The notes under the pieces: model-generated | The model's database searches: none | Told to the model about the DNA's origin: nothing | The model's input: only the letters and a program-made list of their open reading frames with translations | Made by a program: the position numbers and the translations under genes | In this document: positions 1 through 64,000 of the stretch, piece by piece | Numbering within the stretch: the first letter of the stretch is position 1 | Layout: every line of letters begins with the position of its first letter | Source of the DNA: Hyphococcus sp. | GTDB lineage: Bacteria; Pseudomonadota; Alphaproteobacteria; Caulobacterales; Parvularculaceae | Length of the DNA stretch: 64,000 bases | Direction of reading: 5' to 3' | Assembly (NCBI GenBank): GCA_028284345.1 | Contig: JANQRY010000006.1 | Coordinates: 496,001-560,000, forward strand

Positions 1-1
1 C

Positions 2-823
2 CACCGACAGGAGCCCATGGGCCTCCTCGGCATTCCGATGCTGCGCTATATCGACCTTAACGACGCCGAAGACGTGCTCGACGCAATCCGGCGCACGCCG
101 CCGGACAAGCCGCTCGAATTTATTCTGCATACGCCGGGCGGGCTCGTGCTGCCGGCGCTGCAGATCGGCCGCGCGATCAAGGCGCATCCGGCGCGAACAA
201 CCGTGTTCGTACCCCACTACGCCATGTCCGGCGGCACGTTGTTGGCGCTTGCAGCCGATGAAATTGTTCTGTCGCAACATGCGGTGCTGGGGCCCATCGA
301 TCCGCAGATCGGCGGCCTGCCCGCCGCGTCCGTTTTGCGCGTCGCCCAGGAAAAACCCATTCAGAACACGGAAGATTACACCCTCGTGCTCGCCGATGTG
401 GGCGCCATGGCCATCACGCAGTTGCAGCGGGCGGCGCGGGAACTGCTCACCGGCACGGTTTCGGAAAACGCCGCCGTCTCCATTGCGGAACAGCTCTCTT
501 CCGGGCGCTGGACCCATGATTACCCGATCCATTTCGGCGAGGCGCGCGAGCTTGGCCTTAACGTGCGTCAGGATATGCCCCAGGAAATTCTCGACCTGAT
601 GACGCTCTTCCCGGATACGGTGCGGCGGCATTCTGGCGTCAAATATGTCGCCGACGAAGCCAGGCTGAAAGGCGCGGGCGAAGCAGCGAACCCCCATCGC
701 GTCACCATGACCGGCTATGCGCCGCAGGAAGGCGCGCGATCATTCAGCTTCGGCCCGTGGAATCCGAAGGATCTCAAACGCGAGGTCCGTGAAGAAAAAC
801 GCGCGCCATGGCGTGATAATTAA
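2..823 (+). CDS. SDH/SppA-type ClpP-fold serine protease, 5' truncated
   Basis: The frame is open to the left edge of the window, reading HRQEP before the first Met at 17, so the gene starts outside it. The product matches the serine dehydrogenase proteinase (SDH_sah) branch of the ClpP/crotonase fold, a family of presumed membrane-associated or cytoplasmic serine peptidases. The motifs seen are LHTPGG (oxyanion loop) and HYAMSGGTL, where the Ser coded at 227-229 is the expected nucleophile, followed by LGPIDPQIGG. Family members usually carry an N-terminal membrane segment, which would lie outside the window. Its stop overlaps the stop of the convergent lipoprotein gene (TTAA at 820-823). 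The substrate is unknown. Confidence 0.85.
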   Translation, partial: HRQEPMGLLGIPMLRYIDLNDAEDVLDAIRRTPPDKPLEFILHTPGGLVLPALQIGRAIKAHPARTTVFVPHYAMSGGTLLALAADEIVLSQHAVLGPIDPQIGGLPAASVLRVAQEKPIQNTEDYTLVLADVGAMAITQLQRAARELLTGTVSENAAVSIAEQLSSGRWTHDYPIHFGEARELGLNVRQDMPQEILDLMTLFPDTVRRHSGVKYVADEARLKGAGEAANPHRVTMTGYAPQEGARSFSFGPWNPKDLKREVREEKRAPWRDN

Positions 824-1659
824 AGCCTGAGCGCTACGCCTTCAATGCGCGCGGCGGCGGCGTGGAGCGTCGCCGGCGCGCCTTCCGTCTGATCCGCGAC
901 GAGCCCGTTGAACGAGGCAAGACACAAGTCAATCTGTTCATGGGCGACGGCGATCGCTTCGCTGGCGTTGATATCGTAGGTTTTGATTTCAGCCAGCATT
1001 TCGCGCGCGGCGGCTAAAAATCCGTAGGCGTCCTGATATTCGCGGTGCCCCGTGACCACGCCGTCTTCGCTGACCCCGATATCAAATTCCTTCGCCGCGG
1101 CCGCAACAAGCAGCGAAACCGAAAGCAGCGTTGTCTGCACGTCGCTAGCCGGGGCGCTGGCGCGGATCGCCGAAATCGCTGTTGCGTATTTTGCCTCGAC
1201 ATCGCCGCCGCCGTCGGCTGCATCCGCGAGATCGTTCAGTGCGCCGATGAACCCCCGCTGGCCCCGCGCCGCAAGGGCCGGAACGAGCGCGTCATAGAAT
1301 TTCTGTTGAGGGTCTTCCAAATGCGTTTCGGCCATATCGATCGCGCCGGCCCGATAGAGTTCGATGAACGCCGCAAGATGGCCGCGCGCCACGCCGAGGC
1401 GATAAAGATATTCCGCATCGTCGTCCGACGGATCGCCGGAGCGCACGACCGCCTCGGGCTCGCCAGCGGGTTCAACGCCGCTGGGGCTTTCGCCGGCGGC
1501 GTCGTCAATCGCAGCATCGTCAATCGCGGCGGCGGGCGCATCGGCCGTCGCCTCGACTTCCCGTTCTTCGCCGCAGCCGGCGATCGCCAGCGCGCCGATC
1601 AGCGACAATGGCGGCAGCGATGTTGAACGACCGGCGACGAGTTTTGACCTGCGTCCCAT
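820..1659 (-). CDS. Predicted lipoprotein of unknown function
   Basis: I place the start at the ATG read at 1659, because a GGGAGG ribosome binding site sits eight bases upstream; a longer frame to 1713 lacks this. The N-terminus has a basic stretch, a hydrophobic core and a lipobox (LAIAGC), so the protein is likely an exported lipoprotein. A low-complexity Ala/Asp/Glu-rich linker of about 50 residues follows, then a helical domain with periodic Ala/Leu heptads. I recognise no catalytic motif or named family. It is convergent with the protease gene and divergent from the YCII operon. Function unknown. Confidence 0.7.
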   Translation of the reverse strand: MGRRSKLVAGRSTSLPPLSLIGALAIAGCGEEREVEATADAPAAAIDDAAIDDAAGESPSGVEPAGEPEAVVRSGDPSDDDAEYLYRLGVARGHLAAFIELYRAGAIDMAETHLEDPQQKFYDALVPALAARGQRGFIGALNDLADAADGGGDVEAKYATAISAIRASAPASDVQTTLLSVSLLVAAAAKEFDIGVSEDGVVTGHREYQDAYGFLAAAREMLAEIKTYDINASEAIAVAHEQIDLCLASFNGLVADQTEGAPATLHAAAARIEGVALRL

Positions 1660-1958
1660 TCTGCGCCTCCCAGTCCGGTGCAAACATGATATTCTCTCAA
1701 CCGCCCTGCGCAATGCGAAAACGCCGTAGCCATGCCGCTTCCGCTTATAAAGACGCCCTCAAACACGCCGGCTGCAGCGCCGGTCGCAACAAAATGCCCC
1801 GGCGTGACGCAAACGCCACAGCCCCGCGGGGTGAGGACACACGCGGATGCGATGCGCTGGAAAACACGGTCGAACAGGACAGGCTTGTCGATCTGCACCC
1901 CCGCCATCCGTCTTTGCCATGACCCGCGCCGATTTGGCGGCGCCAAGAGGAGATGCTC
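1660..1958. other. Divergent intergenic region (about 300 bases)
   Basis: This stretch separates the lipoprotein gene from the YCII-ECF42 operon. It holds the ECF42-type promoter match described separately and a strong AGAGGAG ribosome binding site (1946-1952) for the first YCII gene. Open frames exist on both strands, but none has a ribosome binding site or protein-like composition, so I call no gene here. Confidence 0.5.
1886..1912 (+). promoter_or_regulatory. Candidate ECF42 promoter (TGTCGA-N17-CGTC)
   Basis: TGTCGA occupies 1886-1891 and CGTC 1909-1912, separated by exactly 17 bases. From memory, ECF42 sigma factors recognise a -35 element of TGTCGA and a -10 of the CGA/TC type. The match ends 46 bases upstream of the first YCII start, and the ECF42-like sigma gene is the third gene of the same operon, so autoregulation is the natural reading. 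The motif match is seen directly; the function is inferred. Confidence 0.55.
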
Positions 1959-2324
1959 ATGAAAATGCTGATTCTGGCGAACGAAGCGCCGGAAGACTTT
2001 GCGCTTCGCGAAAACAAAGAGGAATTCGACAGCTATATGGGCGCCTGGTACGCCTTTGGCGAAGCCATGACCGAAGCCGGCGTCAATGAAGGCGGGGCCG
2101 CGCTTGAGCCGCCGTCGACGGCGACGGTCGTTTCCGTTCGCGACGGGGTGCGCCATGTGGAAGACGGGCCCTACCCGGACGCGAAGGAACAACTGGGCGG
2201 CTTTGCTTTGATCGACGTTCCCGATCTCGAAACCGGCGCAAAATGGGCGGCTAAATGCCCGGCGGCGAGGCGCGGCTTTGTCGACGTCCGCGTCATCCCG
2301 AGCCTGGAGGATCACACGAAATGA
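1959..2324 (+). CDS. YCII-related (DGPF-type) protein, first copy
   Basis: This is a small ferredoxin-like-fold protein of the YCII/DGPF family, about 121 residues from the ATG at 1959. That start lies six bases after AGAGGAG; ATGs at 1953 and 1965 are alternatives. The family signature appears as VEDGPYPDAKEQLGGF, with Tyr in place of the usual Phe of DGPF, followed by a segment ending in WAAKCPAA. Members lie beside ECF42 sigma factors in many bacteria, but no biochemical activity is settled. Its stop overlaps the next start by four bases (ATGA at 2321-2324), pointing to translational coupling. Confidence 0.85.
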   Translation: MKMLILANEAPEDFALRENKEEFDSYMGAWYAFGEAMTEAGVNEGGAALEPPSTATVVSVRDGVRHVEDGPYPDAKEQLGGFALIDVPDLETGAKWAAKCPAARRGFVDVRVIPSLEDHTK

Positions 2325-2662
2325 AATATCTTTTTCTGCTTTACAATGACGAAGACGGCTGGGAGGCCCTGTCGTCCGAAGAAAAGACGGAAACGGTCGG
2401 CGCCTACCAGGCGTATGCGCAGGCGTTGAAGAAAGCCGGCGTGCATATCAGCAGCGAACCCCTCGATCACTCCCGAAACGGCAAGCGCGTGCGCGCGTCT
2501 GGCGTCGAGGATGGTCCGTTTGCGGACGGCAAGGAACAGCTTGGCGGGTTCTTTATGATCGAGGCGGACAATCTCGACGACGCGCTTGACTGGGCGGCGC
2601 GGTGCCCCTGCGCGGCGCAGGGGCATGTGGAAGTGCGCCCGGTCTGGGACTTCGACGGCTAG
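2321..2662 (+). CDS. YCII-related (DGPF-type) protein, second copy
   Basis: This second YCII/DGPF protein has 113 residues. The start at 2321 (MKYLFLLYND) is chosen because it overlaps the upstream stop by four bases and follows a GGAGG-like sequence. The motif VEDGPFADGKEQLGGF is the canonical DGPF form, followed by WAARCPCA. The two copies are alignable along their length and probably arose by duplication, though they have diverged. The sigma factor gene starts four bases after its stop, so the three genes form one operon. Role inferred from context only: a protein partner or output of an ECF42 pathway. Confidence 0.87.
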   Translation: MKYLFLLYNDEDGWEALSSEEKTETVGAYQAYAQALKKAGVHISSEPLDHSRNGKRVRASGVEDGPFADGKEQLGGFFMIEADNLDDALDWAARCPCAAQGHVEVRPVWDFDG

Positions 2663-2665
2663 GCG

Positions 2666-3901
2666 ATGACGGACGCGCGGTTGATCGCCGAAGACGCCGC
2701 GCGCGAGTCTTACGGGCGTCTTCTCGCCTGGCTGACGACGCGCACCCGCGACGTCGCCGCGGCTGAAGACGCCCTCGCCGATGCGTTTCGCGCAGCCCTT
2801 GAGCATTGGCCAAAAACCGGCGCGCCGGCGAGCCCGGAAGCCTGGCTCCTGACGACGGCGCGCCGGAAGCTGATCGATCAGGCGCGGCGCGCGCGCACGC
2901 GCGATGAAAGCGCGCCGGCCCTCGCCCTCGCCGCGGAAGAGGCGGACGCCGCCCTCAGCGATGACCGCGACTTTCCCGATGAGCGATTGAAGCTCCTGTT
3001 TGTCTGCGCCCACCCGGCTATCGACAAAACCGTGCGCACGCCGCTCATGCTGCAAACGGTGCTGGGGCTCGACGCAGCGCGCATTGCATCGGCGTTCCTC
3101 GTCGCGCCCGCGGCCATGGCCCAGCGGCTCGTGCGCGCCAAACGCAAAATCAGGGACGCCGGCATTCCCCTCGAAACCCCCGGCCCCGAAGACTTCGCCG
3201 CCCGGCTCGATGACGTGCTCGATGCGATTTACGCCGCCTACACGGCGGGCTGGGACGCCGCCGACGGCGCCGATGCGCGCTGCGGCGGCCTGACCCGCGA
3301 AGCGATTTTTCTCGCGCGCCTCGCCGCCGGCATGGCCAAGGACGCGCCGGAAGCGTTCGGCCTCGCAGCCTTGTTACTCCATGCGGAAGCGCGCCGGCCC
3401 GCCCGCGTCGTTGACGGCCGCTATATCGCCCTCGCCGATCAGGATACGGAGCTTTGGGATCGGCGCATGATCGCGGAAGCGGAACAGGCGCTGGCGCGAG
3501 CCTGGACCTTCAGCGCCGCCGGCCGGTTTCAGATCGAGGCCGCGATCCAGTCCGCCCACGCCGCCGCAAAGCTGCACGGTCGCGACACGCAAAGCGATAT
3601 CATTGTGCTCTACCGGCGCCTGATCGACCTTGCGCCGTCAATCGGCGCCAAGGTCGGTTACGCCGGCGCGCTCGCCGCCGCCGATCAGGCGGAAGAAGGA
3701 TTGACCATCCTCGACGCCATCGAGCCGGACCGCGTTGCGCGCTATCAGGCTTACTGGGCGGTTCGGGCGCATATCCTCGCCGCCCTGAAACGCCGGGAAG
3801 AAGCGCAAGCTGCTTACACCCGCGCCATCGGTCTCAGCGAAGACGAGGCCGCCCGTGACTTCCTGCGTCGACGAATGAACAATATGTCGACAGCGACCTA
3901 A
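2666..3901 (+). CDS. ECF42-type RNA polymerase sigma factor with C-terminal extension
   Basis: The product of 411 residues is an extracytoplasmic-function sigma factor. Region 2 lies at about residues 10-75 (AEDALADAFRAALEHWP, then WLLTTARRKLIDQARR). Region 4 follows near 110-165 and ends with MAQRLVRAKRKIRDAGIP. A long helical extension (DUF6596 type, with TPR-like repeats near the C-terminus, AALKRREEAQAAYTRAIGL) makes it about twice the length of a minimal ECF protein. This architecture and the two upstream DGPF genes place it in group ECF42. No anti-sigma gene is present, which is usual for this group; the extension is thought to do the regulation. Confidence 0.9.
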   Translation: MTDARLIAEDAARESYGRLLAWLTTRTRDVAAAEDALADAFRAALEHWPKTGAPASPEAWLLTTARRKLIDQARRARTRDESAPALALAAEEADAALSDDRDFPDERLKLLFVCAHPAIDKTVRTPLMLQTVLGLDAARIASAFLVAPAAMAQRLVRAKRKIRDAGIPLETPGPEDFAARLDDVLDAIYAAYTAGWDAADGADARCGGLTREAIFLARLAAGMAKDAPEAFGLAALLLHAEARRPARVVDGRYIALADQDTELWDRRMIAEAEQALARAWTFSAAGRFQIEAAIQSAHAAAKLHGRDTQSDIIVLYRRLIDLAPSIGAKVGYAGALAAADQAEEGLTILDAIEPDRVARYQAYWAVRAHILAALKRREEAQAAYTRAIGLSEDEAARDFLRRRMNNMSTAT

Positions 3902-3902
3902 A

Positions 3903-4430
3903 TCACGACGTCCACAGGGCCCGTTGGCGCCATGGTTGCGGCACGGTGAGCGCGCCGGATAGCGGCGCTTTATCGCCGCCTAGGCTAAGGGATTGCCAGG
4001 CGGTTCGCCATTCTTCCGGCAGGGGATATGGCGGCGTCACGCCGTCTTCCGTCGCAAAGCCGAAGCGCCCGTAATAAGCGGGGTCGCCGAGGACAAAGAC
4101 CCGGTTCGCCCCGGCGTCTTCCACCTGTCGCAAGCCGGCATCGACGATTGCGCCGCCAACCCCTTGCCGCTGCCGGGCCGGAGCGACAGCGAGCGGTCCG
4201 AGAAGCGCAACCTTGTCCGGTTTGTCGACGACGCTGCATGTGGTGAAGATGACATGTCCCGCTGGCGCGCCGTTGACAATGGCGACCAGCGAGAGAACAT
4301 TCTGCGCTTCGCTCAACAGGTCTCTGACGAGCGGCAGCAAATCCTCATCGGGGAACGCGTCCGGGTAGAGCTTTTCGATGAAGGCGGCGTCGCCTGGGGC
4401 GCTTTCGCGTATGTCGATTTTGTCGGTCAT
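3903..4430 (-). CDS. GNAT family N-acetyltransferase
   Basis: This is a 175-residue acetyltransferase from the start at 4430 (MTDKIDIRES). The upstream extension to 4514 is Arg/Gly-rich and overlaps the promoter of the divergent gene, so I reject it. The acetyl-CoA loop is visible as LAVAPARQRQGVGGAIVDAGL (R/Q-x-x-G-x-G type). After it come VFVLGDPAYYGRFGFA and PYPLPEEW, as in YhbS-like GNAT proteins. The acceptor substrate cannot be told from sequence. It is convergent with the sigma factor gene, with only one base between the stops. Confidence 0.85.
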   Translation of the reverse strand: MTDKIDIRESAPGDAAFIEKLYPDAFPDEDLLPLVRDLLSEAQNVLSLVAIVNGAPAGHVIFTTCSVVDKPDKVALLGPLAVAPARQRQGVGGAIVDAGLRQVEDAGANRVFVLGDPAYYGRFGFATEDGVTPPYPLPEEWRTAWQSLSLGGDKAPLSGALTVPQPWRQRALWTS

Positions 4431-4551
4431 ATCGCTGTCGTCGCGTTGATTGCGGGACCGTCCTATGCGTCCGCGACCGTCGCCGCAACCTTCATTCACC
4501 CGGCTGCGCCCCATGCTCGCCAGCCGGCGCGCAATCGCTTATAAAGCGCTT

Positions 4552-5727
4552 ATGTTCACCAAGTTTTTTCACGAGCTGAAATCCGCGGGCCTCCCCGTCT
4601 CCCTGCGCGAATATTTGACGCTGATGGAGGCCATGGACGCCGATCTCGCCAATCGCGACGTTGAAGATTTTTATTACCTCTCGCGTTCGTCGCTGGTGAA
4701 AGACGAACGCAATCTCGACAAGTTCGATCGCGTCTTCGCCCATGTCTTCAAGGGCATTGAAAGCGTCGCCGACGGCGTCAACGCGGAGATCCCCGAAGAA
4801 TGGCTGAAGCTGCTGACCGATCGCTATTTCACCGAAGAGGAAAAGAAAGAGATCGAAGCGCTCGGCGGCTGGGACAAGCTGATGGAGACGCTGAAAGAAC
4901 GCCTTGACGAACAGAAGAAGCGCCACCAGGGCGGCAATAAATGGATCGGTACGGGCGGCACGTCGCCCTTCGGGTCCGGCGGCTACAACCCCGAAGGGAT
5001 ACGCATCGGCAATGAAGGCAAGCGCCAGGGCCGCGCGGTCAAGGTCTGGGAGAAGCGCGAGTATAAAAATCTCGATGACAGCGTGGAACTCGGCACGCGG
5101 AACATCAAGGTCGCCTTGCGCAAGCTTCGCCGGTTCGCGCGTCAGGGCGCGCCGGACGAATTCGATCTCGACGGCACCATCGACGCAACGGCGCGGGCCG
5201 GCTACCTCGACATCAAAATGCGCCCCGAGCGGCGCAATACGATCAAGGTCCTGATCTTTTTCGACGTGGGCGGATCAATGGATCCGTTCATCAAACTGTC
5301 CGAGGAACTTTTTTCCGCGGCGCGCACCGAATTCAAACACATGGAGTATTTCTACTTCCACAACTGCCTTTACGACTTCGTGTGGAAGGACAACAACCGG
5401 CGCTGGACGGGGAAGATTCCCACATGGGACGTGCTCCATAAATATCCGCACGACTACAAGGTGATTTTTGTCGGCGACGCGTCGATGTCGCCTTACGAAA
5501 TCACTGTGCCCGGCGGATCGGTTGAATATTTCAACGAAGAGGCCGGCGCGGTCTGGATGCAGCGCGTGACGGATATCTATGAAAGCGCGATCTGGCTCAA
5601 TCCAGTCCGGCAAGTGAGCTGGGACTACACGCCGTCAACGCAGCTGGTTCGGGAATTGATGGGCGAGCGCATGTACCCGCTCACCCTCTCCGGCATCGAG
5701 GCGGCCATGGCGGAACTGCGGCGCTAG
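4552..5727 (+). CDS. CoxE-like VWA domain protein
   Basis: The start at 4552 (MFTKFFHELK) matches the family N-terminus; the frame upstream to 4450 is Arg/Pro-rich and unlikely to be translated. The protein of 391 residues has a helical N-terminal half, a Gly-rich linker near residue 130-150 (GTGGTSPFGSGGYNP) and a C-terminal von Willebrand A domain. Its metal site reads DVGGSMDPF, so the first Ser of DxSxS is Gly. CoxE-type proteins normally act with a MoxR AAA ATPase in metal-centre or complex maturation. No MoxR gene is adjacent here, so the partner must be encoded elsewhere. Gene-family call firm, process unknown. Confidence 0.85.
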   Translation: MFTKFFHELKSAGLPVSLREYLTLMEAMDADLANRDVEDFYYLSRSSLVKDERNLDKFDRVFAHVFKGIESVADGVNAEIPEEWLKLLTDRYFTEEEKKEIEALGGWDKLMETLKERLDEQKKRHQGGNKWIGTGGTSPFGSGGYNPEGIRIGNEGKRQGRAVKVWEKREYKNLDDSVELGTRNIKVALRKLRRFARQGAPDEFDLDGTIDATARAGYLDIKMRPERRNTIKVLIFFDVGGSMDPFIKLSEELFSAARTEFKHMEYFYFHNCLYDFVWKDNNRRWTGKIPTWDVLHKYPHDYKVIFVGDASMSPYEITVPGGSVEYFNEEAGAVWMQRVTDIYESAIWLNPVRQVSWDYTPSTQLVRELMGERMYPLTLSGIEAAMAELRR

Positions 5728-5731
5728 ACTT

Positions 5732-6067
5732 TTAAGCGGCGAGATTTCTTATGCGGCGCACTTCCGAGAGGGCGGCAGTAACTTTCTGACGGATGGAAAC
5801 AAGGATCGCGGCGCGGCGTTCGGACTTGCCGGCGATTTCGCCGATCATGCTTTCGGCCTCTTCGCACAAATCGCCCAGCGCCCAGGCCCCGACCCCGCGA
5901 GACGCCCCTTTCAGCGCATGAGCGACATTGCGCCAGCCCTCATCGGTGGCCGTGACGGAGAATTTTTCCTCAAGCGCGCTTGCCTGTTCGGCGAATATGC
6001 TGAGAATTTCGTCGCGCAAGGCCTCATCGCCGGCGACATATTTATCCAGATGCTCCAAGTCGATCAT
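5732..6067 (-). CDS. Single-domain Hpt phosphotransfer protein
   Basis: The start at 6067 (MIDLEHLDKYVAGD) gives 111 residues, the normal size of a stand-alone histidine phosphotransfer domain. The phosphorylatable His lies in AHALKGASRGVGA, matching the HxxKG Hpt signature, within a four-helix bundle pattern. It would relay phosphate between a hybrid histidine kinase and a response regulator. No kinase or regulator is adjacent, so it is an orphan. A TTAA-N7-TTAA box lies about 97 bases upstream of its start, suggesting CtrA-type cell-cycle control. Confidence 0.85.
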   Translation of the reverse strand: MIDLEHLDKYVAGDEALRDEILSIFAEQASALEEKFSVTATDEGWRNVAHALKGASRGVGAWALGDLCEEAESMIGEIAGKSERRAAILVSIRQKVTAALSEVRRIRNLAA

Positions 6068-6161
6068 AACGCCCAATGCTCCCGCAAGCGCGCCGGATTG
6101 CACGCATGACCGTTTCGTAACCGCGCGCACGCTACAATTCTGTTAAAATTTTATTGGCTTT

Positions 6162-6180
6162 GCTTAACGGACGGTTAAGC
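6162..6180. promoter_or_regulatory. Palindromic TTAA-N7-TTAA box (CtrA-like)
   Basis: GCTTAAC, a five-base spacer and GTTAAGC form a perfect seven-base inverted repeat. The same bases contain TTAA, seven bases, TTAA, the spacing known for CtrA sites in Alphaproteobacteria. It lies between the Hpt gene and the acidic-protein gene, upstream of the former on its strand. The palindrome could also act as a weak terminator for the acidic-protein gene. Regulator assignment is inference. Confidence 0.4.
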
Positions 6181-6207
6181 AAGCGCGTCGTCGGACGCTA
6201 GAAACCG

Positions 6208-6726
6208 TTAGCCTTCTTCGCCTTCCGCAGGCGCATCCGAGGCTTCGTCGCCAACAGCTTCTTCAACAGCCTCAGTCGCATCTTCCGCGGCCTCCTCGAC
6301 CGTTTCTCCCACATCCTCGGCCGCCTCGCCAACAGCCTCGCCGGCTTCGCTGGCGAGTTCGCCCGCCGCCGATGCAGCCTCTTCGGCTGTCTCGGCGATT
6401 TCTTCTTCGGCCGCGGCGGCTGCATCGCCAAGAACATCAACGGTGTCTTCACCGGCCGCTTCCAGGTCCTCAACCAGCGCGGCGCCTTCCGCGCCCGCGC
6501 CGTCAACGGGGTCAGCGTTCTCGTCTACCGCAAGCGCGTCTTCGACCGTCTCTGCGTCGCCGTCCATCAGGTCGCCGGCTGCGTCCGCTGCGTTTTCAAC
6601 GGTTTCGCTGACCGCATCGGCCGCGCCCTCGATCACGTCGGCGACAGCCTCTTCGCGATTGGTGAGTTTCGACAGACCGATAATCACGGCGAGCGAAACG
6701 GAGATGATCAACAGTAAACGGAACAT
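6208..6726 (-). CDS. Membrane-anchored Ala/Glu/Asp-rich low-complexity protein
   Basis: Residues 1-18 (MFRLLLIISVSLAVIIGL) form one hydrophobic segment, either an uncleaved anchor or a signal. The remaining 150 residues are almost entirely Ala, Glu, Asp, Gly, Val and Thr in short repeats such as AAEDVGETVEEAAEDATEAV. There are no Cys residues and the tail carries a strong negative charge. A repetitive coiled or disordered acidic tail outside the inner membrane is the simplest picture. I recognise no family. Slippage-prone repeats of this kind vary quickly between relatives. Confidence 0.65.
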   Translation of the reverse strand: MFRLLLIISVSLAVIIGLSKLTNREEAVADVIEGAADAVSETVENAADAAGDLMDGDAETVEDALAVDENADPVDGAGAEGAALVEDLEAAGEDTVDVLGDAAAAAEEEIAETAEEAASAAGELASEAGEAVGEAAEDVGETVEEAAEDATEAVEEAVGDEASDAPAEGEEG

Positions 6727-6964
6727 AATACGGACACCCTTCCTTACCCTGCGCGAATATATGCGCGCTGCAATTTTTGCACCGCCCCGGTTTTCCGCGC
6801 CTTATTATCGTCTTTTGCACGACGCCACAATGGCCGGGGTCCCCCGCTTGGCGCGAAAAATCAGGTGGAATCAACGCCCTACTCTTGCCGGCGCGAGCGG
6901 GCCCCCGTAAACGGAAAGGCCGCCCGCAAAGCCCCGCCGCTATCGTCACCCAGGATCCGCGACC

Positions 6965-8425
6965 ATGACCGAAAACGCCGTCTTTCTGGGTAAAAGCGAA
7001 ACCCAGCAATTTCTTGACCTGAAATACGCCAACCGCCACGGCCTGATTTCCGGCGCAACCGGCACGGGAAAAACCGTCACCCTGCAAATCATCGCGGAGG
7101 GCCTGTCGGGCGCTGGCGTCCCGGTGTTTGTCGCCGACGTCAAAGGCGATCTGACCGGCCTGTCGCACCCGATCGTCATCAAGGACTTTCTGACCGAACG
7201 GGCCGAGACCATCGGTCTTGATCCTTACGAACCGTCGGCCTTCCCCGTGCGCCTCTGGGATCTCTTCGGCGAACAGGGCCACCCCGTGCGCGCCACCGTG
7301 ACGGAAATGGGCCCGCTCCTTCTTTCGCGGCTTCTCGATCTCAACGATACGCAGGAAGGGGTGCTGACGCTCGCCTTCCGCCTTGCCGACGACGAAGGGC
7401 TCCTGTTGCTTGATCTGAAGGACTTGCGCGCCCTGCTCGTCGAGGTCGCCAATCGGCGCAAGGAACTGTCGGCGGAATACGGCCACGTTTCGACGGCGAG
7501 CGTCGGCGCCATTCAGCGGCGCCTCTTAACGCTGGAAGAACAGGGGGCGGAGCTTTTCTTCGGCGAGCCGGCCCTCAACATCAAACAGTTCCTCGACAAG
7601 ACCGAGGATGGCGCGGGGCTCGTCAACATCCTCGCCGCCGACAAGCTGATGCAGACCCCGAAACTCTACGCCACGTTCCTGTTGTGGCTGTTGTCGGAAC
7701 TCTTTGAAGAATTGCCCGAGATTGGCGATCCGGAAAAACCGAAACTCGTCTTCTTCTTTGATGAGGCGCATCTCCTCTTTGATGAAGCCCCGAAAGCGTT
7801 GCTTGAAAAAGTCGAACAGGTGGTGCGTCTCATCCGCTCCAAGGGCGTCGGCGTTTTCTTTGTCACGCAAAATCCGCTCGACGTTCCCGATTCCGTTTCC
7901 AGCCAATTGGGCAATCGCGTGCAGCATGCGCTGCGCGCCTATACGCCGCGGGAACGGCGCGTCGTCAAAGCGGCGGCGGAAACCTTTCGCCCCAACCCCG
8001 ATTTCAAAACCCTCGACGTGATCACCGAACTCGGCATCGGCGAAGCGCTCGTCTCGACCCTCAAGGCGAAGGGCGCGCCCGGCATTGTCGAACGCACCCT
8101 GATCCGGCCGCCCGCCTCGCGCATGGGGCCGGTTACAAAGGCGGAGCGCAAGACCATTCTCGCCGGTTCCGATATCGGCGAAAAATACGCTACGCCCGTT
8201 GATCGCGAGTCCGCATACGAAATCCTGCAGGAACGCGCAGAGCGCATCGCAGAGGAAGAAGAACGGGCGCGCAAACGGGAAGAAAGAGAAAAAGCGCGCA
8301 GCCGAAAAACGCCGCGGCGTCGGTCAAACCGCCAGAGCGTCGGCGAGGCGGCGCTCAAAACCGCGGTGCGCACCCTCTCCCGCGAGATCGTGCGCGGTCT
8401 CCTGGGTTCGTTAAAACGCCGCTGA
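6965..8425 (+). CDS. HerA-like ATPase (DUF853/YjgR family)
   Basis: This 486-residue P-loop ATPase has Walker A GATGTGKT at residues 30-37 and Walker [11 protein letters not shown] with Asp266-Glu267. A downstream segment reads [34 protein letters not shown], typical of the DUF853 branch of HerA/FtsK-like ATPases. The C-terminal tail (residues 420-486) is Arg/Glu/Lys-rich and likely coiled-coil. E. coli YjgR is the best-known relative; its physiological role is not established. A CPBP protease gene starts five bases downstream and is probably co-transcribed. The gene is complete at the usual family length. Confidence 0.92.
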
Positions 8426-8430
8426 CCCCC

Positions 8431-9051
8431 ATGTCCGCCGAAAGGACAGACGACAACCCGAAGATGCTCGGCGTCGCCCTCGCCGGCACGGCCTTTCTCG
8501 GCGTTCTTGCCTACGGTCTTTCGATCCTCACAGAGACGCCGCTGGCGTCGCAATTTCACTGGTCGTTGACGGACGCCGCGATTGGCCTCGCCGGCGCCGT
8601 CCCGCCGGCGCTCTTGCTGTTGTGGTTTATGAAGACGTCGCGTCCGACGCTCGTGCGCTTTCGCCAGTCCCAGATCGAGTTTTTCGCGCAGATCGGGTTT
8701 CGGTTTACGCCCTTGCGCATTTTCCTGATGGCGCTGTTCGCCGGCGTGTTCGAGGAACTGCTCTTTCGCGGCGTCCTGCAAACGGCGACGGCGAAAGTCG
8801 CGCCGATGGTCGTCGCCATACTTCTCAGCAATTTAATATTCGGCCTCGTCCACTGGCGCACGGCCCTTTACGCCCTTATCGCCGGCCTGGTCGGCGTCTG
8901 GATCGGCGTCCTTTTTGCGTTCACCGGCAATCTTTTAACGCCAATCCTGACCCACGCGGCCTATGACATCGTCGCCCTTGTCGTCACGGCGCGGGCGATT
9001 GAGACGTGGCGAAAAACTAAAATACCGGCCGCCCCGAACACAGTCGATTAA
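8431..9051 (+). CDS. CPBP family intramembrane glutamic/metalloprotease
   Basis: This 206-residue integral membrane protein has about five or six hydrophobic segments. The CPBP (Rce1/Abi) motifs are all present: FEELLFRG with Glu108, Glu109 and Arg113; FGLVHW with His141; LTHAAYD with His175. Bacterial members are implicated in prenyl-protein processing, bacteriocin self-immunity or stress-protein handling, but the substrate of this one cannot be inferred. It follows the DUF853 ATPase gene with a five-base gap and has only a weak ribosome binding site, consistent with coupled translation. Confidence 0.9.
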   Translation: MSAERTDDNPKMLGVALAGTAFLGVLAYGLSILTETPLASQFHWSLTDAAIGLAGAVPPALLLLWFMKTSRPTLVRFRQSQIEFFAQIGFRFTPLRIFLMALFAGVFEELLFRGVLQTATAKVAPMVVAILLSNLIFGLVHWRTALYALIAGLVGVWIGVLFAFTGNLLTPILTHAAYDIVALVVTARAIETWRKTKIPAAPNTVD

Positions 9052-9114
9052 CCGCCGGCGCGGACAACGCCTTTGCGATATGGTACTGTTCGCCCGCCGC
9101 CGGGAGTCATTGTC

Positions 9115-10629
9115 ATGTTCCGTTCATATCTGTTCTCGGCCGCCGGCGCCGTCGCTCTCGCCGCCTGTTCGGAGGAGACGCCCGATCCGCCGCCGCCGGG
9201 CAACGAGGCCGCAACGTTCACATCGCCGTCGACGGCAAACGCGGCGGAGGACTCAAGCGGCGTTATCTACACGGCGACCGCAAACGATCCTGACGGCGAT
9301 CCGCTGACCTTTTCCATCGCCGGCGGCGCGGACGCATCGCGCTTTTCGATTACCGACGATGGCGCGCTTTCGTTTGCCGTGCCGCCGAATTTCGAGCGTC
9401 CCCGCGATGCCGGCCGCGACAATGTCTATGAGGTGACGGTTCGCGTAAACGACAGTTTTCAGAACACCGATCTCGCCCTGCAGATCACGGTGACGGACGG
9501 GCCGGAACCCTATCAGCTTGTTCGCGTGGCGACGGGTCTTGACGCGCCATTGTCGCTGGTTGGCCGACCGGGATCGGATGACGTGTTTGTTGGCGAACGC
9601 GAAGGCGTCATTCAAATTCTCGATCCGGCGACGGGCGCCGTTAACGGAACGCCGTTTCTCAACATTTCCGCAAGCGTCGGCACCGCCGGCGAAGGCGGTC
9701 TTCTCGGTCTTGCGCCGGCGCCGGACTACACGACCAGCGGGCACATTTATGTTCATGTGACCAACAATGCCGGCGATACGGAAATCCGCCGCTACACGCG
9801 CTTTCCCTTCGCCCCAAGCCAGGCCGACCCGACGAGCGAGCTTTTAATCCTCACAACCGCGCAGCCAGACACCAACCACAATGGCGGCTGGATCGGTTTC
9901 GGTCCCGATGATTTTCTCTATATTGCGCTTGGAGACGGCGGCGGCAGCGGCGATCCGTTTGGCAATGGTCAAGATAGGGACACCATTCTCGGCGCCATGT
10001 TGCGCATCGATCCGACAGCAGACGACTTTCCCACCAATGTCTCGCGCAACTACGCCATCCCGCCCGACAACCCGTTCGCCACCTCGCCGGGCGCCGATGA
10101 GATCTGGGCCTATGGCCTGCGCAATCCGTTCCGGTCGAGCTTCGACCGCGACACGGGCGATCTCTATATCGGCGACGTCGGCCAGGGCGATATCGAAGAG
10201 GTCGACCTGATCCCGGCCGGAACGACAACGGCGCTCAATTTCGGCTGGCCCGTTCGCGAAGGCACGGCGCGCGAGCAAGGCGATGACGATCCGTCCTTCA
10301 CGCCGCCCATCGCCGAATATGGTCACGGGACCGGCCCGCGGAAGGGGCGCTCCATCAATGGCGGCTATGTCTATCGCGGGCCCATTGCGGCGCTCGACGG
10401 ACGCTATTTCTTTTCCGACTTCATTTCAGACAATGTCTGGTCGCTCCCCGTCAGCGAGATTTCGCAAGGATCGACGATTTCGTCGGACGATTTTATTCTC
10501 GAAACCAATGTCCTGACGCCGGACGCCGGTTCCCTCGCCAGCATGGTCGGCTTCGGCGAGGATAATGACGGCAACCTTTATATCCTCAGCATCAGCGGCG
10601 ACATCTTCCGGATCGACCCGGCGCCCTAG
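9115..10629 (+). CDS. PQQ-dependent sugar dehydrogenase-like lipoprotein with cadherin-like domain
   Basis: The start at 9115 gives a clean lipoprotein signal with Cys18 in LAAC. A cadherin-like or Ig-like domain (about residues 35-130; DPDGDPLTFSIAGGADASRF) comes first. A six-bladed GSDH-type propeller follows to residue 504, with motifs HNGGWIGFGPDDFLYIALGD, WAYGLRNPFR and YIGDVGQGDIEEV. Soluble aldose sugar dehydrogenases of this fold oxidise sugars with PQQ and calcium, whereas some relatives bind other ligands. The lipobox implies an outer-membrane or periplasmic location. The gene shares its stop tetranucleotide CTAG with the convergent Nudix gene. Confidence 0.87.
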   Translation: MFRSYLFSAAGAVALAACSEETPDPPPPGNEAATFTSPSTANAAEDSSGVIYTATANDPDGDPLTFSIAGGADASRFSITDDGALSFAVPPNFERPRDAGRDNVYEVTVRVNDSFQNTDLALQITVTDGPEPYQLVRVATGLDAPLSLVGRPGSDDVFVGEREGVIQILDPATGAVNGTPFLNISASVGTAGEGGLLGLAPAPDYTTSGHIYVHVTNNAGDTEIRRYTRFPFAPSQADPTSELLILTTAQPDTNHNGGWIGFGPDDFLYIALGDGGGSGDPFGNGQDRDTILGAMLRIDPTADDFPTNVSRNYAIPPDNPFATSPGADEIWAYGLRNPFRSSFDRDTGDLYIGDVGQGDIEEVDLIPAGTTTALNFGWPVREGTAREQGDDDPSFTPPIAEYGHGTGPRKGRSINGGYVYRGPIAALDGRYFFSDFISDNVWSLPVSEISQGSTISSDDFILETNVLTPDAGSLASMVGFGEDNDGNLYILSISGDIFRIDPAP

Positions 10630-11426
10630 TCGCGAAACGCCGTTTTCGCCGGCTGCTCCGTAACCGGATAGCCCATATCGTCCGGGATCGTCAGGTAGTG
10701 TTCCCCGTCGCGCTCTATGATTTCAGGAATGACGACATCGATGCGCCGCCTAGCGGCGAAATCGATAACGCTCGTCGCGCTGTCAGAGACATTGAGAAGC
10801 TCAATGTTGCGGCGCGTCGGAAAAATCGCCTTTCGCTTTCCGGCGTCGCAGGATGAAAGAATTGCCGCGGGCGGGGCCCAGAACGCCTCCGTCGCCTCAT
10901 TGCCGTCCTCGCGCGCTTCCTGCCCCGGCGGCGTGATGGCGGCGAAGAACCAGGTGTGATAGCGGCGCATAGTTTCGTGGCCTCGCGCGGGCGGCTCCCA
11001 GCGCGCAAACAGATGCAGCGCATCGAGCGCAAGGCGCAGGCCGTTTGACCGGATGAGATCGAGGAAAAGACCGTCGTCATCTTCCACGGCCTTTCGTCGA
11101 TCATTAAGCGCCGCCGCCTCATCATTGGAGATCAAGGCGCCGTTGCGGCGCGCATAGAGAACGCCGACTTCTTCAAAGGCTTCGCGGATGGCGGCGACGC
11201 GGGGGCCGAACTCTTGGTCGGGGATCGCGTCAACGCCGTCGCAATGGTCGCGCCATGCATCCGCCGCGTCCGACGCCTCGATGCGCCCGCCGGGAAAGAC
11301 GATGGCGCCGCCAGCGAAGGGCGTATCGGCGTGGCGCTCGATCATCAGGACTTCGAATTGCGGCGCGTCGCGCAACAAGATGATCGTCGCGGCGGGAATG
11401 GCGCCAACTGTTGGCTTAGTTGTCAA
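10626..11426 (-). CDS. Nudix hydrolase (NUDT19-like)
   Basis: The 266-residue product carries a split Nudix box: FPGGRIEASD, then after an insertion of about 25 residues REAFEEVGVL with the catalytic Glu pair. The long gap between the two halves is typical of the NUDT7/NUDT19-like branch, which hydrolyses CoA esters in eukaryotes. The bacterial substrate is not established, so a CoA-thioester or nucleoside diphosphate substrate is only a guess. Its first codons overlap the stop of the upstream membrane-protein gene by 11 bases, indicating an operon on the minus strand. Confidence 0.87.
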   Translation of the reverse strand: MTTKPTVGAIPAATIILLRDAPQFEVLMIERHADTPFAGGAIVFPGGRIEASDAADAWRDHCDGVDAIPDQEFGPRVAAIREAFEEVGVLYARRNGALISNDEAAALNDRRKAVEDDDGLFLDLIRSNGLRLALDALHLFARWEPPARGHETMRRYHTWFFAAITPPGQEAREDGNEATEAFWAPPAAILSSCDAGKRKAIFPTRRNIELLNVSDSATSVIDFAARRRIDVVIPEIIERDGEHYLTIPDDMGYPVTEQPAKTAFRD

Positions 11427-11811
11427 AGAGCGACTCTTTTGGCTTGCCCGGGCGGTATTGCCTCTCCGCCTTCAGTAGCCTGCCGGCGAGCCAGCCGCCA
11501 GCCGCGCATGCAGCAGCCGACAAGGGCCAGACCCATAGGGGCAATTTGAATGAGAGGATGGTGATGACCGCGGCAAAGAAAATTGTCGCCGCGCTCAACC
11601 ATCCGAGCGGCGCCCAACGCCGCCCGACGAGCAGCGCGATCAATGATGCGGCAAACGCGCCGATTAGATATCCAACAGTAAGCCCAAGATATTCCTGCGC
11701 GCTCGCCGCCTCCCCCGGCGCAACGCCCCCGCCGAGAACGCCTTCAATAAACTTTGCAAGCGCGAGACCGATAATGGTGGCGAGGATAATGGCGGCAAGG
11801 TTGCGGAGCAT
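11416..11811 (-). CDS. Small membrane protein of unknown function
   Basis: This 131-residue protein has four predicted transmembrane segments: residues 4-24, about 45-65, 70-90 and 93-112. It has a basic cytoplasmic-type tail. The second and third helices carry Gly/Ala packing patterns (GYLIGAFAASLIALLVG). I recognise no domain. It lies directly after the purL-bolA gene, whose stop is adjacent, and overlaps the Nudix gene, so the three are likely co-transcribed. Confidence 0.75.
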   Translation of the reverse strand: MLRNLAAIILATIIGLALAKFIEGVLGGGVAPGEAASAQEYLGLTVGYLIGAFAASLIALLVGRRWAPLGWLSAATIFFAAVITILSFKLPLWVWPLSAAACAAGGWLAGRLLKAERQYRPGKPKESLFDN

Positions 11812-12045
11812 TTACTCCTTCGCTTCCGTCTCCAGCGCCAGGGCGTGCAACTCGCCGCCCATGCGTCCTTTCAATGCTCTGTAGACCAACTGATGCTGCT
11901 GGACGCGGGACTTGCCGTTGAAGGCCGCGGACACGATGCGCGCGCGGTAATGGTCGCCGTCGCCGGCGAGGTCCTCGATTTCGATGTCCGCATCGGGCAT
12001 GGCCTCAAGGATCAGCTTTTTGATGTCGTCCGCGGCCATGGGCAT
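11812..12045 (-). CDS. bolA: BolA-like domain, possibly also translated alone
   Basis: Within the PurL frame, an ATG read at 12045 is preceded by AAGGAGA (12057-12051) with five bases of spacing. It opens a 77-residue reading frame of exactly normal BolA size ([10 protein letters not shown] to the shared stop). This suggests that free BolA is still made by internal initiation as well as a PurL-BolA fusion. BolA proteins work with CGFS monothiol glutaredoxins in Fe-S cluster handling; such a glutaredoxin is encoded at 50988-51332. Internal initiation is inferred from the ribosome binding site only. Confidence 0.6.
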
Positions 12046-14535
12046 GGCGCTCTCCTTCGCTGTTTCGGCGTTCATGTAGTCGCGCAGGCGCGAGTCAAAA
12101 ATATCAGATAAATCAAGGAGCGAGATCGTATCGCTCTCATCCAGCACGATGTCCGGCCCGCCAAAGCGGCCGATGCGCGAGGCCTGAACCCCGGCCATCG
12201 CCGCCTTGAGGAGCAGCGTGTCAGCGGCGGACGGCGTCGCGGCGACCAGATACCGACCCTGATCCTCGCCGAACCAGAAGGCGGCCTTGCGCGCCTTCAC
12301 CGGCGTGTGGAGATTAAGGCCCCGGCCCGCCGCCAGCGCCATTTCCGCGGCGGCGACAATGAGCCCGCCATCGGAGACATCGTGACAGGCGGTGATTAGT
12401 CCCTCGTCGATCAGCTTACGGATCAGCTCGCCATTGCGGCGCTCCGCTTCGAGGTCGACCGGCGGCGGCGCGCCCTCGGTGATGTCGAACAGGTCGCGCA
12501 GGTAAATCGACTGGCCGAGATGCCCACGAGTAACGCCGATGGCGATCAGTTCCTCGCCCATCTCCGCGCCGCCGACGCGGGTCGCTTTGGTCGCGTCCTC
12601 AATGACGCCGACGCCGCCAATGGCCGGGGTCGGCGGGATCGCCTGCCCGTTGGTTTCGTTGTAAAGGGACACATTGCCGGAAACGACCGGATAGCCGAGC
12701 ACCTCGCACGCCTCGGCGACGCCTTCGACGGCGCCCACAAACTGGCCCATGATTTCCGGGCGTTCCGGATTGCCGAAATTGAGGCAGTTGGTGATCGCCA
12801 GCGGCGCGGCGCCCGTCGCGCAGATATTGCGGAAGGTTTCGGCGACCGCCTGCTTGCCGCCCATGCGCGGGTCGGCCTTGACGTAGCGCGGCGTCACGTC
12901 GGTTGAAATGGCGAGGCCGCGACCGGTTCCATGGACGCGTACAAGCGCTGCATCGCCTCCCGGCGCAATGACCGTATCACCCATGACCGTGTGGTCGTAT
13001 TGTTCCCAGATCCAGCGGCGCGAGCAGAGGTCCGGCGTTTCCATCAACGCCGCGAGCGCCGTAAGGATGGTGTCACCGCCGGGATTTTCCGCAAGATTGG
13101 CGTCTTCGTCCCGGGTTTGCATCTCTGCCCTCGCAACCATGCCGGCGGACTGCAAATTCTCCGCCGCCTCGCGGACGGACTCGAAGGTCCCGCTCCCTTG
13201 CGTCAGGCGCGCATAGATAACCGCCTCGCCTTCCATGGCAGACCATCCGGCGCCGTCAACGCCATCGAGAGCGATTATGCGGTCGGCGACCAGGGCGCCG
13301 GCGATCTGCTCCATCTCCTCCCGGGGTTTCTCAGCGGAGAGCGTAATGCGCGCCTCGCGCACGGCGACGCTCGGGTCTTCCAGCTCCGCGGGCGGCGACG
13401 TCTCCTCGTAAGGCCGGTCGTAGTTCGGCGCGTCGTCGGCCAGCGGTTTCACCGGCATGTCGGCGACGGTTTCGCCTTTATGCTTGATCACCAGCCGTCC
13501 GTCGCGGGTCGTCTCCCCGATCACGGCGAAGTCGACGCCCCATTTGTCGAAGATAGCGCGAGCCTGCTCCTCCTTGTCAGGCTGCAAGACCATCAGCATC
13601 CGCTCCTGGGACTCCGACAGCATCATTTCGTAAGGCGTCATGTTCTCTTCGCGCTGGGGCACGTGATCGAGATCGAGAACAAACCCGCCCCCGCCCTTCG
13701 CCGCCATCTCAACGGATGACGAGGTGAGGCCCGCCGCGCCCATATCCTGAATGGCGATGATCGCGTCCGACGCCATCAGTTCGAGACAGGCTTCGAGGAG
13801 CAGTTTCTCTGTAAACGGATCGCCCACCTGTACGGTCGGACGTTTTTCGTCGGACTCATCGTCAAACTCCGCCGACGCCATGGTCGCGCCATGAATGCCG
13901 TCCCGGCCGGTTTTCGAGCCCACATAGACGACCGGATTGCCAGCGCCGCGCGCCGCGGAATAAAAGATGCGCCCCTTTTCGGCGACGCCCACGGTCATGG
14001 CGTTGACGAGGATGTTGCCGTTATAGCCGGCGTCGAAATTGGTCTCGCCGCCGACCGTCGGCACGCCCATGCAGTTGCCGTAGCCGCCAATGCCGGCGAC
14101 GACGCCGGAAACGAGGTGTCGGGTTTTCGGGTGGTCCCATTCGCCAAAGCGCAGGGCGTTCATATTGGCGACAGGCCGCGCGCCCATGGTGAAAACGTCG
14201 CGCATGATGCCGCCGACGCCGGTCGCCGCGCCCTGATAGGGCTCGATGAAAGACGGGTGGTTGTGGCTTTCCATCTTGAAGATGGCGGCGTAGCCGTCGC
14301 CGATATCGATGACGCCCGCGTTCTCGCCCGGCCCCTGAATGACCCACGGCGCCGAGGTCGGCAGTTTCTTCAGATGCCGGCGCGAGGATTTATAGGAACA
14401 ATGCTCGGACCACATGACAGAAAAAATCCCGAGTTCAACGAGATTGGGCTCCCGGCCCATATGCTCCTTGATGCGGTCGTATTCTTCAGGCTTCAGGCCG
14501 TGTTCGGCGACAATCTCGGGCGTAATGGCGGTCAT
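11812..14535 (-). CDS. purL: PurL (FGAM synthase subunit II) fused in frame to BolA
   Basis: Residues 1 to about 830 are the small-type PurL, which converts FGAR, Gln-derived ammonia and ATP to FGAM in purine synthesis. Visible motifs are [32 protein letters not shown] and CHDVSDGGL. With no stop codon the frame runs into a complete 77-residue BolA domain ([30 protein letters not shown]). In relatives purL and bolA are separate neighbours. A second oddity is about 130 residues between DRPYEE (near 368) and PDLCSRRW (near 499), where I expect 30-35. No purS or purQ adjoins. Confidence 0.9.
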
Positions 14536-14628
14536 GGGGCTCTGTCTGCTGCGGCGTCTGGCGCCACTCGTTAGCGCCGTTGCGCGCCGCTTGCAAACGC
14601 CTGGCGCGCGCCGTCGCGGCGGCGAAAT

Positions 14629-15552
14629 CTAGCGCGCGGGATAAAGATAATCCTCGGGCAGGCCGAGCCGCCGACAGGCCTGCGCGGCGGGGCTTGATCG
14701 CAACAGGTAGCGTTCGCCCCGGCGCGCCAGCCGCTCGACGACAGGCCGCTCAAACGGCCGCAATCCGAAACGGGGCGCAAGGCCCAGCACATCGCGGATC
14801 GGCGCCGGAACGATATCGACGGCGGCGCGCACCAGCGAACGCTGTAGGAGATGCGCCGGCGGCGGAAAGGCCGGGGCGCGGCGCATGATGTTGCGAAATT
14901 CGAAGACGATGTCGCTCGCTTCAAAGCGCGAGGCGGCCTCTTCAAACAGCGCGCGCTGCTCGCTCAAGCGTTGCGGCGCGCCGGTCGCGCCATAAAGGGC
15001 CGCAGCCGTCCGGCCCTCGCGATAATACCGGTCGCGATCATCGTCAGTCAGCGGCGACGCGTAGGCGCTGTAGGCTTCCAGGAACCCGAACGCTGCCGTC
15101 GCCTGCACCCAGGTGAGAAGGTCGGGATCGAGCGCGTGGTACGCCGCGCCGGAGGGCAATGTCCCTTCAACGCGGGCGTGCATCCGCGTCACATTGGCGA
15201 TCATTTTCTCCGCAAGGGGACGCGCGCCGTAAACCGTGATCATGGCAGCGAGCCCGGTTCGCTTCAGGCGTAACACCGGATCGGCGCGGAAGTTCGAATG
15301 CTCCCAGACGCCGGTCCGCACTTTCGGGTCGGCGAACTCCATGAACACCGCAGCGACGCCGCCGATGAACAAGGTCACCGGGTTCTTGAAAATGCGCCAG
15401 GAAACGGAGTCCGGCCCGACCAGCGCCGGGACACCCGCCGGCTTTGAAAAATCCGGCGTCTTGATACGCGAGTCGCTGAGGAAGTCTCGCGCCGCCGCGT
15501 CGAGCCGCGCCTCGGCGATGTCGTGCAGACCTGAACGCAGACTGCCAAGCAT
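14629..15552 (-). CDS. MpaB-like oxygenase (DUF2236 family)
   Basis: The 307-residue product belongs to the DUF2236/MpaB family of heme-dependent or latex-clearing-like oxygenases. Supporting segments are SVSWRIFKNPVTLFIGGVAAVFMEFADPKV near the N-terminus, then RVEGTLPSGAAYHALDPDLLTWVQATAAFGFLEAY. The His-rich heme-binding region typical of the family is represented by HARVEG and YHALDP. It has no export signal. It stands alone upstream of purL on the same strand with about 90 bases between them. Substrate unknown. Confidence 0.82.
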   Translation of the reverse strand: MLGSLRSGLHDIAEARLDAAARDFLSDSRIKTPDFSKPAGVPALVGPDSVSWRIFKNPVTLFIGGVAAVFMEFADPKVRTGVWEHSNFRADPVLRLKRTGLAAMITVYGARPLAEKMIANVTRMHARVEGTLPSGAAYHALDPDLLTWVQATAAFGFLEAYSAYASPLTDDDRDRYYREGRTAAALYGATGAPQRLSEQRALFEEAASRFEASDIVFEFRNIMRRAPAFPPPAHLLQRSLVRAAVDIVPAPIRDVLGLAPRFGLRPFERPVVERLARRGERYLLRSSPAAQACRRLGLPEDYLYPAR

Positions 15553-15735
15553 TGCGCCCCTTTCAACTAACGTGACCGAACCTTAGCGCCGCTTCAAAGC
15601 GGAAAATTGACAACATCACGGCTCTTTACGGCCCATCACAATCGCGCCAGACGCTCGCCGATCCGGCGCCCGCCCTATTGCCGCCGTCGCAAAACCCCGC
15701 GATCACGGGTCTCAGTTAAGCACCGGAAGGCGCCC

Positions 15736-16779
15736 ATGAACATTCAGGACAACGTAAAGGCATATTACGGCAGCGCGCTGCAATCATCAGGCGATCTCAA
15801 AACCGACGCCTGTTGCACGCCAGAGGACGCGCCGGCGTGGCTCGCGCCGCTGATCGCCAATGTCCACCCTGACGTTTCGGCGCGCTATTACGGGTGTGGG
15901 TTGCTGGCGCCGCTAGCCCTTCGCGGCGCGCGCATTCTCGATCTCGGCTCGGGATCGGGCCGCGACGCCTACGCCCTCGCTCAGCTTGCCGGCCCGGAAG
16001 GGGCCGTTGTCGGCGTCGACATGACGCCGGAACAACTCGCCGTCGCGCGCGGCGCGCTTGATTGGCATGCGGACCGGTTTGGCTACGCCAATGTCGCGTT
16101 CCTGGAAGGCGATATTGAAAAGCTCGACGCACTGGATCTCGCACCGTCGAGCTTTGACGTCATTGTCTCCAACTGCGTCATCAACCTCGTCGCCGACAAG
16201 GAAGCGGTCTTCCGCGCCGCCTGGCGGTTGCTGAAACCCGGCGGCGAGTTCTACTTCGCCGATGTCTACGCCGACCGGCGGTTGCCGCCGACGCTCCGCG
16301 ACGACCCCGCCGCCCATGGCGAATGCCTCGCCGGCGCGCTTTACTGGAACGATTTTCTGACCCTCGCCAAAGGCGCGGGCTTTGCCGATCCCCGCCTCGT
16401 CGCCGACCGGCCGCTGACGATCAACAATGACGCCCTGCGCCAGAAACTGGCGCCGGCGGCGTTTCACGCCGCAACCTATCGCCTCTTCCGCATCGAGGGC
16501 CTTGAAGGGGCATGCGAGGATTACGGTCAGGCCGTGATCTACAAAGGCGGGCTCGAACACAGCGAAACCGTTTTCGCCCTCGACGCGCATCATCACATCG
16601 AACGGGGCCGCGTCTTTCCGGTCTGCGGCAACACGTTCCGAATGCTGCGGGACTCCCGCTTCGCCCCATGGTTCGACTTTATCGGAGACGAGACGACCCA
16701 TTACGGGATCTTCCCCGGATGCGGGACCACCTCGCCCTTCGGACAAGGCGACAACGCGCCGTCGAGCGGATGCTGTTAG
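15736..16779 (+). CDS. arsM: Arsenite S-adenosylmethionine methyltransferase
   Basis: The start at 15736 follows GGAAGG and gives 347 residues. The SAM-binding motif is ILDLGSGSGRDAYALAQL (residues 67-84). The four Cys positions known to matter in algal ArsM are all present with matching spacing: Cys26 (next to Cys27), Cys54, Cys147 (SNCVINL) and Cys197. The protein methylates trivalent arsenic to volatile or less retained species. The C-terminus ends in SSGCC, also common in the family. No arsR, arsB or arsC gene is nearby, so it is not in an ars operon here. Confidence 0.93.
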   Translation: MNIQDNVKAYYGSALQSSGDLKTDACCTPEDAPAWLAPLIANVHPDVSARYYGCGLLAPLALRGARILDLGSGSGRDAYALAQLAGPEGAVVGVDMTPEQLAVARGALDWHADRFGYANVAFLEGDIEKLDALDLAPSSFDVIVSNCVINLVADKEAVFRAAWRLLKPGGEFYFADVYADRRLPPTLRDDPAAHGECLAGALYWNDFLTLAKGAGFADPRLVADRPLTINNDALRQKLAPAAFHAATYRLFRIEGLEGACEDYGQAVIYKGGLEHSETVFALDAHHHIERGRVFPVCGNTFRMLRDSRFAPWFDFIGDETTHYGIFPGCGTTSPFGQGDNAPSSGCC

Positions 16780-16791
16780 GTTCTCTCGGCC

Positions 16792-16932
16792 TCAGCCGCC
16801 GCCGGACCCGTCGTCTTTCTTCTTGCCGTCCGCGGCGCGGCGGATCGCCATCAGAATAAGAAGTATGACGACAATGACGCCGCCATATCCGATCACCGGA
16901 TTCTCATTGAAAAAAGCGAGGATGCCGGACAC
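16792..16932 (-). CDS. 46-residue single-pass membrane protein
   Basis: A GTG at 16932 follows AGGAGAT with eight bases of spacing, so initiation is well supported although the gene is very short. The product begins MSGILAFFNENPVIGYGG and has one hydrophobic helix (VIVVILLILMAI) followed by a basic then Gly-rich tail (RRAADGKKKDDGSGGG). It starts 12 bases after the stop of the LysM gene on the same strand and is probably its operon partner. I know no named family. A small envelope accessory protein is a plausible but unproven role. Confidence 0.6.
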   Translation of the reverse strand: MSGILAFFNENPVIGYGGVIVVILLILMAIRRAADGKKKDDGSGGG

Positions 16933-16943
16933 CTAGCGATCTC

Positions 16944-18068
16944 CTAGCGGCCGTTCCAGGGCTCTGCGTAAACCGCGTGGCTGACGATCATCGTCGGCGC
17001 AGCGCCGCAGGCGCCGGACTGGCTGGCGACGCCCCAGGCCGTCACATGCTTGCCAACAAGGCTGTCCGCGCCCGGCGCGGCAGCAAGGGCCCAGCGCCCG
17101 CCGGGGCCGGCGTCCAACAACAGACAGCCATTGGCCTCGCCGACGACATCGCCGCTTACGGAAATTTTCACCGGTTCGTTCGCCGCCTTCGGATTGATGG
17201 CGTTGAAGTCGGGCAAGCGATAGCGCGACGCCGTGATCGTCGAGGTTCGCGGGGCAATCCCGTAATGAGCCGCCGGAACGCCGGGAGTCGGCACGACATT
17301 GCTGGCGTCGGCCCCTTTGACGAGCGTGCAATCGAACTTGCCGCCCGCCGCCGGTTCAACCTCCACATAGGTGTTTGTCGGCGTTGAGATGATCTTGCGC
17401 ACTTTGCGCAGACGGCCCTGCTCGTCATTACGCAGGACGGCGCAGGAGATGACTTCCGACGCGCCGGCTTTGCCGGAGACCGCATTGCGCAGCGACGGAT
17501 TTGCCGGCGTCGCGAATGTGGGCACGCCGGCGCTGTGAATGCGGGCCGCCGAACGCTGCTGATAGCTTAACCGGTTGGCGGCGTAGGAACGGGCGCCGCC
17601 GCCTGTCGCTTCGCGCAGCCAGACGGGATCGCGGGAGGCGAGCTGCACGTCGCGCACGCGAACGCGCATCGAAACCCGCGCATCGTAGTCGCGCATCGCT
17701 TCATCAGGGTAATCGCCGGAAAGACCGTGGTCATCCGTAACCGGACCATAATAAAGATCGTCCGTCTCGTTCGTCGCAACGACCGGGGGCGCGGACGGCG
17801 CGCCGGCGGATGCGTATTCGGTAATCTCGTCGGGAATGGCGAGATAGGTTCCGGATGTAACGTTGCGCGGATCGACGCCCGGATTGGCCTCGTAAAGCGC
17901 CGACAGGTTGACGTTGCAGCGCCGCGCGATCTCCGCGAGCGTTGTCGGGGCGTCAATCCCAAGCGATCCGCCGCACCGGCCCCCCGCCGTCGCCGGCGCC
18001 GCCGTGACAGCGAGCGCAATCGCCGCGCTCGCGCAGCCCGCAAGTTTCTGTTTGATCGATAAACCCAT
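16944..18068 (-). CDS. Secreted LysM-domain protein
   Basis: The start at 18068 is preceded by GGAGGGG. Residues 1-28 form a signal peptide ending in APATA. One divergent LysM-like motif follows (DAPTTLAEIARRCNVNLSALYEANPGV, about residues 39-66, continuing to TYLAIP), the usual peptidoglycan-binding fold. The remaining 290 residues are unassigned; paired Cys residues in ISCAVLR and FDCTLV, and in NGCLLLD and SGACGAA, suggest disulphides in the periplasm. Its role at the cell wall is inferred from the LysM domain. Confidence 0.78.
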   Translation of the reverse strand: MGLSIKQKLAGCASAAIALAVTAAPATAGGRCGGSLGIDAPTTLAEIARRCNVNLSALYEANPGVDPRNVTSGTYLAIPDEITEYASAGAPSAPPVVATNETDDLYYGPVTDDHGLSGDYPDEAMRDYDARVSMRVRVRDVQLASRDPVWLREATGGGARSYAANRLSYQQRSAARIHSAGVPTFATPANPSLRNAVSGKAGASEVISCAVLRNDEQGRLRKVRKIISTPTNTYVEVEPAAGGKFDCTLVKGADASNVVPTPGVPAAHYGIAPRTSTITASRYRLPDFNAINPKAANEPVKISVSGDVVGEANGCLLLDAGPGGRWALAAAPGADSLVGKHVTAWGVASQSGACGAAPTMIVSHAVYAEPWNGR

Positions 18069-18529
18069 GACGACCCCTCCACGCACGCATCTCGTGATTC
18101 CTGTTATGGTTAATAACACGAAGCGGCGGGCTTTGTCGCGTCGTTGCGGACCTTCGGCGGGCATTCACCTGCGATATCCGAAACTGGCGTTAACCTATTA
18201 ATAAGCCGATATATTTCTCATTTTCGATGGTGGCGCGTCGCGAACAGCGCGACGGGCGGCCGACGCTTCGAAGGCTACCCCAGCCTTCCTCATGAACGAA
18301 ACGTCTTCAAGATCGACGATGTCCGCGGAAGGGTCGCCGCCCGCGGCGACGCAATCCCTTGCGGTGCATCCGGCGATAATGTTGAACCGCATTTCTAAAA
18401 AGAAATATTCCTTTCTCTAAAATAAACGCGCAACGACGCATTAAAATTTTAACCACGATCCATAACATCCCCTTAACGCTGAGTCTGTTACGTCGCCCTC
18501 TAATCGTCGTTTTGCGAGCAGAGGGCGAA
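18069..18529. other. Divergent intergenic region, AT-rich, no gene called
   Basis: About 460 bases separate the LysM gene from the Tad operon. The part nearest the Tad genes (about 18390-18500) is markedly AT-rich and rich in TTAA words, as expected for promoters. I find no TTAA-N7-TTAA pair there. A 64-codon minus-strand frame at 18198-18392 lacks a ribosome binding site and protein-like composition, so I leave it out. Confidence 0.5.
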
Positions 18530-20596
18530 ATGCGCATATACTCAGGTGGTTTTTTCCGTTCCGGAAACCGTGTACGGAATAAGCGGTCGCTTGGCGACTT
18601 CCGTCGCGACCGGCGCGGCAATATCGGTATGATTTTCGTGCTGATGTCCGGGGCGCTGTTTCTGTTTGTCGGCGGCGCGGTCGACTATTCTCGGTGGAAC
18701 GCGGTGCGCGCGGACATGATCGAATCGATGGACGCCGCGTCGCTTGCGGTGGCGCAGCTTCGAACCGACGACGAAACCCTGACGGCGACCGAACTCGAAG
18801 CCTTCGGCGACCAGTTTTTCCTTGAAAATTTCAACTATGAAAGCAACTTGCTGCCCGGCTGGGACGTGACGTTCAACGTTCAGTCAAGCGGTAACATCCG
18901 CACCTGCATGACCGGCGAGATCAGGACCTATCTGCTCCGCATCGCGCATATCAGCGAACTCGACATGGACAAGTGCGTGGAAATCACGCCTGAAGGCGCC
19001 GGGCGCATCGAACTGGCGCTGGTGCTCGACGTGACGGGGTCCATGGACTGGAACGACGGCAGCGGCACGCATAAAATGACGGCGTTGAAAGACGCCGTCG
19101 ATGAGCTGCTCGACGTCCTTTACGACGAGGGCGAGACGACCAGCGACAATGTGCGTCTCGGCGTCGTGCCCTTTAACCAGCATGTGAACGCCGGCGGCGC
19201 GTCAAGCTGGGACGACGCAAACTGGGGCGACCAGAACGCGGCGAGCTTCTATCACGGCTGGCGGTTTTTCCACGTCGACGAAACAGGTACGGTGCAGGCC
19301 GGCACCAAGGTCAATCATTACAGGCTTTACGACTCCGATCCGGACCGCTCCTGGGAGGGATGCGTCGAAGCGCGACCCTACCCGCTTGACGAAATGGATA
19401 CGGTTCCCGGCGAGGCGATTTCATCGTCCGACATTACAACGGAAATGGCAACGCCGTCTTATTCTGACGAACCCGACGACGATGTGCGCGACGCCTTCTC
19501 CAACATGCCGTCATTGCCAAACGGACTTTCCGTAAACGTGCTCGCAAGCGCCGACAATTCGCGATTTGTGCCGGTGTTCCTGCCGGATGAACCCGATTGC
19601 GGTTATTCCTATGACTGTAATTACAGCGTTTCCGGTACAACGGATGGCATTGCATGGGACGGTCGATGGCTCGACGATCCGGACAATGACAATATCTCGC
19701 CATATGACGAGGAAGACAATTACTACAATCGGCAATATATATACGATTATCGGTACACCCGATACTATATCGGCACGCCGTTTGATAAATACGTACCGAT
19801 CTTCACGCATTTCCGTCATGTACGCAAAGGCGATGAAACCGATCCGGATTTCCTCGATTGGATGGAACGAAATCAGGCGTTCAGCTATTATCGTCATGAA
19901 TATATCGCGCGAACCGGATATCCGGGTTGGTGGAATCCGACGACGCAACAATATGATCATAAATACGATCAGCCCAAGGGATCGAGCTCGGACGGGCCGA
20001 ACCCCGATGACTGTCCGCCGGCGATTACGCCCCTGACCAACGACCGCACCATCATTGAAGCGGCAAAAACTGCACTGTCGCCGGACGGCGGCACGAATAT
20101 TCCCAACGGCGCCGTTTGGGGCTGGCGCGTCGTATCCCCGGAGGCGCCTTTTACCGAAGCCATCGGCCCGGGCGAGATCGGCGTTGACAATACGACGGAA
20201 GGCGACTGGCAGAAAGCGGTCCTGATCATGACTGACGGGTTCAACGACTTCTCCGATCGCGACACGCATTGGGGCTCGTCCCCGTCGGCCTACGGATACG
20301 AAATCGAAGAGCGCATGGGCGACGGCATCGATCAGGCCGACGACGGCACCAACGACATGGAAGGCGAAGCCGACAACAAGCTGCTGCGCATTTGCCGCCG
20401 CATCAAGCAGGATGACATTCTCGTTTACACGATCGTTTTCGACGTGGACGTCGGCAGCAACATCGAAAACATCATGAAATCCTGCGCGTCCGAACCGACA
20501 AGCCCGTTCTTTTACAACGCCGCCAACGGCGCGGACTTGGAAGAAGCGTTCGGTTTGATCGCCTCGGACCTCGTCAAGCTTCACGTCAGCGAATAG
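18530..20596 (+). CDS. TadG-like pilus assembly protein with VWA domain
   Basis: I start at the ATG at 18530, after GAGGGCG, rather than the in-frame TTG at 18512. An N-terminal Tad segment (residues 30-57, RRGNIGMIFVLMSGALFLFVGG) anchors the protein. A von Willebrand A domain follows with a metal site LVLDVTGSMDWND. Residues about 370-490 hold an unusual Tyr/Asp/Asn-rich insertion coded by AT-richer DNA. The end of the VWA domain follows (VLIMTDGFNDF, YTIVFDVDVG). TadG proteins help assemble Flp/Tad pili at the envelope. Two TadE-like genes follow directly, but no tadA, tadB or cpaB gene is here. Confidence 0.88.
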   Translation: MRIYSGGFFRSGNRVRNKRSLGDFRRDRRGNIGMIFVLMSGALFLFVGGAVDYSRWNAVRADMIESMDAASLAVAQLRTDDETLTATELEAFGDQFFLENFNYESNLLPGWDVTFNVQSSGNIRTCMTGEIRTYLLRIAHISELDMDKCVEITPEGAGRIELALVLDVTGSMDWNDGSGTHKMTALKDAVDELLDVLYDEGETTSDNVRLGVVPFNQHVNAGGASSWDDANWGDQNAASFYHGWRFFHVDETGTVQAGTKVNHYRLYDSDPDRSWEGCVEARPYPLDEMDTVPGEAISSSDITTEMATPSYSDEPDDDVRDAFSNMPSLPNGLSVNVLASADNSRFVPVFLPDEPDCGYSYDCNYSVSGTTDGIAWDGRWLDDPDNDNISPYDEEDNYYNRQYIYDYRYTRYYIGTPFDKYVPIFTHFRHVRKGDETDPDFLDWMERNQAFSYYRHEYIARTGYPGWWNPTTQQYDHKYDQPKGSSSDGPNPDDCPPAITPLTNDRTIIEAAKTALSPDGGTNIPNGAVWGWRVVSPEAPFTEAIGPGEIGVDNTTEGDWQKAVLIMTDGFNDFSDRDTHWGSSPSAYGYEIEERMGDGIDQADDGTNDMEGEADNKLLRICRRIKQDDILVYTIVFDVDVGSNIENIMKSCASEPTSPFFYNAANGADLEEAFGLIASDLVKLHVSE

Positions 20597-20607
20597 GGGC
20601 GCTGTTG

Positions 20608-21207
20608 ATGTCAACGAGACGCAAAAAATATGGCGTGACGGGCGCGCGCAAGCGCTCGCTGACGATACACCTGTTTGCGAACAAGGACGGCACGGCCGCC
20701 GTTGAGTTCGCGATTGTCGCGCCGGTCTTCATGGCGCTGATGCTGTCGCTTTTTGAAGTCGGCTGGTTCTTTTATGCGAACTCGATTGTCGATGCCTCCG
20801 TCGCCGACGCGGCGCGTCTGATCGAAACCGGCCAGATCCAGAAATCGACCGGCACTGACGCGCAGAAGCAACAGGCGATGTTCGACGCCGTCTGCAATGT
20901 GTTGCAGGAGTTCGGCGACTGTTCCGAGCGGCTCACGGTGGAAGTGCAAACCTATGCGGACTTCGCGTCGCTCGCCGCCGCCAGCGACCCGGCCACCTGC
21001 GCCGACGCGCCGCAATCGGAGCGCGACGCCATTCCCTTTTCGCCGGGAACGGAACTTTCAATTGTTCGCGTGCGCATCTGCTTTCTCTATACGACGGTTA
21101 ATCCCGCCATCGGCGTCAACGTATCGGAAGCTGGATCGAACAAGCGCCGGCTGATTTCGTCGGCGATCTTCAGAAGCGAACCCTATCTTTCCAACGGGAC
21201 CGGTTAA
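20608..21207 (+). CDS. TadE-like pilus assembly protein
   Basis: The ATG at 20608 lies 12 bases after the TadG stop. A TadE signature segment follows a basic N-terminus: NKDGTAAVEFAIVAPVFMALMLSLFEVGWFFY, including the conserved Glu before the hydrophobic pseudopilin-like helix. The periplasmic C-terminal half contains four Cys residues. TadE proteins are pseudopilins of the Flp pilus system, processed by the prepilin peptidase in known examples. The stop shares a base with the next start (TAATG). Confidence 0.88.
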   Translation: MSTRRKKYGVTGARKRSLTIHLFANKDGTAAVEFAIVAPVFMALMLSLFEVGWFFYANSIVDASVADAARLIETGQIQKSTGTDAQKQQAMFDAVCNVLQEFGDCSERLTVEVQTYADFASLAAASDPATCADAPQSERDAIPFSPGTELSIVRVRICFLYTTVNPAIGVNVSEAGSNKRRLISSAIFRSEPYLSNGTG

Positions 21208-21839
21208 TGCGCAGGAAAATGACTATGAGGCGACGTCTCTTTTCAACGGCCATTCAGCGCGCGCTCTCCGATCGCAGCGGCATGGCGGCGACGGAATTCG
21301 CGTTGCTTTTGCCGGTCATGGTCGTGCTTTTCTTCGGCATTCTTGAGCTGTCCGAAGGCATGACCGCCAATCGCCGCGTCGCGGTCGCGGTCAACTCGGC
21401 CGCCGACCTCGCCGCCCAGTCGCAGCAATTGTCGCCAACCCAGGTCGACGGACTGATGGAGAGCGTGCTCGCGATTCTGGAGCCGGCGTCGGTCAACGAC
21501 GTCGACATCAACCTTGTTAGCATCATCCTTGATTCAGAGGGAGACCCGATCGTCCACTGGTCCCTGCACTGGAACAACGACGTTCAACCGACGGCGCCGT
21601 ACACAGCCGGCGAAGATTACGACAAACTGACGGCGGAATTCACGACCAGCCCGAATGGATTAGCGCGGCTGCAAAATCGTTCGATGATCATCGTCGAAAT
21701 GACCTACCCGTATGAACCGCAATTCGCCAAATATTTCGTCAGCGACCCGATCCCGTTCAATCGGTCGGCAAAGCGCGCCCCGCGGCTCGTCACCCGCGTT
21801 CAGCTTTGTGACGACAGCGGCAACAACTGCACGACGTAA
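21207..21839 (+). CDS. TadE-like pilus assembly protein, second copy
   Basis: The start at 21207 overlaps the preceding stop (TAATG); an in-frame ATG six codons further on is the alternative. The TadE helix reads DRSGMAATEFALLLPVMVVLFFGILELSEG, again with the conserved Glu of the pseudopilin motif. The rest is a periplasmic domain of about 150 residues with two C-terminal Cys residues. Together with the two genes upstream it forms a three-gene unit of minor pilins or pseudopilins. No obvious terminator follows; the next gene is convergent. Confidence 0.87.
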   Translation: MRRKMTMRRRLFSTAIQRALSDRSGMAATEFALLLPVMVVLFFGILELSEGMTANRRVAVAVNSAADLAAQSQQLSPTQVDGLMESVLAILEPASVNDVDINLVSIILDSEGDPIVHWSLHWNNDVQPTAPYTAGEDYDKLTAEFTTSPNGLARLQNRSMIIVEMTYPYEPQFAKYFVSDPIPFNRSAKRAPRLVTRVQLCDDSGNNCTT

Positions 21840-21848
21840 CGCTACCCT

Positions 21849-23516
21849 TTAACGGGTCAGCGGCTTGTACTTGATGCGTTTGGGCACGTCCGCGTCCGGG
21901 CCGAGCCGGCGCTTCTTGTCTTCCATATAGTCTTCGAAGTTGCCTTCGAACCATTCCACATGGCTGTCGCCTTCGAAAGCGAGAATGTGGGTCGCGATGC
22001 GGTCGAGAAACCAGCGGTCGTGGGAGATGATGACGGCGCAGCCGGCGAAATCTTCAAGCGCCCGCTCAAGTTCGCGCAGGGTGTCCACATCAAGGTCGTT
22101 GGTCGGCTCGTCAAGGAGAAGCAGATTCGCCCCCTCCTTCAGCATCTTGGCGAGTTGAACGCGATTGCGCTCGCCGCCCGACAGCGACCCCACCTTCTTC
22201 TGCTGGTCGCCGCCCTTGAAGTTAAACCAGCCCACATAGGCGCGCGACGGTACTTCGCGCTTGCCCAGTTCAATGACGTCATTGCCGCCGGAGATTTCTT
22301 CCCAGACATTCTTGTCTGAATCGAGATTTTCCCGGGTCTGATCCACATAGCCCATCTTGACGGTTTCGCCGACGCGCAACGATCCGCTGTCCGGCTCTTC
22401 CTGCTCGGTCAGCATCCGGAACAGGGTCGTCTTGCCAGCGCCGTTGGGACCGATCACGCCGACAATGCCGCCGGGCGGAAGATTGAAGGTCAGGTCTTCA
22501 AAGAGAAGTTTGTCGCCAAAGGCTTTGGTCAACCCGTCCGCCTCAATGACAACGCCGCCAAGACGCGGACCCGGCGGTATCTGGATCTGCGCCGTATTGA
22601 TGTCTTCCTTGGACGCCTTGTTGAGCAGTTCGTCATAGGCGTTGATGCGCGCCTTCGACTTCGCCTGGCGCGCCTTCGGGCTGGCGCGGATCCAGTCGAC
22701 CTCGCGGTCGAGGGTTTTCTTGCGGTTCGCTTCTTCGCGCTGTTCCTGTTCAAGGCGCTTGCGCTTCTGATCGACCCAGGACGAATAGTTGCCCTCATAG
22801 GGAATGCCGCGGCCGCGATCGAGTTCGAGAATCCAGCCCGTCACATTGTCGAGGAAGTAGCGGTCGTGGGTGACCAGCACGACGGCGCCCGGATAGTCCT
22901 GCAAATGATGCTCAAGCCACGCCACCGACTCCGCGTCGAGATGGTTCGTCGGCTCGTCCAGCAGCAACAGATCCGGCTTCGCCAGCAAAAGGCGCGCAAG
23001 CGCCACGCGCCGCTTCTCCCCGCCGGACAATTTGTCCACGGACCAGTCCCCGGGCGGACAGCGCAGCGCGCTCATGGCCATTTCGATTTTGGAATCGATG
23101 TCCCACCCGTCGGCGGCGTCGATCTCCTCCTGGAGCGTCGACATCTTCTCCATCAATTCGTCGGTGTAATTTTCGCCAAGCTCGGCCGACACGGCGTTAA
23201 AAGCGTCGATCTTCTCTTTGACCTCGCCGACGCCCTCCATGACGTTTTCAAAGACCGTTTTCGCCTCATCGAGCTCCGGTTCCTGGGGCAGATAGCCCAC
23301 TTTCGCGCCGTCGGCCGCATAGGCCTCGCCGCCGAACTCCGCATCGACGCCCGCCATAATTTTCAGCAAGGTCGACTTGCCCGCCCCATTGACGCCCACG
23401 ACCCCGATCTTGGCGTCCGGAAAAAACTGTAAGTGTATGTCTTCCAGTATTTTTTTGCCGCCCGTGAACTGCTTGGTCAGGCCGGACATGAAGTAGATAT
23501 ATTGGTATTTCGCCAT
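21849..23516 (-). CDS. ettA: Energy-dependent translational throttle protein EttA (ABC-F)
   Basis: The start at 23516 (MAKYQYIYFM) matches the family; the upstream extension to 23570 does not. The 555 residues hold two ABC domains: GVNGAGKST, LSGGEKRRVALARLL and LLLLDEPTNHLD, then GPNGAGKTT, LSGGERNRVQLAKML and LLLLDEPTNDLD. The arm and linker regions between them (DREVDWIRASPKARQAKSKAR) are those of EttA. There are no membrane segments. EttA binds the ribosomal E site and links translation to the ATP/ADP ratio. It is a single-gene unit here, with a weak ribosome binding site. Confidence 0.95.
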   Translation of the reverse strand: MAKYQYIYFMSGLTKQFTGGKKILEDIHLQFFPDAKIGVVGVNGAGKSTLLKIMAGVDAEFGGEAYAADGAKVGYLPQEPELDEAKTVFENVMEGVGEVKEKIDAFNAVSAELGENYTDELMEKMSTLQEEIDAADGWDIDSKIEMAMSALRCPPGDWSVDKLSGGEKRRVALARLLLAKPDLLLLDEPTNHLDAESVAWLEHHLQDYPGAVVLVTHDRYFLDNVTGWILELDRGRGIPYEGNYSSWVDQKRKRLEQEQREEANRKKTLDREVDWIRASPKARQAKSKARINAYDELLNKASKEDINTAQIQIPPGPRLGGVVIEADGLTKAFGDKLLFEDLTFNLPPGGIVGVIGPNGAGKTTLFRMLTEQEEPDSGSLRVGETVKMGYVDQTRENLDSDKNVWEEISGGNDVIELGKREVPSRAYVGWFNFKGGDQQKKVGSLSGGERNRVQLAKMLKEGANLLLLDEPTNDLDVDTLRELERALEDFAGCAVIISHDRWFLDRIATHILAFEGDSHVEWFEGNFEDYMEDKKRRLGPDADVPKRIKYKPLTR

Positions 23517-23720
23517 GGCGATAGGAGCTCGAATTTGCGTTGAAACGGCGTTGCGGGGTTGATTTTTCAATCTTGCGGGGGCGCGGCCGCCGGGAAACAG
23601 CGGCGGGTCTTATCCTGCTCCGGCCGCCATTTCAACGCGCAAGGGCGTTTTCCAATGGCGGGTTTATCCCTATATTACGGGATCGAGTGGGATAACGGGG
23701 GCAGAGGGGTAACAAACGGC

Positions 23721-24245
23721 ATGTCAGGTTATGTAGCGAAAACGCTGGCGTTGGAGGAAGAGATTATCCACCGCGCCAATTTCAACTGGACGTACTCGTT
23801 CTTCCCCGTGATGTGGTTCGCGCTGGGCGCGGCGACGCTGGTCCTCTTCGGCTATATCCAGTTCGTTGAGAACATTCCCTTTTCGGAATTGCAGGTTGGC
23901 TGGTGGTCGGCCGGCGTGGCGGCGTTCTCGGGCTCGATCATCCTGATCAACCATCTCATCATTCTCGTCACCACCGAGATCGTCGTGACCACGTTTCGCT
24001 TCGTCTACAAGACGGGACTCATTTCCAGAAACACGCAGGAAGTGAGCCTCAACAAGATCGAGGAAATCACCCTGCACCAGACCGTGTTCGGTCGATTTCT
24101 GGGGTTTGGCAAACTGGTTCTGCGCGGCACCGGCGTCGGGGTCATCACCCTCCCCGATCTCGACAACCCGATCAATTTGCGCCGGATTATTGAAAACGCA
24201 AAGTCATCGCTGCGAACAACGCGCCGAAACGAAGACGACGAATAA
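23721..24245 (+). CDS. PH-domain (bPH2) membrane protein
   Basis: The start at 23721 follows GAGGGG at a slightly long spacing; the longer frame from 23559 overlaps the ettA promoter region. The 174 residues contain two transmembrane helices (about 24-45 and 57-80). A bacterial PH2 domain follows (TTFRFVYKTGLISRNTQEVSLNKIEEITLHQTVFGRFLGFG). A basic/acidic tail ends the protein. Such proteins are common and poorly characterised. It is divergent from ettA and convergent with the hydrolase gene. Confidence 0.85.
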   Translation: MSGYVAKTLALEEEIIHRANFNWTYSFFPVMWFALGAATLVLFGYIQFVENIPFSELQVGWWSAGVAAFSGSIILINHLIILVTTEIVVTTFRFVYKTGLISRNTQEVSLNKIEEITLHQTVFGRFLGFGKLVLRGTGVGVITLPDLDNPINLRRIIENAKSSLRTTRRNEDDE

Positions 24246-24250
24246 GCGCT

Positions 24251-25033
24251 CTACGGCGCGCCGAACAACATGCCCTTAAAGCCGCCGCGATCGAACGGCG
24301 ACCACTCCCCTTCCGGCTGCGCCAGCCGGTCGGCGATGGCGTACATGGCCAGCGGATTGACGCCAATGCCGAAATGGCTCGCCGGGATTTCGATATTTTC
24401 CGTATAGGGATTTTCCGGATGCGGGTCCTGAACGGAGCCCTGCCAGGAGACAATGCCGTCGGTCTTTGAATAGATCGACGTGGTCGGGACGAGCGGCGGC
24501 ACGTTCAGATTCTCGATCCTGGCGAGTTCTTCGGCCTCCGGCGCGCCATTCACGCGGTCATAGACATGGGTGGCGTTGGAATGATCCCGCGGCGAGCGGA
24601 TCGGGCTGCCGAGAGAAATGACGGAGCGCACTTTCTCCGGCCGCACTTTGGCGATTTCGCGCGCAAACACGCCCCCAAGGCTCCAGCCGATCAGCGAGAC
24701 CTTGTCGTCGAACTCGTGATGAACGCGATCGAGCAGGTTCAGCAATTCCTGTTCGCGGTCATTGTTAAAATGCATGTTGCGGCCCATGCCCCATGCATGC
24801 GCGGCGTAGCCGAGATCTTTCAACAAGCCGCGCAGGGGCCGCGTCGAACCGTCGCTCGCAAGAAAGCCGGGAAGAACGATGACCGGGTGTCCGTCACCCG
24901 CCGGCAGGCGCCGCATGAAAGGACGCAACGTTACGAACCAGCCGAGTTCAAAAACCGCGCGGCCTTCCGCAAGCGTCCAGAACAGATTAGGCGGGCGCGG
25001 TTCATTGTCGTCAGCATAAGGGCTCGCCGCCAT
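24251..25033 (-). CDS. Alpha/beta hydrolase, triacylglycerol lipase-like
   Basis: I choose the start at 25033 (MAASPYADD) because AAGGA lies seven bases upstream. In-frame ATGs at 25057 and 25069 are alternatives, and the frame runs on into the upstream gene. The protein has a PVIVLPGFLASDGSTRPL oxyanion region, a nucleophile elbow GWSLGG (GxSxG), Asp in SKTDGIVSW and His in SHFGIG, a complete catalytic triad. It lies behind the wax ester synthase gene on the same strand, so turnover of neutral lipids or esters is a reasonable role, though the substrate is not proven. Confidence 0.85.
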   Translation of the reverse strand: MAASPYADDNEPRPPNLFWTLAEGRAVFELGWFVTLRPFMRRLPAGDGHPVIVLPGFLASDGSTRPLRGLLKDLGYAAHAWGMGRNMHFNNDREQELLNLLDRVHHEFDDKVSLIGWSLGGVFAREIAKVRPEKVRSVISLGSPIRSPRDHSNATHVYDRVNGAPEAEELARIENLNVPPLVPTTSIYSKTDGIVSWQGSVQDPHPENPYTENIEIPASHFGIGVNPLAMYAIADRLAQPEGEWSPFDRGGFKGMLFGAP

Positions 25034-25118
25034 CGATTGATCCTTTACTGAATACATGGGTTCAAACATGAGGCGCGTTGGCGCGACTGACAAGACTTGC
25101 GCTGCGCGAGGCCCGTCA

Positions 25119-26555
25119 CTACGCGGCCTCGCCGGCGACATCCTTGATGGCGGCCAAATGTTCGTCGAAGGACTCTTTGAGACAAGCCGCGTAAAATTCC
25201 GGGTCCGGCAGCGCTTCCCGGTCGGCGGTCGCCGTCACCGTGATGTCGTCGCAATAGCTGTGCACCACATGCCCGAGCCCCATGCCGTCGATCAGGCACA
25301 CCATGCCGTAAATCGAAACCATTTGCGCGCCCGCGGAATAAATCGGCACAGGCGGGCCCGGCACGTTCGTCACGATGGTGTTAAAGAACGGCTTCATGCG
25401 ATTGGCGAGACCGAATTGCGAAAACAGCCGCGCGCCAAGACCGAGATAGAGCGCCGGATTGGTCTTGCTGATTTCGGTCATCTTTCGCGCGCCGACGGCG
25501 TTCGTCACCGACTTCGATTTTTTCGTTTCCGCCTGCACGAACTGCATGCGTTCAATGACGTCGTCGAGATGCGTGCCGAGCGGCGCGCGCATGGCCGCCA
25601 CCTGGTTGCCCATGGTGTTGCGTTCCTTGTCGTCGCGCACCGAGATCGGCGCAAACGCCGCCATTGTCTCTTCGGGCAATTCTTCCTTGGCGAGCAGATA
25701 TTTGCGCATGGCGCCGCCGACGACCGACAGCATGACGTCGTTCACCGTGGCGCCGTCGGCGAGCTTGCGCATCGTCTTGACGTCGGAGAGCTTGAAGGAT
25801 TGCCCGTCCACGACCCGATGGGGCGAAACGGCGTCGTTAAAACGCGTGCGCGGCGTCGACATGAGGTCCTTGACGCTATAATCGCCCTTTGCCGTGCCGA
25901 CCGCGACTTTCGCGAGGCCCGGCGCCGTTTGCGCGAAAGCGCGAACCTGACGCAGCGGAATGGTGAAACTGCGCGCATAGCCCTTTGCGAAAAGACCGAC
26001 CTGATTGGGAACCCGGTCGGGCCGCCAGCGCGGTTTGCGCTTTGGGGCTTCCGGTTCCGGCGACAGCGTATGCAGGGCGTGCATAAGATCGACGCCCGAG
26101 GCGCCGTCAATCGCCGAATGATGCACTTTCGTCATCATGGCGTAGGAGCCTTTCGGCGCGCCGGGCACATTGTCGAGCCCTTCAACCACCACGATCTCCC
26201 AGGGCGGGCGCGACAGATCGAGGGGCCGCGAAAAATTCCGCGCAGCAAGAATATTGAGCTGGCGCCAGTCGCCGGGCTTCGGCAGGGCCGCATGGCGCAC
26301 GTGATACTCGATGTCGAAGTCGGGATCCTCGATCCAGTAGGGGTAATCGATCCCGAACGGAACGCGCACCATGCGCTGACGCATGGACGGGGCCAGGTGA
26401 ATGCGGCTCTCGATAAAGCGCAGAATGTCCTTGAACCGAACAAACCCGCCGGGCGCCGTGGAAGGGTCGTAAATGATGGTCGAGGCGATATGCAGGGGCG
26501 CGTTGGGCCGCTCAAAAGCCACAAAAGCGGCGTCGAGGCCTTGCATCTGTTTCAT
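25119..26555 (-). CDS. Wax ester synthase/diacylglycerol acyltransferase (WS/DGAT)
   Basis: The 478-residue product has the catalytic HHxxxDG motif KVHHSAIDG with His145, His146 and Asp150. The second-domain motif is NTIVTNVPGPP, and a segment LKTM-like (KTMRKLADGATVNDVMLSVVGG) follows the usual WS/DGAT order. These enzymes esterify fatty alcohols or diacylglycerol with acyl-CoA to make storage wax or triacylglycerol, at the membrane surface. The lipase-like gene follows on the same strand. A PHA synthase elsewhere in the window means the cell may hold two kinds of carbon store. Confidence 0.93.
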   Translation of the reverse strand: MKQMQGLDAAFVAFERPNAPLHIASTIIYDPSTAPGGFVRFKDILRFIESRIHLAPSMRQRMVRVPFGIDYPYWIEDPDFDIEYHVRHAALPKPGDWRQLNILAARNFSRPLDLSRPPWEIVVVEGLDNVPGAPKGSYAMMTKVHHSAIDGASGVDLMHALHTLSPEPEAPKRKPRWRPDRVPNQVGLFAKGYARSFTIPLRQVRAFAQTAPGLAKVAVGTAKGDYSVKDLMSTPRTRFNDAVSPHRVVDGQSFKLSDVKTMRKLADGATVNDVMLSVVGGAMRKYLLAKEELPEETMAAFAPISVRDDKERNTMGNQVAAMRAPLGTHLDDVIERMQFVQAETKKSKSVTNAVGARKMTEISKTNPALYLGLGARLFSQFGLANRMKPFFNTIVTNVPGPPVPIYSAGAQMVSIYGMVCLIDGMGLGHVVHSYCDDITVTATADREALPDPEFYAACLKESFDEHLAAIKDVAGEAA

Positions 26556-26661
26556 CGGTTCCCTCCTAGGGCGCGCCGCAGCGCTCCTTCGTATTTTCGT
26601 TGATTTTCCAAAGGATAGGCCCGGAAATTAGAAGCGTCCACCTAACGGCGCGGCCCCGGCG

Positions 26662-27126
26662 TTAACCAGAAAAAGCCTCGGAAAGTATGGTTTCGAGGCC
26701 ATTTTTGTCGGCTTCGGTAAACATCGCCTTGCGGTCGCTGTCGACGTCGAAAACCGCGATCAGCCGCCCGGCGCCGTCGCGCACGGGAACGACAATTTCC
26801 GACGCCGACCGGGCGTCGCAGGCGATGTGGCCGGGAAACGCGTGAACGTCGTCGACGATCTGCGTTTCTCCGCTTGCCGCCGCCGTTCCGCATACGCCCT
26901 TTCCGAAGGGAATGCGCAGGCAGCCCAGCGTTCCCTGATAGGGCCCGATGACCAGTTCATCCGGTTTTTCCGGATCGACAAGGTAAAACCCCGTCCAAAA
27001 ATAGTGGTCGAAAGCATGGTGCAGCATGTTCGAAACCGTCGCCATGCGCGCAGTGATGTTGGGCTCTCCTTCAAGAACCGCCGCGATTTCCTTCGCAACG
27101 GCAGCGTATTGGTCAGCCTTGTCCAC
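26662..27126 (-). CDS. msrC: Free methionine-(R)-sulfoxide reductase (GAF domain)
   Basis: The 154-residue single GAF domain has the three Cys residues of fRMsr at positions 69 (LGCLRIPFGKG), 79 (VCGTAA) and 103 (HIACDA), with the conserved GPYQG and ASEIVVPV segments. The enzyme reduces free methionine-R-sulfoxide through a thioredoxin-linked disulphide relay in the cytoplasm. It starts at the end of the MscS gene upstream (one base apart), so the two may be co-transcribed. Assignment is firm from the Cys pattern and length. Confidence 0.93.
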   Translation of the reverse strand: MDKADQYAAVAKEIAAVLEGEPNITARMATVSNMLHHAFDHYFWTGFYLVDPEKPDELVIGPYQGTLGCLRIPFGKGVCGTAAASGETQIVDDVHAFPGHIACDARSASEIVVPVRDGAGRLIAVFDVDSDRKAMFTEADKNGLETILSEAFSG

Positions 27127-29538
27127 TCAAGAGTTCTCTGATTGCGGCTTGTCGCCCTCTGGCCATGATTTCACATGAACATCACGTTGCGGGAACGGGA
27201 TTTCAATACCCTCTTCTGCGAACGCCTTATAGATTGCCAATCGCAATTCCGTGCGCACCGTCAGGCCCTTGCCGATATCATCGAGATAGACTCGCAAATC
27301 AAAATCAAGCGACGACGCGCCGAAATCCTGCCAAGTCACGAACGGCTCGGGATACCGCACCACATGAGGCTGCTCCCGAGCGCACCGGAGCAGAATCTCA
27401 CGCACTTTTTCAGGATCTGAACCGTATGCCACGCCCACCGGTATTTTCACCCGGCCGATTTTGTTGCGATGGGTCCAGTTTGTGACAGTGGATGAGATGA
27501 GTTCCGAGTTCGGCACAATGATGGACGACCGGTCGAACGTCTCAATCTCCGTGGAGCGAACGCTGATCCGTTTCACCGTGCCCTCGCCCGACGCCGTCAC
27601 GATCCAGTCGCCCACTTTGATCGGCCGCTCGAAAAGCAAGATGAGGCCGGAAACAAAGTTATTGACGATCGACTGAAGGCCGAAGCCGATGCCAACCGAG
27701 AGCGCGCCGGCGATCAGTGCAAGATTCGACAGGTCAAACCCGATGGTCGAAATCGCGGCGAACAGCGCGATTAGAAGACCTGCATAACCGATCAGCGTAA
27801 TCAGGGAGTTCTGAACGCCGACATCAACGCTGGAATGCGCAAAGGGACCGGCGCGAACGCTGCGCTGCGCGATGCGGGTCAGCATCATGACGCCGATAAA
27901 GACCAGGATGGCGAAAAATATGTTCGCCAATGACGGCACCTGCACGCCGCCAATGTTAAATCCAAACAGCGCCTGACGAAGACCGTCGAGCACGGTCGCG
28001 GGCGGCACGCCGGCAAGGATCAAGACCGCTGGCGCGGCCGCAATGATCAGCAGGCTATTGGCGACAAGACCATTCCAGAAGCGAAGATTGGTAAGCTTGC
28101 GTTTTGTTTCCTCGCTGTCCAGAACGGACTCGTCCTCGCGACGGCGCCAGAGATACTCTGCAAACTCCACGACGATCGCCCGGACGAACCACGCGAACGC
28201 CACAATGATCGACAGATAATAGATGCGCGACCCCAAGAAATCCGCAAGGTCCACGTAGCCGGCAAGCGCTGCAAAAATAGTGACGACAGCAAGCGCGCGA
28301 CCAATCCGCCGAACGATGCGCCAATGCTCCGGGCGGCGTTCCGGTTCATCCTGCGACGCCGGATTCTTGTTGTCGTTCTCGGTCTCCGTAAATTCGAGCG
28401 AATCAGCGCCGCGCCACAATCTCGTGCGGCACAACAAGAACGTCAAAATGGAAACAACGATCGCGACAATGGCGACGATAAGGCGCGTCAACTCCGGTGC
28501 AGCGTCGGCGACCGCCAGAATTGACGTGACCAAAATCTTCGCGCCGACGATCAGCACGATAGCGTTGATCAGAAAGCTGATCGCCCGCCCCCGATCAGCG
28601 TTAACAGGCGCGATCCGCCAGTCGGGATTGGCCGGCGAGAATAGACCGCGCAGGAAACCACTGACGAGCAGGTAAATAATCAGGCCAAACCATAAGGCTT
28701 GCGCCGGCGTCTCGCCCTGCTCTGTCAGGATCCCTTGCGCGCGCAACGTCTCTATAACAATGAAACCGCCGATCAGCCCGGGCGCCGCGCGCGCCAGCAT
28801 TTTGAGCCCCGCTACGAGGACGCGACGCGGCGGGGTCGGTTCATGTTTGGCGATGGCTTCGGAAAATGTCCGCATGATCCAGCGGTTTACGGGACCGAAG
28901 ATCAACGCCGCCGCCAGGAACGCCAGCGACACAAAGAGCACCGAGCGTAAAAGTCCGCCGGCCTCGCGCCGCGACTGGCTCCATTGATCAAAATAAGCGC
29001 CGATCTTGCGGGACATATCGCCCGCCGCGACGAAAGCCGGCCGCCAGACGTCTGGCGAAAGGGGCGAAGCGCCGCGCGTCGCCAGTTTCTCATAGAGCGT
29101 TTCGATCCGCCCGGCGGACAGGCGCGCGAGCAGGTCGTTCGCCTCAATGATATTGGCGTTAACGCGAGTTTTCTGGCCGTTCAGCCGCGCCAGTTCGTCG
29201 GTGATCTCGGCCCGCTCCGCGGCAAGCTCGGCGCTTTCCGGCGGCTCGCTCTCGTCCGGCGGCGGACCCAGCGCCGACAGCCGCGCCTCAACGGCGTCAA
29301 GCTCCCGGTCAATGCTGGCGAGCCGGCCCCGCGCCGCGTCCCGCAACACGCGCAGGCGATCCTCCAACTGCGCGACATTGTCTGGATCATCGCTCTCAAT
29401 TGCATCGCGCAGCTCTACGAACTCCGCACGCGCCCGATCGATCGCTTCCGACCGGTCCGCCTGCGCGAAGGCCGGCGTCAGGACGAGCGCAGTCGCGAAA
29501 GCGAGAACAATCGAAAGAAAAATCCGCCGTATTTTCAC
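27127..29538 (-). CDS. Large mechanosensitive channel (MscS family, MscK/DUF3772-like)
   Basis: This 803-residue inner-membrane protein starts with GTG and has a cleavable signal (LVLTPAFAQ). A periplasmic helical domain (DUF3772-like, residues 30-190) comes next, then about ten transmembrane helices. The MscS pore and beta domain follow (IAGALSVGIGFGLQSIVNNFVSGLILLFERPIKVGDWI), with EGTVKRISVRSTEIETFDRSSIIVPNSEL. Such channels relieve osmotic downshock. The GTG start overlaps the stop of a candidate 41-residue ORF (GTGA), and its own ribosome binding site is weak. Confidence 0.9.
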   Translation of the reverse strand: MKIRRIFLSIVLAFATALVLTPAFAQADRSEAIDRARAEFVELRDAIESDDPDNVAQLEDRLRVLRDAARGRLASIDRELDAVEARLSALGPPPDESEPPESAELAAERAEITDELARLNGQKTRVNANIIEANDLLARLSAGRIETLYEKLATRGASPLSPDVWRPAFVAAGDMSRKIGAYFDQWSQSRREAGGLLRSVLFVSLAFLAAALIFGPVNRWIMRTFSEAIAKHEPTPPRRVLVAGLKMLARAAPGLIGGFIVIETLRAQGILTEQGETPAQALWFGLIIYLLVSGFLRGLFSPANPDWRIAPVNADRGRAISFLINAIVLIVGAKILVTSILAVADAAPELTRLIVAIVAIVVSILTFLLCRTRLWRGADSLEFTETENDNKNPASQDEPERRPEHWRIVRRIGRALAVVTIFAALAGYVDLADFLGSRIYYLSIIVAFAWFVRAIVVEFAEYLWRRREDESVLDSEETKRKLTNLRFWNGLVANSLLIIAAAPAVLILAGVPPATVLDGLRQALFGFNIGGVQVPSLANIFFAILVFIGVMMLTRIAQRSVRAGPFAHSSVDVGVQNSLITLIGYAGLLIALFAAISTIGFDLSNLALIAGALSVGIGFGLQSIVNNFVSGLILLFERPIKVGDWIVTASGEGTVKRISVRSTEIETFDRSSIIVPNSELISSTVTNWTHRNKIGRVKIPVGVAYGSDPEKVREILLRCAREQPHVVRYPEPFVTWQDFGASSLDFDLRVYLDDIGKGLTVRTELRLAIYKAFAEEGIEIPFPQRDVHVKSWPEGDKPQSENS

Positions 29539-29660
29539 AGCCAGTCCAAAGCCTTGAAGAGAACGATCAGCGCGCGGCCTTCGCCGAACTCAAAGCCAAA
29601 AACAAACGGTTCGCCGGTATGCTGGCTCAAGGTTGATGCGCTGGCGCGACCGCCCGCCAT
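29535..29660 (-). CDS. Candidate 41-residue small ORF between transaldolase and MscS genes
   Basis: An ATG at 29660, 12 bases past the transaldolase stop, opens a frame that ends at a TGA overlapping the GTG start of the MscS gene. The product starts MAGGRASASTLSQHTG and ends with a hydrophobic patch (RALIVLFKALDWL). The tight fit between the two genes suggests translational coupling. However, no strong ribosome binding site precedes it, and in GC-rich DNA a frame of this length arises easily by chance. I recognise no family. Confidence 0.3.
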   Translation of the reverse strand: MAGGRASASTLSQHTGEPFVFGFEFGEGRALIVLFKALDWL

Positions 29661-29672
29661 AGAGCAATCCGA

Positions 29673-30326
29673 TCAAATAATTTTCTGTCCGGTTTTAGCC
29701 CAGTCGTCGAGAAACGCCTTAAGGCCCTTGTCGGTCAGCGGATGGTTGGCGAGACCTTTGAGAACGCTTGGCGGAACGGTGGCGACATCGGCGCCGGTAA
29801 GCGCCGCCTCCTTGACATGGTTGGCGGAGCGGATCGATGCGGCGAGAATTTCCGTGCGGAAATCATAATTGTCGTAAATGACGCGGATCTCGCGGATGAG
29901 GTCCATGCCGTCGATATTGATGTCGTCGAGGCGACCGATAAAGGGCGAGATGAACGTCGCCCCCGCCTTCGCCGCCAGGAGCGCCTGGTTGGCGGAGAAG
30001 CACAAGGTCACATTCGTCTTGATCCCGTTCCCGGTGAGCGCCTTGCAGGCGATGAGGCCGTCCATGGTCAGCGGCAGCTTGACGCAGACATTGTCGGCGA
30101 TGCCGGCGAGCGACTCCCCTTCGCTGATCATCTTATCGGCCTCAAGCGCCGTCACCTCGGCGCTGACCGGCCCGTCGAGCAGGCCGCAGATTTCAGCGAC
30201 GACCTCGCGAAAATCGCGCCCGGACTTCATGATCAGGCTCGGATTGGTGGTGACGCCGTCAACGAGGCCGGACGGCAAAAGCGCCTTGATTTCGGCGATA
30301 TCGGCGGTGTCGACAAAGAACTTCAT
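29673..30326 (-). CDS. tal: Transaldolase/fructose-6-phosphate aldolase-type enzyme
   Basis: The 217-residue protein is the short TalC/Fsa form of class I transaldolase. The Schiff-base Lys83 lies in [20 protein letters not shown] (residues 26-34), [26 protein letters not shown] and YDNY complete the family pattern. Enzymes of this size either transfer dihydroxyacetone in the pentose phosphate pathway or cleave fructose-6-phosphate; sequence alone does not decide. It is transcribed away from korA, with about 260 bases of shared upstream region, and may lead the MscS-msrC unit. Confidence 0.92.
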
Positions 30327-30590
30327 CGGCGTGCGGCTCCCTGGATTTCGGCTGACCCTACAGCGGTTTGCGGCGGCGGCAACATGGCGGCTGAATAGCT
30401 GAACTACAAGGCGGTGAAGCCGCGCTGGCCCCTTTTAACAAAGTGCGCGGCGGGCTCCGAAACCCCTTGTTTCCGCTGCCAAAGATTGCGATATCCCCGG
30501 CTCGATTTTTGCCCGTTTTGGGCGTAGGCTGTGCTGTTTGAAAGCCGCGCGAATGAGGGCGGGCCGGCGACGAAGGCGGCGACGAGACGA

Positions 30591-32477
30591 ATGACCAAGA
30601 TCACCCCAGAAGACCGCGCCGTCGTGGTGCGTTTTGCCGGCGACAGCGGCGACGGCGTGCAACTCCTCGGCAGTCAGTTCGCGGAATCGACGGCGCTCGC
30701 CGGCGCCGACTTCGCCACCTTCCCGGACTTTCCGGCGGAAATTCGCGCGCCGGTCGGCACGACCTTTGGCGTTTCCGCGTTCCAGATCAATCTCGGCGCC
30801 CGGCGCATTTCGACCGCCGGCGACCGGCCCGACGTCCTTGTCGCCTTCAATCCGGCGGCGCTCAAGGTCAATCTCGATGCGCTGCCCAAGGGCGCCCTCG
30901 TCATCTTGAATACGGGCGCCTTTACCGCGCGCAATTTCGCCAAGGCGCATATTGAAAAAGACCCGCGCGAGACCGGCGAGCTGGCCGACTTTCAAGTCAT
31001 CGAAATCGACATCTCGGCGCAGACCCTGGAAGCGGTGAAGCCGCACGGACTTTCGAAGTCCGATGCGGAGCAATGCAAGAACTTCTGGGCGCTCGGCTGC
31101 GTCCTCTGGATGTTTGGACGCAAGCGCGATCCGATCAAGCAATGGGCGACGAAGAAATTCGCCAAGAAGGCGCCGGAAGTGCTCACCGGCAATATCGCCG
31201 CCCTCGACGCCGGCCACGCCTATGCGGAAACGGCGGAGCTTTCGGCGGAGATCCCGCAATTCGTCGTCGGCGAGGCGCCGATGGAAGCGGGCGAATACCG
31301 CTCGATCACGGGCGCGGAAGCCCTGTCGTTGGGCCTTGCCGCCGCCGGCGAGCTTGCGGGCAAGGAGATCATGTTCTGCGGCTATCCGATTACGCCCGCA
31401 TCCTCGATCTTGCACTATCTTTCCCGCATGGGCGATCTTGGCGTCGCGACCTTTCAGGCGGAAGACGAAATCGCCGCCTGCTGCGCCGCTATCGGCGCCT
31501 CTTTCGGCGGCAAGATCGGCGTTACGTCATCGTCCGGTCCGGGCATTGCGCTTAAAACCGAAGCGATCGGTCTTGGCGTTCAGACCGAACTGCCCCTGGT
31601 CATCGTCAATTCCCAGCGCGGCGGCCCGTCTACGGGTCTCCCGACCAAGACCGAACAGTCCGATCTTTACCAGGCCGTTTACGGACGAAACGCCGATACG
31701 CCGGTTCCTGTATTGGCGACAGCCGGGCCCGGCGATTGTTTCGATGCGGCGATTGAGGCGACCCGCGTGGCGCTGCGCCATATGACGCCGGTCTTTCTGC
31801 TCACGGACGGCTACATCGCCAATGCGGCGGGCCCGTGGGAGCTTCCCGACATGGCGGATTACGAGCCGATCCTCCACGGCGCGCCGCCAAAACCGGTGGA
31901 AGACCCGGTCGAACTCAAAAAAGCGATCTGGGATCGCTCCGGCCAGAGCCTCGGCCGCCCGTGGGTGACGCCGGGCATGAAGGGCCTCGCCCACCGCATT
32001 GGCGGGCTCGAAAAAGACATGGCCACCGGCGACATTTCCTATGACGCCGACAACCACCAGAAAATGTCGGACATGCGCGCGGCGAAGGTCGCCGCCGTCG
32101 CCGACTTCATTCCAGATCAGCATGTGGAACAGGGCCCGTTAAAAGGCCCCCTCGCCGTCGTCGGCTGGGGCTCCACCCACGGCGCCATTTACCGCGCGGT
32201 GTCGGTGGCGCGGGACGAGGGCAAGGACGTCGCGCAGATTCACCTGCGCTGGCTCAACCCGTTGCCGAAGAACCTGGGCGAGTTGCTCGCCTGCTATGAC
32301 CGCGTACTGTTGCCGGAAATGAACATGGGTCAGTGCGCGACGCTCCTGCGCGACAAGCTCGGGATCGAGGTCGTGCAGCTCAACAAGGTTTCCGGGCAGC
32401 CCTTCAAGATCTCCGAACTCGTCGAAGCGATTGGCGCGAACCTGCCGGCAAAGGCGAAAGTCAAGGCGGCGGAGTGA
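30591..32477 (+). CDS. korA: 2-oxoacid:ferredoxin oxidoreductase, fused gamma-alpha subunit
   Basis: The start at 30591 (MTKITPEDRAVVVRFAGDSGDGVQLLG) begins the gamma domain, which runs to about residue 190. The alpha (pyrimidine-binding) domain follows, with MFCGYPITPASSILHYLSRMG and SQRGGPSTGLPTKTEQSDLYQAVYG. With KorB it decarboxylates a 2-oxoacid, most likely 2-oxoglutarate, to acyl-CoA while reducing ferredoxin, using thiamine diphosphate. The fused gamma-alpha form is common in aerobic bacteria. korB follows after 146 bases that contain a REP-like element. Confidence 0.92.
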   Translation: MTKITPEDRAVVVRFAGDSGDGVQLLGSQFAESTALAGADFATFPDFPAEIRAPVGTTFGVSAFQINLGARRISTAGDRPDVLVAFNPAALKVNLDALPKGALVILNTGAFTARNFAKAHIEKDPRETGELADFQVIEIDISAQTLEAVKPHGLSKSDAEQCKNFWALGCVLWMFGRKRDPIKQWATKKFAKKAPEVLTGNIAALDAGHAYAETAELSAEIPQFVVGEAPMEAGEYRSITGAEALSLGLAAAGELAGKEIMFCGYPITPASSILHYLSRMGDLGVATFQAEDEIAACCAAIGASFGGKIGVTSSSGPGIALKTEAIGLGVQTELPLVIVNSQRGGPSTGLPTKTEQSDLYQAVYGRNADTPVPVLATAGPGDCFDAAIEATRVALRHMTPVFLLTDGYIANAAGPWELPDMADYEPILHGAPPKPVEDPVELKKAIWDRSGQSLGRPWVTPGMKGLAHRIGGLEKDMATGDISYDADNHQKMSDMRAAKVAAVADFIPDQHVEQGPLKGPLAVVGWGSTHGAIYRAVSVARDEGKDVAQIHLRWLNPLPKNLGELLACYDRVLLPEMNMGQCATLLRDKLGIEVVQLNKVSGQPFKISELVEAIGANLPAKAKVKAAE

Positions 32478-32500
32478 TGATGACAACGTCGTCCCTCTCC

Positions 32501-32597
32501 GCTCATCCCCGCGCAGGCGGGGATCCATTAAAAAATGAAAGCCGCGCGAAGCGCGACATGTTACGCCAACTGGATTCCCGCTTTCGCGGGAATGAGC
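32501..32597. repeat. REP-like palindromic element between korA and korB
   Basis: Two 27-base arms (32501-32527 and 32571-32597) are inverted copies of each other, matching at 23 positions. Each arm is itself a hairpin (CCCCGC/GCGGGG on the left, CCCGC/GCGGG on the right). A third small hairpin CGCGC-GAA-GCGCG sits between them (32543-32555). Elements with this core (GGATTCCCGCTTTCGCGGG) are dispersed in many proteobacterial genomes. Inside an operon it may affect mRNA stability or the KorA:KorB ratio. Copy number cannot be judged from one window. Confidence 0.75.
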
Positions 32598-32623
32598 GGG
32601 TTGGTTAGCACGGGAACAATGAA

Positions 32624-33628
32624 ATGACCGCTCCCCTCACCGCAAAAGATTTCGCCACCGATCAGGAAGTGCGCTGGTGCCCCGGCTGCGGCGATTACGC
32701 CATCCTGAAATGCGTGCAAAAGACCCTCGCCGATGTGGGCGCGGACCCGGACAACACCGTTTTCGTTTCCGGCATCGGCTGTTCCTCGCGCTTTCCCTAT
32801 TACATGAACGCCTATGGCTTTCACACGATCCACGGGCGCGCGCCGGCCTTCGCGACCGGACTGAAGCTCGCCAACCCGGACCTCGACGTGTGGCTCGTCA
32901 CCGGCGACGGCGACGGGCTTTCCATCGGCGGCAACCATCTCCTCCATGTCCTGCGGCGCAATGTCGACATGGCCGTCATGCTGTTCAACAACGAGATCTA
33001 CGGGCTCACCAAGGGGCAGTATTCGCCGACCTCGCGCCCCGGCACGCGCTCGCCTTCGACCCCCGCCGGCTCTATCGACGCGCCGGTTTCCCCTTGCGCC
33101 TTCGCGCTGGGGGCGAACGCCAAGTTCATCGCCCGCGGCATCGACACGGACGCGAAGAACCTCTCGCCGGTTCTGAAAGCCGCCCGCGAGTTCAAGGGCG
33201 CGGCCTTCGTCGAGATCTTCCAGAACTGCATCGTCTACAACAAGGATCGGTTCGAGGACTTCGTGGCCAAGAAAACGGCGGCCGAAACCCAGCTTCATGT
33301 AGAGCATGGGAAACCGCTCCTTTTCGCCAAGGGAACCAAGGGCCTGAAGTTAAATCCCCAGACTTTGACGCTGGAAATCGTTAACGTCGGCGAGAACGAT
33401 ACGCCGGAGGCGGACATTCTCGTCCATGACGAAACCAACCGGATGATTGCGCAATTGCTTGTCAATCTGCCCATGAGCGACTTCCCGATGCCGCTCGGCG
33501 TCATCTATCGCGAGCCGTCGGCGCCCTCCTTCGACGACGCCTTCTGGAAAGCCCATTCAACGCAAGGTAAACGCACCGGCAAAGTCGCGGATGCGCTCCG
33601 TAAAGCGTCCGTGTGGACAAAGGGGTGA
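32624..33628 (+). CDS. korB: 2-oxoacid:ferredoxin oxidoreductase beta subunit
   Basis: The 334-residue protein begins with the WCPGCGDYAILK segment (residues 18-29). It carries the thiamine-diphosphate motif TGDGDGLSIGGNHLLH and the acceptor loop NNEIYGLTKGQYSPTS. It lacks the ferredoxin-like 2[4Fe-4S] domain, as expected for a two-subunit KorAB enzyme; one cluster is usually bound by the CxxC and further Cys residues. A tiny frame, ATG AAA TGA at 32619-32627, overlaps the true start, which may modulate initiation. Its stop overlaps the alternative start of sseA. Confidence 0.93.
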   Translation: MTAPLTAKDFATDQEVRWCPGCGDYAILKCVQKTLADVGADPDNTVFVSGIGCSSRFPYYMNAYGFHTIHGRAPAFATGLKLANPDLDVWLVTGDGDGLSIGGNHLLHVLRRNVDMAVMLFNNEIYGLTKGQYSPTSRPGTRSPSTPAGSIDAPVSPCAFALGANAKFIARGIDTDAKNLSPVLKAAREFKGAAFVEIFQNCIVYNKDRFEDFVAKKTAAETQLHVEHGKPLLFAKGTKGLKLNPQTLTLEIVNVGENDTPEADILVHDETNRMIAQLLVNLPMSDFPMPLGVIYREPSAPSFDDAFWKAHSTQGKRTGKVADALRKASVWTKG

Positions 33629-34482
33629 GTGAACTTCCGACGCCCCTCGTCTCCACCGACTGGCTCACAGAAAACATCGACGCCATCAAACTCATCGACG
33701 CATCATGGCGCATGCCGGGCGCCGGCGTTGCGCGCGACGACTACGACCGGCGCCATATGCCGGGGGCGGTCTTTTTCGATATCGACGCCGTTGCGGACAA
33801 ATCGACCGACCTGCCGCATATGCTCCCGGCGCCGGACGCCTTCGCCCGCGCTGTCGGCGGTATGGGCGTTTCGAACAAGGACGCCGTCGTCGTCTACGAC
33901 GATCAGGGCCTCTTTTCCGCGCCGCGCGTATGGTGGACCTTTCGCGCCATGGGCCATGAAGACGTCGCCGTGCTCGACGGCGGCCTCAAAAAATGGCTGG
34001 CGGAAGGACGCGACGTAACAGACGCCGCTCCTGCTATTCCGCCTGCGGAGTATAAGGCGACGTTGCAGGCCGATCTCGTTCGCGACGCTTCCCGCGTTCG
34101 CGCCGCAATCAAGGACGGAACGCGCCAGATGATCGACGCCCGCTCAGCGGACCGGTTCGCCGGCGCGGCGCCGGAACCGCGCGCCGGCCTTCTCCCCGGC
34201 GCCATGCCGGGCGCGAGAAACACGCCGTTCGATACGCTGCTCAACGACGACGGAACCATGAAAGCGCCGGACGCGCTCAAAGACGTCTTCGCCGCCGTCA
34301 GCGTTGATCTTGACGCACCGGCCATTGCGACCTGCGGCTCCGGCGTGACGGCCGCCGTCATCGCCCTCGCTCTTGAGAGCCTTGGCCACCGCCAATGGAG
34401 CCTGTACGATGGATCATGGGCCGAATGGGGCAAGGAGGACCATGACCGCGCAGACTTCCCAATCGTCGTCGACAACCGCTGA
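33613..34482 (+). CDS. sseA: 3-mercaptopyruvate sulfurtransferase (tandem rhodanese)
   Basis: This two-domain rhodanese has about 289 residues. The catalytic Cys is 241 in the loop CGSGVT, the mercaptopyruvate sulfurtransferase form rather than the CRKGVT thiosulfate form. RHMPGAVFFDIDAVAD and GLLPGAMPGARN mark the two domains. Both candidate starts are GTG: 33613 or 33625, the latter overlapping the korB stop (GTGA). No ATG is suitable. It transfers sulfur from 3-mercaptopyruvate to thiols or cyanide in cysteine metabolism. It is probably transcribed with korAB and the GNAT gene. Confidence 0.92.
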   Translation: MDKGVSELPTPLVSTDWLTENIDAIKLIDASWRMPGAGVARDDYDRRHMPGAVFFDIDAVADKSTDLPHMLPAPDAFARAVGGMGVSNKDAVVVYDDQGLFSAPRVWWTFRAMGHEDVAVLDGGLKKWLAEGRDVTDAAPAIPPAEYKATLQADLVRDASRVRAAIKDGTRQMIDARSADRFAGAAPEPRAGLLPGAMPGARNTPFDTLLNDDGTMKAPDALKDVFAAVSVDLDAPAIATCGSGVTAAVIALALESLGHRQWSLYDGSWAEWGKEDHDRADFPIVVDNR

Positions 34483-34999
34483 CGGCAAACGGACGGCGGT
34501 CACGATTACCTATCTCGACCAGAAGGCGCGGCCCGTCCTGCCGACGCCAGCGAAACCACGGGGCAAGGTCGCGATCCTCCGCGTCGAGGACCCGCCGGTC
34601 CACTATTACCGTTATCTTTACCGCCTTGTCGGCGATCCGTGGAAATGGATGAGCCGCCGGCGTCTCGACGACGCGGCGCTGAAGGCGATCATCCACGATC
34701 CATCCGTATACGTCTATGTTCTCTATGTGAACGGCGCCCCCGGCGGCTTTGCGGAAATCGACCATCGCGACAAGGACGATGCGGAACTGAAGTTTTTTGG
34801 CCTTGCGCCGGATTTCACCGGACGCGGCCTTGGCCCCTATTTCCTGACCAATATTATCGATCTCGCCTGGTCGCTGTCGCCGGAGCGGCTGCGCCTTGAA
34901 ACCTGTTCCCTCGATCATCCGGCTGCATTGCCGCTCTATCAAAAGATGGGGTTTCGCGTGTTTGACCGGCGCGACGGCGAAATTGAACTGTTTGACTGA
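34442..34999 (+). CDS. GNAT family N-acetyltransferase
   Basis: The start at 34442 follows AAGGAGG and lies 41 bases inside sseA, so the two genes overlap and are probably coupled. The 185-residue product has a GNAT acetyl-CoA loop, FFGLAPDFTGRGLGPYFLTNIIDLAW, followed by LETCSLDHPAALPLYQKMGF, the usual C-terminal beta-bulge and helix. The first 20 residues are Ser/Thr-rich and may be disordered. The acceptor is unknown. A ~196-base gap to the next gene holds no clear feature. Confidence 0.88.
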   Translation: MTAQTSQSSSTTADGKRTAVTITYLDQKARPVLPTPAKPRGKVAILRVEDPPVHYYRYLYRLVGDPWKWMSRRRLDDAALKAIIHDPSVYVYVLYVNGAPGGFAEIDHRDKDDAELKFFGLAPDFTGRGLGPYFLTNIIDLAWSLSPERLRLETCSLDHPAALPLYQKMGFRVFDRRDGEIELFD

Positions 35000-35195
35000 A
35001 TTGACGCCGCCGCTTCATGTCCAATTTTTCATGAAGGCGATTTGAGCGCCGGCCCATAGCGGCCTATTCTATGGCACGAACAGCGTGGGGAGCGCTGCAC
35101 CCTGTCCGTCTTCCGTTGTGTTTTTCAGGCGCCGGCCCCCGCAAGCGCGCAATCATAAGCGCGCCCGACATTCGCAGATGAAAAGGGAGGTCATC

Positions 35196-37226
35196 ATGCT
35201 GCAACACCTCGTCATCGCTCTCGCCGCCGCGGCGGCGGCGCAAAGCGTAGAGCCCGCGGAACAGGAAACCGTCAGGAAACAGGAAGCGGCGACCGCCGTG
35301 CAGTCAGCTCAATCGGCGGCGCAACCGGCTCAACGGCAGATCCAGCGCCAGATCACCCGTCAGCCCGCGCCGACCCGTCAGGTCGTGCGGCGCATTACGC
35401 AAACAGACAGTTTTCATGACCCGAAATCCGTCAGCTGGTACTTCCGCTACGGACTTTCCAGCAACGCCTACAAGAATGCGTGGGACACGTATAAGGGACG
35501 CGGGCAGGTTCCCATCGACATCGAGACCGACCGCATCGGGTCCAATACGCGCTATTCCGGCGTTTGGCAGAAGAACGAGGACAATCGCGGCTGGGTTAGC
35601 TATCGCAACCTCACCAGCGACGGCTTTCACGAAAAATGGGCGGAGTATCGCGACAAGGGCTATCGTCCCATTGATCAGGATACGGCCATGGTCAACGGCG
35701 CGGTGCGCTATTCGCTGATCATGGTCCAAAACAAGGAGGGCCTCAAATGGATCTCCAACCGCAACCTCACCAGCGCCCAGTTCAGCGAGAAGTTCAACCA
35801 GTATAAGGGCGAGTACATGCCGATCGATGTGGACGCGGTGAACGTCAACGGGAGCATGCGCTACTCGATCATCTGGGTGGAGAATAAATCCAACACCGGC
35901 TGGGTCGAACTCCGGGACATGACGCCGAATACCTACGGCGAGAAGTTCAAACAATATAGCGATCAGGGATACCGGGTCGCCGATCTCGATTGTTATGCAA
36001 ATACGAGTGGCCAACTGCGCTATGCGGCGATCTGGGAGAAGAACAAGCCGGGCCGCGGCTGGGCGGCGCGCCGGGAGATGTCGGCGACAGGCTTGCGCAA
36101 CTGGTGGAAGAAATACGCCGATCAAGGCATGCGCGTCATCGACATCGAGATCTGCCCCCGCAAAAGCGGCTCAGGCGTGCGCTACGCCGCGGTCTGGCGT
36201 GAGAACGACAAACGCTTCGACTGGTCCGGTCGGGCCGCCGCCGAGCAGGCGCTGTCCGACTATGTCACCAACGCATCCGCGCCGGGCGTCGCCGCCGCGA
36301 TCATCCGCAATGGCGAGGTGCTGTTCCGGGGCGGCGCGGGCGACGCGGACTCTGAGAAAAGCATCCGCGCCCATGCGGGCACGATCTATCGTCTCGCCTC
36401 GGTGTCAAAGGCCGTCGCGGGAACCCTCGCCTACGACATGGAGGAAGCGGGTATTATCGATCTCGACGATCGCACGGACACGCTAATTTCCGGCCTCGGA
36501 ACGCAACACGTCCACACGGTGCGCCAGCTTCTGCGCAATGAAAGCTGCGTCGAACACTACACCAGCGACGGCAACAACGATAACGGCACGCAGGTCACCT
36601 ATCAGACCGCGCAGAACGCCCTCGACAATCATATGGGCGGCGCCATGAAGGCCAACAGCTGGATCATTTCCGGCTGCTCCACCGGCCAGTGGAATTATTC
36701 AACCCATGGCTACACCCTCGCCGGCGCGGCGCTCGAAGCCGAAGGCGGCGCATCCTTCGCCAACCTCCTCCGCACCCGGATCAGCGACCCCTTCAATCTC
36801 GACACGCTGCGGGTGGAGTTCCGCACCTCGCCGGATTCGAGCGGCGAACGGGCGAAGATCTATACAAACAGCGGTCCGGTGAGCGATTCCGGGTTCCAGA
36901 ACACAAGCTGGAAGGCCGGCGGCGGCGGCATGGAAGCCTCCGCCCTCGACCTTGCCCGCTTCGGCGATGCGGTCCTGCGCAATCGCTATTTCCCGCAAGG
37001 AACCCGCGACACGATGTGGACAGGCTCGCAGAACGGCCGCGCAAACGGCTGGTCCTTCAGCGGCGGTCAGGCAACCAAGGGCGGCGATCAGCAGGGCTCC
37101 GACAGCCATATCCGCATTGATACGAACACCGGCGTCACCGTCGTCGTTCTCACCAACGTCAACCCGCCGGGGGTGGAGACAAGCACGCTGTCGAACCAGC
37201 TCCGCGGTATCGCCAACGCGAACTGA
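35196..37226 (+). CDS. Secreted serine hydrolase with five BTRD1-like repeats and beta-lactamase fold
   Basis: The ATG at 35196 follows AAAAGGGAGG. After a short signal (MLQHLVIALAAAAAAQS) and a Gln/Arg-rich linker come five repeats of about 50 residues (roughly 79-338). Each reads like W-x-x-Y-R-N-L-T ... GYRPIDQD ... RYSLIMVQN, the BTRD1 type seen in fungal polyglycine hydrolases. The C-terminal serine beta-lactamase-like domain has SVSK (Ser402, Lys405) and YSTHGY with Tyr501, where Thr replaces the usual Asn of YxN, plus a late KGGDQQG box. A secreted peptidase or esterase is likely; the substrate is unknown. Confidence 0.87.
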   Translation: MLQHLVIALAAAAAAQSVEPAEQETVRKQEAATAVQSAQSAAQPAQRQIQRQITRQPAPTRQVVRRITQTDSFHDPKSVSWYFRYGLSSNAYKNAWDTYKGRGQVPIDIETDRIGSNTRYSGVWQKNEDNRGWVSYRNLTSDGFHEKWAEYRDKGYRPIDQDTAMVNGAVRYSLIMVQNKEGLKWISNRNLTSAQFSEKFNQYKGEYMPIDVDAVNVNGSMRYSIIWVENKSNTGWVELRDMTPNTYGEKFKQYSDQGYRVADLDCYANTSGQLRYAAIWEKNKPGRGWAARREMSATGLRNWWKKYADQGMRVIDIEICPRKSGSGVRYAAVWRENDKRFDWSGRAAAEQALSDYVTNASAPGVAAAIIRNGEVLFRGGAGDADSEKSIRAHAGTIYRLASVSKAVAGTLAYDMEEAGIIDLDDRTDTLISGLGTQHVHTVRQLLRNESCVEHYTSDGNNDNGTQVTYQTAQNALDNHMGGAMKANSWIISGCSTGQWNYSTHGYTLAGAALEAEGGASFANLLRTRISDPFNLDTLRVEFRTSPDSSGERAKIYTNSGPVSDSGFQNTSWKAGGGGMEASALDLARFGDAVLRNRYFPQGTRDTMWTGSQNGRANGWSFSGGQATKGGDQQGSDSHIRIDTNTGVTVVVLTNVNPPGVETSTLSNQLRGIANAN

Positions 37227-37233
37227 CAGGCGC

Positions 37234-37259
37234 GCGCGGCCGGGGAAAACCGGCCGCGC
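37234..37259. terminator. Bidirectional hairpin between convergent genes
   Basis: A perfect ten-base stem (GCGCGGCCGG, with CCGGCCGCGC) closes a six-base GGAAAA loop. It lies between the stops of the hydrolase gene and the convergent AbgT gene, so it could end transcription from both sides. There is no T-tract on either flank, so it is an intrinsic terminator of weak type at best, or a 3'-end stabiliser. Confidence 0.5.
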
Positions 37260-37264
37260 TTCCC

Positions 37265-38854
37265 TCAAGGCGTATAGTAAGTGGGCGATCCCGGCCCGAC
37301 GGGCAGGTCGAGACCAAAGGTCCAGAAGACGAAGAAGATGGACCAAGTCAGTATAAAGAAGATCGTATAGGGCAGCATCATGGCGATCAGGGTCCCGACG
37401 CCGAGATTTTTGTCGTAACGCGTCGCCCAGGCGAGAATCAGCCCGAAATAGCTCATCATCGGCGTGATGATGTTGGTCGAGGAATCGCCGATGCGGTAGG
37501 CGGCCTGTATTGCCTCGGGCGCATAGCCGATCAGCATCAGCATGGGCACAAAGATCGGCGCGGTCACGGCCCATTGTGCTGAGGCCGAGCCCAAAGACAG
37601 ATTGATCAGCGCGCACATGAGGATAAAGACGAAAAAGACGCCGGGTCCCGTCATCCCGGTGTTCTGCAGGAACTGCGCCCCCGCCACGGCGCTGATGGCG
37701 CCGAGATTGGTCCAGCCGAAAAAGGCGACAAACTGCGCGGCGAAAAAGACCAGCACAATATAAAGGCCGAGCGACGAAAGCGCGGCCGCCATAGCGTCAA
37801 TCACGTCGCGGTCGGTTTTCATGGAGCCGACGGCGCGGCCATATGCGTATCCCGCGACGACGAAGAAAATCAGTATCCAGACGACAAAGCCGCGGAAGAA
37901 CGGCGAATTGATGCGATCCCCGGTCTCCGGATTGCGCAGGACGCCCCACTCCGGCATGAGCGTCAGCGCCATGAAGGCGAAAACGCCGAGAATGCCGAGG
38001 CCGGCCCAGAGGAGACCCTTCTTCTCCGCCGCGCTCAAGCGTTCCATCATGTGCTTGTCGAGGATGGTGGCGTCGGCCCCGGACGGATCGTATTTGCCAA
38101 GCTTCGGTTCAACGATGAAGATCGTCACCAGCGAGCCGACAATGGTGATCAGAAAGGTCGAGGCGACCATGAAATACCAGTTGGCGGTGGCGACGACGAT
38201 ATAGTCCGGGTCAATGAGGCGCGCGGCTTCCTGCGTGATGCCGGCGAGCAAGGGATCAATCGTACCGATCAGCAGATTGGCGCTGTAGCCGCCGGAAACG
38301 CCGGCGAAGGCCGCCGCCATGCCCGCCAGCGGATGGCGGCCGAGGGCGTAAAAGATCGCCGCGGCGAGCGGGATCAGCACCACATAGCCGACTTCTGAAG
38401 CCGTATTGGAAACGATGCCGGCGAAGACGATGGCAACCGTCACCACATGACGCGGCGCCGACAGCACCATGGCGCGCACCGCCGCGGAAAGAAGCCCGGA
38501 CTTCTCCGCGACGCCGACCCCGAGCATGGCCACCAGCACAACGCCAAGCGGGGCGAAGCTGGTAAAGTTGGTGACAAGGTTAGTGAAGATGCGCCGGACG
38601 CCGTCGCCGTTCAAAAGACTGACCGCGCGGATCATGCCGTCCTCCGCCACGCCGCGTGCGCCCGCCGGCCGCGGGTCCTCCACCGCCAAGCCGATCCAGC
38701 CGAAAAATCCCGACACCACGACAATGCCGGCGGCGAGTACGGCGAAAAGCGTCACCGGATGGGGCAGAAGATTGCCCAACCATTCGACGCCATCGAGAAA
38801 ACGGGTGAAAGCGTTGCGGCGCGGCGCGGCCGCCTGCGGCTGCACAGTTGTCAT
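37265..38854 (-). CDS. AbgT family transporter
   Basis: The 529-residue integral membrane protein has about 12 hydrophobic segments. It shows the AbgT pattern: HPVTLFAVLAAGIVVVSGFFG, NFTSFAPLGVVLVAMLGVGVAEKSGLLSA, SNTASEVGYVVLIPL, GYSANLLIGTIDPLLAGITQEAA and GDSSTNIITPMMSYFG. Known members move p-aminobenzoyl-glutamate or export sulfonamide-type antimetabolites using ion gradients; direction cannot be told from sequence. No abgA or abgB hydrolase gene is beside it. The region after its start toward 39054 is AT-rich. Confidence 0.92.
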   Translation of the reverse strand: MTTVQPQAAAPRRNAFTRFLDGVEWLGNLLPHPVTLFAVLAAGIVVVSGFFGWIGLAVEDPRPAGARGVAEDGMIRAVSLLNGDGVRRIFTNLVTNFTSFAPLGVVLVAMLGVGVAEKSGLLSAAVRAMVLSAPRHVVTVAIVFAGIVSNTASEVGYVVLIPLAAAIFYALGRHPLAGMAAAFAGVSGGYSANLLIGTIDPLLAGITQEAARLIDPDYIVVATANWYFMVASTFLITIVGSLVTIFIVEPKLGKYDPSGADATILDKHMMERLSAAEKKGLLWAGLGILGVFAFMALTLMPEWGVLRNPETGDRINSPFFRGFVVWILIFFVVAGYAYGRAVGSMKTDRDVIDAMAAALSSLGLYIVLVFFAAQFVAFFGWTNLGAISAVAGAQFLQNTGMTGPGVFFVFILMCALINLSLGSASAQWAVTAPIFVPMLMLIGYAPEAIQAAYRIGDSSTNIITPMMSYFGLILAWATRYDKNLGVGTLIAMMLPYTIFFILTWSIFFVFWTFGLDLPVGPGSPTYYTP

Positions 38855-39053
38855 AGAGAGGTCTCCAATTCGAAGGAGTCGCTGATCTAGCAGGCGATTG
38901 GAGAGCGATCGGCGCCCAAAATCAACCGGTAGATGAAGCGGAGAGAATGTGACTTCGCCCGGAATACAAGGGAGAGGAAAATGAGCGTTAACGATTCAGC
39001 ACTAAAAATGGAAATCTGCATGCTTCGTGAAACATAGAATGGTGTTTTGTGAG

Positions 39054-39620
39054 CTAGCGGGGGGATTTTTTGGGACGTCTATTCCCGAAAAATTTGATTG
39101 AGTGCTTTCCGTCGCTACTCTTCTTCGCTGCAATCTCTCCATAAAGCCGTGCCAGAGTGAAAACGACTCTAATAGCCGCTCCCGCTACTATCGAATCATT
39201 CTCCACTAGTTTTTTCTTTAGTTCAGGGCGGCTTTCAACAAACTTTGCAATCGCATTATTAAATTCTTCCGCCTTCGCATGAGCCAAGTTATTTCTTAAG
39301 TCGTTTATATCTTTAATATCACGAAGCATCTCACCAGATACTTTGTCCTTGTACAACGATTTAAAAATCTGAAACTTCGTACCGAAAAACATCCTATCCC
39401 ACTTAATCTCATCGGGATGCGGTAAAGATACCTTGCAAGCATTTTCTATGTGCATTTCGATCAGAAAGTGTCCCCTCAAAGTGACCCGCTCAATCGGATC
39501 ATCATCATTAAAAAATTCTGCTACCCTTTCCGTTAATTTCTTCATAGCTCTGTCGTTGGCCTTAGCTTTTTCAACCACGGTTGCAATTTTTCCCTGAAGT
39601 TCCTTCTTTTTATCTGTCAC
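39054..39620 (-). CDS. HEPN-like protein in an AT-rich island
   Basis: The 188-residue protein is helical. It carries the RNN-LAH hexamer (Arg, four residues, His) in NDLRNNLAHAK, the Rx4H signature of HEPN domains that often cleave RNA. The upstream helix RGHFLIEMHIENAC fits the family's first helix. The tail is Lys/Arg-rich. It starts with GTG and a weak AAGAG site. Codon use and base composition differ sharply from the GC-rich neighbours (about 35-45% GC by eye), so transfer is likely. No antitoxin-like MNT gene is adjacent; a toxin or defence role is inference. Confidence 0.6.
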   Translation of the reverse strand: MTDKKKELQGKIATVVEKAKANDRAMKKLTERVAEFFNDDDPIERVTLRGHFLIEMHIENACKVSLPHPDEIKWDRMFFGTKFQIFKSLYKDKVSGEMLRDIKDINDLRNNLAHAKAEEFNNAIAKFVESRPELKKKLVENDSIVAGAAIRVVFTLARLYGEIAAKKSSDGKHSIKFFGNRRPKKSPR

Positions 39621-40086
39621 GCTCTTAGTCCGTATCCTCTATTCGTTTACGTGATAGTGCCATCATTGTTTTTCCTTCGCTCATTGCTGTGATACCGGTG
39701 ACAAAACAACTATTCAAAACTTCATATAGTTTATTAGTGAGCGTGCAGGTACTTCCTAGATAGGGGCAAATACTTACCACCTATCCACCGAATGTGTGTT
39801 TCGAATCCGTATCAGCCACCGGATTTCAAACTGAAAGTTGCCCGGCCGACCGGGGCGAGCCGCCCCGCCCGCACACAACCATAACCGTAAACTCTTCAAG
39901 GAATCCCACATTTGGTCGATAGATATGCACGCACCTTACGGGCGGCCCTATGATCGGCGACATGAATATTGCGACCCTATCGCCGATGCCGGCGCGCCCA
40001 TGACGTCCATGGCGCCGGCGCCCATACGCCGCTTGCAACGCCGTGCGAGGCGTGGTTGTCATGGCCCATTCCCAAAGGACCGCGCC
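39621..40086. other. AT-rich to GC-rich transition and metC leader region
   Basis: The first 200 bases continue the AT-rich composition of the HEPN gene and contain no gene. A T-arm-like sequence (TTTCGAATCCGTATCAGCC, near 39799-39817) resembles the 3' part of a tRNA or integrase attachment site, but no tRNA folds around it. GC content returns at 39838. Two hairpins follow: CGGGGCG-AGC-CGCCCCG at 39851-39867 and an eight-base stem (ATCGGCGA with TCGCCGAT) at 39953-39987. They may belong to the metC leader; I could not match them to a known SAM riboswitch. Confidence 0.4.
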
Positions 40087-41247
40087 ATGAAGGATAAAAC
40101 CAAGCTGATCGCCGCCGGGCGCCCCCATGGGCGCAGCGCTCATCCGGTGAACCCGCCGGTGGAGCGGGTCTCGACGGTGCTCTTTCCGACCTATGACGAC
40201 TATCTGGAAGGGGCGCGGACGATCAATTACGGCCGGCTCGGCGCCTCGACCCACCGGGCGCTTGAAGAGGCGGTGACGGTGCTTGAGGGCGGGTTCGAAA
40301 CGCGCCTCGCGCCCTCGGGGCTCGCCGCCTGCAACACCGCGATCCTCGCCTTTGTCGGCGCCGGCGACCATGTCCTGATGACCGACGCCGCTTACGACCC
40401 GACGCGCAAATTCTGCGAGAAATTCCTGGCCCGGTTCGGCGTTGAAACGACTTTTTACGATCCCATGAGCGACCGGGACGCCATCGCCGGCCTGATGCGG
40501 CCGGAAACGAAGGTTGTCTTCGCCGAATCCCCCGGCTCTCTCACCTTCGAGGTGCAGGACATGCCCGCCCTCGCCGACGCCGCCCATGCGAACGGCGCGG
40601 TGCTGATCGCCGACAACACCTGGGCCGCCGGATATTTCTGCAAGCCAATTGCCCTTGGCGCCGATGTCAGCATTCAGGCGGCGACAAAATATCTCAGCGG
40701 CCACGCCGACTGTCTTGTGGGAACCGTCACCTCGGCTAACGAAACCGCAGCGAAGAAAATCTATATGGCGCTGTTGCAGTTGGGCTCAAACGTGTCGGCT
40801 GACGACGCCTATCTCATCCTGCGCGGCGTGCGCACGCTTTCGGCGCGTCTGGAACGCCATCAGGAAAACGGATTGGCGCTGGCGAAATGGCTGGCGAAAC
40901 GCAGCGAAGTCGAACGGGTCATTCACCCGGCGCTGAAAGGATGTCCCGGTCAGGCGACGTGGAAACGCGATTTCACCGGCGCGTCCGGGCTTTTTGCGGC
41001 GGTGCTGAAGCCGGCGCCCCTGCCGGCGCTGAAGGCGTTTTTCAATGGGCTGAAACTGGTCGGCATCGGCTTTTCCTGGGGCGGCTATGAAAGCCTCGCC
41101 CTCCCCGTCCATCCGGAACGCTACCGCACCGCAACCGCCTGGGAAGAGGAAGGCCCCGTGGTGCGCTTTCACGCGGGCCTTGAGGATATTGACGACATCA
41201 AGGCCGACATCGACAATGGGTTCGCCGCAATGACGCAGGCGCAATAG
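40087..41247 (+). CDS. metC: Cystathionine beta-lyase
   Basis: The start at 40087 (MKDKTKLIAAGRPHG) matches the family; the frame continues upstream without plausible coding. The 386-residue PLP enzyme of the Cys/Met metabolism fold has the Schiff-base Lys201 in QAATKYLSGHAD. Further motifs are YGRLGASTHRALEEAV, APSGLAACNTAILAF and ESPGSLTFEVQDMPALADAAH. It makes homocysteine from cystathionine in methionine synthesis. SWGGYESLALP near the C-terminus is typical of MetC rather than MetB. It stands directly beyond the AT-rich island. Confidence 0.93.
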   Translation: MKDKTKLIAAGRPHGRSAHPVNPPVERVSTVLFPTYDDYLEGARTINYGRLGASTHRALEEAVTVLEGGFETRLAPSGLAACNTAILAFVGAGDHVLMTDAAYDPTRKFCEKFLARFGVETTFYDPMSDRDAIAGLMRPETKVVFAESPGSLTFEVQDMPALADAAHANGAVLIADNTWAAGYFCKPIALGADVSIQAATKYLSGHADCLVGTVTSANETAAKKIYMALLQLGSNVSADDAYLILRGVRTLSARLERHQENGLALAKWLAKRSEVERVIHPALKGCPGQATWKRDFTGASGLFAAVLKPAPLPALKAFFNGLKLVGIGFSWGGYESLALPVHPERYRTATAWEEEGPVVRFHAGLEDIDDIKADIDNGFAAMTQAQ

Positions 41248-41261
41248 CTGAGGCAGCATGG

Positions 41262-41570
41262 ATGCGTGGTAAATTGGGTATTGCAGCGGCCGGTCTGCTT
41301 TTCCTGCCCGGGTGCCTGACGACCTCCGGCAATGTCCGGACGGTGACGTCGGAGCCGGCGGGCGCGCTGGTCAGCATCGCCGGCTACGGCGAATGCGAAA
41401 CGCCGTGCACAGTCAAGCTGAACGAAATGCGCGAACTGACCGTCGCAAAGGCCGGCTACAAGGCCCAGCGTTTTCGCGTCGCGCCAGGCAATAAGGACGT
41501 TCACGTTATTTTGCAGCTCGCCGCGCCGACAAAAGACGTCGACGCGACGCAGTTGCCGGAACTTGAGTAA
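41262..41570 (+). CDS. PEGA-domain lipoprotein
   Basis: The 102-residue product has a lipoprotein signal with lipobox LFLPGC (Cys18). A PEGA-like domain follows, with the hallmark SEPAGALVSIAGYGECETPCTVKLNEM and KAGYKAQRFRV. PEGA domains are small beta-rich modules in envelope proteins. It follows metC after 14 bases with no ribosome binding site of note, so co-transcription is possible, but a link to methionine is not implied. Confidence 0.82.
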   Translation: MRGKLGIAAAGLLFLPGCLTTSGNVRTVTSEPAGALVSIAGYGECETPCTVKLNEMRELTVAKAGYKAQRFRVAPGNKDVHVILQLAAPTKDVDATQLPELE

Positions 41571-41587
41571 TCTTTAGACGGATAGTC

Positions 41588-41664
41588 TGGCGACCCCGGC
41601 AGGACTCGAACCTGCAACCCTCGGCTTCGAAGGCCGATGCTCTATCCAATTGAGCTACGGAGCC
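41588..41664 (-). tRNA. tRNA-Arg (anticodon TCG)
   Basis: On the minus strand the sequence folds as a full cloverleaf with encoded CCA (77 bases). The acceptor stem GGCTCCG/CGGGGTC has two G-U pairs. The anticodon loop CTTCGAA sits in a perfect TCGGC/GCCGA stem, giving anticodon TCG (codon CGA). The T-arm is GCAGG-TTCGAGT-CCTGC. It is nearly identical to the Arg tRNA 70 bases away. Confidence 0.95.
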
Positions 41665-41733
41665 CCGTATTTTGAAGGCGAGATCATAGAGCACGTTATT
41701 GGGAGTACAAGCGCGTTGCCGCGAGACCAAAAA

Positions 41734-41810
41734 TGGCGACCCCGGCAGGACTCGAACCTGCAACCGTCGGCTTAGAAGGCCGGCGCTCTATCCAGTTGAG
41801 CTACGGGGCC
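41734..41810 (-). tRNA. tRNA-Arg (anticodon TCT)
   Basis: Cloverleaf with encoded CCA on the minus strand (77 bases). The anticodon loop is CTTCTAA, anticodon TCT (codon AGA). The anticodon stem has a C-A mismatch at its first pair (CCGGC with GCCGA), which its neighbour lacks. The acceptor stem is GGCCCCG/CGGGGTC. The T-arm is identical to that of the tRNA-Arg (TCG) next to it. Confidence 0.94.
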
Positions 41811-41836
41811 GCTAGACGTCTATGGACCGGCGGACG

Positions 41837-42145
41837 TTAATGGGTCCAGGGCGATCTTCGTTTGAAAGCGAAGTTATCAGCATAGGCTTTGGCGTGCGTT
41901 TCCGACTTCCTGGGGCTTTCGAGGCGATAGGCGATGGCGTGTTTTTCCGCAAACGCCACCGCTTCCTCGCGCGTGTCGAAGGTCAAGCGCACCTGGCTCG
42001 CCGTCATGTCGTCGGCGCTCGTCCAGCCCATCAGCGGGTCGATGCGCCGGGCGGTCTCGGCGTCAAAGTCGAGGCGCCAGGATTTGGTGTTGGCGCGGCC
42101 CGATTGCATCGCCGTTTTCGCCGGCTGGTAGATACGCGCAAACAT
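41837..42145 (-). CDS. NDUFS4-like complex I accessory subunit (ETC complex I subunit region)
   Basis: The start at 42145 ([16 protein letters not shown]) follows an AAAGGCGAGG site; the 18-residue extension upstream overlaps the tRNA-Pro gene and is rejected. The 102 residues match the NDUFS4 18-kDa subunit: [61 protein letters not shown]. In Alphaproteobacteria and mitochondria this supernumerary subunit binds the peripheral arm of NADH dehydrogenase. It lies among tRNA genes, not in the nuo operon, as is common. Confidence 0.92.
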
Positions 42146-42198
42146 ATGCCTCGCCTTTCCCGATTGTTCCGTTCTTTGCCGTCGTTTCGAGCGCGGCA

Positions 42199-42275
42199 TG
42201 GTCGGGGCGGCAAGATTCGAACTTGCGACCCTCTGCTCCCAAAGCAGATGCGCTACCAGGCTGCGCTACGCCCCG
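42199..42275 (-). tRNA. tRNA-Pro (anticodon TGG)
   Basis: Minus-strand cloverleaf of 77 bases with encoded CCA. The acceptor CGGGGCG/CGCCCCG is perfect, the anticodon stem TCTGC/GCAGA is perfect with loop TTTGGGA, giving anticodon TGG, and the T-arm is GCAAG-TTCGAAT-CTTGC. It lies just upstream of the NDUFS4-like gene on the same strand. Confidence 0.95.
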
Positions 42276-42341
42276 ACGCGCCGCGTCGCGCCCATCTGGG
42301 CCATCTCGCAGATGATGTAAAGATTTGGCGTTTCGGCGGGC

Positions 42342-42896
42342 TTAATTTTCCGGATCGGCCCGCAACTCAACCGCCAGCAATCCCTTGCCCCCTTCGCCGA
42401 AGGAAACCTGCACCCGCTGGCCCTGTTGCAATTCGCCAAGACCGCTCGCCCGGACGGTTTCCATGTGGACGAAGATGTCCGCCGTGCCTTCGCCGCGGGT
42501 CAGAAAGCCGTAGCCCTTGGCGCGGTTGAACCATTTCACCTGGGCGCGGACAAAATCGCCGGCGGGCGTCTGGCTGACCGGCGCGGGGGCCGGCGTAATC
42601 GCCGACGCCGTCGATTCGTCGATGTCGATCAGGCGCAGCGCCTGCAGGCCCTTGCTGCGGCGCACAACCTCGCAGGCGACGGTCGCGCCCTCGCGCGCTG
42701 ATTCGCGCCCGGCTGCCTTCAAGCAGGATGAGTGGATGAGAACGTCGCCGTGGTCGCTGTCGGGGACGATGAAACCGTACCCTTTTGTCGTGTCAAACCA
42801 CTTCACCACGCCCTTGAGCGTAAAGCTTTCCTCGTCCGTGTCATCGTTCGTTTCGGGCTCTGACGAAGATGAAATACGGTCGGCCATAGTCGTCAT
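42342..42896 (-). CDS. Two-domain cold-shock protein
   Basis: The 184-residue protein has two cold-shock domains. The first is about residues 27-92 ([31 protein letters not shown]), the second about 115-180 ([31 protein letters not shown]), each with RNP1 and RNP2. An acidic N-terminus and a Pro/Ala linker flank them. Double-CSD proteins are characteristic of Alphaproteobacteria and bind single-stranded nucleic acid. The start at 42896 follows GGGGGG at short spacing; the ATG at 42887 is an alternative. A long AT-rich leader lies upstream. Confidence 0.92.
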
Positions 42897-43089
42897 ACGC
42901 CCCCCAGGCGGTGGTCGTCTCTTATTGGTTTTTCCAATTAACTATAATCCAGAACACCGCAGCCGTCATGCCCTCCGGCGCAAGCAATACGCGTTTTTCG
43001 GTAGTTAAAGACACTTTTTCTCTAAAAAGTTGCAGTGATTGGATAACATTACGCACCATTTTAGACGCAATGAGCGAAGTATTGTTCGA
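42897..43089. promoter_or_regulatory. AT-rich leader region upstream of the cold-shock gene
   Basis: This 193-base gap between the YbjN stop and the cold-shock start is AT-rich. It contains a seven-base hairpin ACTTTTT-CTCT-AAAAAGT (43013-43030). Long structured 5' leaders that respond to temperature are known for cold-shock genes, so this may be one, but I see no established motif. Transcription from further upstream is possible. Confidence 0.3.
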
Positions 43090-43536
43090 TTAGGCGATCG
43101 CTTGTGATTCGAGATCCGTCAGGAACTTTTGAATCAGCAACAGAAAGACATCAAAGTCTGATTCGATGTTCTCCGACGACACGCCGCCGGCGGAATTGCG
43201 GTCCATCTGAATCGCCACATCGCCGTCCCGATCAATATAGGCCCGACCGAACTTCACTTCATTGTTGAATTTATTGAGAAACTGATAGCCGACCTCATTG
43301 GCCCGGATGCCTGGCCAGACGAGAAACGAAACGTCTCCGTCGGCGCCGTCGACCGCGACGACAATGCGATACTGGGCGACGTCCACATAGACTTTGGTCG
43401 CATCGTAGTCCTGAACGTTATAGCCCTGTTCGCTCAGAATTTTTGCGATGTCGGCCTTGGAAACGCTCTCCGCAAACGCCGCCGATAACGGCGCCGTTGC
43501 AAGCATCATTGAAGCAGCGAAAGCGGCGAATTTCAT
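43090..43536 (-). CDS. YbjN domain-containing secreted protein
   Basis: The start at 43536 (MKFAAFAASMMLATAPLSAAFA) supplies a signal peptide of about 22 residues. The frame upstream to 43578 does not. The mature 126 residues form a YbjN-type domain (DIAKILSEQGYNVQDYDATKVYVDVAQYRIVVAVDGADGDVSFLVW, then FGRAYIDRDGDVAIQMD). This fold resembles secretion chaperones. E. coli YbjN is a stress-related regulator; an exported version is common in Alphaproteobacteria and its role is unknown. Confidence 0.83.
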   Translation of the reverse strand: MKFAAFAASMMLATAPLSAAFAESVSKADIAKILSEQGYNVQDYDATKVYVDVAQYRIVVAVDGADGDVSFLVWPGIRANEVGYQFLNKFNNEVKFGRAYIDRDGDVAIQMDRNSAGGVSSENIESDFDVFLLLIQKFLTDLESQAIA

Positions 43537-43668
43537 GACCAACCCCTCAACAAAAGACCACGCCCCTGAATCTGTCATATAGTTAACGGCATTGCCCGGT
43601 AAAAATCAATTCGCCGGCGCGCGGGACTTGGACGCGCGCCGCTTACAGCATTGATCGTTCAAGGAATT

Positions 43669-43743
43669 TGGCAGGCCCTAGGGGAATCGAACCCCTCTTT
43701 CCAGGTTGAAAACCTGGCGTCCTAACCGATAGACGAAGGGCCC
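43669..43743 (-). tRNA. tRNA-Glu (anticodon TTC)
   Basis: Minus-strand cloverleaf of 75 bases with encoded CCA. The acceptor GGGCCCT/AGGGCCT has one G-U pair at its end. The anticodon stem CCAGG/CCTGG holds loop TTTTCAA, anticodon TTC. The D-arm is GTCTATCGGTTAGGAC and the T-arm AGGGG-TTCGATT-CCCCT. It lies between the YbjN and recJ genes. Confidence 0.95.
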
Positions 43744-43830
43744 GCTCGGTGTCGCCGGATCGCGGCAGGCGCGCTGTATAAGCGAGCCGGACGGGCGATT
43801 GCAAGCCCGAAAAGCGGGACGAAACGGGGG

Positions 43831-45627
43831 CTACGCCGTCGCCGGGGCGGCGTCCTCAATCTGGAGCTGGCCAGCGTCGCCGCCGCGCCAGTCGTCGGGG
43901 CGAATTTTGCCCGCAACATGAAGCCGCTGGGCGCCGCGGATGACGGCGCCGAGCTTTTCGCCGTCGGCCCGAAATGCGATCGCGCGGACCTTTTCCCCCG
44001 ACGGATCTTCCATCGTGACCGCAAGATGATTTGCACCCACCAGTTTCACATGGGCCGGCCGCATATCTGCGAGCACGAAAACAGGCTCGGGATTTCCGAC
44101 GCCAAAGGGGCCCGCCTGGGCAACCATATCCGCGAAGGATTTCGACACCGCCCGCGCGCCGATCACCGCATCGGTCACAAATGTTCTGTTCGCGCGTGCG
44201 TGTTTTACGTCGTCAGCCAGCGCCCCGACAAGATAATCGCGCAATGCCGGAATCGACTCTTCGGAAACGGTCAGGCCGGCCGCCATGGCGTGTCCGCCGC
44301 CATTAACGAGCAAGCCTTTTTCCCTTGCGGCGGCAACGGCCGAACCAAGATCAACGCCGGTGATCGAACGGCCCGATCCCTTGCCGACGGCGCCCTCAAC
44401 GCCGATGACAATCGCCGGTCTGTCAAACTTCTCCTTGATGCGGCCTGCGACAATGCCGATGACGCCGGGGTGCCAACCGGCGCCGGCGACAACAATGATA
44501 TCGTCCTCACCCAGATTTTCGGTTTCAATTTTCTGAAGCGCCTCCTGCTGAACGGCGGCCTCAATCGCCTGTCGTTCCGCATTCAGAACATGCAGTTTGT
44601 CGGCAAGGGCGCGGGCGCGGGCCTTGTCCTCTGTCGTGAGCATTTCAAACGCCAGTCGCGCATGTCCGATGCGGCCGGCGGCGTTGATGCGCGGCCCCAA
44701 CAGGAACCCGAGATGGTAGGTCGATGCGCGCCCTTTTGCGCCGGCCCGCTCGCCGAGCGCCGCGAGGCCCACATTGCCGCCAGCCTCAAGGACTTTCAGT
44801 CCTTGCGAAACCATAGCCCGCGTCACGCCGGTCATTGGCATGACATCGCAAACGAGGCCCAGCGCCGCGAGGTCCAGAAGGCCCATCAAATCCGGCTCGG
44901 GCCGAGTCTTGAAAAACCCCGCCTCCCGCAAGCGACGATTCAGGGCGACGACCGCAAGATAAGCAACGCCGGCGGCGGAAAGCGTGTTTAGCCCGGAAAT
45001 GTCGTCCAGCCTGTTGGGATTGACGGTCGCATAGGCCGAGGCCGGCGGCGCGCCGCTCATCAGATGATGATCAAGGACAATGACTTCCGCGCCGTCCGCC
45101 GCAACCTCGCCAATGGCGTCATGCGCCGCCGCGCCGCAGTCAACGGTAACGATAATGTTCGCGCCGTCGTTCATCAGCGACCGGAACGCATCCGCCGTGG
45201 GGCCGTAGCCTTCGGTGATGCGGTCAGGCAAATAGACGGACAACCGAACCCCCAGCGCGGCGAAGTATCGATGCAGCAACGCCGCCGCCGTCGTTCCGTC
45301 CACGTCGTAATCGCCAAAGACGCCGATCGCCTCATTGTTCACGACGGCGTCGGCGAGACGTCCAACGCCGCGCTCCATGTCTTTCAGGACGTATGGATCA
45401 GGCAGAATATTTCGCAGCTTTGGTTCGAGATAAGATCCGGCGTCGTCCGGCGCGACGCCTCTGGCCGAAAGGATCCTTGCAAGCTGCGGGTCAAGGCCCG
45501 ACCGCTGCACCATCGTTGCAACGTCGCGAGGGTCCGCGGGCCGCAACGTCCATGCGCGCCCTGACGCCGCTCCCGAAATATCGGGCAGCGCCACATCGTC
45601 AAAAAATGCCGGTTCCGGATGCATCAT
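43831..45627 (-). CDS. recJ: Single-stranded-DNA-specific exonuclease RecJ
   Basis: The 598-residue protein carries the DHH-family motifs of RecJ: FGDYDVDGTTAAALL, VTVDCGAAAHDAI, VLDHHLMSG, LDLAALGLVCDVMPM, LGFLLGPRINAAGRIGHA and the DHHA1 motif GGGHAMAAG. The C-terminal OB fold ends at the stop. RecJ degrades single-stranded DNA 5'-to-3' in recombination and mismatch repair. ATGs at 45627 and 45624 are both possible starts; the ribosome binding site is crowded against them. glpX lies just upstream on the same strand, 20 bases away. Confidence 0.95.
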   Translation of the reverse strand: MMHPEPAFFDDVALPDISGAASGRAWTLRPADPRDVATMVQRSGLDPQLARILSARGVAPDDAGSYLEPKLRNILPDPYVLKDMERGVGRLADAVVNNEAIGVFGDYDVDGTTAAALLHRYFAALGVRLSVYLPDRITEGYGPTADAFRSLMNDGANIIVTVDCGAAAHDAIGEVAADGAEVIVLDHHLMSGAPPASAYATVNPNRLDDISGLNTLSAAGVAYLAVVALNRRLREAGFFKTRPEPDLMGLLDLAALGLVCDVMPMTGVTRAMVSQGLKVLEAGGNVGLAALGERAGAKGRASTYHLGFLLGPRINAAGRIGHARLAFEMLTTEDKARARALADKLHVLNAERQAIEAAVQQEALQKIETENLGEDDIIVVAGAGWHPGVIGIVAGRIKEKFDRPAIVIGVEGAVGKGSGRSITGVDLGSAVAAAREKGLLVNGGGHAMAAGLTVSEESIPALRDYLVGALADDVKHARANRTFVTDAVIGARAVSKSFADMVAQAGPFGVGNPEPVFVLADMRPAHVKLVGANHLAVTMEDPSGEKVRAIAFRADGEKLGAVIRGAQRLHVAGKIRPDDWRGGDAGQLQIEDAAPATA

Positions 45628-45646
45628 CTCCGGGAAGCGATGTCCT

Positions 45647-46606
45647 TCAACGCCGCGTCTGCGCTCTGATATAGCGAACCGTGCCGGTCTTCGACCGCAT
45701 CACGACCGTATGGGTGCTCACGTATCCGGGCTCCCATTTCACGCCATCGAGCATGGTGCCGTTGGTGACGCCGGTCGCCGCGAAAATGACGTCGCCCGAA
45801 GCGAGATCGGACAAGCTGTATTTGCGGTCAAGATCCTTGATGCCCGCCCGTTCGGCCCGGCCGCGTTCATCGTCGTTTCGAAAGACAAGACGCCCCTGCA
45901 TCTGGCCCCCGACGCATCGCAGCGCCGCCGCCGCCAGAACGCCTTCCGGCGCCCCGCCCTGTCCGACATACATATCGATGCCGGTCGACGCTTCCGTCGT
46001 ATGGAAGACGCCGGCGACGTCGCCGTCGGGGATCAGGAAGACGCGGGCGCCCATGCGCCGTGCGCCGGTGATGAGCGGTTCGTGCCGGTCGCGATCGAGA
46101 ATGCACAGCGTGATCTCGGACGCCGCGACGCCTTTATGTTTGGCCAGAGCGTCAATGTTATCTTCGATGGCGGCGTCGAGATCGATGACGCCATCAGGAT
46201 ATCCCGGCCCGCAGGCAATTTTGTCCATATAGACGTCCGGGGAATGCAACAGCGTCCCCCCCTGCGCCATGGCGACGACCGCGAGGGCGTTGGCCATGGC
46301 CTTCGCCGTCAGCGTGGTGCCTTCGAGGGGATCGAGGGCGATATCGATTTTCGGGCCCTGTCCGGTGCCCACCTTCTCGCCGATATAGAGCATCGGCGCT
46401 TCGTCGCGCTCGCCCTCCCCAATCACAACCGTGCCGTCCATCTCAAGCTTGTTAAAGGCCGTCCGCAACGCAGAGACCGCCGCCTCGTCGGCGCCCTCCT
46501 TGTCTCCGCGTCCGATCATCGTGGAGGCGGCGACGGCGGCCGCTTCCGTGCAGCGGCCGACCTCCATCGTCAGAACGCGGTCCAGATAAGTCTCTTCCGT
46601 GGCCAT
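45647..46606 (-). CDS. glpX: Class II fructose-1,6-bisphosphatase
   Basis: The 319-residue GlpX enzyme is preceded by GAGGAAAAG nine bases before its start. Metal and substrate motifs of the family are seen: GRGDKEGADEAAV, GEGERDEAPMLYIGE, DIALDPLEGTTLTAKAMANA and the TGVTNGTML segment near the C-terminus. It hydrolyses fructose-1,6-bisphosphate to fructose-6-phosphate in gluconeogenesis. The pairing glpX-recJ is found in many Alphaproteobacteria, often next to a homoserine dehydrogenase gene, which is absent here. Confidence 0.95.
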   Translation of the reverse strand: MATEETYLDRVLTMEVGRCTEAAAVAASTMIGRGDKEGADEAAVSALRTAFNKLEMDGTVVIGEGERDEAPMLYIGEKVGTGQGPKIDIALDPLEGTTLTAKAMANALAVVAMAQGGTLLHSPDVYMDKIACGPGYPDGVIDLDAAIEDNIDALAKHKGVAASEITLCILDRDRHEPLITGARRMGARVFLIPDGDVAGVFHTTEASTGIDMYVGQGGAPEGVLAAAALRCVGGQMQGRLVFRNDDERGRAERAGIKDLDRKYSLSDLASGDVIFAATGVTNGTMLDGVKWEPGYVSTHTVVMRSKTGTVRYIRAQTRR

Positions 46607-46626
46607 TATTCTTTTCCTCGCCGAAA

Positions 46627-47082
46627 TTACTTCTCGTCGCCGTCGGCAAGTTCGCGATCGCGCCGCCGTTCCCGGGCCGCCGCTGTTTTCGCTTCCTCAA
46701 TCGCCGTGGACAAATCCGTCGCCGCTTCGTTAATCGCGACGGCTTCGGAACCTGACGCCCCCGATTCAAGAATATCCGTCTCGACAGCCATTCCCAGCTT
46801 ATCGCGCTCGCCCTCGAGCCGCGCAACCTCATCGGCGACGCCCTTGTTCGGAATTTTCGACATTTTTGCGCCGCCGGCGGCGGTTTCGCCCAATTTTGGA
46901 AAACGCGGCTGCTCGTCGACGCGACGCTCCTCTATGCGCGTGACAATCGTTGGATTTGGCTCTTTTTCGTCAGCGATGCGCTCATATCGGATGATGCCGG
47001 GCGGCGCGAGCCTCGCCAGATCAACGCCGGCGCACCCCGCTGTCGCCAATACCATTCCGACGCCGCCTGCAAATTTCAGCAT
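46627..47082 (-). CDS. Predicted lipoprotein of unknown function
   Basis: The start at 47082 (MLKFAGGVGMVLATAGC) gives a compact lipoprotein signal with lipobox ATAGC; the ATG at 47112 adds ten residues of unlikely origin. After a charged linker, the C-terminal 80 residues are helical and Glu/Lys/Arg/Ala-rich (VARLEGERDKLGMAVETDIL), probably coiled-coil. I recognise no family. It lies 20 bases upstream of glpX and may be the first gene of that unit. Confidence 0.68.
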   Translation of the reverse strand: MLKFAGGVGMVLATAGCAGVDLARLAPPGIIRYERIADEKEPNPTIVTRIEERRVDEQPRFPKLGETAAGGAKMSKIPNKGVADEVARLEGERDKLGMAVETDILESGASGSEAVAINEAATDLSTAIEEAKTAAARERRRDRELADGDEK

Positions 47083-47173
47083 AATCGATTTTTGCACCCA
47101 TTCCGCCGACAATCTATAGTCCGCCCGCCATCGAGTTAAAGCTTAATTTGGCGTTTGACCGCAAGAAGGGATC

Positions 47174-49114
47174 ATGTCGAAATCCACCTCAAAAAAGCAA
47201 ACCGCCAAAAAGCGGGCGCCAGCCCGGAAGCGCGTCATGAAAGCCGCTCCGAAACCGGCCGAGGCCACATCGGCGAATGACGCGAAACCGGCGACGCAAG
47301 ACAACCAGAAAGCCGCGCCCGCTTCTATCTTTCAGGATTTCGACGCCCTCACCGAATATCTGACCGATGTTTCCGGCAAAAGCCGGGACGTCATCGCGGA
47401 TTTTTTCGCCAGCAATCCGGATCTGCGTCAGGCGACCGGACAACTCCCCGCAGACCCCCTGAATATCGGCGACGCCTTTCAGGAAATGATGAAGGGGCTC
47501 GCCGCCGATCCCGGCACCGTCATGCAACGACAGTTCAACCTGTGGGGCGACTACGCGAAATTAATGTCGATCATGTCCCGCCGCATGGCCGGCGAACCGG
47601 TCAAGCCGGCTATTGAACCCGACCATGGCGATCGCCGCTTCGCCCACGCGGCGTGGAACGAAAATCCCATGCTGGATTTTATCAAGCAGTCCTACCTGAT
47701 CGGCGGCAAATGGCTGGAAAAAACCGTTCATGAACTGGACGGCATGGACGAGCACGAAAAGGCGAAGGCCGAATTCTACACGCGCCAGTTTATTGACGCC
47801 TGCGCGCCGTCCAATTTCGCAATGCTCAATCCCGAAGTCATTGACGCAACCCTTGAAAGCAAGGGCGAAAACTTGCTCAAGGGTCTCAAAAATCTGATCG
47901 AGGATATTGACCGCGGCCATGGCAAGCTCGCGATCCGTCAAGCCGACCTTGAACACTTCAAACTCGGAGAAAATATCGCCACGACGCCGGGCAAGGTCGT
48001 CTTTCAAAATGAAATCATGCAGCTCATTCAATATGAGCCGACGACGGAAGATGCAGCGAAGACGCCCATGCTCATCCTGCCGCCATGGATCAACAAGTTT
48101 TATATACTGGATCTTCAGCCCTCGAACAGTTTTATCAGGTGGCTCGTCGATCAGGGCCGCACGGTATTCGTTGTCTCATGGGTCAATCCCGATCCGTCTC
48201 TCCGCGAAAAGAGTTTCGAAGATTACATCCGGCAGGGACTGTTCGAGGCGCTGGACGCCGTCATCATGGCCACGGGTGAGACCCGCGTCGACACAATCGG
48301 ATATTGCATCGGCGGCACGATGCTTTCGATGGCCATGGCCTATATGGCGCAGACCGGCGACGACCGCATCAATTCAGCGACGTTTTTCACCGCCCAGGCC
48401 GATTTCCAAGAGTCCGGCGATCTGCAACTGTTCGTCGACGACGCACAACTGGACGCCATCGAAAAACAGATGGACGCCGCCGGCGGCGTGCTTGAGGGCC
48501 GCGCTATGGCGACGACCTTCAACATGCTGCGATCGAACGACCTGATCTGGTCGTTCGTGATCGACAACTACATGAAGGGCAAGGATCCGGCGAAATTCGA
48601 TCTGCTTTTCTGGAATTCCGACGCAACCCGGATGCCGAAAAACGTGCATCTGTTCTATCTGCGTGAATTTTATCAACATAACCGGCTGGCGAAACGCGAA
48701 CTGAAAATGGACGGCGAGACGCTCGATCTCGGCGATGTCAGCGTGCCGGTTTTCATGCAGGCCGGGGAAACCGATCACATCGCGCCCCATAACTCCGTCT
48801 ACAGAACGGCGCGTCACTTCGCCTCCAAGGGCAATAAAAACGTGACTTACATGCTCGCGGGATCGGGCCATATCGCCGGGGTGGTCAACCATCCCGACAG
48901 AAACAAGTATCATCACTCCATCAATGCGTCGCTTCCGGAAACGCTCGACGCTTGGAAAGCCGGCGCGGAACGGTTTCCGGGTTCATGGTGGCCGCACTGG
49001 ATCGAATGGCTTGATCGCGTCAGCCCCGGGAAAGCAGAGGCGCGCCGCCCGGGCGACGGTAAACTGGGCGTTATCGAAGACGCGCCCGGAAGCTATGTAA
49101 AGGTGAAAGCGTAG
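47174..49114 (+). CDS. phaC: Class I poly(3-hydroxyalkanoate) synthase
   Basis: The 646-residue protein is preceded by AAGAAGGGATC. A Lys/Ala/Pro-rich N-terminal extension of about 50 residues leads into the PhaC N-terminal domain. The catalytic triad is Cys378 (GYCIGG lipase box), Asp534 (GETDHIAP) and His566 (GSGHIAGVVNHP). PWINKFYILDLQPSNSF and LVDQGRTVFVVSWVNPD are class I markers. It polymerises hydroxyacyl-CoA into storage granules. No phaA, phaB or phasin gene adjoins it. Confidence 0.95.
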   Translation: MSKSTSKKQTAKKRAPARKRVMKAAPKPAEATSANDAKPATQDNQKAAPASIFQDFDALTEYLTDVSGKSRDVIADFFASNPDLRQATGQLPADPLNIGDAFQEMMKGLAADPGTVMQRQFNLWGDYAKLMSIMSRRMAGEPVKPAIEPDHGDRRFAHAAWNENPMLDFIKQSYLIGGKWLEKTVHELDGMDEHEKAKAEFYTRQFIDACAPSNFAMLNPEVIDATLESKGENLLKGLKNLIEDIDRGHGKLAIRQADLEHFKLGENIATTPGKVVFQNEIMQLIQYEPTTEDAAKTPMLILPPWINKFYILDLQPSNSFIRWLVDQGRTVFVVSWVNPDPSLREKSFEDYIRQGLFEALDAVIMATGETRVDTIGYCIGGTMLSMAMAYMAQTGDDRINSATFFTAQADFQESGDLQLFVDDAQLDAIEKQMDAAGGVLEGRAMATTFNMLRSNDLIWSFVIDNYMKGKDPAKFDLLFWNSDATRMPKNVHLFYLREFYQHNRLAKRELKMDGETLDLGDVSVPVFMQAGETDHIAPHNSVYRTARHFASKGNKNVTYMLAGSGHIAGVVNHPDRNKYHHSINASLPETLDAWKAGAERFPGSWWPHWIEWLDRVSPGKAEARRPGDGKLGVIEDAPGSYVKVKA

Positions 49115-49120
49115 CAGGCC

Positions 49121-50626
<1,506 letters not shown>

Positions 50627-50762
50627 GAAGGCTCCGCTGCGCGGAGACTAACCTTGTGCGGGACGCCGGTCGACATGCCGCCGCAGCGCCGATGATTCCA
50701 CGCTGTTTACAGTTCATTAACCAATTCGAATCACCGTCTTCGGCAGATATCCGGGGTGGGCG

Positions 50763-50978
50763 ATGAGCAAGCTCGATGTAACGACGCAAGATTTGCTGCG
50801 GCGGCTGGGACCGACATCGCGGTCGCGCAGCGCCAAGGCCGACGCCCTGTTTCGGCGGCTGCGGCTCGAGCACGCCGATCAGATCGCGGACGCGCTCGCC
50901 CGCGCGCCGACAGCGATTATGCCGGGGGACCTTGGGCAAAAGGCGGAACAAAAAACCGCCGGTCAAAAACCTGAATAA
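50763..50978 (+). CDS. 71-residue conserved-looking hypothetical protein
   Basis: The start at 50763 follows a GGTGGG site. The product is basic and helical (TTQDLLRRLGPTSRSRSAKADALFRRLRLEHADQIADAL), with a Lys/Gln-rich tail. There is no membrane segment or Cys. It lies between divergent and convergent neighbours with a plausible ribosome binding site, which favours a real gene; I recognise no family. An alternative start four codons earlier is out of frame and unsupported. Confidence 0.5.
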   Translation: MSKLDVTTQDLLRRLGPTSRSRSAKADALFRRLRLEHADQIADALARAPTAIMPGDLGQKAEQKTAGQKPE

Positions 50979-50987
50979 AGCCGCGCG

Positions 50988-51332
50988 TTAAGACGTCTTT
51001 TCGGCGAGCTTAACGCCTTTTTCCTCAAGGAAACTGCGCAGCTCTCCGCTTTCGAACATCTCGCGCACGATATCGCAGCCGCCGACAAATTCGCCTTTCA
51101 CATAGAGCTGGGGAATGGTCGGCCAGTCCGAAAAGTCCTTGATCCCCTGACGCAGATCGTCGGACTCGAGGACGTTGGCGGAACTGAACTCTGCGCCGAG
51201 ATAATCGAGAATCTGAACGACGACAGAGGAAAACCCGCATTGCGGAAACTGGGGCGTTCCCTTCATGAACAGCATGACGGGATTGGCGCTCACTTTCGAT
51301 TGAATATCGGCAATCGCCGGATTCTCACTCAT
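50988..51332 (-). CDS. grxD: Monothiol glutaredoxin (CGFS type)
   Basis: The 114-residue protein has the CGFS active site at residues 32-35 (PQCGFSS) plus [34 protein letters not shown], the marks of Grx4-type monothiol glutaredoxins. These assemble with BolA to carry [2Fe-2S] clusters. In many Alphaproteobacteria grxD follows purL-bolA directly; here it is 36 kb away from the fused bolA. It stands alone, with a small gap to the upstream reductase-like gene. Confidence 0.95.
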
Positions 51333-51361
51333 CGCATTCGTCTCCTTAGGGCTCCTGTGAG

Positions 51362-52231
51362 CTAGGCGCCGGGGGGCGCGGCGTCAAGGGCCCCAGCCAA
51401 TTCGCGCAAGCCCTCGGCCAAGGCTGTCGCCCCCAATAGGACATTGTCGCCGACAGGGGTCTTGTCGCGGTTGGCGCGCTTAATCTGCGCCGGCGTCAAG
51501 AGCGGGCGCAGCCCAATGGCGGCCGCGGCCCGCGCCGCCGCGCCCGCTATCGGAGCCGGCACAGGCAACAAAGCGCCCTTCCCGCCGGCGGCGTCGCGGA
51601 CCGCGCGATAGAGCTGGCCTTGCGTCACCGGCGTCGGGCCAGCGACGGCGACTGTGTCGGGCGCCGGCCCATCGGACGCCACCAGATCGGCGGCGGCTCT
51701 GGCGAGATCGCGGTAGAAGACAGGCTGCTGCAGGGCCCGGCTGTTGCCGATCATCGGCGTCAACGGCGCGCGGCGCATCGCGCGCATCAGGACGCTCAGA
51801 TTGCCGTCGCCGGGATAGCCGTAGATCATGGTCGGCCGCAGGATCGTCGCGGCGGGCGAAACAGCGCGCACCCGATCCTCAGCAGCGCGCAGGGCGGCGT
51901 AAACGGGCGCCTGCGGATCGATGGCGATATTGTTGCTCGAAAAAAAGACCAACCGTTTATCCGGCGCCAAGGCGGCGGCGCGTTCGGACGCCGTCAGGAT
52001 CGGGACAAAAACGGCGCCGTCGACATCGGCCAGCAAGGCGCGGCCGCGCGTCTCGTCGGCCATATCCCACCGAACCGCCCTTGCGCCAAGCGCGCTCAGC
52101 CGCGCGTCAACGCCGTCGCGCCGCGTGCGATAAGTTGCAACGACGTCACAACCGTCAGCGCGCAGCGCCCTGACGATTTCGAAACCGACCGCGCCGCCGG
52201 CGCCGGCGACGAGAACAACGCGCCGGCTCAC
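51362..52231 (-). CDS. Atypical NAD(P)-binding SDR/epimerase-like protein
   Basis: The 289-residue protein has an N-terminal Rossmann motif ([18 protein letters not shown]). The SDR-e/atypical pattern continues with [27 protein letters not shown]. No YxxxK pair is obvious, so catalytic competence as a dehydrogenase is doubtful; NmrA-like or UDP-sugar epimerase-like relatives are likely. The C-terminal region is Ala-rich. It shares the minus strand with the DUF2799 gene upstream, 33 bases apart. Function unknown. Confidence 0.75.
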
Positions 52232-52264
52232 CGGAAAATACCGACGTCATCATGATGGCGCGAA

Positions 52265-52927
52265 CTAGTACTGGGCCTCGGTCGAACCCGATGCGCCGCG
52301 CCAGACGCCATGATAGGCAAGGTCGTCTTGATACGCGGCGAGATCCTGCTGCGCGCGTGCATGGTCGCGGTGCAGCGCCACAAGCGCCGTCTCGATATTG
52401 CCCTTCTCTTCCGAAAGCGTCTTAAGCTCGGCAAGCATTGTAAGGCGCTCATGGGCCGTATGCCCCGGCGAGACCAGGGCGACTTCCGTTTCGGCGATCT
52501 GGTGTTCGACATTGCGCAAGTCATACTGGGCCTGTCGTATCTGTCCACCGATTGAGGAAACCGTGCTTTGCAGGCCGTATAGCTGACGACCGGTTTCGTA
52601 GGCGGCGAGGAACGCGAGTTCGTCCGGCCCCGTGCATACGCCGTAATAGGCGCCGCCGCGCGTTCCGACCGAATAGCCGTTTGACGGCCTGCAATAGAGA
52701 TCGAGCCCTTCGCTGCGCCCGGCGGTGTAGGCCGCCATATCGACCGTGACGCCCGCTTTTTTGGCGCAGGCCTGACGCCGCCCGGAAACGGCGGAAACGG
52801 GATGACCCGCCGCCCCGTCTTCATAGCCGATCGCCCGCCAGTCGGCGGTCACGCATTCTTCTTTCGACATCGACGCGCAACCCGATGCGGCCAGTATGAC
52901 GGCGGCGCCCGCTGCAGTCTTCTTCAT
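52265..52927 (-). CDS. DUF2799 lipoprotein
   Basis: The 220-residue protein has a lipobox LAASGC and then the DUF2799 signature CVTADWRAIGYEDGAAGHP, with YTAGRSEGLDLYCRPSNGYSVGTRGGAYYGVC. A long coiled-coil segment (about residues 120-205) follows, rich in Gln/Glu/Ala. DUF2799 lipoproteins are common in Proteobacteria, with no assigned function. The upstream 130 bases hold no gene. Confidence 0.87.
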   Translation of the reverse strand: MKKTAAGAAVILAASGCASMSKEECVTADWRAIGYEDGAAGHPVSAVSGRRQACAKKAGVTVDMAAYTAGRSEGLDLYCRPSNGYSVGTRGGAYYGVCTGPDELAFLAAYETGRQLYGLQSTVSSIGGQIRQAQYDLRNVEHQIAETEVALVSPGHTAHERLTMLAELKTLSEEKGNIETALVALHRDHARAQQDLAAYQDDLAYHGVWRGASGSTEAQY

Positions 52928-53059
52928 GGAGTCCTCCCCGACTTTCCCGTCCTTCGTTGTCGCGAGGATCGGTAAAAGCGGGGTTACGCCGCCTCGGCGT
53001 TTTCTAGCTATCGGCGCCGGCTGAACCGCACCATTTCGGCACAGGCCGAACGCGGCGAC

Positions 53060-54202
53060 TTAAACGCGTTGCGGCCGCGAAAAGCTTCTGTTGCGCCAGG
53101 TTGATTTCACCCTGTTCCAAATCAGGGCGGCGCCGTCCTCAAGAACGGCGATCGCGCCGAAGGCGTTAAAGGGATAATAGCGCAAGGCGACAATCTCATG
53201 CGCTGACGATGTCCAGCGCCGGGTCCATTCCGCCTCTTTGCCGCAAAACTCAAAATGGGTCAGCCCTTCGTCTACCGCGTATTTGACCAAATCCATTAAC
53301 AACAACTCGCCCGGTGAGAATTTCGCAAACCGTTCGTCATAACCGATTTTTATCGACCAGAACCGGTCGTCGAACACCGCCGCGATCTGCGCCGCCGCGA
53401 CGGTGTCCCCAACATCGAGAAAACAAAACCGCACCATGCCGCGCTGCGCCGCCATGGTGCAGAACCGTTCGATAAATTCCGCCTGAACCCTGTCATAGGC
53501 GAGCGCGGTGCGCATTTTACCCTTCCAGCTATTTTTTTCGACCGCAATAAATTGATCGAGAAGCGCGCGAACGTCGCTCTGTGTCGGGATGACGACCCGT
53601 GTCTTGACGGCGCCGACTTTAGACGCCGTGCGCCGGTAGCGCTTCAACTTTCCGCGTCTTTTCTTACTGATCGCTTTCTCTGGATAGGCCGAGCCATTGG
53701 CCAGCGCCAGGAACGGCATGGCGCGCATCGGCAGACGGCGTTTTACGACGACGCCCTTTCCTTTCGCGAGGCTCTCAATGCACTCCGTCAGCAATGCGTT
53801 TTTCGGAAAATGACCAAAATCAAGCGGCCGGGATATTCTCAGCAGCGCCTTTACGAGAGACGTCACGACTGCGCCGTCCGTATGCATGACATCAACGGTT
53901 TCGCCCGTGTCGATAGAGCCGACAAGGCGGTAGCGGCGCGCGAGACCCGCGGTTCGATAGATCGGCGCAAGCGCAAGCGGGCGGTCCTTTGCGCCGACAT
54001 AATAAACGGAAGCCTCTTGGTCCGGCGCATAGACCTCGACCGCCGATTGCAGCCATTCCCAGCTATGCATCACGGTTTGCCCGCGCCCGCGAAACGCATC
54101 GAGAATTTCATGGGAAAGCGCCGATAGAGGCGCGATATGGACCGCCGTCCCTGCCGCACGGGGCTCGGATGCAATGTCGTCGTCGGTTGTTTCGCGGTTC
54201 AT
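53060..54202 (-). CDS. FemAB/CelD-like GNAT acyltransferase
   Basis: The 380-residue protein fits the Acetyltransf_6 (BioF2-like) family. A central KKRRGKLKRYRRTASKVGAVKTRVV segment precedes RFCFLDVGDTVAAAQIAAVFDDRFWSIKIGYDERFAKFSPGELLLMDLVKYA, which is the GNAT-like core. Family members transfer acyl or aminoacyl groups in envelope polysaccharide or peptide assembly. It is divergent from the hydroxyacid oxidase gene. The substrate is unknown. Confidence 0.83.
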   Translation of the reverse strand: MNRETTDDDIASEPRAAGTAVHIAPLSALSHEILDAFRGRGQTVMHSWEWLQSAVEVYAPDQEASVYYVGAKDRPLALAPIYRTAGLARRYRLVGSIDTGETVDVMHTDGAVVTSLVKALLRISRPLDFGHFPKNALLTECIESLAKGKGVVVKRRLPMRAMPFLALANGSAYPEKAISKKRRGKLKRYRRTASKVGAVKTRVVIPTQSDVRALLDQFIAVEKNSWKGKMRTALAYDRVQAEFIERFCTMAAQRGMVRFCFLDVGDTVAAAQIAAVFDDRFWSIKIGYDERFAKFSPGELLLMDLVKYAVDEGLTHFEFCGKEAEWTRRWTSSAHEIVALRYYPFNAFGAIAVLEDGAALIWNRVKSTWRNRSFSRPQRV

Positions 54203-54352
54203 TTCGTACGCATACTTTTCTTAGCCGCCAAGGCGACGACATCGCGACAATCATATGAATAAATCAGTACAGTGCAATCGGTCATGGGGACCGACGGCGA
54301 CGGGTAATTCACAGGCTTGCAAAGCACGCGATTCCCGCGCAGATCACATCTC

Positions 54353-55507
54353 ATGACACAAGCCCTCCAGAACTGCCGCAATGTCGAAGACTTTCGACGG
54401 CTGGCCAAGCGGCGCTTGCCGGCGCCGGTGTTTCACTATATCGACGGCGCCGCCGACGACGAAGTGACATACGCGCGCAATACGAGGAGCTTCGAGGAGT
54501 GCGATCTCGTCCCCAATGTTCTCGCCGGGGTCGAGGAGATCGACATGTCGACGACGGTGCTGGGACAAAAGCTCGCCATGCCGGTCTTTTGTTCGCCGAC
54601 CGCGCTGCAACGCCTCTTTCACCATGACGGCGAGCGGGCGGTGGCGCGCGCGGCAGCGAAGTTCGGGACCCTGTGCGGCGTCTCGTCGCTTTCGACGGTG
54701 AGCCTTGCGGAAATCGCCGCGCTGACCGATGGCCCGAAAATGTTCCAGTTCTATTTTCACAAGGATCGCGGGCTCAATTCGGCGCTGATGGCGAAAGCGA
54801 AGGCGGCGAAGTTCGATGTCCTGACCCTGACAGTCGACACCATCACCGGGGGCAACCGCGAGCGCGATCTTGAAACTGGCTTCACCGCCCCGCCCCGAAT
54901 GACGCCGGCGAGCCTTGCGAGCTACGCGCTGCATCCGTCCTGGACGCTGAACTTTCTCCTGCGTCCCAAATTCGAATTGGTGGAACTGAAAGACTTCTAC
55001 AGCGAAGGCACGAAAGACCCGGTAACGGTGGGCGGATATTTCTCCTCCGTGCTCGATCAATCGATGAACTGGCGCGACGCCGAACAGTTGCGCGCCGAAT
55101 GGGGCGGGCCCTTTTGCCTCAAGGGCGTCATGAGCGTTGCAGACGCGGAAAAAGCCGTCGATATCGGCGCCGACGCCATTATGGTGTCGAACCATGGCGG
55201 GCGTCAGCTTGACGGGTCACGGGCCCCCTTTGACCAGATCGCCGAGATCGCCGACGCCGTTGGCGACCGGATCGAAGTCATCCTTGACGGCGGCGTGCGC
55301 CGGGGCACCCATGTTCTGAAAGCGCTGGCGGCCGGCGCCAGGGCCTGTTCCGGCGGGCGGCTCTATCTCTACGCGCTGGCGGCGGCCGGTCAGCCGGGCG
55401 TTGAAACGGCGCTCGCCAACATTCGCGCTGAGATCGAACGCGACATGAAACTGATGGGCGTTACCAGCGTTTCGGCGCTCAATCGGGACATGCTCCGCTA
55501 CCGCTAG
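54353..55507 (+). CDS. lldD: FMN-dependent alpha-hydroxyacid dehydrogenase (LldD-like)
   Basis: The start at 54353 (MTQALQNCRNVEDFRRLAKR) matches the family, although no good ribosome binding site precedes it. The TIM-barrel protein of 384 residues has LPAPVFHYIDGAADDE, QFYFHKDRG, LTVDTITGGNRERDLETGF and the active-site segment VSNHGGRQLDGSRAP with the base His. The last FMN loop is unusual, GARACSGGRLYLYALAAAG, where most relatives have GAxAVxIGRPxLYGLA. It oxidises L-lactate or a similar 2-hydroxyacid. It faces the acyl-CoA dehydrogenase run convergently. Confidence 0.9.
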   Translation: MTQALQNCRNVEDFRRLAKRRLPAPVFHYIDGAADDEVTYARNTRSFEECDLVPNVLAGVEEIDMSTTVLGQKLAMPVFCSPTALQRLFHHDGERAVARAAAKFGTLCGVSSLSTVSLAEIAALTDGPKMFQFYFHKDRGLNSALMAKAKAAKFDVLTLTVDTITGGNRERDLETGFTAPPRMTPASLASYALHPSWTLNFLLRPKFELVELKDFYSEGTKDPVTVGGYFSSVLDQSMNWRDAEQLRAEWGGPFCLKGVMSVADAEKAVDIGADAIMVSNHGGRQLDGSRAPFDQIAEIADAVGDRIEVILDGGVRRGTHVLKALAAGARACSGGRLYLYALAAAGQPGVETALANIRAEIERDMKLMGVTSVSALNRDMLRYR

Positions 55508-55532
55508 AGCCTTGCGTCAATTCAGGCGGCGA

Positions 55533-56675
55533 TCAAAGTCCCATCTGACGCACGGCGAGATCGCGCATGATCTCTTCCGAACCGCCGCCGATGGCGTTAA
55601 CCTTGACCTCGCGATAGATGCGCTCAACCGGATTGCCGCGCAGATAGCCGGCGCCGCCCCAGATCTGCATCGCTTCCGACGCGCAGAATTCCAGCGCCTT
55701 TGACGCGGAGACCTTGGCCTTGCAGATTTCCGCGACCGGCATATCGCTCTCATTCGCCTGCCAGCAGATCTGATTGAGATACGCCTCGATCATGTCGATC
55801 TTCGCCGACATATCCGCGATCTTGTGGCGAATGACCTGCGATCTGATCAGCGGACGCCCGAAGGTCTCCCGGTCTTTGGCGTATTCAATGGACGACTGCA
55901 GACAGACTTTCATCATACCGAGCATGCCGGCGATCATCGCGAGGCGCTCATAATTGAAGTTGTGCATGATCTGAATAAAACCGAGATTTTCATCGCCCAA
56001 CATGTTTTCCGCCGGTACGCGCACATTGTCGAAGTAAAGCGTCGCCGTGTCCGACGCCCACCAACCCATTTTTCGATCAATAGACGTGCGCGAGAAACCG
56101 GGCGCGTCGGCCTCAACGAAGAAAAGGGAGACGCCGGCAAGCCCCTCCTCGCCCGTGCGGGCGCCGACGACAAAATAGTCCGACTTCATGCCCCCGGTGA
56201 TGAAGGTCTTCGACCCATTAATGACGTAGTGATTGCCGTCGCGTTTTGCCGTGGTTTTCAGGCGCGCGACGTCGGAACCGCCGGAGGGTTCGGTGATGGC
56301 GAGGCTGGAGCCCTTTCGCCCGCTTACGATTTCGGCGAGTACGCGATCTTTGATCTCGTCCGAGGCCAGTTTTGCGATAGGCCCGATGGAAATGTTGCGG
56401 CCGCCCAGCGCCGCAGGCACGCCCCCGGCGCCGCATTTGGCGAACTCCTCGGCAAACGCGGCGCGCATGAAACAATCGTCAAAACCGAGCCCGCCATATT
56501 TTTCCGAAACGCCGAAGCCGAAAGCGCCAAGGGCGCCCGCCTTTTCGTGCAAGCCCCAGGGCACGTCGCCCGCTTCGTCCCATTCGTCGACAAACGGCGT
56601 CACCTCTTTCTCGACCCAGCGTTGGACGGTCTCGCGAAAGGCGGCGCGCTCTTCGGTTTCGAACGGGTTTTTCAT
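55533..56675 (-). CDS. Acyl-CoA dehydrogenase (helix-G Glu type)
   Basis: The start at 56675 overlaps the upstream stop (TGATG), so the two are coupled. The 380-residue flavoprotein has AITEPSGGSDVARLKTTA, FITGG, DRETFGRPLIRSQVIRHKIADM and QIWGGAGYLRGNPVERIYREVK. At the usual medium-chain base position (YEG) it has Gly, but Glu243 in NYERLAMIAG matches the base of isovaleryl- and long-chain-type enzymes. It oxidises an acyl-CoA at the alpha-beta bond. It is the last gene of the minus-strand catabolic run. Confidence 0.92.
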   Translation of the reverse strand: MKNPFETEERAAFRETVQRWVEKEVTPFVDEWDEAGDVPWGLHEKAGALGAFGFGVSEKYGGLGFDDCFMRAAFAEEFAKCGAGGVPAALGGRNISIGPIAKLASDEIKDRVLAEIVSGRKGSSLAITEPSGGSDVARLKTTAKRDGNHYVINGSKTFITGGMKSDYFVVGARTGEEGLAGVSLFFVEADAPGFSRTSIDRKMGWWASDTATLYFDNVRVPAENMLGDENLGFIQIMHNFNYERLAMIAGMLGMMKVCLQSSIEYAKDRETFGRPLIRSQVIRHKIADMSAKIDMIEAYLNQICWQANESDMPVAEICKAKVSASKALEFCASEAMQIWGGAGYLRGNPVERIYREVKVNAIGGGSEEIMRDLAVRQMGL

Positions 56676-57796
56676 CAGAACAATAACTCCGCCAACCGCC
56701 GGCGTTGCCACGCCTCATCGCCGAATTGCGACGCATGAAACGCAGCGCGCCGGCGGTAAAGCTGCGCATCGCAATCATAGGTAAAGCCGAAGCCGCCATG
56801 AAACTGGATCGAACGATCGGCGGCGTAGGATAGCGCTTTTAACGTTTGCGCTTTCGCCATGCGCACGGCGATTTCCCCGGCGCCCTGATCGTTGAATGAA
56901 TGGGCCGCCGCATAGACGTGACTGCGCGCCTGTTCGTAGTCCACATAGGCGTCGACGGTCGGGTGTTTCAGCGCCTGATAGGAGCCGATTGTGCGGCCGA
57001 ACTGCTTGCGCGTCGTCAGATAGTCGATGGTGTAGTCGATACAGGCCGCGCAGGCGCCCGCCATTTCCGCGCTCGCAAGCAGGTTCGCCGCGAGATCAAT
57101 GCGCTCGAACGCTTCACGCAATTTCAACGCATCAAACAAAGCGGACCTTGGAACAACAATGCCGTCCAATGTCAGCTCATAGGTGCGTTTCGTTTCGTCG
57201 ATAATTGTTTCCCGACGCAATGCGCCATCGGGAACTTCCTTGTCTTCGATAATGATGAGCGCCGGGGCGCTGTCGAGCCTTGCCGAAACAATGATGTATT
57301 TCGTCGCCGCGGCGTCAGCGACGAACCGCTTGACGCCTGAAAGACGTAAGTTGTCGCCGTCCGCGGTTGCGAGCGCGTCAATATTGCGCAAGTCCCAATC
57401 GCCATTGGCCTCGGCGAGCGCAAGCGTCGCCGGCGCGCCGGCGACGATCTTCGGCAGGACGGCTTTCTTTTGCGCCTCGGTTCCGCCTGCGAGAAGAGCC
57501 TCGCTTGCGAGCGTCGTCGTAAAGAACGGCGTCGCCATCATCGAACGCCCCATGGCTTCCATAACCGGCGCGACCTCCGCGATTGACAGCCCGACGCCGC
57601 CATACTCCTCCGGGACGGCGATCCCAAGCCAGCCAAGCTCGGCGATCTCGCGCCAGACGGATGCATCGTAGCCTTCGTCCGTTTCCATCAGTTGGCGGAC
57701 TTTTTCCATGGGCGACTTTTCGCGGCAAAAGCGCGCCGCAGCCTCCATGAGATCCGCCTGTTCTTCGGAAAAGCCGAGGGTTCCGAGGTTATCCAT
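56675..57796 (-). CDS. Acyl-CoA dehydrogenase, divergent (possible non-catalytic partner)
   Basis: The start at 57796 (MDNLGTLGFSEEQADLMEAAARF) is six bases after the preceding gene ends; the frame above it is Arg-rich and rejected. The 373-residue protein keeps the fold (IAELGWLGIAVPEEYGGVGLSIAEVAPVMEAMG, TTRKQFGRTIGSYQALKHP, IQFHGGFGFTYDCDAQLYRRR). It lacks an obvious C-terminal base and the usual flavin-contact EPxAGSD motif (ALAEANGDWDL instead). Adjacent pairs of this kind form alpha-beta heteromers in steroid-degrading actinobacteria. That role is inference. Confidence 0.88.
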   Translation of the reverse strand: MDNLGTLGFSEEQADLMEAAARFCREKSPMEKVRQLMETDEGYDASVWREIAELGWLGIAVPEEYGGVGLSIAEVAPVMEAMGRSMMATPFFTTTLASEALLAGGTEAQKKAVLPKIVAGAPATLALAEANGDWDLRNIDALATADGDNLRLSGVKRFVADAAATKYIIVSARLDSAPALIIIEDKEVPDGALRRETIIDETKRTYELTLDGIVVPRSALFDALKLREAFERIDLAANLLASAEMAGACAACIDYTIDYLTTRKQFGRTIGSYQALKHPTVDAYVDYEQARSHVYAAAHSFNDQGAGEIAVRMAKAQTLKALSYAADRSIQFHGGFGFTYDCDAQLYRRRAAFHASQFGDEAWQRRRLAELLF

Positions 57797-57801
57797 GCCT
57801 G

Positions 57802-59010
57802 TTACTTCTTTGGCAGGCCAAGCACATGCTCGGCGACGATGTTGCGCTGGATTTGCGACGTGCCGCCGCCGATGGTGGCGGAAAACGCATTGAGATACCC
57901 GCGCGTCCACAAGCCTTCGTCGACGGCGTTTTCGTCGCCCACATAATAACCGCCCGCGGCGCCGGTGAGCGTCATGGCGAATTCGTTGAGACGGCGGGCG
58001 AACTCCGTCCAGGCGAGCTTGTTCGATAAAGGCAGCCCCATGGGCCGGTCCTGATTGAGCGCGGCGAACCTACCGCGCTCGTTGTTCAGTTTTAATCCTT
58101 GCGCTTCGATCACAAACTCCACCAGCCGGTCGCGCATGACCGGATCGTCAATCGCCGGCGCCCCGGCGCGCATGGCGCGTTTGGCGAGATCGACGATCTG
58201 AAACGCGTCAAAGGACGTAATGACGTAGCCGCCGGCCTGCCCTTTGCGGGCGCCGCGTTCATATTCCAGCGTGCGCATGGCGATGAGCCAGCCCTGCCCC
58301 TCCTCGCCCATAAGACAGGACGCCGGGATGCGCGCGTCGGTGAAAAACGTCTGCGTAAAGCCGAATTCGCCGGTGAGCTTGCGGATGGGCCGAGTTTCGA
58401 CGCCGGGCACCGTCATTGGCGCGAGGAAAAAGGAAAGCCCGGCGTATTTGTTGGGCGCGTCCGGATTCGTCCGCGCCAGCAGGATCATGTATTTCGCGTA
58501 GTTCCCTTGCGTCGTCCAGATTTTCGAACCGTTGAGCACATACTCATCGCCCTCGCGCACCGCCTTCAGTTGCGCATTGCCGAGGTCGGACCCGTTTTCC
58601 GGCTCGGAAAACCCCTGGCACCAGATATCCTCCGCCGACAGAATGCCCTTGATGTATTTCTTGCGGTCGTCCTCGGTTCCCATGTCGAGGAGCAAGGGAC
58701 CGGTCCAGTTGAGGCCGATGGCGTTGAGCATGATCGGCGCGTCATTTTTTTTCATGGCCGCCGTCGCCGCGTCCTGAAAGGCCTGGGGCAACCCGCCGCC
58801 GCCATGTTCTTTCGGCCACGCCGCGCCGAGATAACCCGCCTCCCACACCTTGCGCTGCCAGTCGCGCAGAAATTCAAACTGCTGATCCGTCCCGACTTCC
58901 ATGAAGGTCAGCGGCAACATGAAACCCGGATCGCGCGGGCGGTTTTCCGCGAACCATGCATTGGCGTCTGCAGCAAACTCCGCGAGTTCTTTCCGGTCGA
59001 CGTCAGCCAT
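57802..59010 (-). CDS. Acyl-CoA dehydrogenase (FadE type)
   Basis: The 402-residue enzyme has GYLGAAWPKEHGGGGLP, GFSEPENGSDLGNAQLKAVREGDEYVLNGSKIWTTQGNYA and RKLTGEFGFTQTFFTDARIPASCLMGEEGQGW. The C-terminus is SATIGGGTSQIQRNIVAEHVLGLP, with Gly at the medium-chain base position. TLEYERGARKG provides the candidate helix-G Glu, as in long/branched-chain FadE proteins. Its start overlaps the SDR stop by eight bases. It is the third dehydrogenase in the run, pointing to a bulky or branched substrate. Confidence 0.92.
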   Translation of the reverse strand: MADVDRKELAEFAADANAWFAENRPRDPGFMLPLTFMEVGTDQQFEFLRDWQRKVWEAGYLGAAWPKEHGGGGLPQAFQDAATAAMKKNDAPIMLNAIGLNWTGPLLLDMGTEDDRKKYIKGILSAEDIWCQGFSEPENGSDLGNAQLKAVREGDEYVLNGSKIWTTQGNYAKYMILLARTNPDAPNKYAGLSFFLAPMTVPGVETRPIRKLTGEFGFTQTFFTDARIPASCLMGEEGQGWLIAMRTLEYERGARKGQAGGYVITSFDAFQIVDLAKRAMRAGAPAIDDPVMRDRLVEFVIEAQGLKLNNERGRFAALNQDRPMGLPLSNKLAWTEFARRLNEFAMTLTGAAGGYYVGDENAVDEGLWTRGYLNAFSATIGGGTSQIQRNIVAEHVLGLPKK

Positions 59011-59917
59011 CGCGGCCCTGCGCTTTTCCTATGAAGTTCGCAATGGGGCCGTTGGAGTCCTCATAGAATTTTATATCGGATTTGTCGGAGATCCTGTCCC
59101 AATGCGCGGCGATTTCGTCAGCCGTCTGTTTATCCGGCCGCAGGTATGCGCCACCGGTCTCAACCATATGCGCGGTCGCATAGCCGCCTCCGGCGCAGGA
59201 GATGATCTGTCGCGACGGCGCGTCGTCCGACACAAGGAACACCGCCGCCGCCGTGATCGCCTCAGGCGTCAGCATTTCAAGGACCGGTTCCGGCGCGCCA
59301 AGATCTTCCGTCATGCGGGTGCGTGCGGACGGCGATACGATATTGACCCGGATGTCGTATTTCGCCCCTTCCAGATGCAGCGCATTCATCAGTCCGATCA
59401 TGCCGGCTTTCGCGGCGCCATAATTCGCCTGCCCAAAAATGCCGTGCAGCCCGGATGGCGACGCGGTGAAAACAACGCGCCCGTAATTCCGCTCGCGCAT
59501 GATCGGCCAAACCGCATGCGTGCAGGTCGCCGAGCCAATGAGATGCACGTCGATGACGGCTTTAAAGTCTGCCAGCGTCATCTTGTGAAAGGTCTTGTCG
59601 CGGAGGATGCCGGCATTGTTGATAAGGATGTCCACCCGGCCCCACTTGTCCATGGCGGCCTTGAGCATCGCGGCGACGTCATCGGCTTTGGTCACGTTGG
59701 CGCCGTCGGCGATCGCTTCGCCGCCCGACGCGTTGATGTGATTGGCAACCTCTTCCGCAGCCGACGCCGACCCGCCCGTCCCGTCAATAGCGGCGCCGAG
59801 GTCATTGACGACGACCTTCGCGCCGCGTCGCGCCAGCTCAAGCGCATGGGACTTGCCGAGCCCGCCGCCGGCGCCGGTGATAATGGCGACGCGGTCTTTT
59901 AAGGAGATGTCCGCCAT
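59003..59917 (-). CDS. Short-chain dehydrogenase, HSD17B4/FOX2-like
   Basis: The 304-residue SDR has the cofactor motif TGAGGGLGKSHALELARRGAKVVVNDLG, NNAGI, and a catalytic TASPSG-YGAAK set. The VVNDLGAAIDGTGGSASAAEEVANHI segment is that of the N-terminal domain of multifunctional beta-oxidation enzymes. It likely oxidises a (3R)-hydroxyacyl-CoA or related intermediate. It overlaps the thiolase stop by one base (TAATG) and the next gene by eight bases, so all five genes form a tight operon. Confidence 0.92.
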   Translation of the reverse strand: MADISLKDRVAIITGAGGGLGKSHALELARRGAKVVVNDLGAAIDGTGGSASAAEEVANHINASGGEAIADGANVTKADDVAAMLKAAMDKWGRVDILINNAGILRDKTFHKMTLADFKAVIDVHLIGSATCTHAVWPIMRERNYGRVVFTASPSGLHGIFGQANYGAAKAGMIGLMNALHLEGAKYDIRVNIVSPSARTRMTEDLGAPEPVLEMLTPEAITAAAVFLVSDDAPSRQIISCAGGGYATAHMVETGGAYLRPDKQTADEIAAHWDRISDKSDIKFYEDSNGPIANFIGKAQGRDG

Positions 59918-61113
59918 TAGACCACCTCAAACAGCCCCGCCGCGCCCATGCCGCCGCCGACGCACATGGTGCAGACGACGTATTTGACGCCGCGACGTTT
60001 GCCTTCGATCAAGGCGTGACCGACCATGCGCGCGCCGGACATGCCATAGGGGTGGCCGATGGAAATCGAGCCGCCATCGACGTTGAGATTTTCATCGGGA
60101 ATGCCGAGTTTGTCGCGGCAGTAAATCACCTGCACGGCGAAAGCTTCATTGAGTTCCCAAAGCCCGATGTCGTCCATCTTGAGGCCGGTTTTCTCAAGCA
60201 GGCGCGGCACAGCGTAGACGGGACCGATTCCCATCTCATCCGGATGCGTGCCGGCGACGGCCATGCCGCGATAGACGCCGAGCGGTTGGAGACCGCGTTT
60301 TTCAGCTTCCTTCGCTTCCATGACGACGGCGGCCGACGCGCCGTCGGAAAGTTGCGAGGCGTTGCCCGCCGTAATGTATTTGCCTTCCTGAACCTTCTGC
60401 CCGCCTTTAAAAACCGGTTTCAAACCGGCAAGCGCGTCGACCGTCGTGCCCGGACGATTGCCTTCGTCTTTTTCGAGCGTGGTTTCAACGTCAGAGGTTT
60501 CTCCCGTTTCCTTGTTCGTGAATTTCATCACCGACGACAACGGAACGATTTCATCGTCGAACTTGCCCGCTTCCTGCGCGGCGTGGGTGCGCGCCTGGCT
60601 TTGCGCCGCGTATTCGTCCTGGGCTTCACGGGAAACATTATAGCGGTCAGCGACGATCTCCGCCGTTTCGATCATCTGCATGTAGGTTTCGGGCAGGTTC
60701 TCCAGAAGCCACGGGTCGGGCCGCACGAACATGTCGTTCGTCTGGTTCATGGAAATCGACTCAACGCCGCCGCCGATGGCCACGGTCATATTGTCGACGA
60801 CAACCTGCTTCGCCGCCGTTGCAATGGCCATCATGCCGCTGGCGCATTGCCGGTCGACGCTCATGCCGGAAACGCCGATAGGAAAGCCGGCCCGCAACGC
60901 CGCCTGGCGCGCCACATTCTGAAACGCCGTTCCCTGTTGCAGCGCCGCGCCCATAACCACGTCCTCGATCTCTTCGAGGTCGACTTTCGCGCGTTCGGCT
61001 GCGTTTTTGATTGCGTGGGCGCCGAGCGTCTGCGCGGTCGTGTTGTTGAAGGCGCCGCGATAGGCTTTGCCGATCGGGGTGCGGGCGGTTGAAACGATGA
61101 CAGCTTCTCTCAT
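59917..61113 (-). CDS. Acetyl-CoA acyltransferase (thiolase)
   Basis: The 398-residue thiolase has Cys90 ([13 protein letters not shown]), [14 protein letters not shown] with the catalytic His, and the second Cys in [13 protein letters not shown]. It cleaves or forms 3-oxoacyl-CoA. It heads the minus-strand catabolic run (thiolase, SDR, three acyl-CoA dehydrogenases). The 92-base gap to the TetR gene upstream may hold a promoter, or the TetR gene may be part of the same transcript. Confidence 0.94.
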
Positions 61114-61205
61114 GGGTTCCTCGTACTGCTCCGGACGCGATACCGACTACGCCCAATGGGACGTTCTTACGACAGTTTATTGCAGTCGCGAATTCAAACC
61201 GACGA

Positions 61206-61967
61206 TCAAGAGCGCACGGCGCGTTTGTTCGCCGCTACACTTTCCAGTTTCATCGCCACTGTCTCCAGCCGTCCGGTCAATCGCGCAAGATCGTTTTCGG
61301 CCGCCGCCGGCGCGGAAGCCGGAATGATCAAATCGACGATTCCGGCAACGGCGTCGTCCACATTCTTCTTGCGCCCGCGCACCATGATCGTGCGCATGGC
61401 GTATTCGAGACCGCCAAAAAAAACATCGCGCATGATCCACAGCGGTTTGTCCTTGGCGATGTCGCCGGCGAGAACGCCATCCCGGAAGACCGCGTCGAAA
61501 ACGGCGACATAGTCCTTGTTCATGCGGTAAAGGGCGCTGCCTTCATAGGCTTCGGAATTCCGGTCGGTGATTGCGATCATTTCAAGGATCGCGCTTTCGC
61601 GCATGATGCTTTCAAGGTGATGGCGCGCAAGGAACCTGAGCTTGGCCCGAACGCCCGCATGCTTCTTCACGCCCGCGGCGGCGCGCGCCGTCAAACGCGC
61701 ATAGAACGCCGCCAGCACCGCCTGCCCCAGCGCATCCTTGTTTTCGAAATAGAGATAGACCGTGCCTTCGGCGACGCCGGCCCGGCGCGCGATTTCCGCA
61801 ATCGTGGTGCGCGCAAGGCCCTTCGCCAGAATGATGTCATAGGCGGCGGCGACAATCGCGTCCTCCTTGTCCGCCACTCTTTCCCGGCGCGTGCGTTTCG
61901 TCCCGGCGCCGTTCGCCGCCGGTTTTCCCCTCGCGCTGCGCGCCGTCGACGCTGAAAGCCTCGCCAT
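61206..61967 (-). CDS. TetR family transcriptional regulator
   Basis: The 253-residue regulator has a basic N-terminal extension of about 30 residues. The TetR helix-turn-helix follows, TTIAEIARRAGVAEGTVYLYFENKDAL (residues 54-80). A ligand-binding helical domain runs to residue 225. It is transcribed away from atuA across about 126 bases holding a perfect palindrome (62008-62024). The obvious reading is ligand-relieved repression of atuA, of itself and perhaps of the thiolase run. Acyl-CoA type ligands are typical for such neighbours but not shown. Confidence 0.92.
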   Translation of the reverse strand: MARLSASTARSARGKPAANGAGTKRTRRERVADKEDAIVAAAYDIILAKGLARTTIAEIARRAGVAEGTVYLYFENKDALGQAVLAAFYARLTARAAAGVKKHAGVRAKLRFLARHHLESIMRESAILEMIAITDRNSEAYEGSALYRMNKDYVAVFDAVFRDGVLAGDIAKDKPLWIMRDVFFGGLEYAMRTIMVRGRKKNVDDAVAGIVDLIIPASAPAAAENDLARLTGRLETVAMKLESVAANKRAVRS

Positions 61968-62007
61968 TAGCCCCGCGCCCTTCGCCTCGCGTCGTTGACT
62001 TTTTCGA

Positions 62008-62024
62008 AATGAATGATATTCATT
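62008..62024. promoter_or_regulatory. Candidate TetR operator palindrome
   Basis: AATGAATGATATTCATT is a perfect seven-base inverted repeat around a three-base GAT centre. It lies 41 bases before the TetR start and 70 bases before the atuA start, so a bound dimer could block both divergent promoters. Assignment to this TetR protein is from position; I did not see a second copy before the thiolase gene. Confidence 0.6.
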
Positions 62025-62093
62025 ATTTCTGAATTCTACTTTAATTTTTTGGCGGCCGCAAGCCCGCCGACGCCTTACGAAAGGCGCAAGTCC

Positions 62094-63866
62094 GTGGCGA
62101 CAACATCAGTGAGAATCGGCGGGGCCAGCGGCTACTGGGGCGACAGCGCCATGGCGACGCCACAGTTTCTGACCGAAGGCGATCTCGACTACATCGTCTA
62201 CGACTATCTGGCGGAAATCACGATGTCGATCCTGGCCCGCGCCCGCGCCAAGGACCCGAACGCCGGCTACGCCACGGATTTTATCAGCGCAGTGCTGAAA
62301 CCCAACATTGCGGAAATCGCGCGACAGGACGTCAAGATTATTTCCAACGCCGGCGGCGTAAACCCAAAAGCCTGCGCCGCCGCGGCGCGCGCTGTCATTG
62401 CCGAGGCTGGCCTTGAGTTGAAAGTCGCTGTCGTCGCCGGCGACGATCTCATGGCGCACAAGGATGAGATCGCGAAGGCGGCGCCCGCTGAAATGTTCAC
62501 CGGCGCGGATTTTCCGGACCCCGACAAAATCGCCTCCATCAACGCCTATCTCGGCGCTTTTCCAATTGCGCGCGCCCTCGCCATGGGCGCTGACATTGTG
62601 ATCACCGGGCGCTGCGTCGATTCTGCGGTGACCCTCGGCGCGCTCATTCACGAATTCGGCTGGAAAGCGGATAACTGGGATTTGCTCGCGTCAGGCTCTC
62701 TCGCCGGTCACATCATTGAATGCGGGGCCCAGGCGACCGGCGGCAATTTCACCGACTGGGAAGCGGCCGGCGACATCGCCAATATCGGCTACCCCATCGC
62801 GGAAGTCTCCGCCAACGGCGCCTTCACAGTCACAAAACCAAAAGGGACCGGCGGCGTCGTCAATGTGGGAACCGTCGCCGAGCAGATGCTTTACGAGATC
62901 GGCGATCCGCAAGCCTATATCCTGCCGGACGTCATTTGCGATTTCTCCGACGTCGCGATCACACAGGACGGCGACAACCGCGTGCGAGTCTCCCCAGCGC
63001 GCGGGCGCCCTGCGCCCGACGCCTACAAGACCTGCCTCACCTATCAGGACGGCTGGCGCGCCGGGTTGATGGTGACGTTTATCGGCGTCGGCGCGGGCAA
63101 AAAGGCGCGCGCCTTCGCCGATGCGGCGTTTGCCCGCGCGCGAAACATTTTCCGGCAATTCAACGCGGGCGATTTCACCGAAACGAGCGTCGAAGTGATT
63201 GGCGAGGAGACAAGCGAAGTCGCGTTGAAGCTCGCCGTAAAGCACCCCGACGCCATGGGCGCCGGCGTTTTTCTAAAAGAAGTGTCGGGCCTCGGTCTCG
63301 CCACGCCCCCGGGCATGGCGGTCTTTTCCGGCTTGCGGCCGAAACCGTCGCCCGTAGTGCGATTGTTTTCCTACACGACGCCAAAGTCTGACGTTCGCGC
63401 AACCGTCGAGCTGGGCGACGCGCACGTTGAGATCGAAGACGCGCCGGGGACGCTTTTCTCGAACGCCTCTCTACAGCGACCGCCCGCGCCAGGGGCGCCG
63501 GATGATGCAACCGTCAGCATACCGCTGATCAAGCTCGCCTGGGGCCGCTCCGGCGACAAGGGCGACAAGGCGAATATCGGGATCATTGCGCGTAAATCCG
63601 AATATCTGCCTTATATCTGGGCGGCGCTGGACGAAGCCGCTGTCGTGGACCATTTTGCGCACTTTATCGACGGCGGCGCGGACGCTTCGAAAGTACAGCG
63701 TTTCCTCCTGTCCGGAACGAATGCGGTCAACTTCCTGATCGACGCCGTGCTGAGCGGCGGCGGCGTCGCCTCGATCCGCAACGACCCGCAGGGCAAAGCC
63801 TACGCCCAAATGCTGCTCATGCGCCCGATCCCGGTTTCACAAGCGATTGCGGACAAGCTCCCATGA
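62094..63866 (+). CDS. atuA: AtuA family acyl-CoA catabolism protein (DUF1446)
   Basis: The start is the GTG at 62094, after GAAAGGCGC, giving VRIGGASGYWGDSAMATPQFL directly; the ATG-started frame from 62013 would cross the operator. The 590-residue protein matches AtuA, required for growth on citronellol-type acyclic terpenes in Pseudomonas: ISNAGGVNPKACAAAARAV, ITGRCVDSAVTLGALIHEFGW, GNFTDWE, and the C-terminal KLAWGRSGDKGDKANIGII. Its chemistry is not settled. The next gene overlaps it by four bases (ATGA). Confidence 0.92.
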   Translation: MATTSVRIGGASGYWGDSAMATPQFLTEGDLDYIVYDYLAEITMSILARARAKDPNAGYATDFISAVLKPNIAEIARQDVKIISNAGGVNPKACAAAARAVIAEAGLELKVAVVAGDDLMAHKDEIAKAAPAEMFTGADFPDPDKIASINAYLGAFPIARALAMGADIVITGRCVDSAVTLGALIHEFGWKADNWDLLASGSLAGHIIECGAQATGGNFTDWEAAGDIANIGYPIAEVSANGAFTVTKPKGTGGVVNVGTVAEQMLYEIGDPQAYILPDVICDFSDVAITQDGDNRVRVSPARGRPAPDAYKTCLTYQDGWRAGLMVTFIGVGAGKKARAFADAAFARARNIFRQFNAGDFTETSVEVIGEETSEVALKLAVKHPDAMGAGVFLKEVSGLGLATPPGMAVFSGLRPKPSPVVRLFSYTTPKSDVRATVELGDAHVEIEDAPGTLFSNASLQRPPAPGAPDDATVSIPLIKLAWGRSGDKGDKANIGIIARKSEYLPYIWAALDEAAVVDHFAHFIDGGADASKVQRFLLSGTNAVNFLIDAVLSGGGVASIRNDPQGKAYAQMLLMRPIPVSQAIADKLP

Positions 63867-64000
63867 CGGTTTTCAAGTCAAAGATAAACACCGGCGCCGA
63901 GGCCTACAAACAGAACCGCGCGGATATGCAGGCGCTGGTCGACAAGCTTGCCGAGCTGAACGCCCGGGCGCCGGCGCGGTCCGCCGCACGGAAAGAGCGC
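63863..64000 (+). CDS. atuC: Biotin-dependent acyl-CoA carboxylase beta subunit, 3' truncated
   Basis: Only the first 46 codons are in the window. The start at 63863 overlaps the atuA stop (ATGA). The N-terminus MTVFKSKINTGAEAYKQNRA followed by MQALVDKLAELNAR matches carboxyltransferase beta subunits of methylcrotonyl- or geranyl-CoA carboxylases. Next to AtuA the geranyl-CoA type (AtuC) is the better guess. The biotin-carrying alpha subunit would be expected downstream. Confidence 0.8.
   Translation, partial: MTVFKSKINTGAEAYKQNRADMQALVDKLAELNARAPARSAARKER

Follow-up and report, generated by a model that had tools for sequence, protein, structure and literature searches.

Excerpts of the study of SmYrbA, a BolA-type protein of Sinorhizobium meliloti, report that it heterodimerizes with the monothiol glutaredoxin SmGrx2 and that divalent metals are bound by its His32 and His67, the residues that serve the Fe–S cluster when BolA proteins pair with Grx; the same excerpts record chimeric Grx–BolA proteins in Methylococcales (PMC7538681). 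In-frame internal starts are known, going by excerpts of the respective papers, from archaeal Cas11b (PMC11899642) and from the second endolysin within lysA of Ms6 (PMC3111421). Dual products through internal in-frame starts and BolA–glutaredoxin chimeras are thus already on record, and neighbouring purL and bolA genes are common in the genomes compared here. Small-type PurL (FGAM synthase subunit II; NF002290 / TIGR01736) has solved representatives from T. thermophilus (3viu) and T. maritima (PurLQS, 3d54), which are the closest solved sequences and folds to the PurL described below.

The locus analyzed here lies in a window of 64,000 nt (the whole stretch of DNA under study) from Hyphococcus sp., family Parvularculaceae (hereafter “the family”). 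Like the Methylococcales chimeras, it encodes a natural BolA fusion, but the partner of BolA is a purine enzyme instead of a glutaredoxin, and an internal start has been kept. As with Cas11b and Ms6 lysA, insofar as the excerpts describe them, one frame is proposed to give two products by internal initiation; there the short product is part of one protein, whereas here a formerly separate gene appears to have been captured by fusion. The window PurL has both halves in common with the solved small-type enzymes and differs from them by an extra domain of ~92 residues between the halves and by a C-terminal BolA domain. SmYrbA is a separate small protein, whereas the window BolA is also the tail of PurL; as in the S. 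meliloti system, a Grx4-type partner is encoded in the window genome. No PurL–BolA fusion appeared among the matches listed in the open-licence PMC literature on PurL, BolA or PurS. We consider it likely that this single gene specifies two proteins, a PurL–BolA fusion and a free BolA made from a retained internal start.

Architecture of the fused frame

As the original prediction had it, a minus-strand frame (14535-11812) runs without an internal stop from PurL into a 77-residue BolA. It comprises 907 codons from ATG to TAA and encodes, in order, PurL, a short linker and a BolA of YrbA type (Table 1), with calculated masses of 97.0 kDa for the PurL–BolA fusion and 8.5 kDa for BolA alone. Profile searches confirmed the identity of both parts (PurL: 1024.3 bits against NCBIfam NF002290, cut-off 648, and 942.7 bits against TIGR01736, cut-off 525.75; BolA: 53.2 bits against Pfam PF01722, cut-off 25.7). 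The first part had been called a complete small-type PurL; with two curated cut-offs passed, the assignment to PurL stands, but the protein is not a plain small-type enzyme, having an extra domain at residues 389-480. This insertion of ~92 residues between the PurL halves had been overlooked, and together with the BolA tail it brings the protein to 907 aa. Within the EHCSYKS motif of PurL, H45 was kept in 45/45 sequences having that column. PurS is encoded by a separate gene in the same genome (PF02700, 116.6 bits, G000:C7).

Table 1. Features of the fused gene and of the glutaredoxin gene, in nucleotide positions of the window unless residues are given
Feature	Position	Strand	Remarks
PurL N-terminal half, residues 1-384	13384..14535	-	FGAR-AT linker, first AIRS/AIRS_C pair
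EHCSYKS motif of PurL	residues 44-50	-	In N-terminal half
Inserted beta-alpha-beta-beta-alpha-beta domain, residues 389-480	13096..13371	-	Between PurL halves; family-wide, fast-evolving
PurL C-terminal half, residues 490-820	12076..13068	-	
Variable linker, residues 821-830	12046..12075	-	pLDDT <50; no stop in 54 family junctions
Internal Shine-Dalgarno AAGGAGA of BolA	12051..12057	-	
Internal ATG, putative start of free BolA	12043..12045	-	Kept in 54/54 family junctions
BolA domain, 77 aa, YrbA/BolA_H type	11815..12045	-	With H32 and H67
TAA stop closing the fused frame	11812..11814	-	
Grx4-type monothiol glutaredoxin	51024..51311	-	TIGR00365 over cut-off; G000:C4:547024-547311

The flanks of the gene hold two further frames on the same strand. 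An ORF of 131 aa (window 11416-11811), without a Pfam match, begins right behind the stop codon of BolA (TAA-ATG) and is closely preceded by AAGGAG, and a gene for an MpaB/Lcp oxygenase-like protein (14629-15552) lies directly upstream of purL.

An AlphaFold model of the fusion reached a mean pLDDT of 85.9 and a pTM of 0.84 (52-row alignment). Confidence was low in PurL loops at 217-225, 228-237 and 514-518 and in the linker at 821-830, and BolA was predicted to be folded.

Distribution of the fusion and its likely origin

A search of 62 family genomes with the fused protein gave a match in 58, and in 55 of these the match crossed the junction. All 55 were free of stops (8/9 genera), lending the predicted fusion comparative support; near-full-length matches were 66-93% identical to the protein of the window, and five of the stop-free members are listed as single-contig genomes (G004, G049, G054, G065 and G073). 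Fragments ending short of the junction were obtained from G011, G060 and G077, and no match from G044, G046, G057 or G062. An open frame of this kind could come from a sequencing or assembly artefact, through a missed stop or indel, but because it recurs in every junction-crossing family genome, five of them as a single contig, such an artefact can be ruled out, its probability being negligible. Two of the genomes without a match, G046 and G057 (given as 98% complete), gave no match to either PurL or the fused BolA, which counts against the main reading; PurS and Grx4 are present in both, and the missing fusion may reflect an assembly gap or a real loss, so that the two were not taken as natural knock-outs of purL.

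Sampling at wider taxonomic ranks placed the open junction within the family. In a sample of the order (398 genomes; E up to 1e-40), 41 of 43 family genomes were stop-free over the junction, the other two being the matchless G046 and G057, and 12/12 spanning matches from other families carried one stop. Among the score-sorted matches listed for a sample of the class (387 genomes), the genome of the window alone was stop-free, and at least 73 spanning matches had one or more stops. In a sample of the phylum (397 genomes; E up to 1e-35), two family genomes were stop-free and six others had stops. The original prediction had suggested looking in relatives for an ancestral stop codon at the junction, and outside the family one was found. 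Across 80 named loci, L069 and L070 were fused; bolA lay 5-154 nt past the purL stop in 26 and 4.5 kb off in L107, and in 51 there was no bolA downstream of purL within the available stretch (these include L071, from a member of the family, whose sequence ends before the junction).

Several candidates for a fusion outside the family, flagged by open frames around BolA, were considered and rejected. In G034, and likewise in G619, G524, G632, G487, L124 and L130, PurL is in another frame or is ended by a stop; in G219, PurL finishes before the long BolA frame starts; and in L077 and L145 (shorter open frames, of 83 and 65 codons), PurL and bolA are separate genes.

The purL–bolA neighbours of other Alphaproteobacteria have the same gene order as the fusion, and a Shine-Dalgarno (SD) motif precedes the start of the separate bolA genes of relatives in 26/35 cases; they differ from the fusion in that purL is ended by a stop codon, or in that purL and bolA occupy different frames. 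Because the spanning matches listed from outside the family all carry a stop, adjacent but separate genes are the likely ancestor, and the ancestral state was probably a purL–bolA pair with a stop between. The ancestor of the family would then probably have lost the purL stop within such a pair while the ribosome-binding site of bolA was kept.

The probable internal start and the open linker

The original prediction placed AAGGAGA at 12057-12051 ahead of an ATG at 12045, which is exactly what the window holds, and proposed that free BolA is made from the same mRNA. Conservation was assessed in one junction from each of 54 family genomes, all of them distinct (G042 was left out). The BolA ATG was kept in 54/54, and an SD motif lay 5-16 nt upstream of it in 53/54, compared with 115/1260 (9.1%) of the other in-frame ATGs of the same PurL genes and a background of 7.6% over codon positions (n = 38330). 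The spacing between motif and ATG was 6-10 nt. In 42 junctions GGAG occupied codon phase 2, four had it in phase 0 (L151, L153, L158 and L164), and seven had AGGA only, in the same register as the 42. Because different residues spell the motif (KE, TE, ME, PE, QE, EE, GE, KD and VGGD), the bases are conserved and not one peptide. Predicted RNA folding was weaker at the BolA start than at 809 other positions (mean of -6.34 vs -10.74 kcal/mol). The single junction without a motif, L064 (genome G043), is identical to that of L070 and keeps both the ATG and the frame. Conserved in its bases across a variable linker, this pairing of SD motif and ATG supports the predicted second product, and the internal start very probably gives free BolA.

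The fusion could instead be the sole product, with BolA working only in tethered form and the SD-like motif and methionine being relics or the outcome of a preference for Lys-Glu in the linker. KE codons do spell AAGGAG, one lineage lacks the motif, and drawing synonymous codons at random yielded a mean of 28.0 motifs, with a maximum of 42/54 (3000 runs); since this null already yields 28/54, part of the SD bias is due to Lys-Glu. When the final 8, 10 or 12 codons of the linker were shuffled, the means were 14.1, 11.3 and 9.2 and the maximum 26/54 (2000 runs). The observed 53/54 exceeds the maxima of both the synonymous draws (42) and the codon shuffles (26), though these nulls are generous, because the junction sequences share kinship and their independence is overstated. 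The residues spelling the motif vary, four junctions carry it in another codon phase and RNA structure is weak at the BolA start, all of which speak against a fusion without a second product, and we find that explanation improbable. SD-like motifs inside coding sequences have also been proposed to slow ribosomes, a view that is disputed, and the motif sits exactly at the PurL/BolA boundary, where a pause between folding domains might be expected. However, it stays 6-10 nt from an invariant ATG despite the changing length of the linker, which initiation would require but pausing would not, and the same layout precedes the separate bolA of relatives (26/35), so that a pausing site in place of a start is very improbable.

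The linker is the most variable part of the protein, with a mean pairwise identity of 33% over 46 sequences (insertion, 41%; PurL halves, 84% and 74%; BolA, 79%), and ten different lengths of it, always in frame, occur between 9 and 28 codons, counted from a conserved LP. Its low predicted confidence (pLDDT <50) would suit release of free BolA from the fusion by proteolysis, but the linker shows no sign of a conserved peptide motif, and both its length and its sequence vary freely; cleavage as the source of free BolA therefore seems very improbable, and internal initiation is the reading we retain.

No stop codon was found in 694 linker codons from 54 genomes. The expectation under neutrality was simulated on trees of the 46 near-full sequences. 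On a third-position tree (length 33.8), all 46 tips remained stop-free in 0/3000 runs, with a linker of either 9 or 12 codons; on a slower tree built from all sites, this occurred in 31/3000 runs for 9 codons and 6/3000 for 12. Because the model is simple (it is without indels and has a fixed composition), these simulations lend strong rather than exact support to the conclusion that the fused product matters. A different account would have the fusion as a tolerated passenger, in which functional BolA comes from the internal start only and the PurL tail is idle. The strong conservation of the internal start, the seemingly flexible linker (pLDDT <50 at 821-830) and the intact PurL core all agree with this. 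On this account linker stops should cost nothing, but the 694 codons over 54 genomes contain none, and stop-free outcomes were absent from 3000 simulations on the third-position tree and reached only 6-31 of 3000 on the slower one; we regard a passive tail as unlikely. The open frame and the internal start both look to be under selection.

The inserted domain, the likely BolA partner and what the fusion may mean

In 46 near-full family sequences, fixed anchors on either side of the insertion are 110-119 residues apart. The insertion was missing from 8/8 same-order PurLs compared. Of the PurLs at the 80 named loci, 64 were measurable and 16 were not; 61 of the 64 lacked the insertion, the remaining three being family members. 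Modelled alone, it took the same beta-alpha-beta-beta-alpha-beta fold as in the full model (mean pLDDT of 84.6, 4-row alignment), an order which is that of ferredoxin-like folds. An inserted PurS, suggested by the order of strands and helices, was considered and rejected: four insertion peptides gave no match to PF02700, hhalign against seven family PurS sequences returned a probability of 0.83%, the top 50 Foldseek matches lent no support, and the genome has a separate PurS. The insertion and PurS have only this topology in common. The top 50 Foldseek matches were mixed small alpha/beta folds, all weak, headed by 2dtj_A, the regulatory subunit of an aspartate kinase (E 2.8e-4, TM 0.42, rmsd 6.8); the predicted fold might be ACT-like, which we offer as a lead only.

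For BolA, the closest solved chain was 5nfk, YrbA (E 7.5e-26), which we take to be the Sinorhizobium meliloti YrbA protein. Assignment to BolA proper (NF008638/PRK11628) was rejected, at 28 bits vs an equivalog cut-off of 137. The genome of the window has a single copy of a close YrbA-type BolA; a second BolA is encoded there by a separate gene, to which the Pfam profile fits end to end. Both histidines, H32 of the [H/C] loop and the C-terminal H67, are kept family-wide (H32 in 53/53 sequences, H67 in 52/52). The SmYrbA residues Asp25, Leu26, Asp29, His32, Phe42 and His67, as named in the excerpts of that study, recur at the same positions in the window BolA (PMC7538681). A Grx4-type glutaredoxin was found in 56/62 family genomes, in 55 of them over the cut-off. 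By analogy with the S. meliloti pair, the window BolA would be expected to bind Grx4 through a [2Fe-2S] cluster on H32/H67. In the window, ~36 kb separate the Grx4 gene from the fusion; the distance shrinks to ~1 kb in genus g19 (G075, G076), where Grx4 is downstream of the fusion, and a Grx4-like ORF, judged by eye, follows bolA in L045, L048 and L050.

The proposed course of events is as follows. Ribosomes starting at the purL ATG would meet no stop, as can be read directly from the DNA, and would make the 97-kDa PurL–BolA protein; others, to judge from the conservation of the site, very probably start at the internal AAGGAG...ATG and make a free BolA of 8.5 kDa. Free BolA would be the window genome's only close YrbA-type copy, with Grx4 as its putative partner, and the tethered copy would physically join an iron/redox module to FGAM synthase. 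To our knowledge, PurL is not an Fe–S enzyme. As a weakly held guess, the tether might allow the BolA–Grx4 pair to influence the PurL complex or signal to it, or it might fix the proportion of the products; that it couples FGAM synthesis to redox or Fe–S state is speculative. The most extended form of this idea is that FGAM synthase in Parvularculaceae is iron/redox-linked, with the tethered BolA ([2Fe-2S] with Grx4) and the perhaps ACT-like insertion tuning purine synthesis to iron or redox state, while the same mRNA also gives free BolA; we hold this to be possible, with the odds against it.

Across one bacterial family, then, selection has apparently preserved both a fused gene and the original start site of the gene that was captured. 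The lineage of L064 and L070, without an SD motif, offers a natural test of the dependence on free BolA. Seen in this light, the adjacency of purL and bolA in many other Alphaproteobacteria is no mere oddity of gene order but a functional link that can be tested. The fusion in Parvularculaceae bears on the function of small BolA proteins in bacteria and points to purine synthesis as a possible site of their action.
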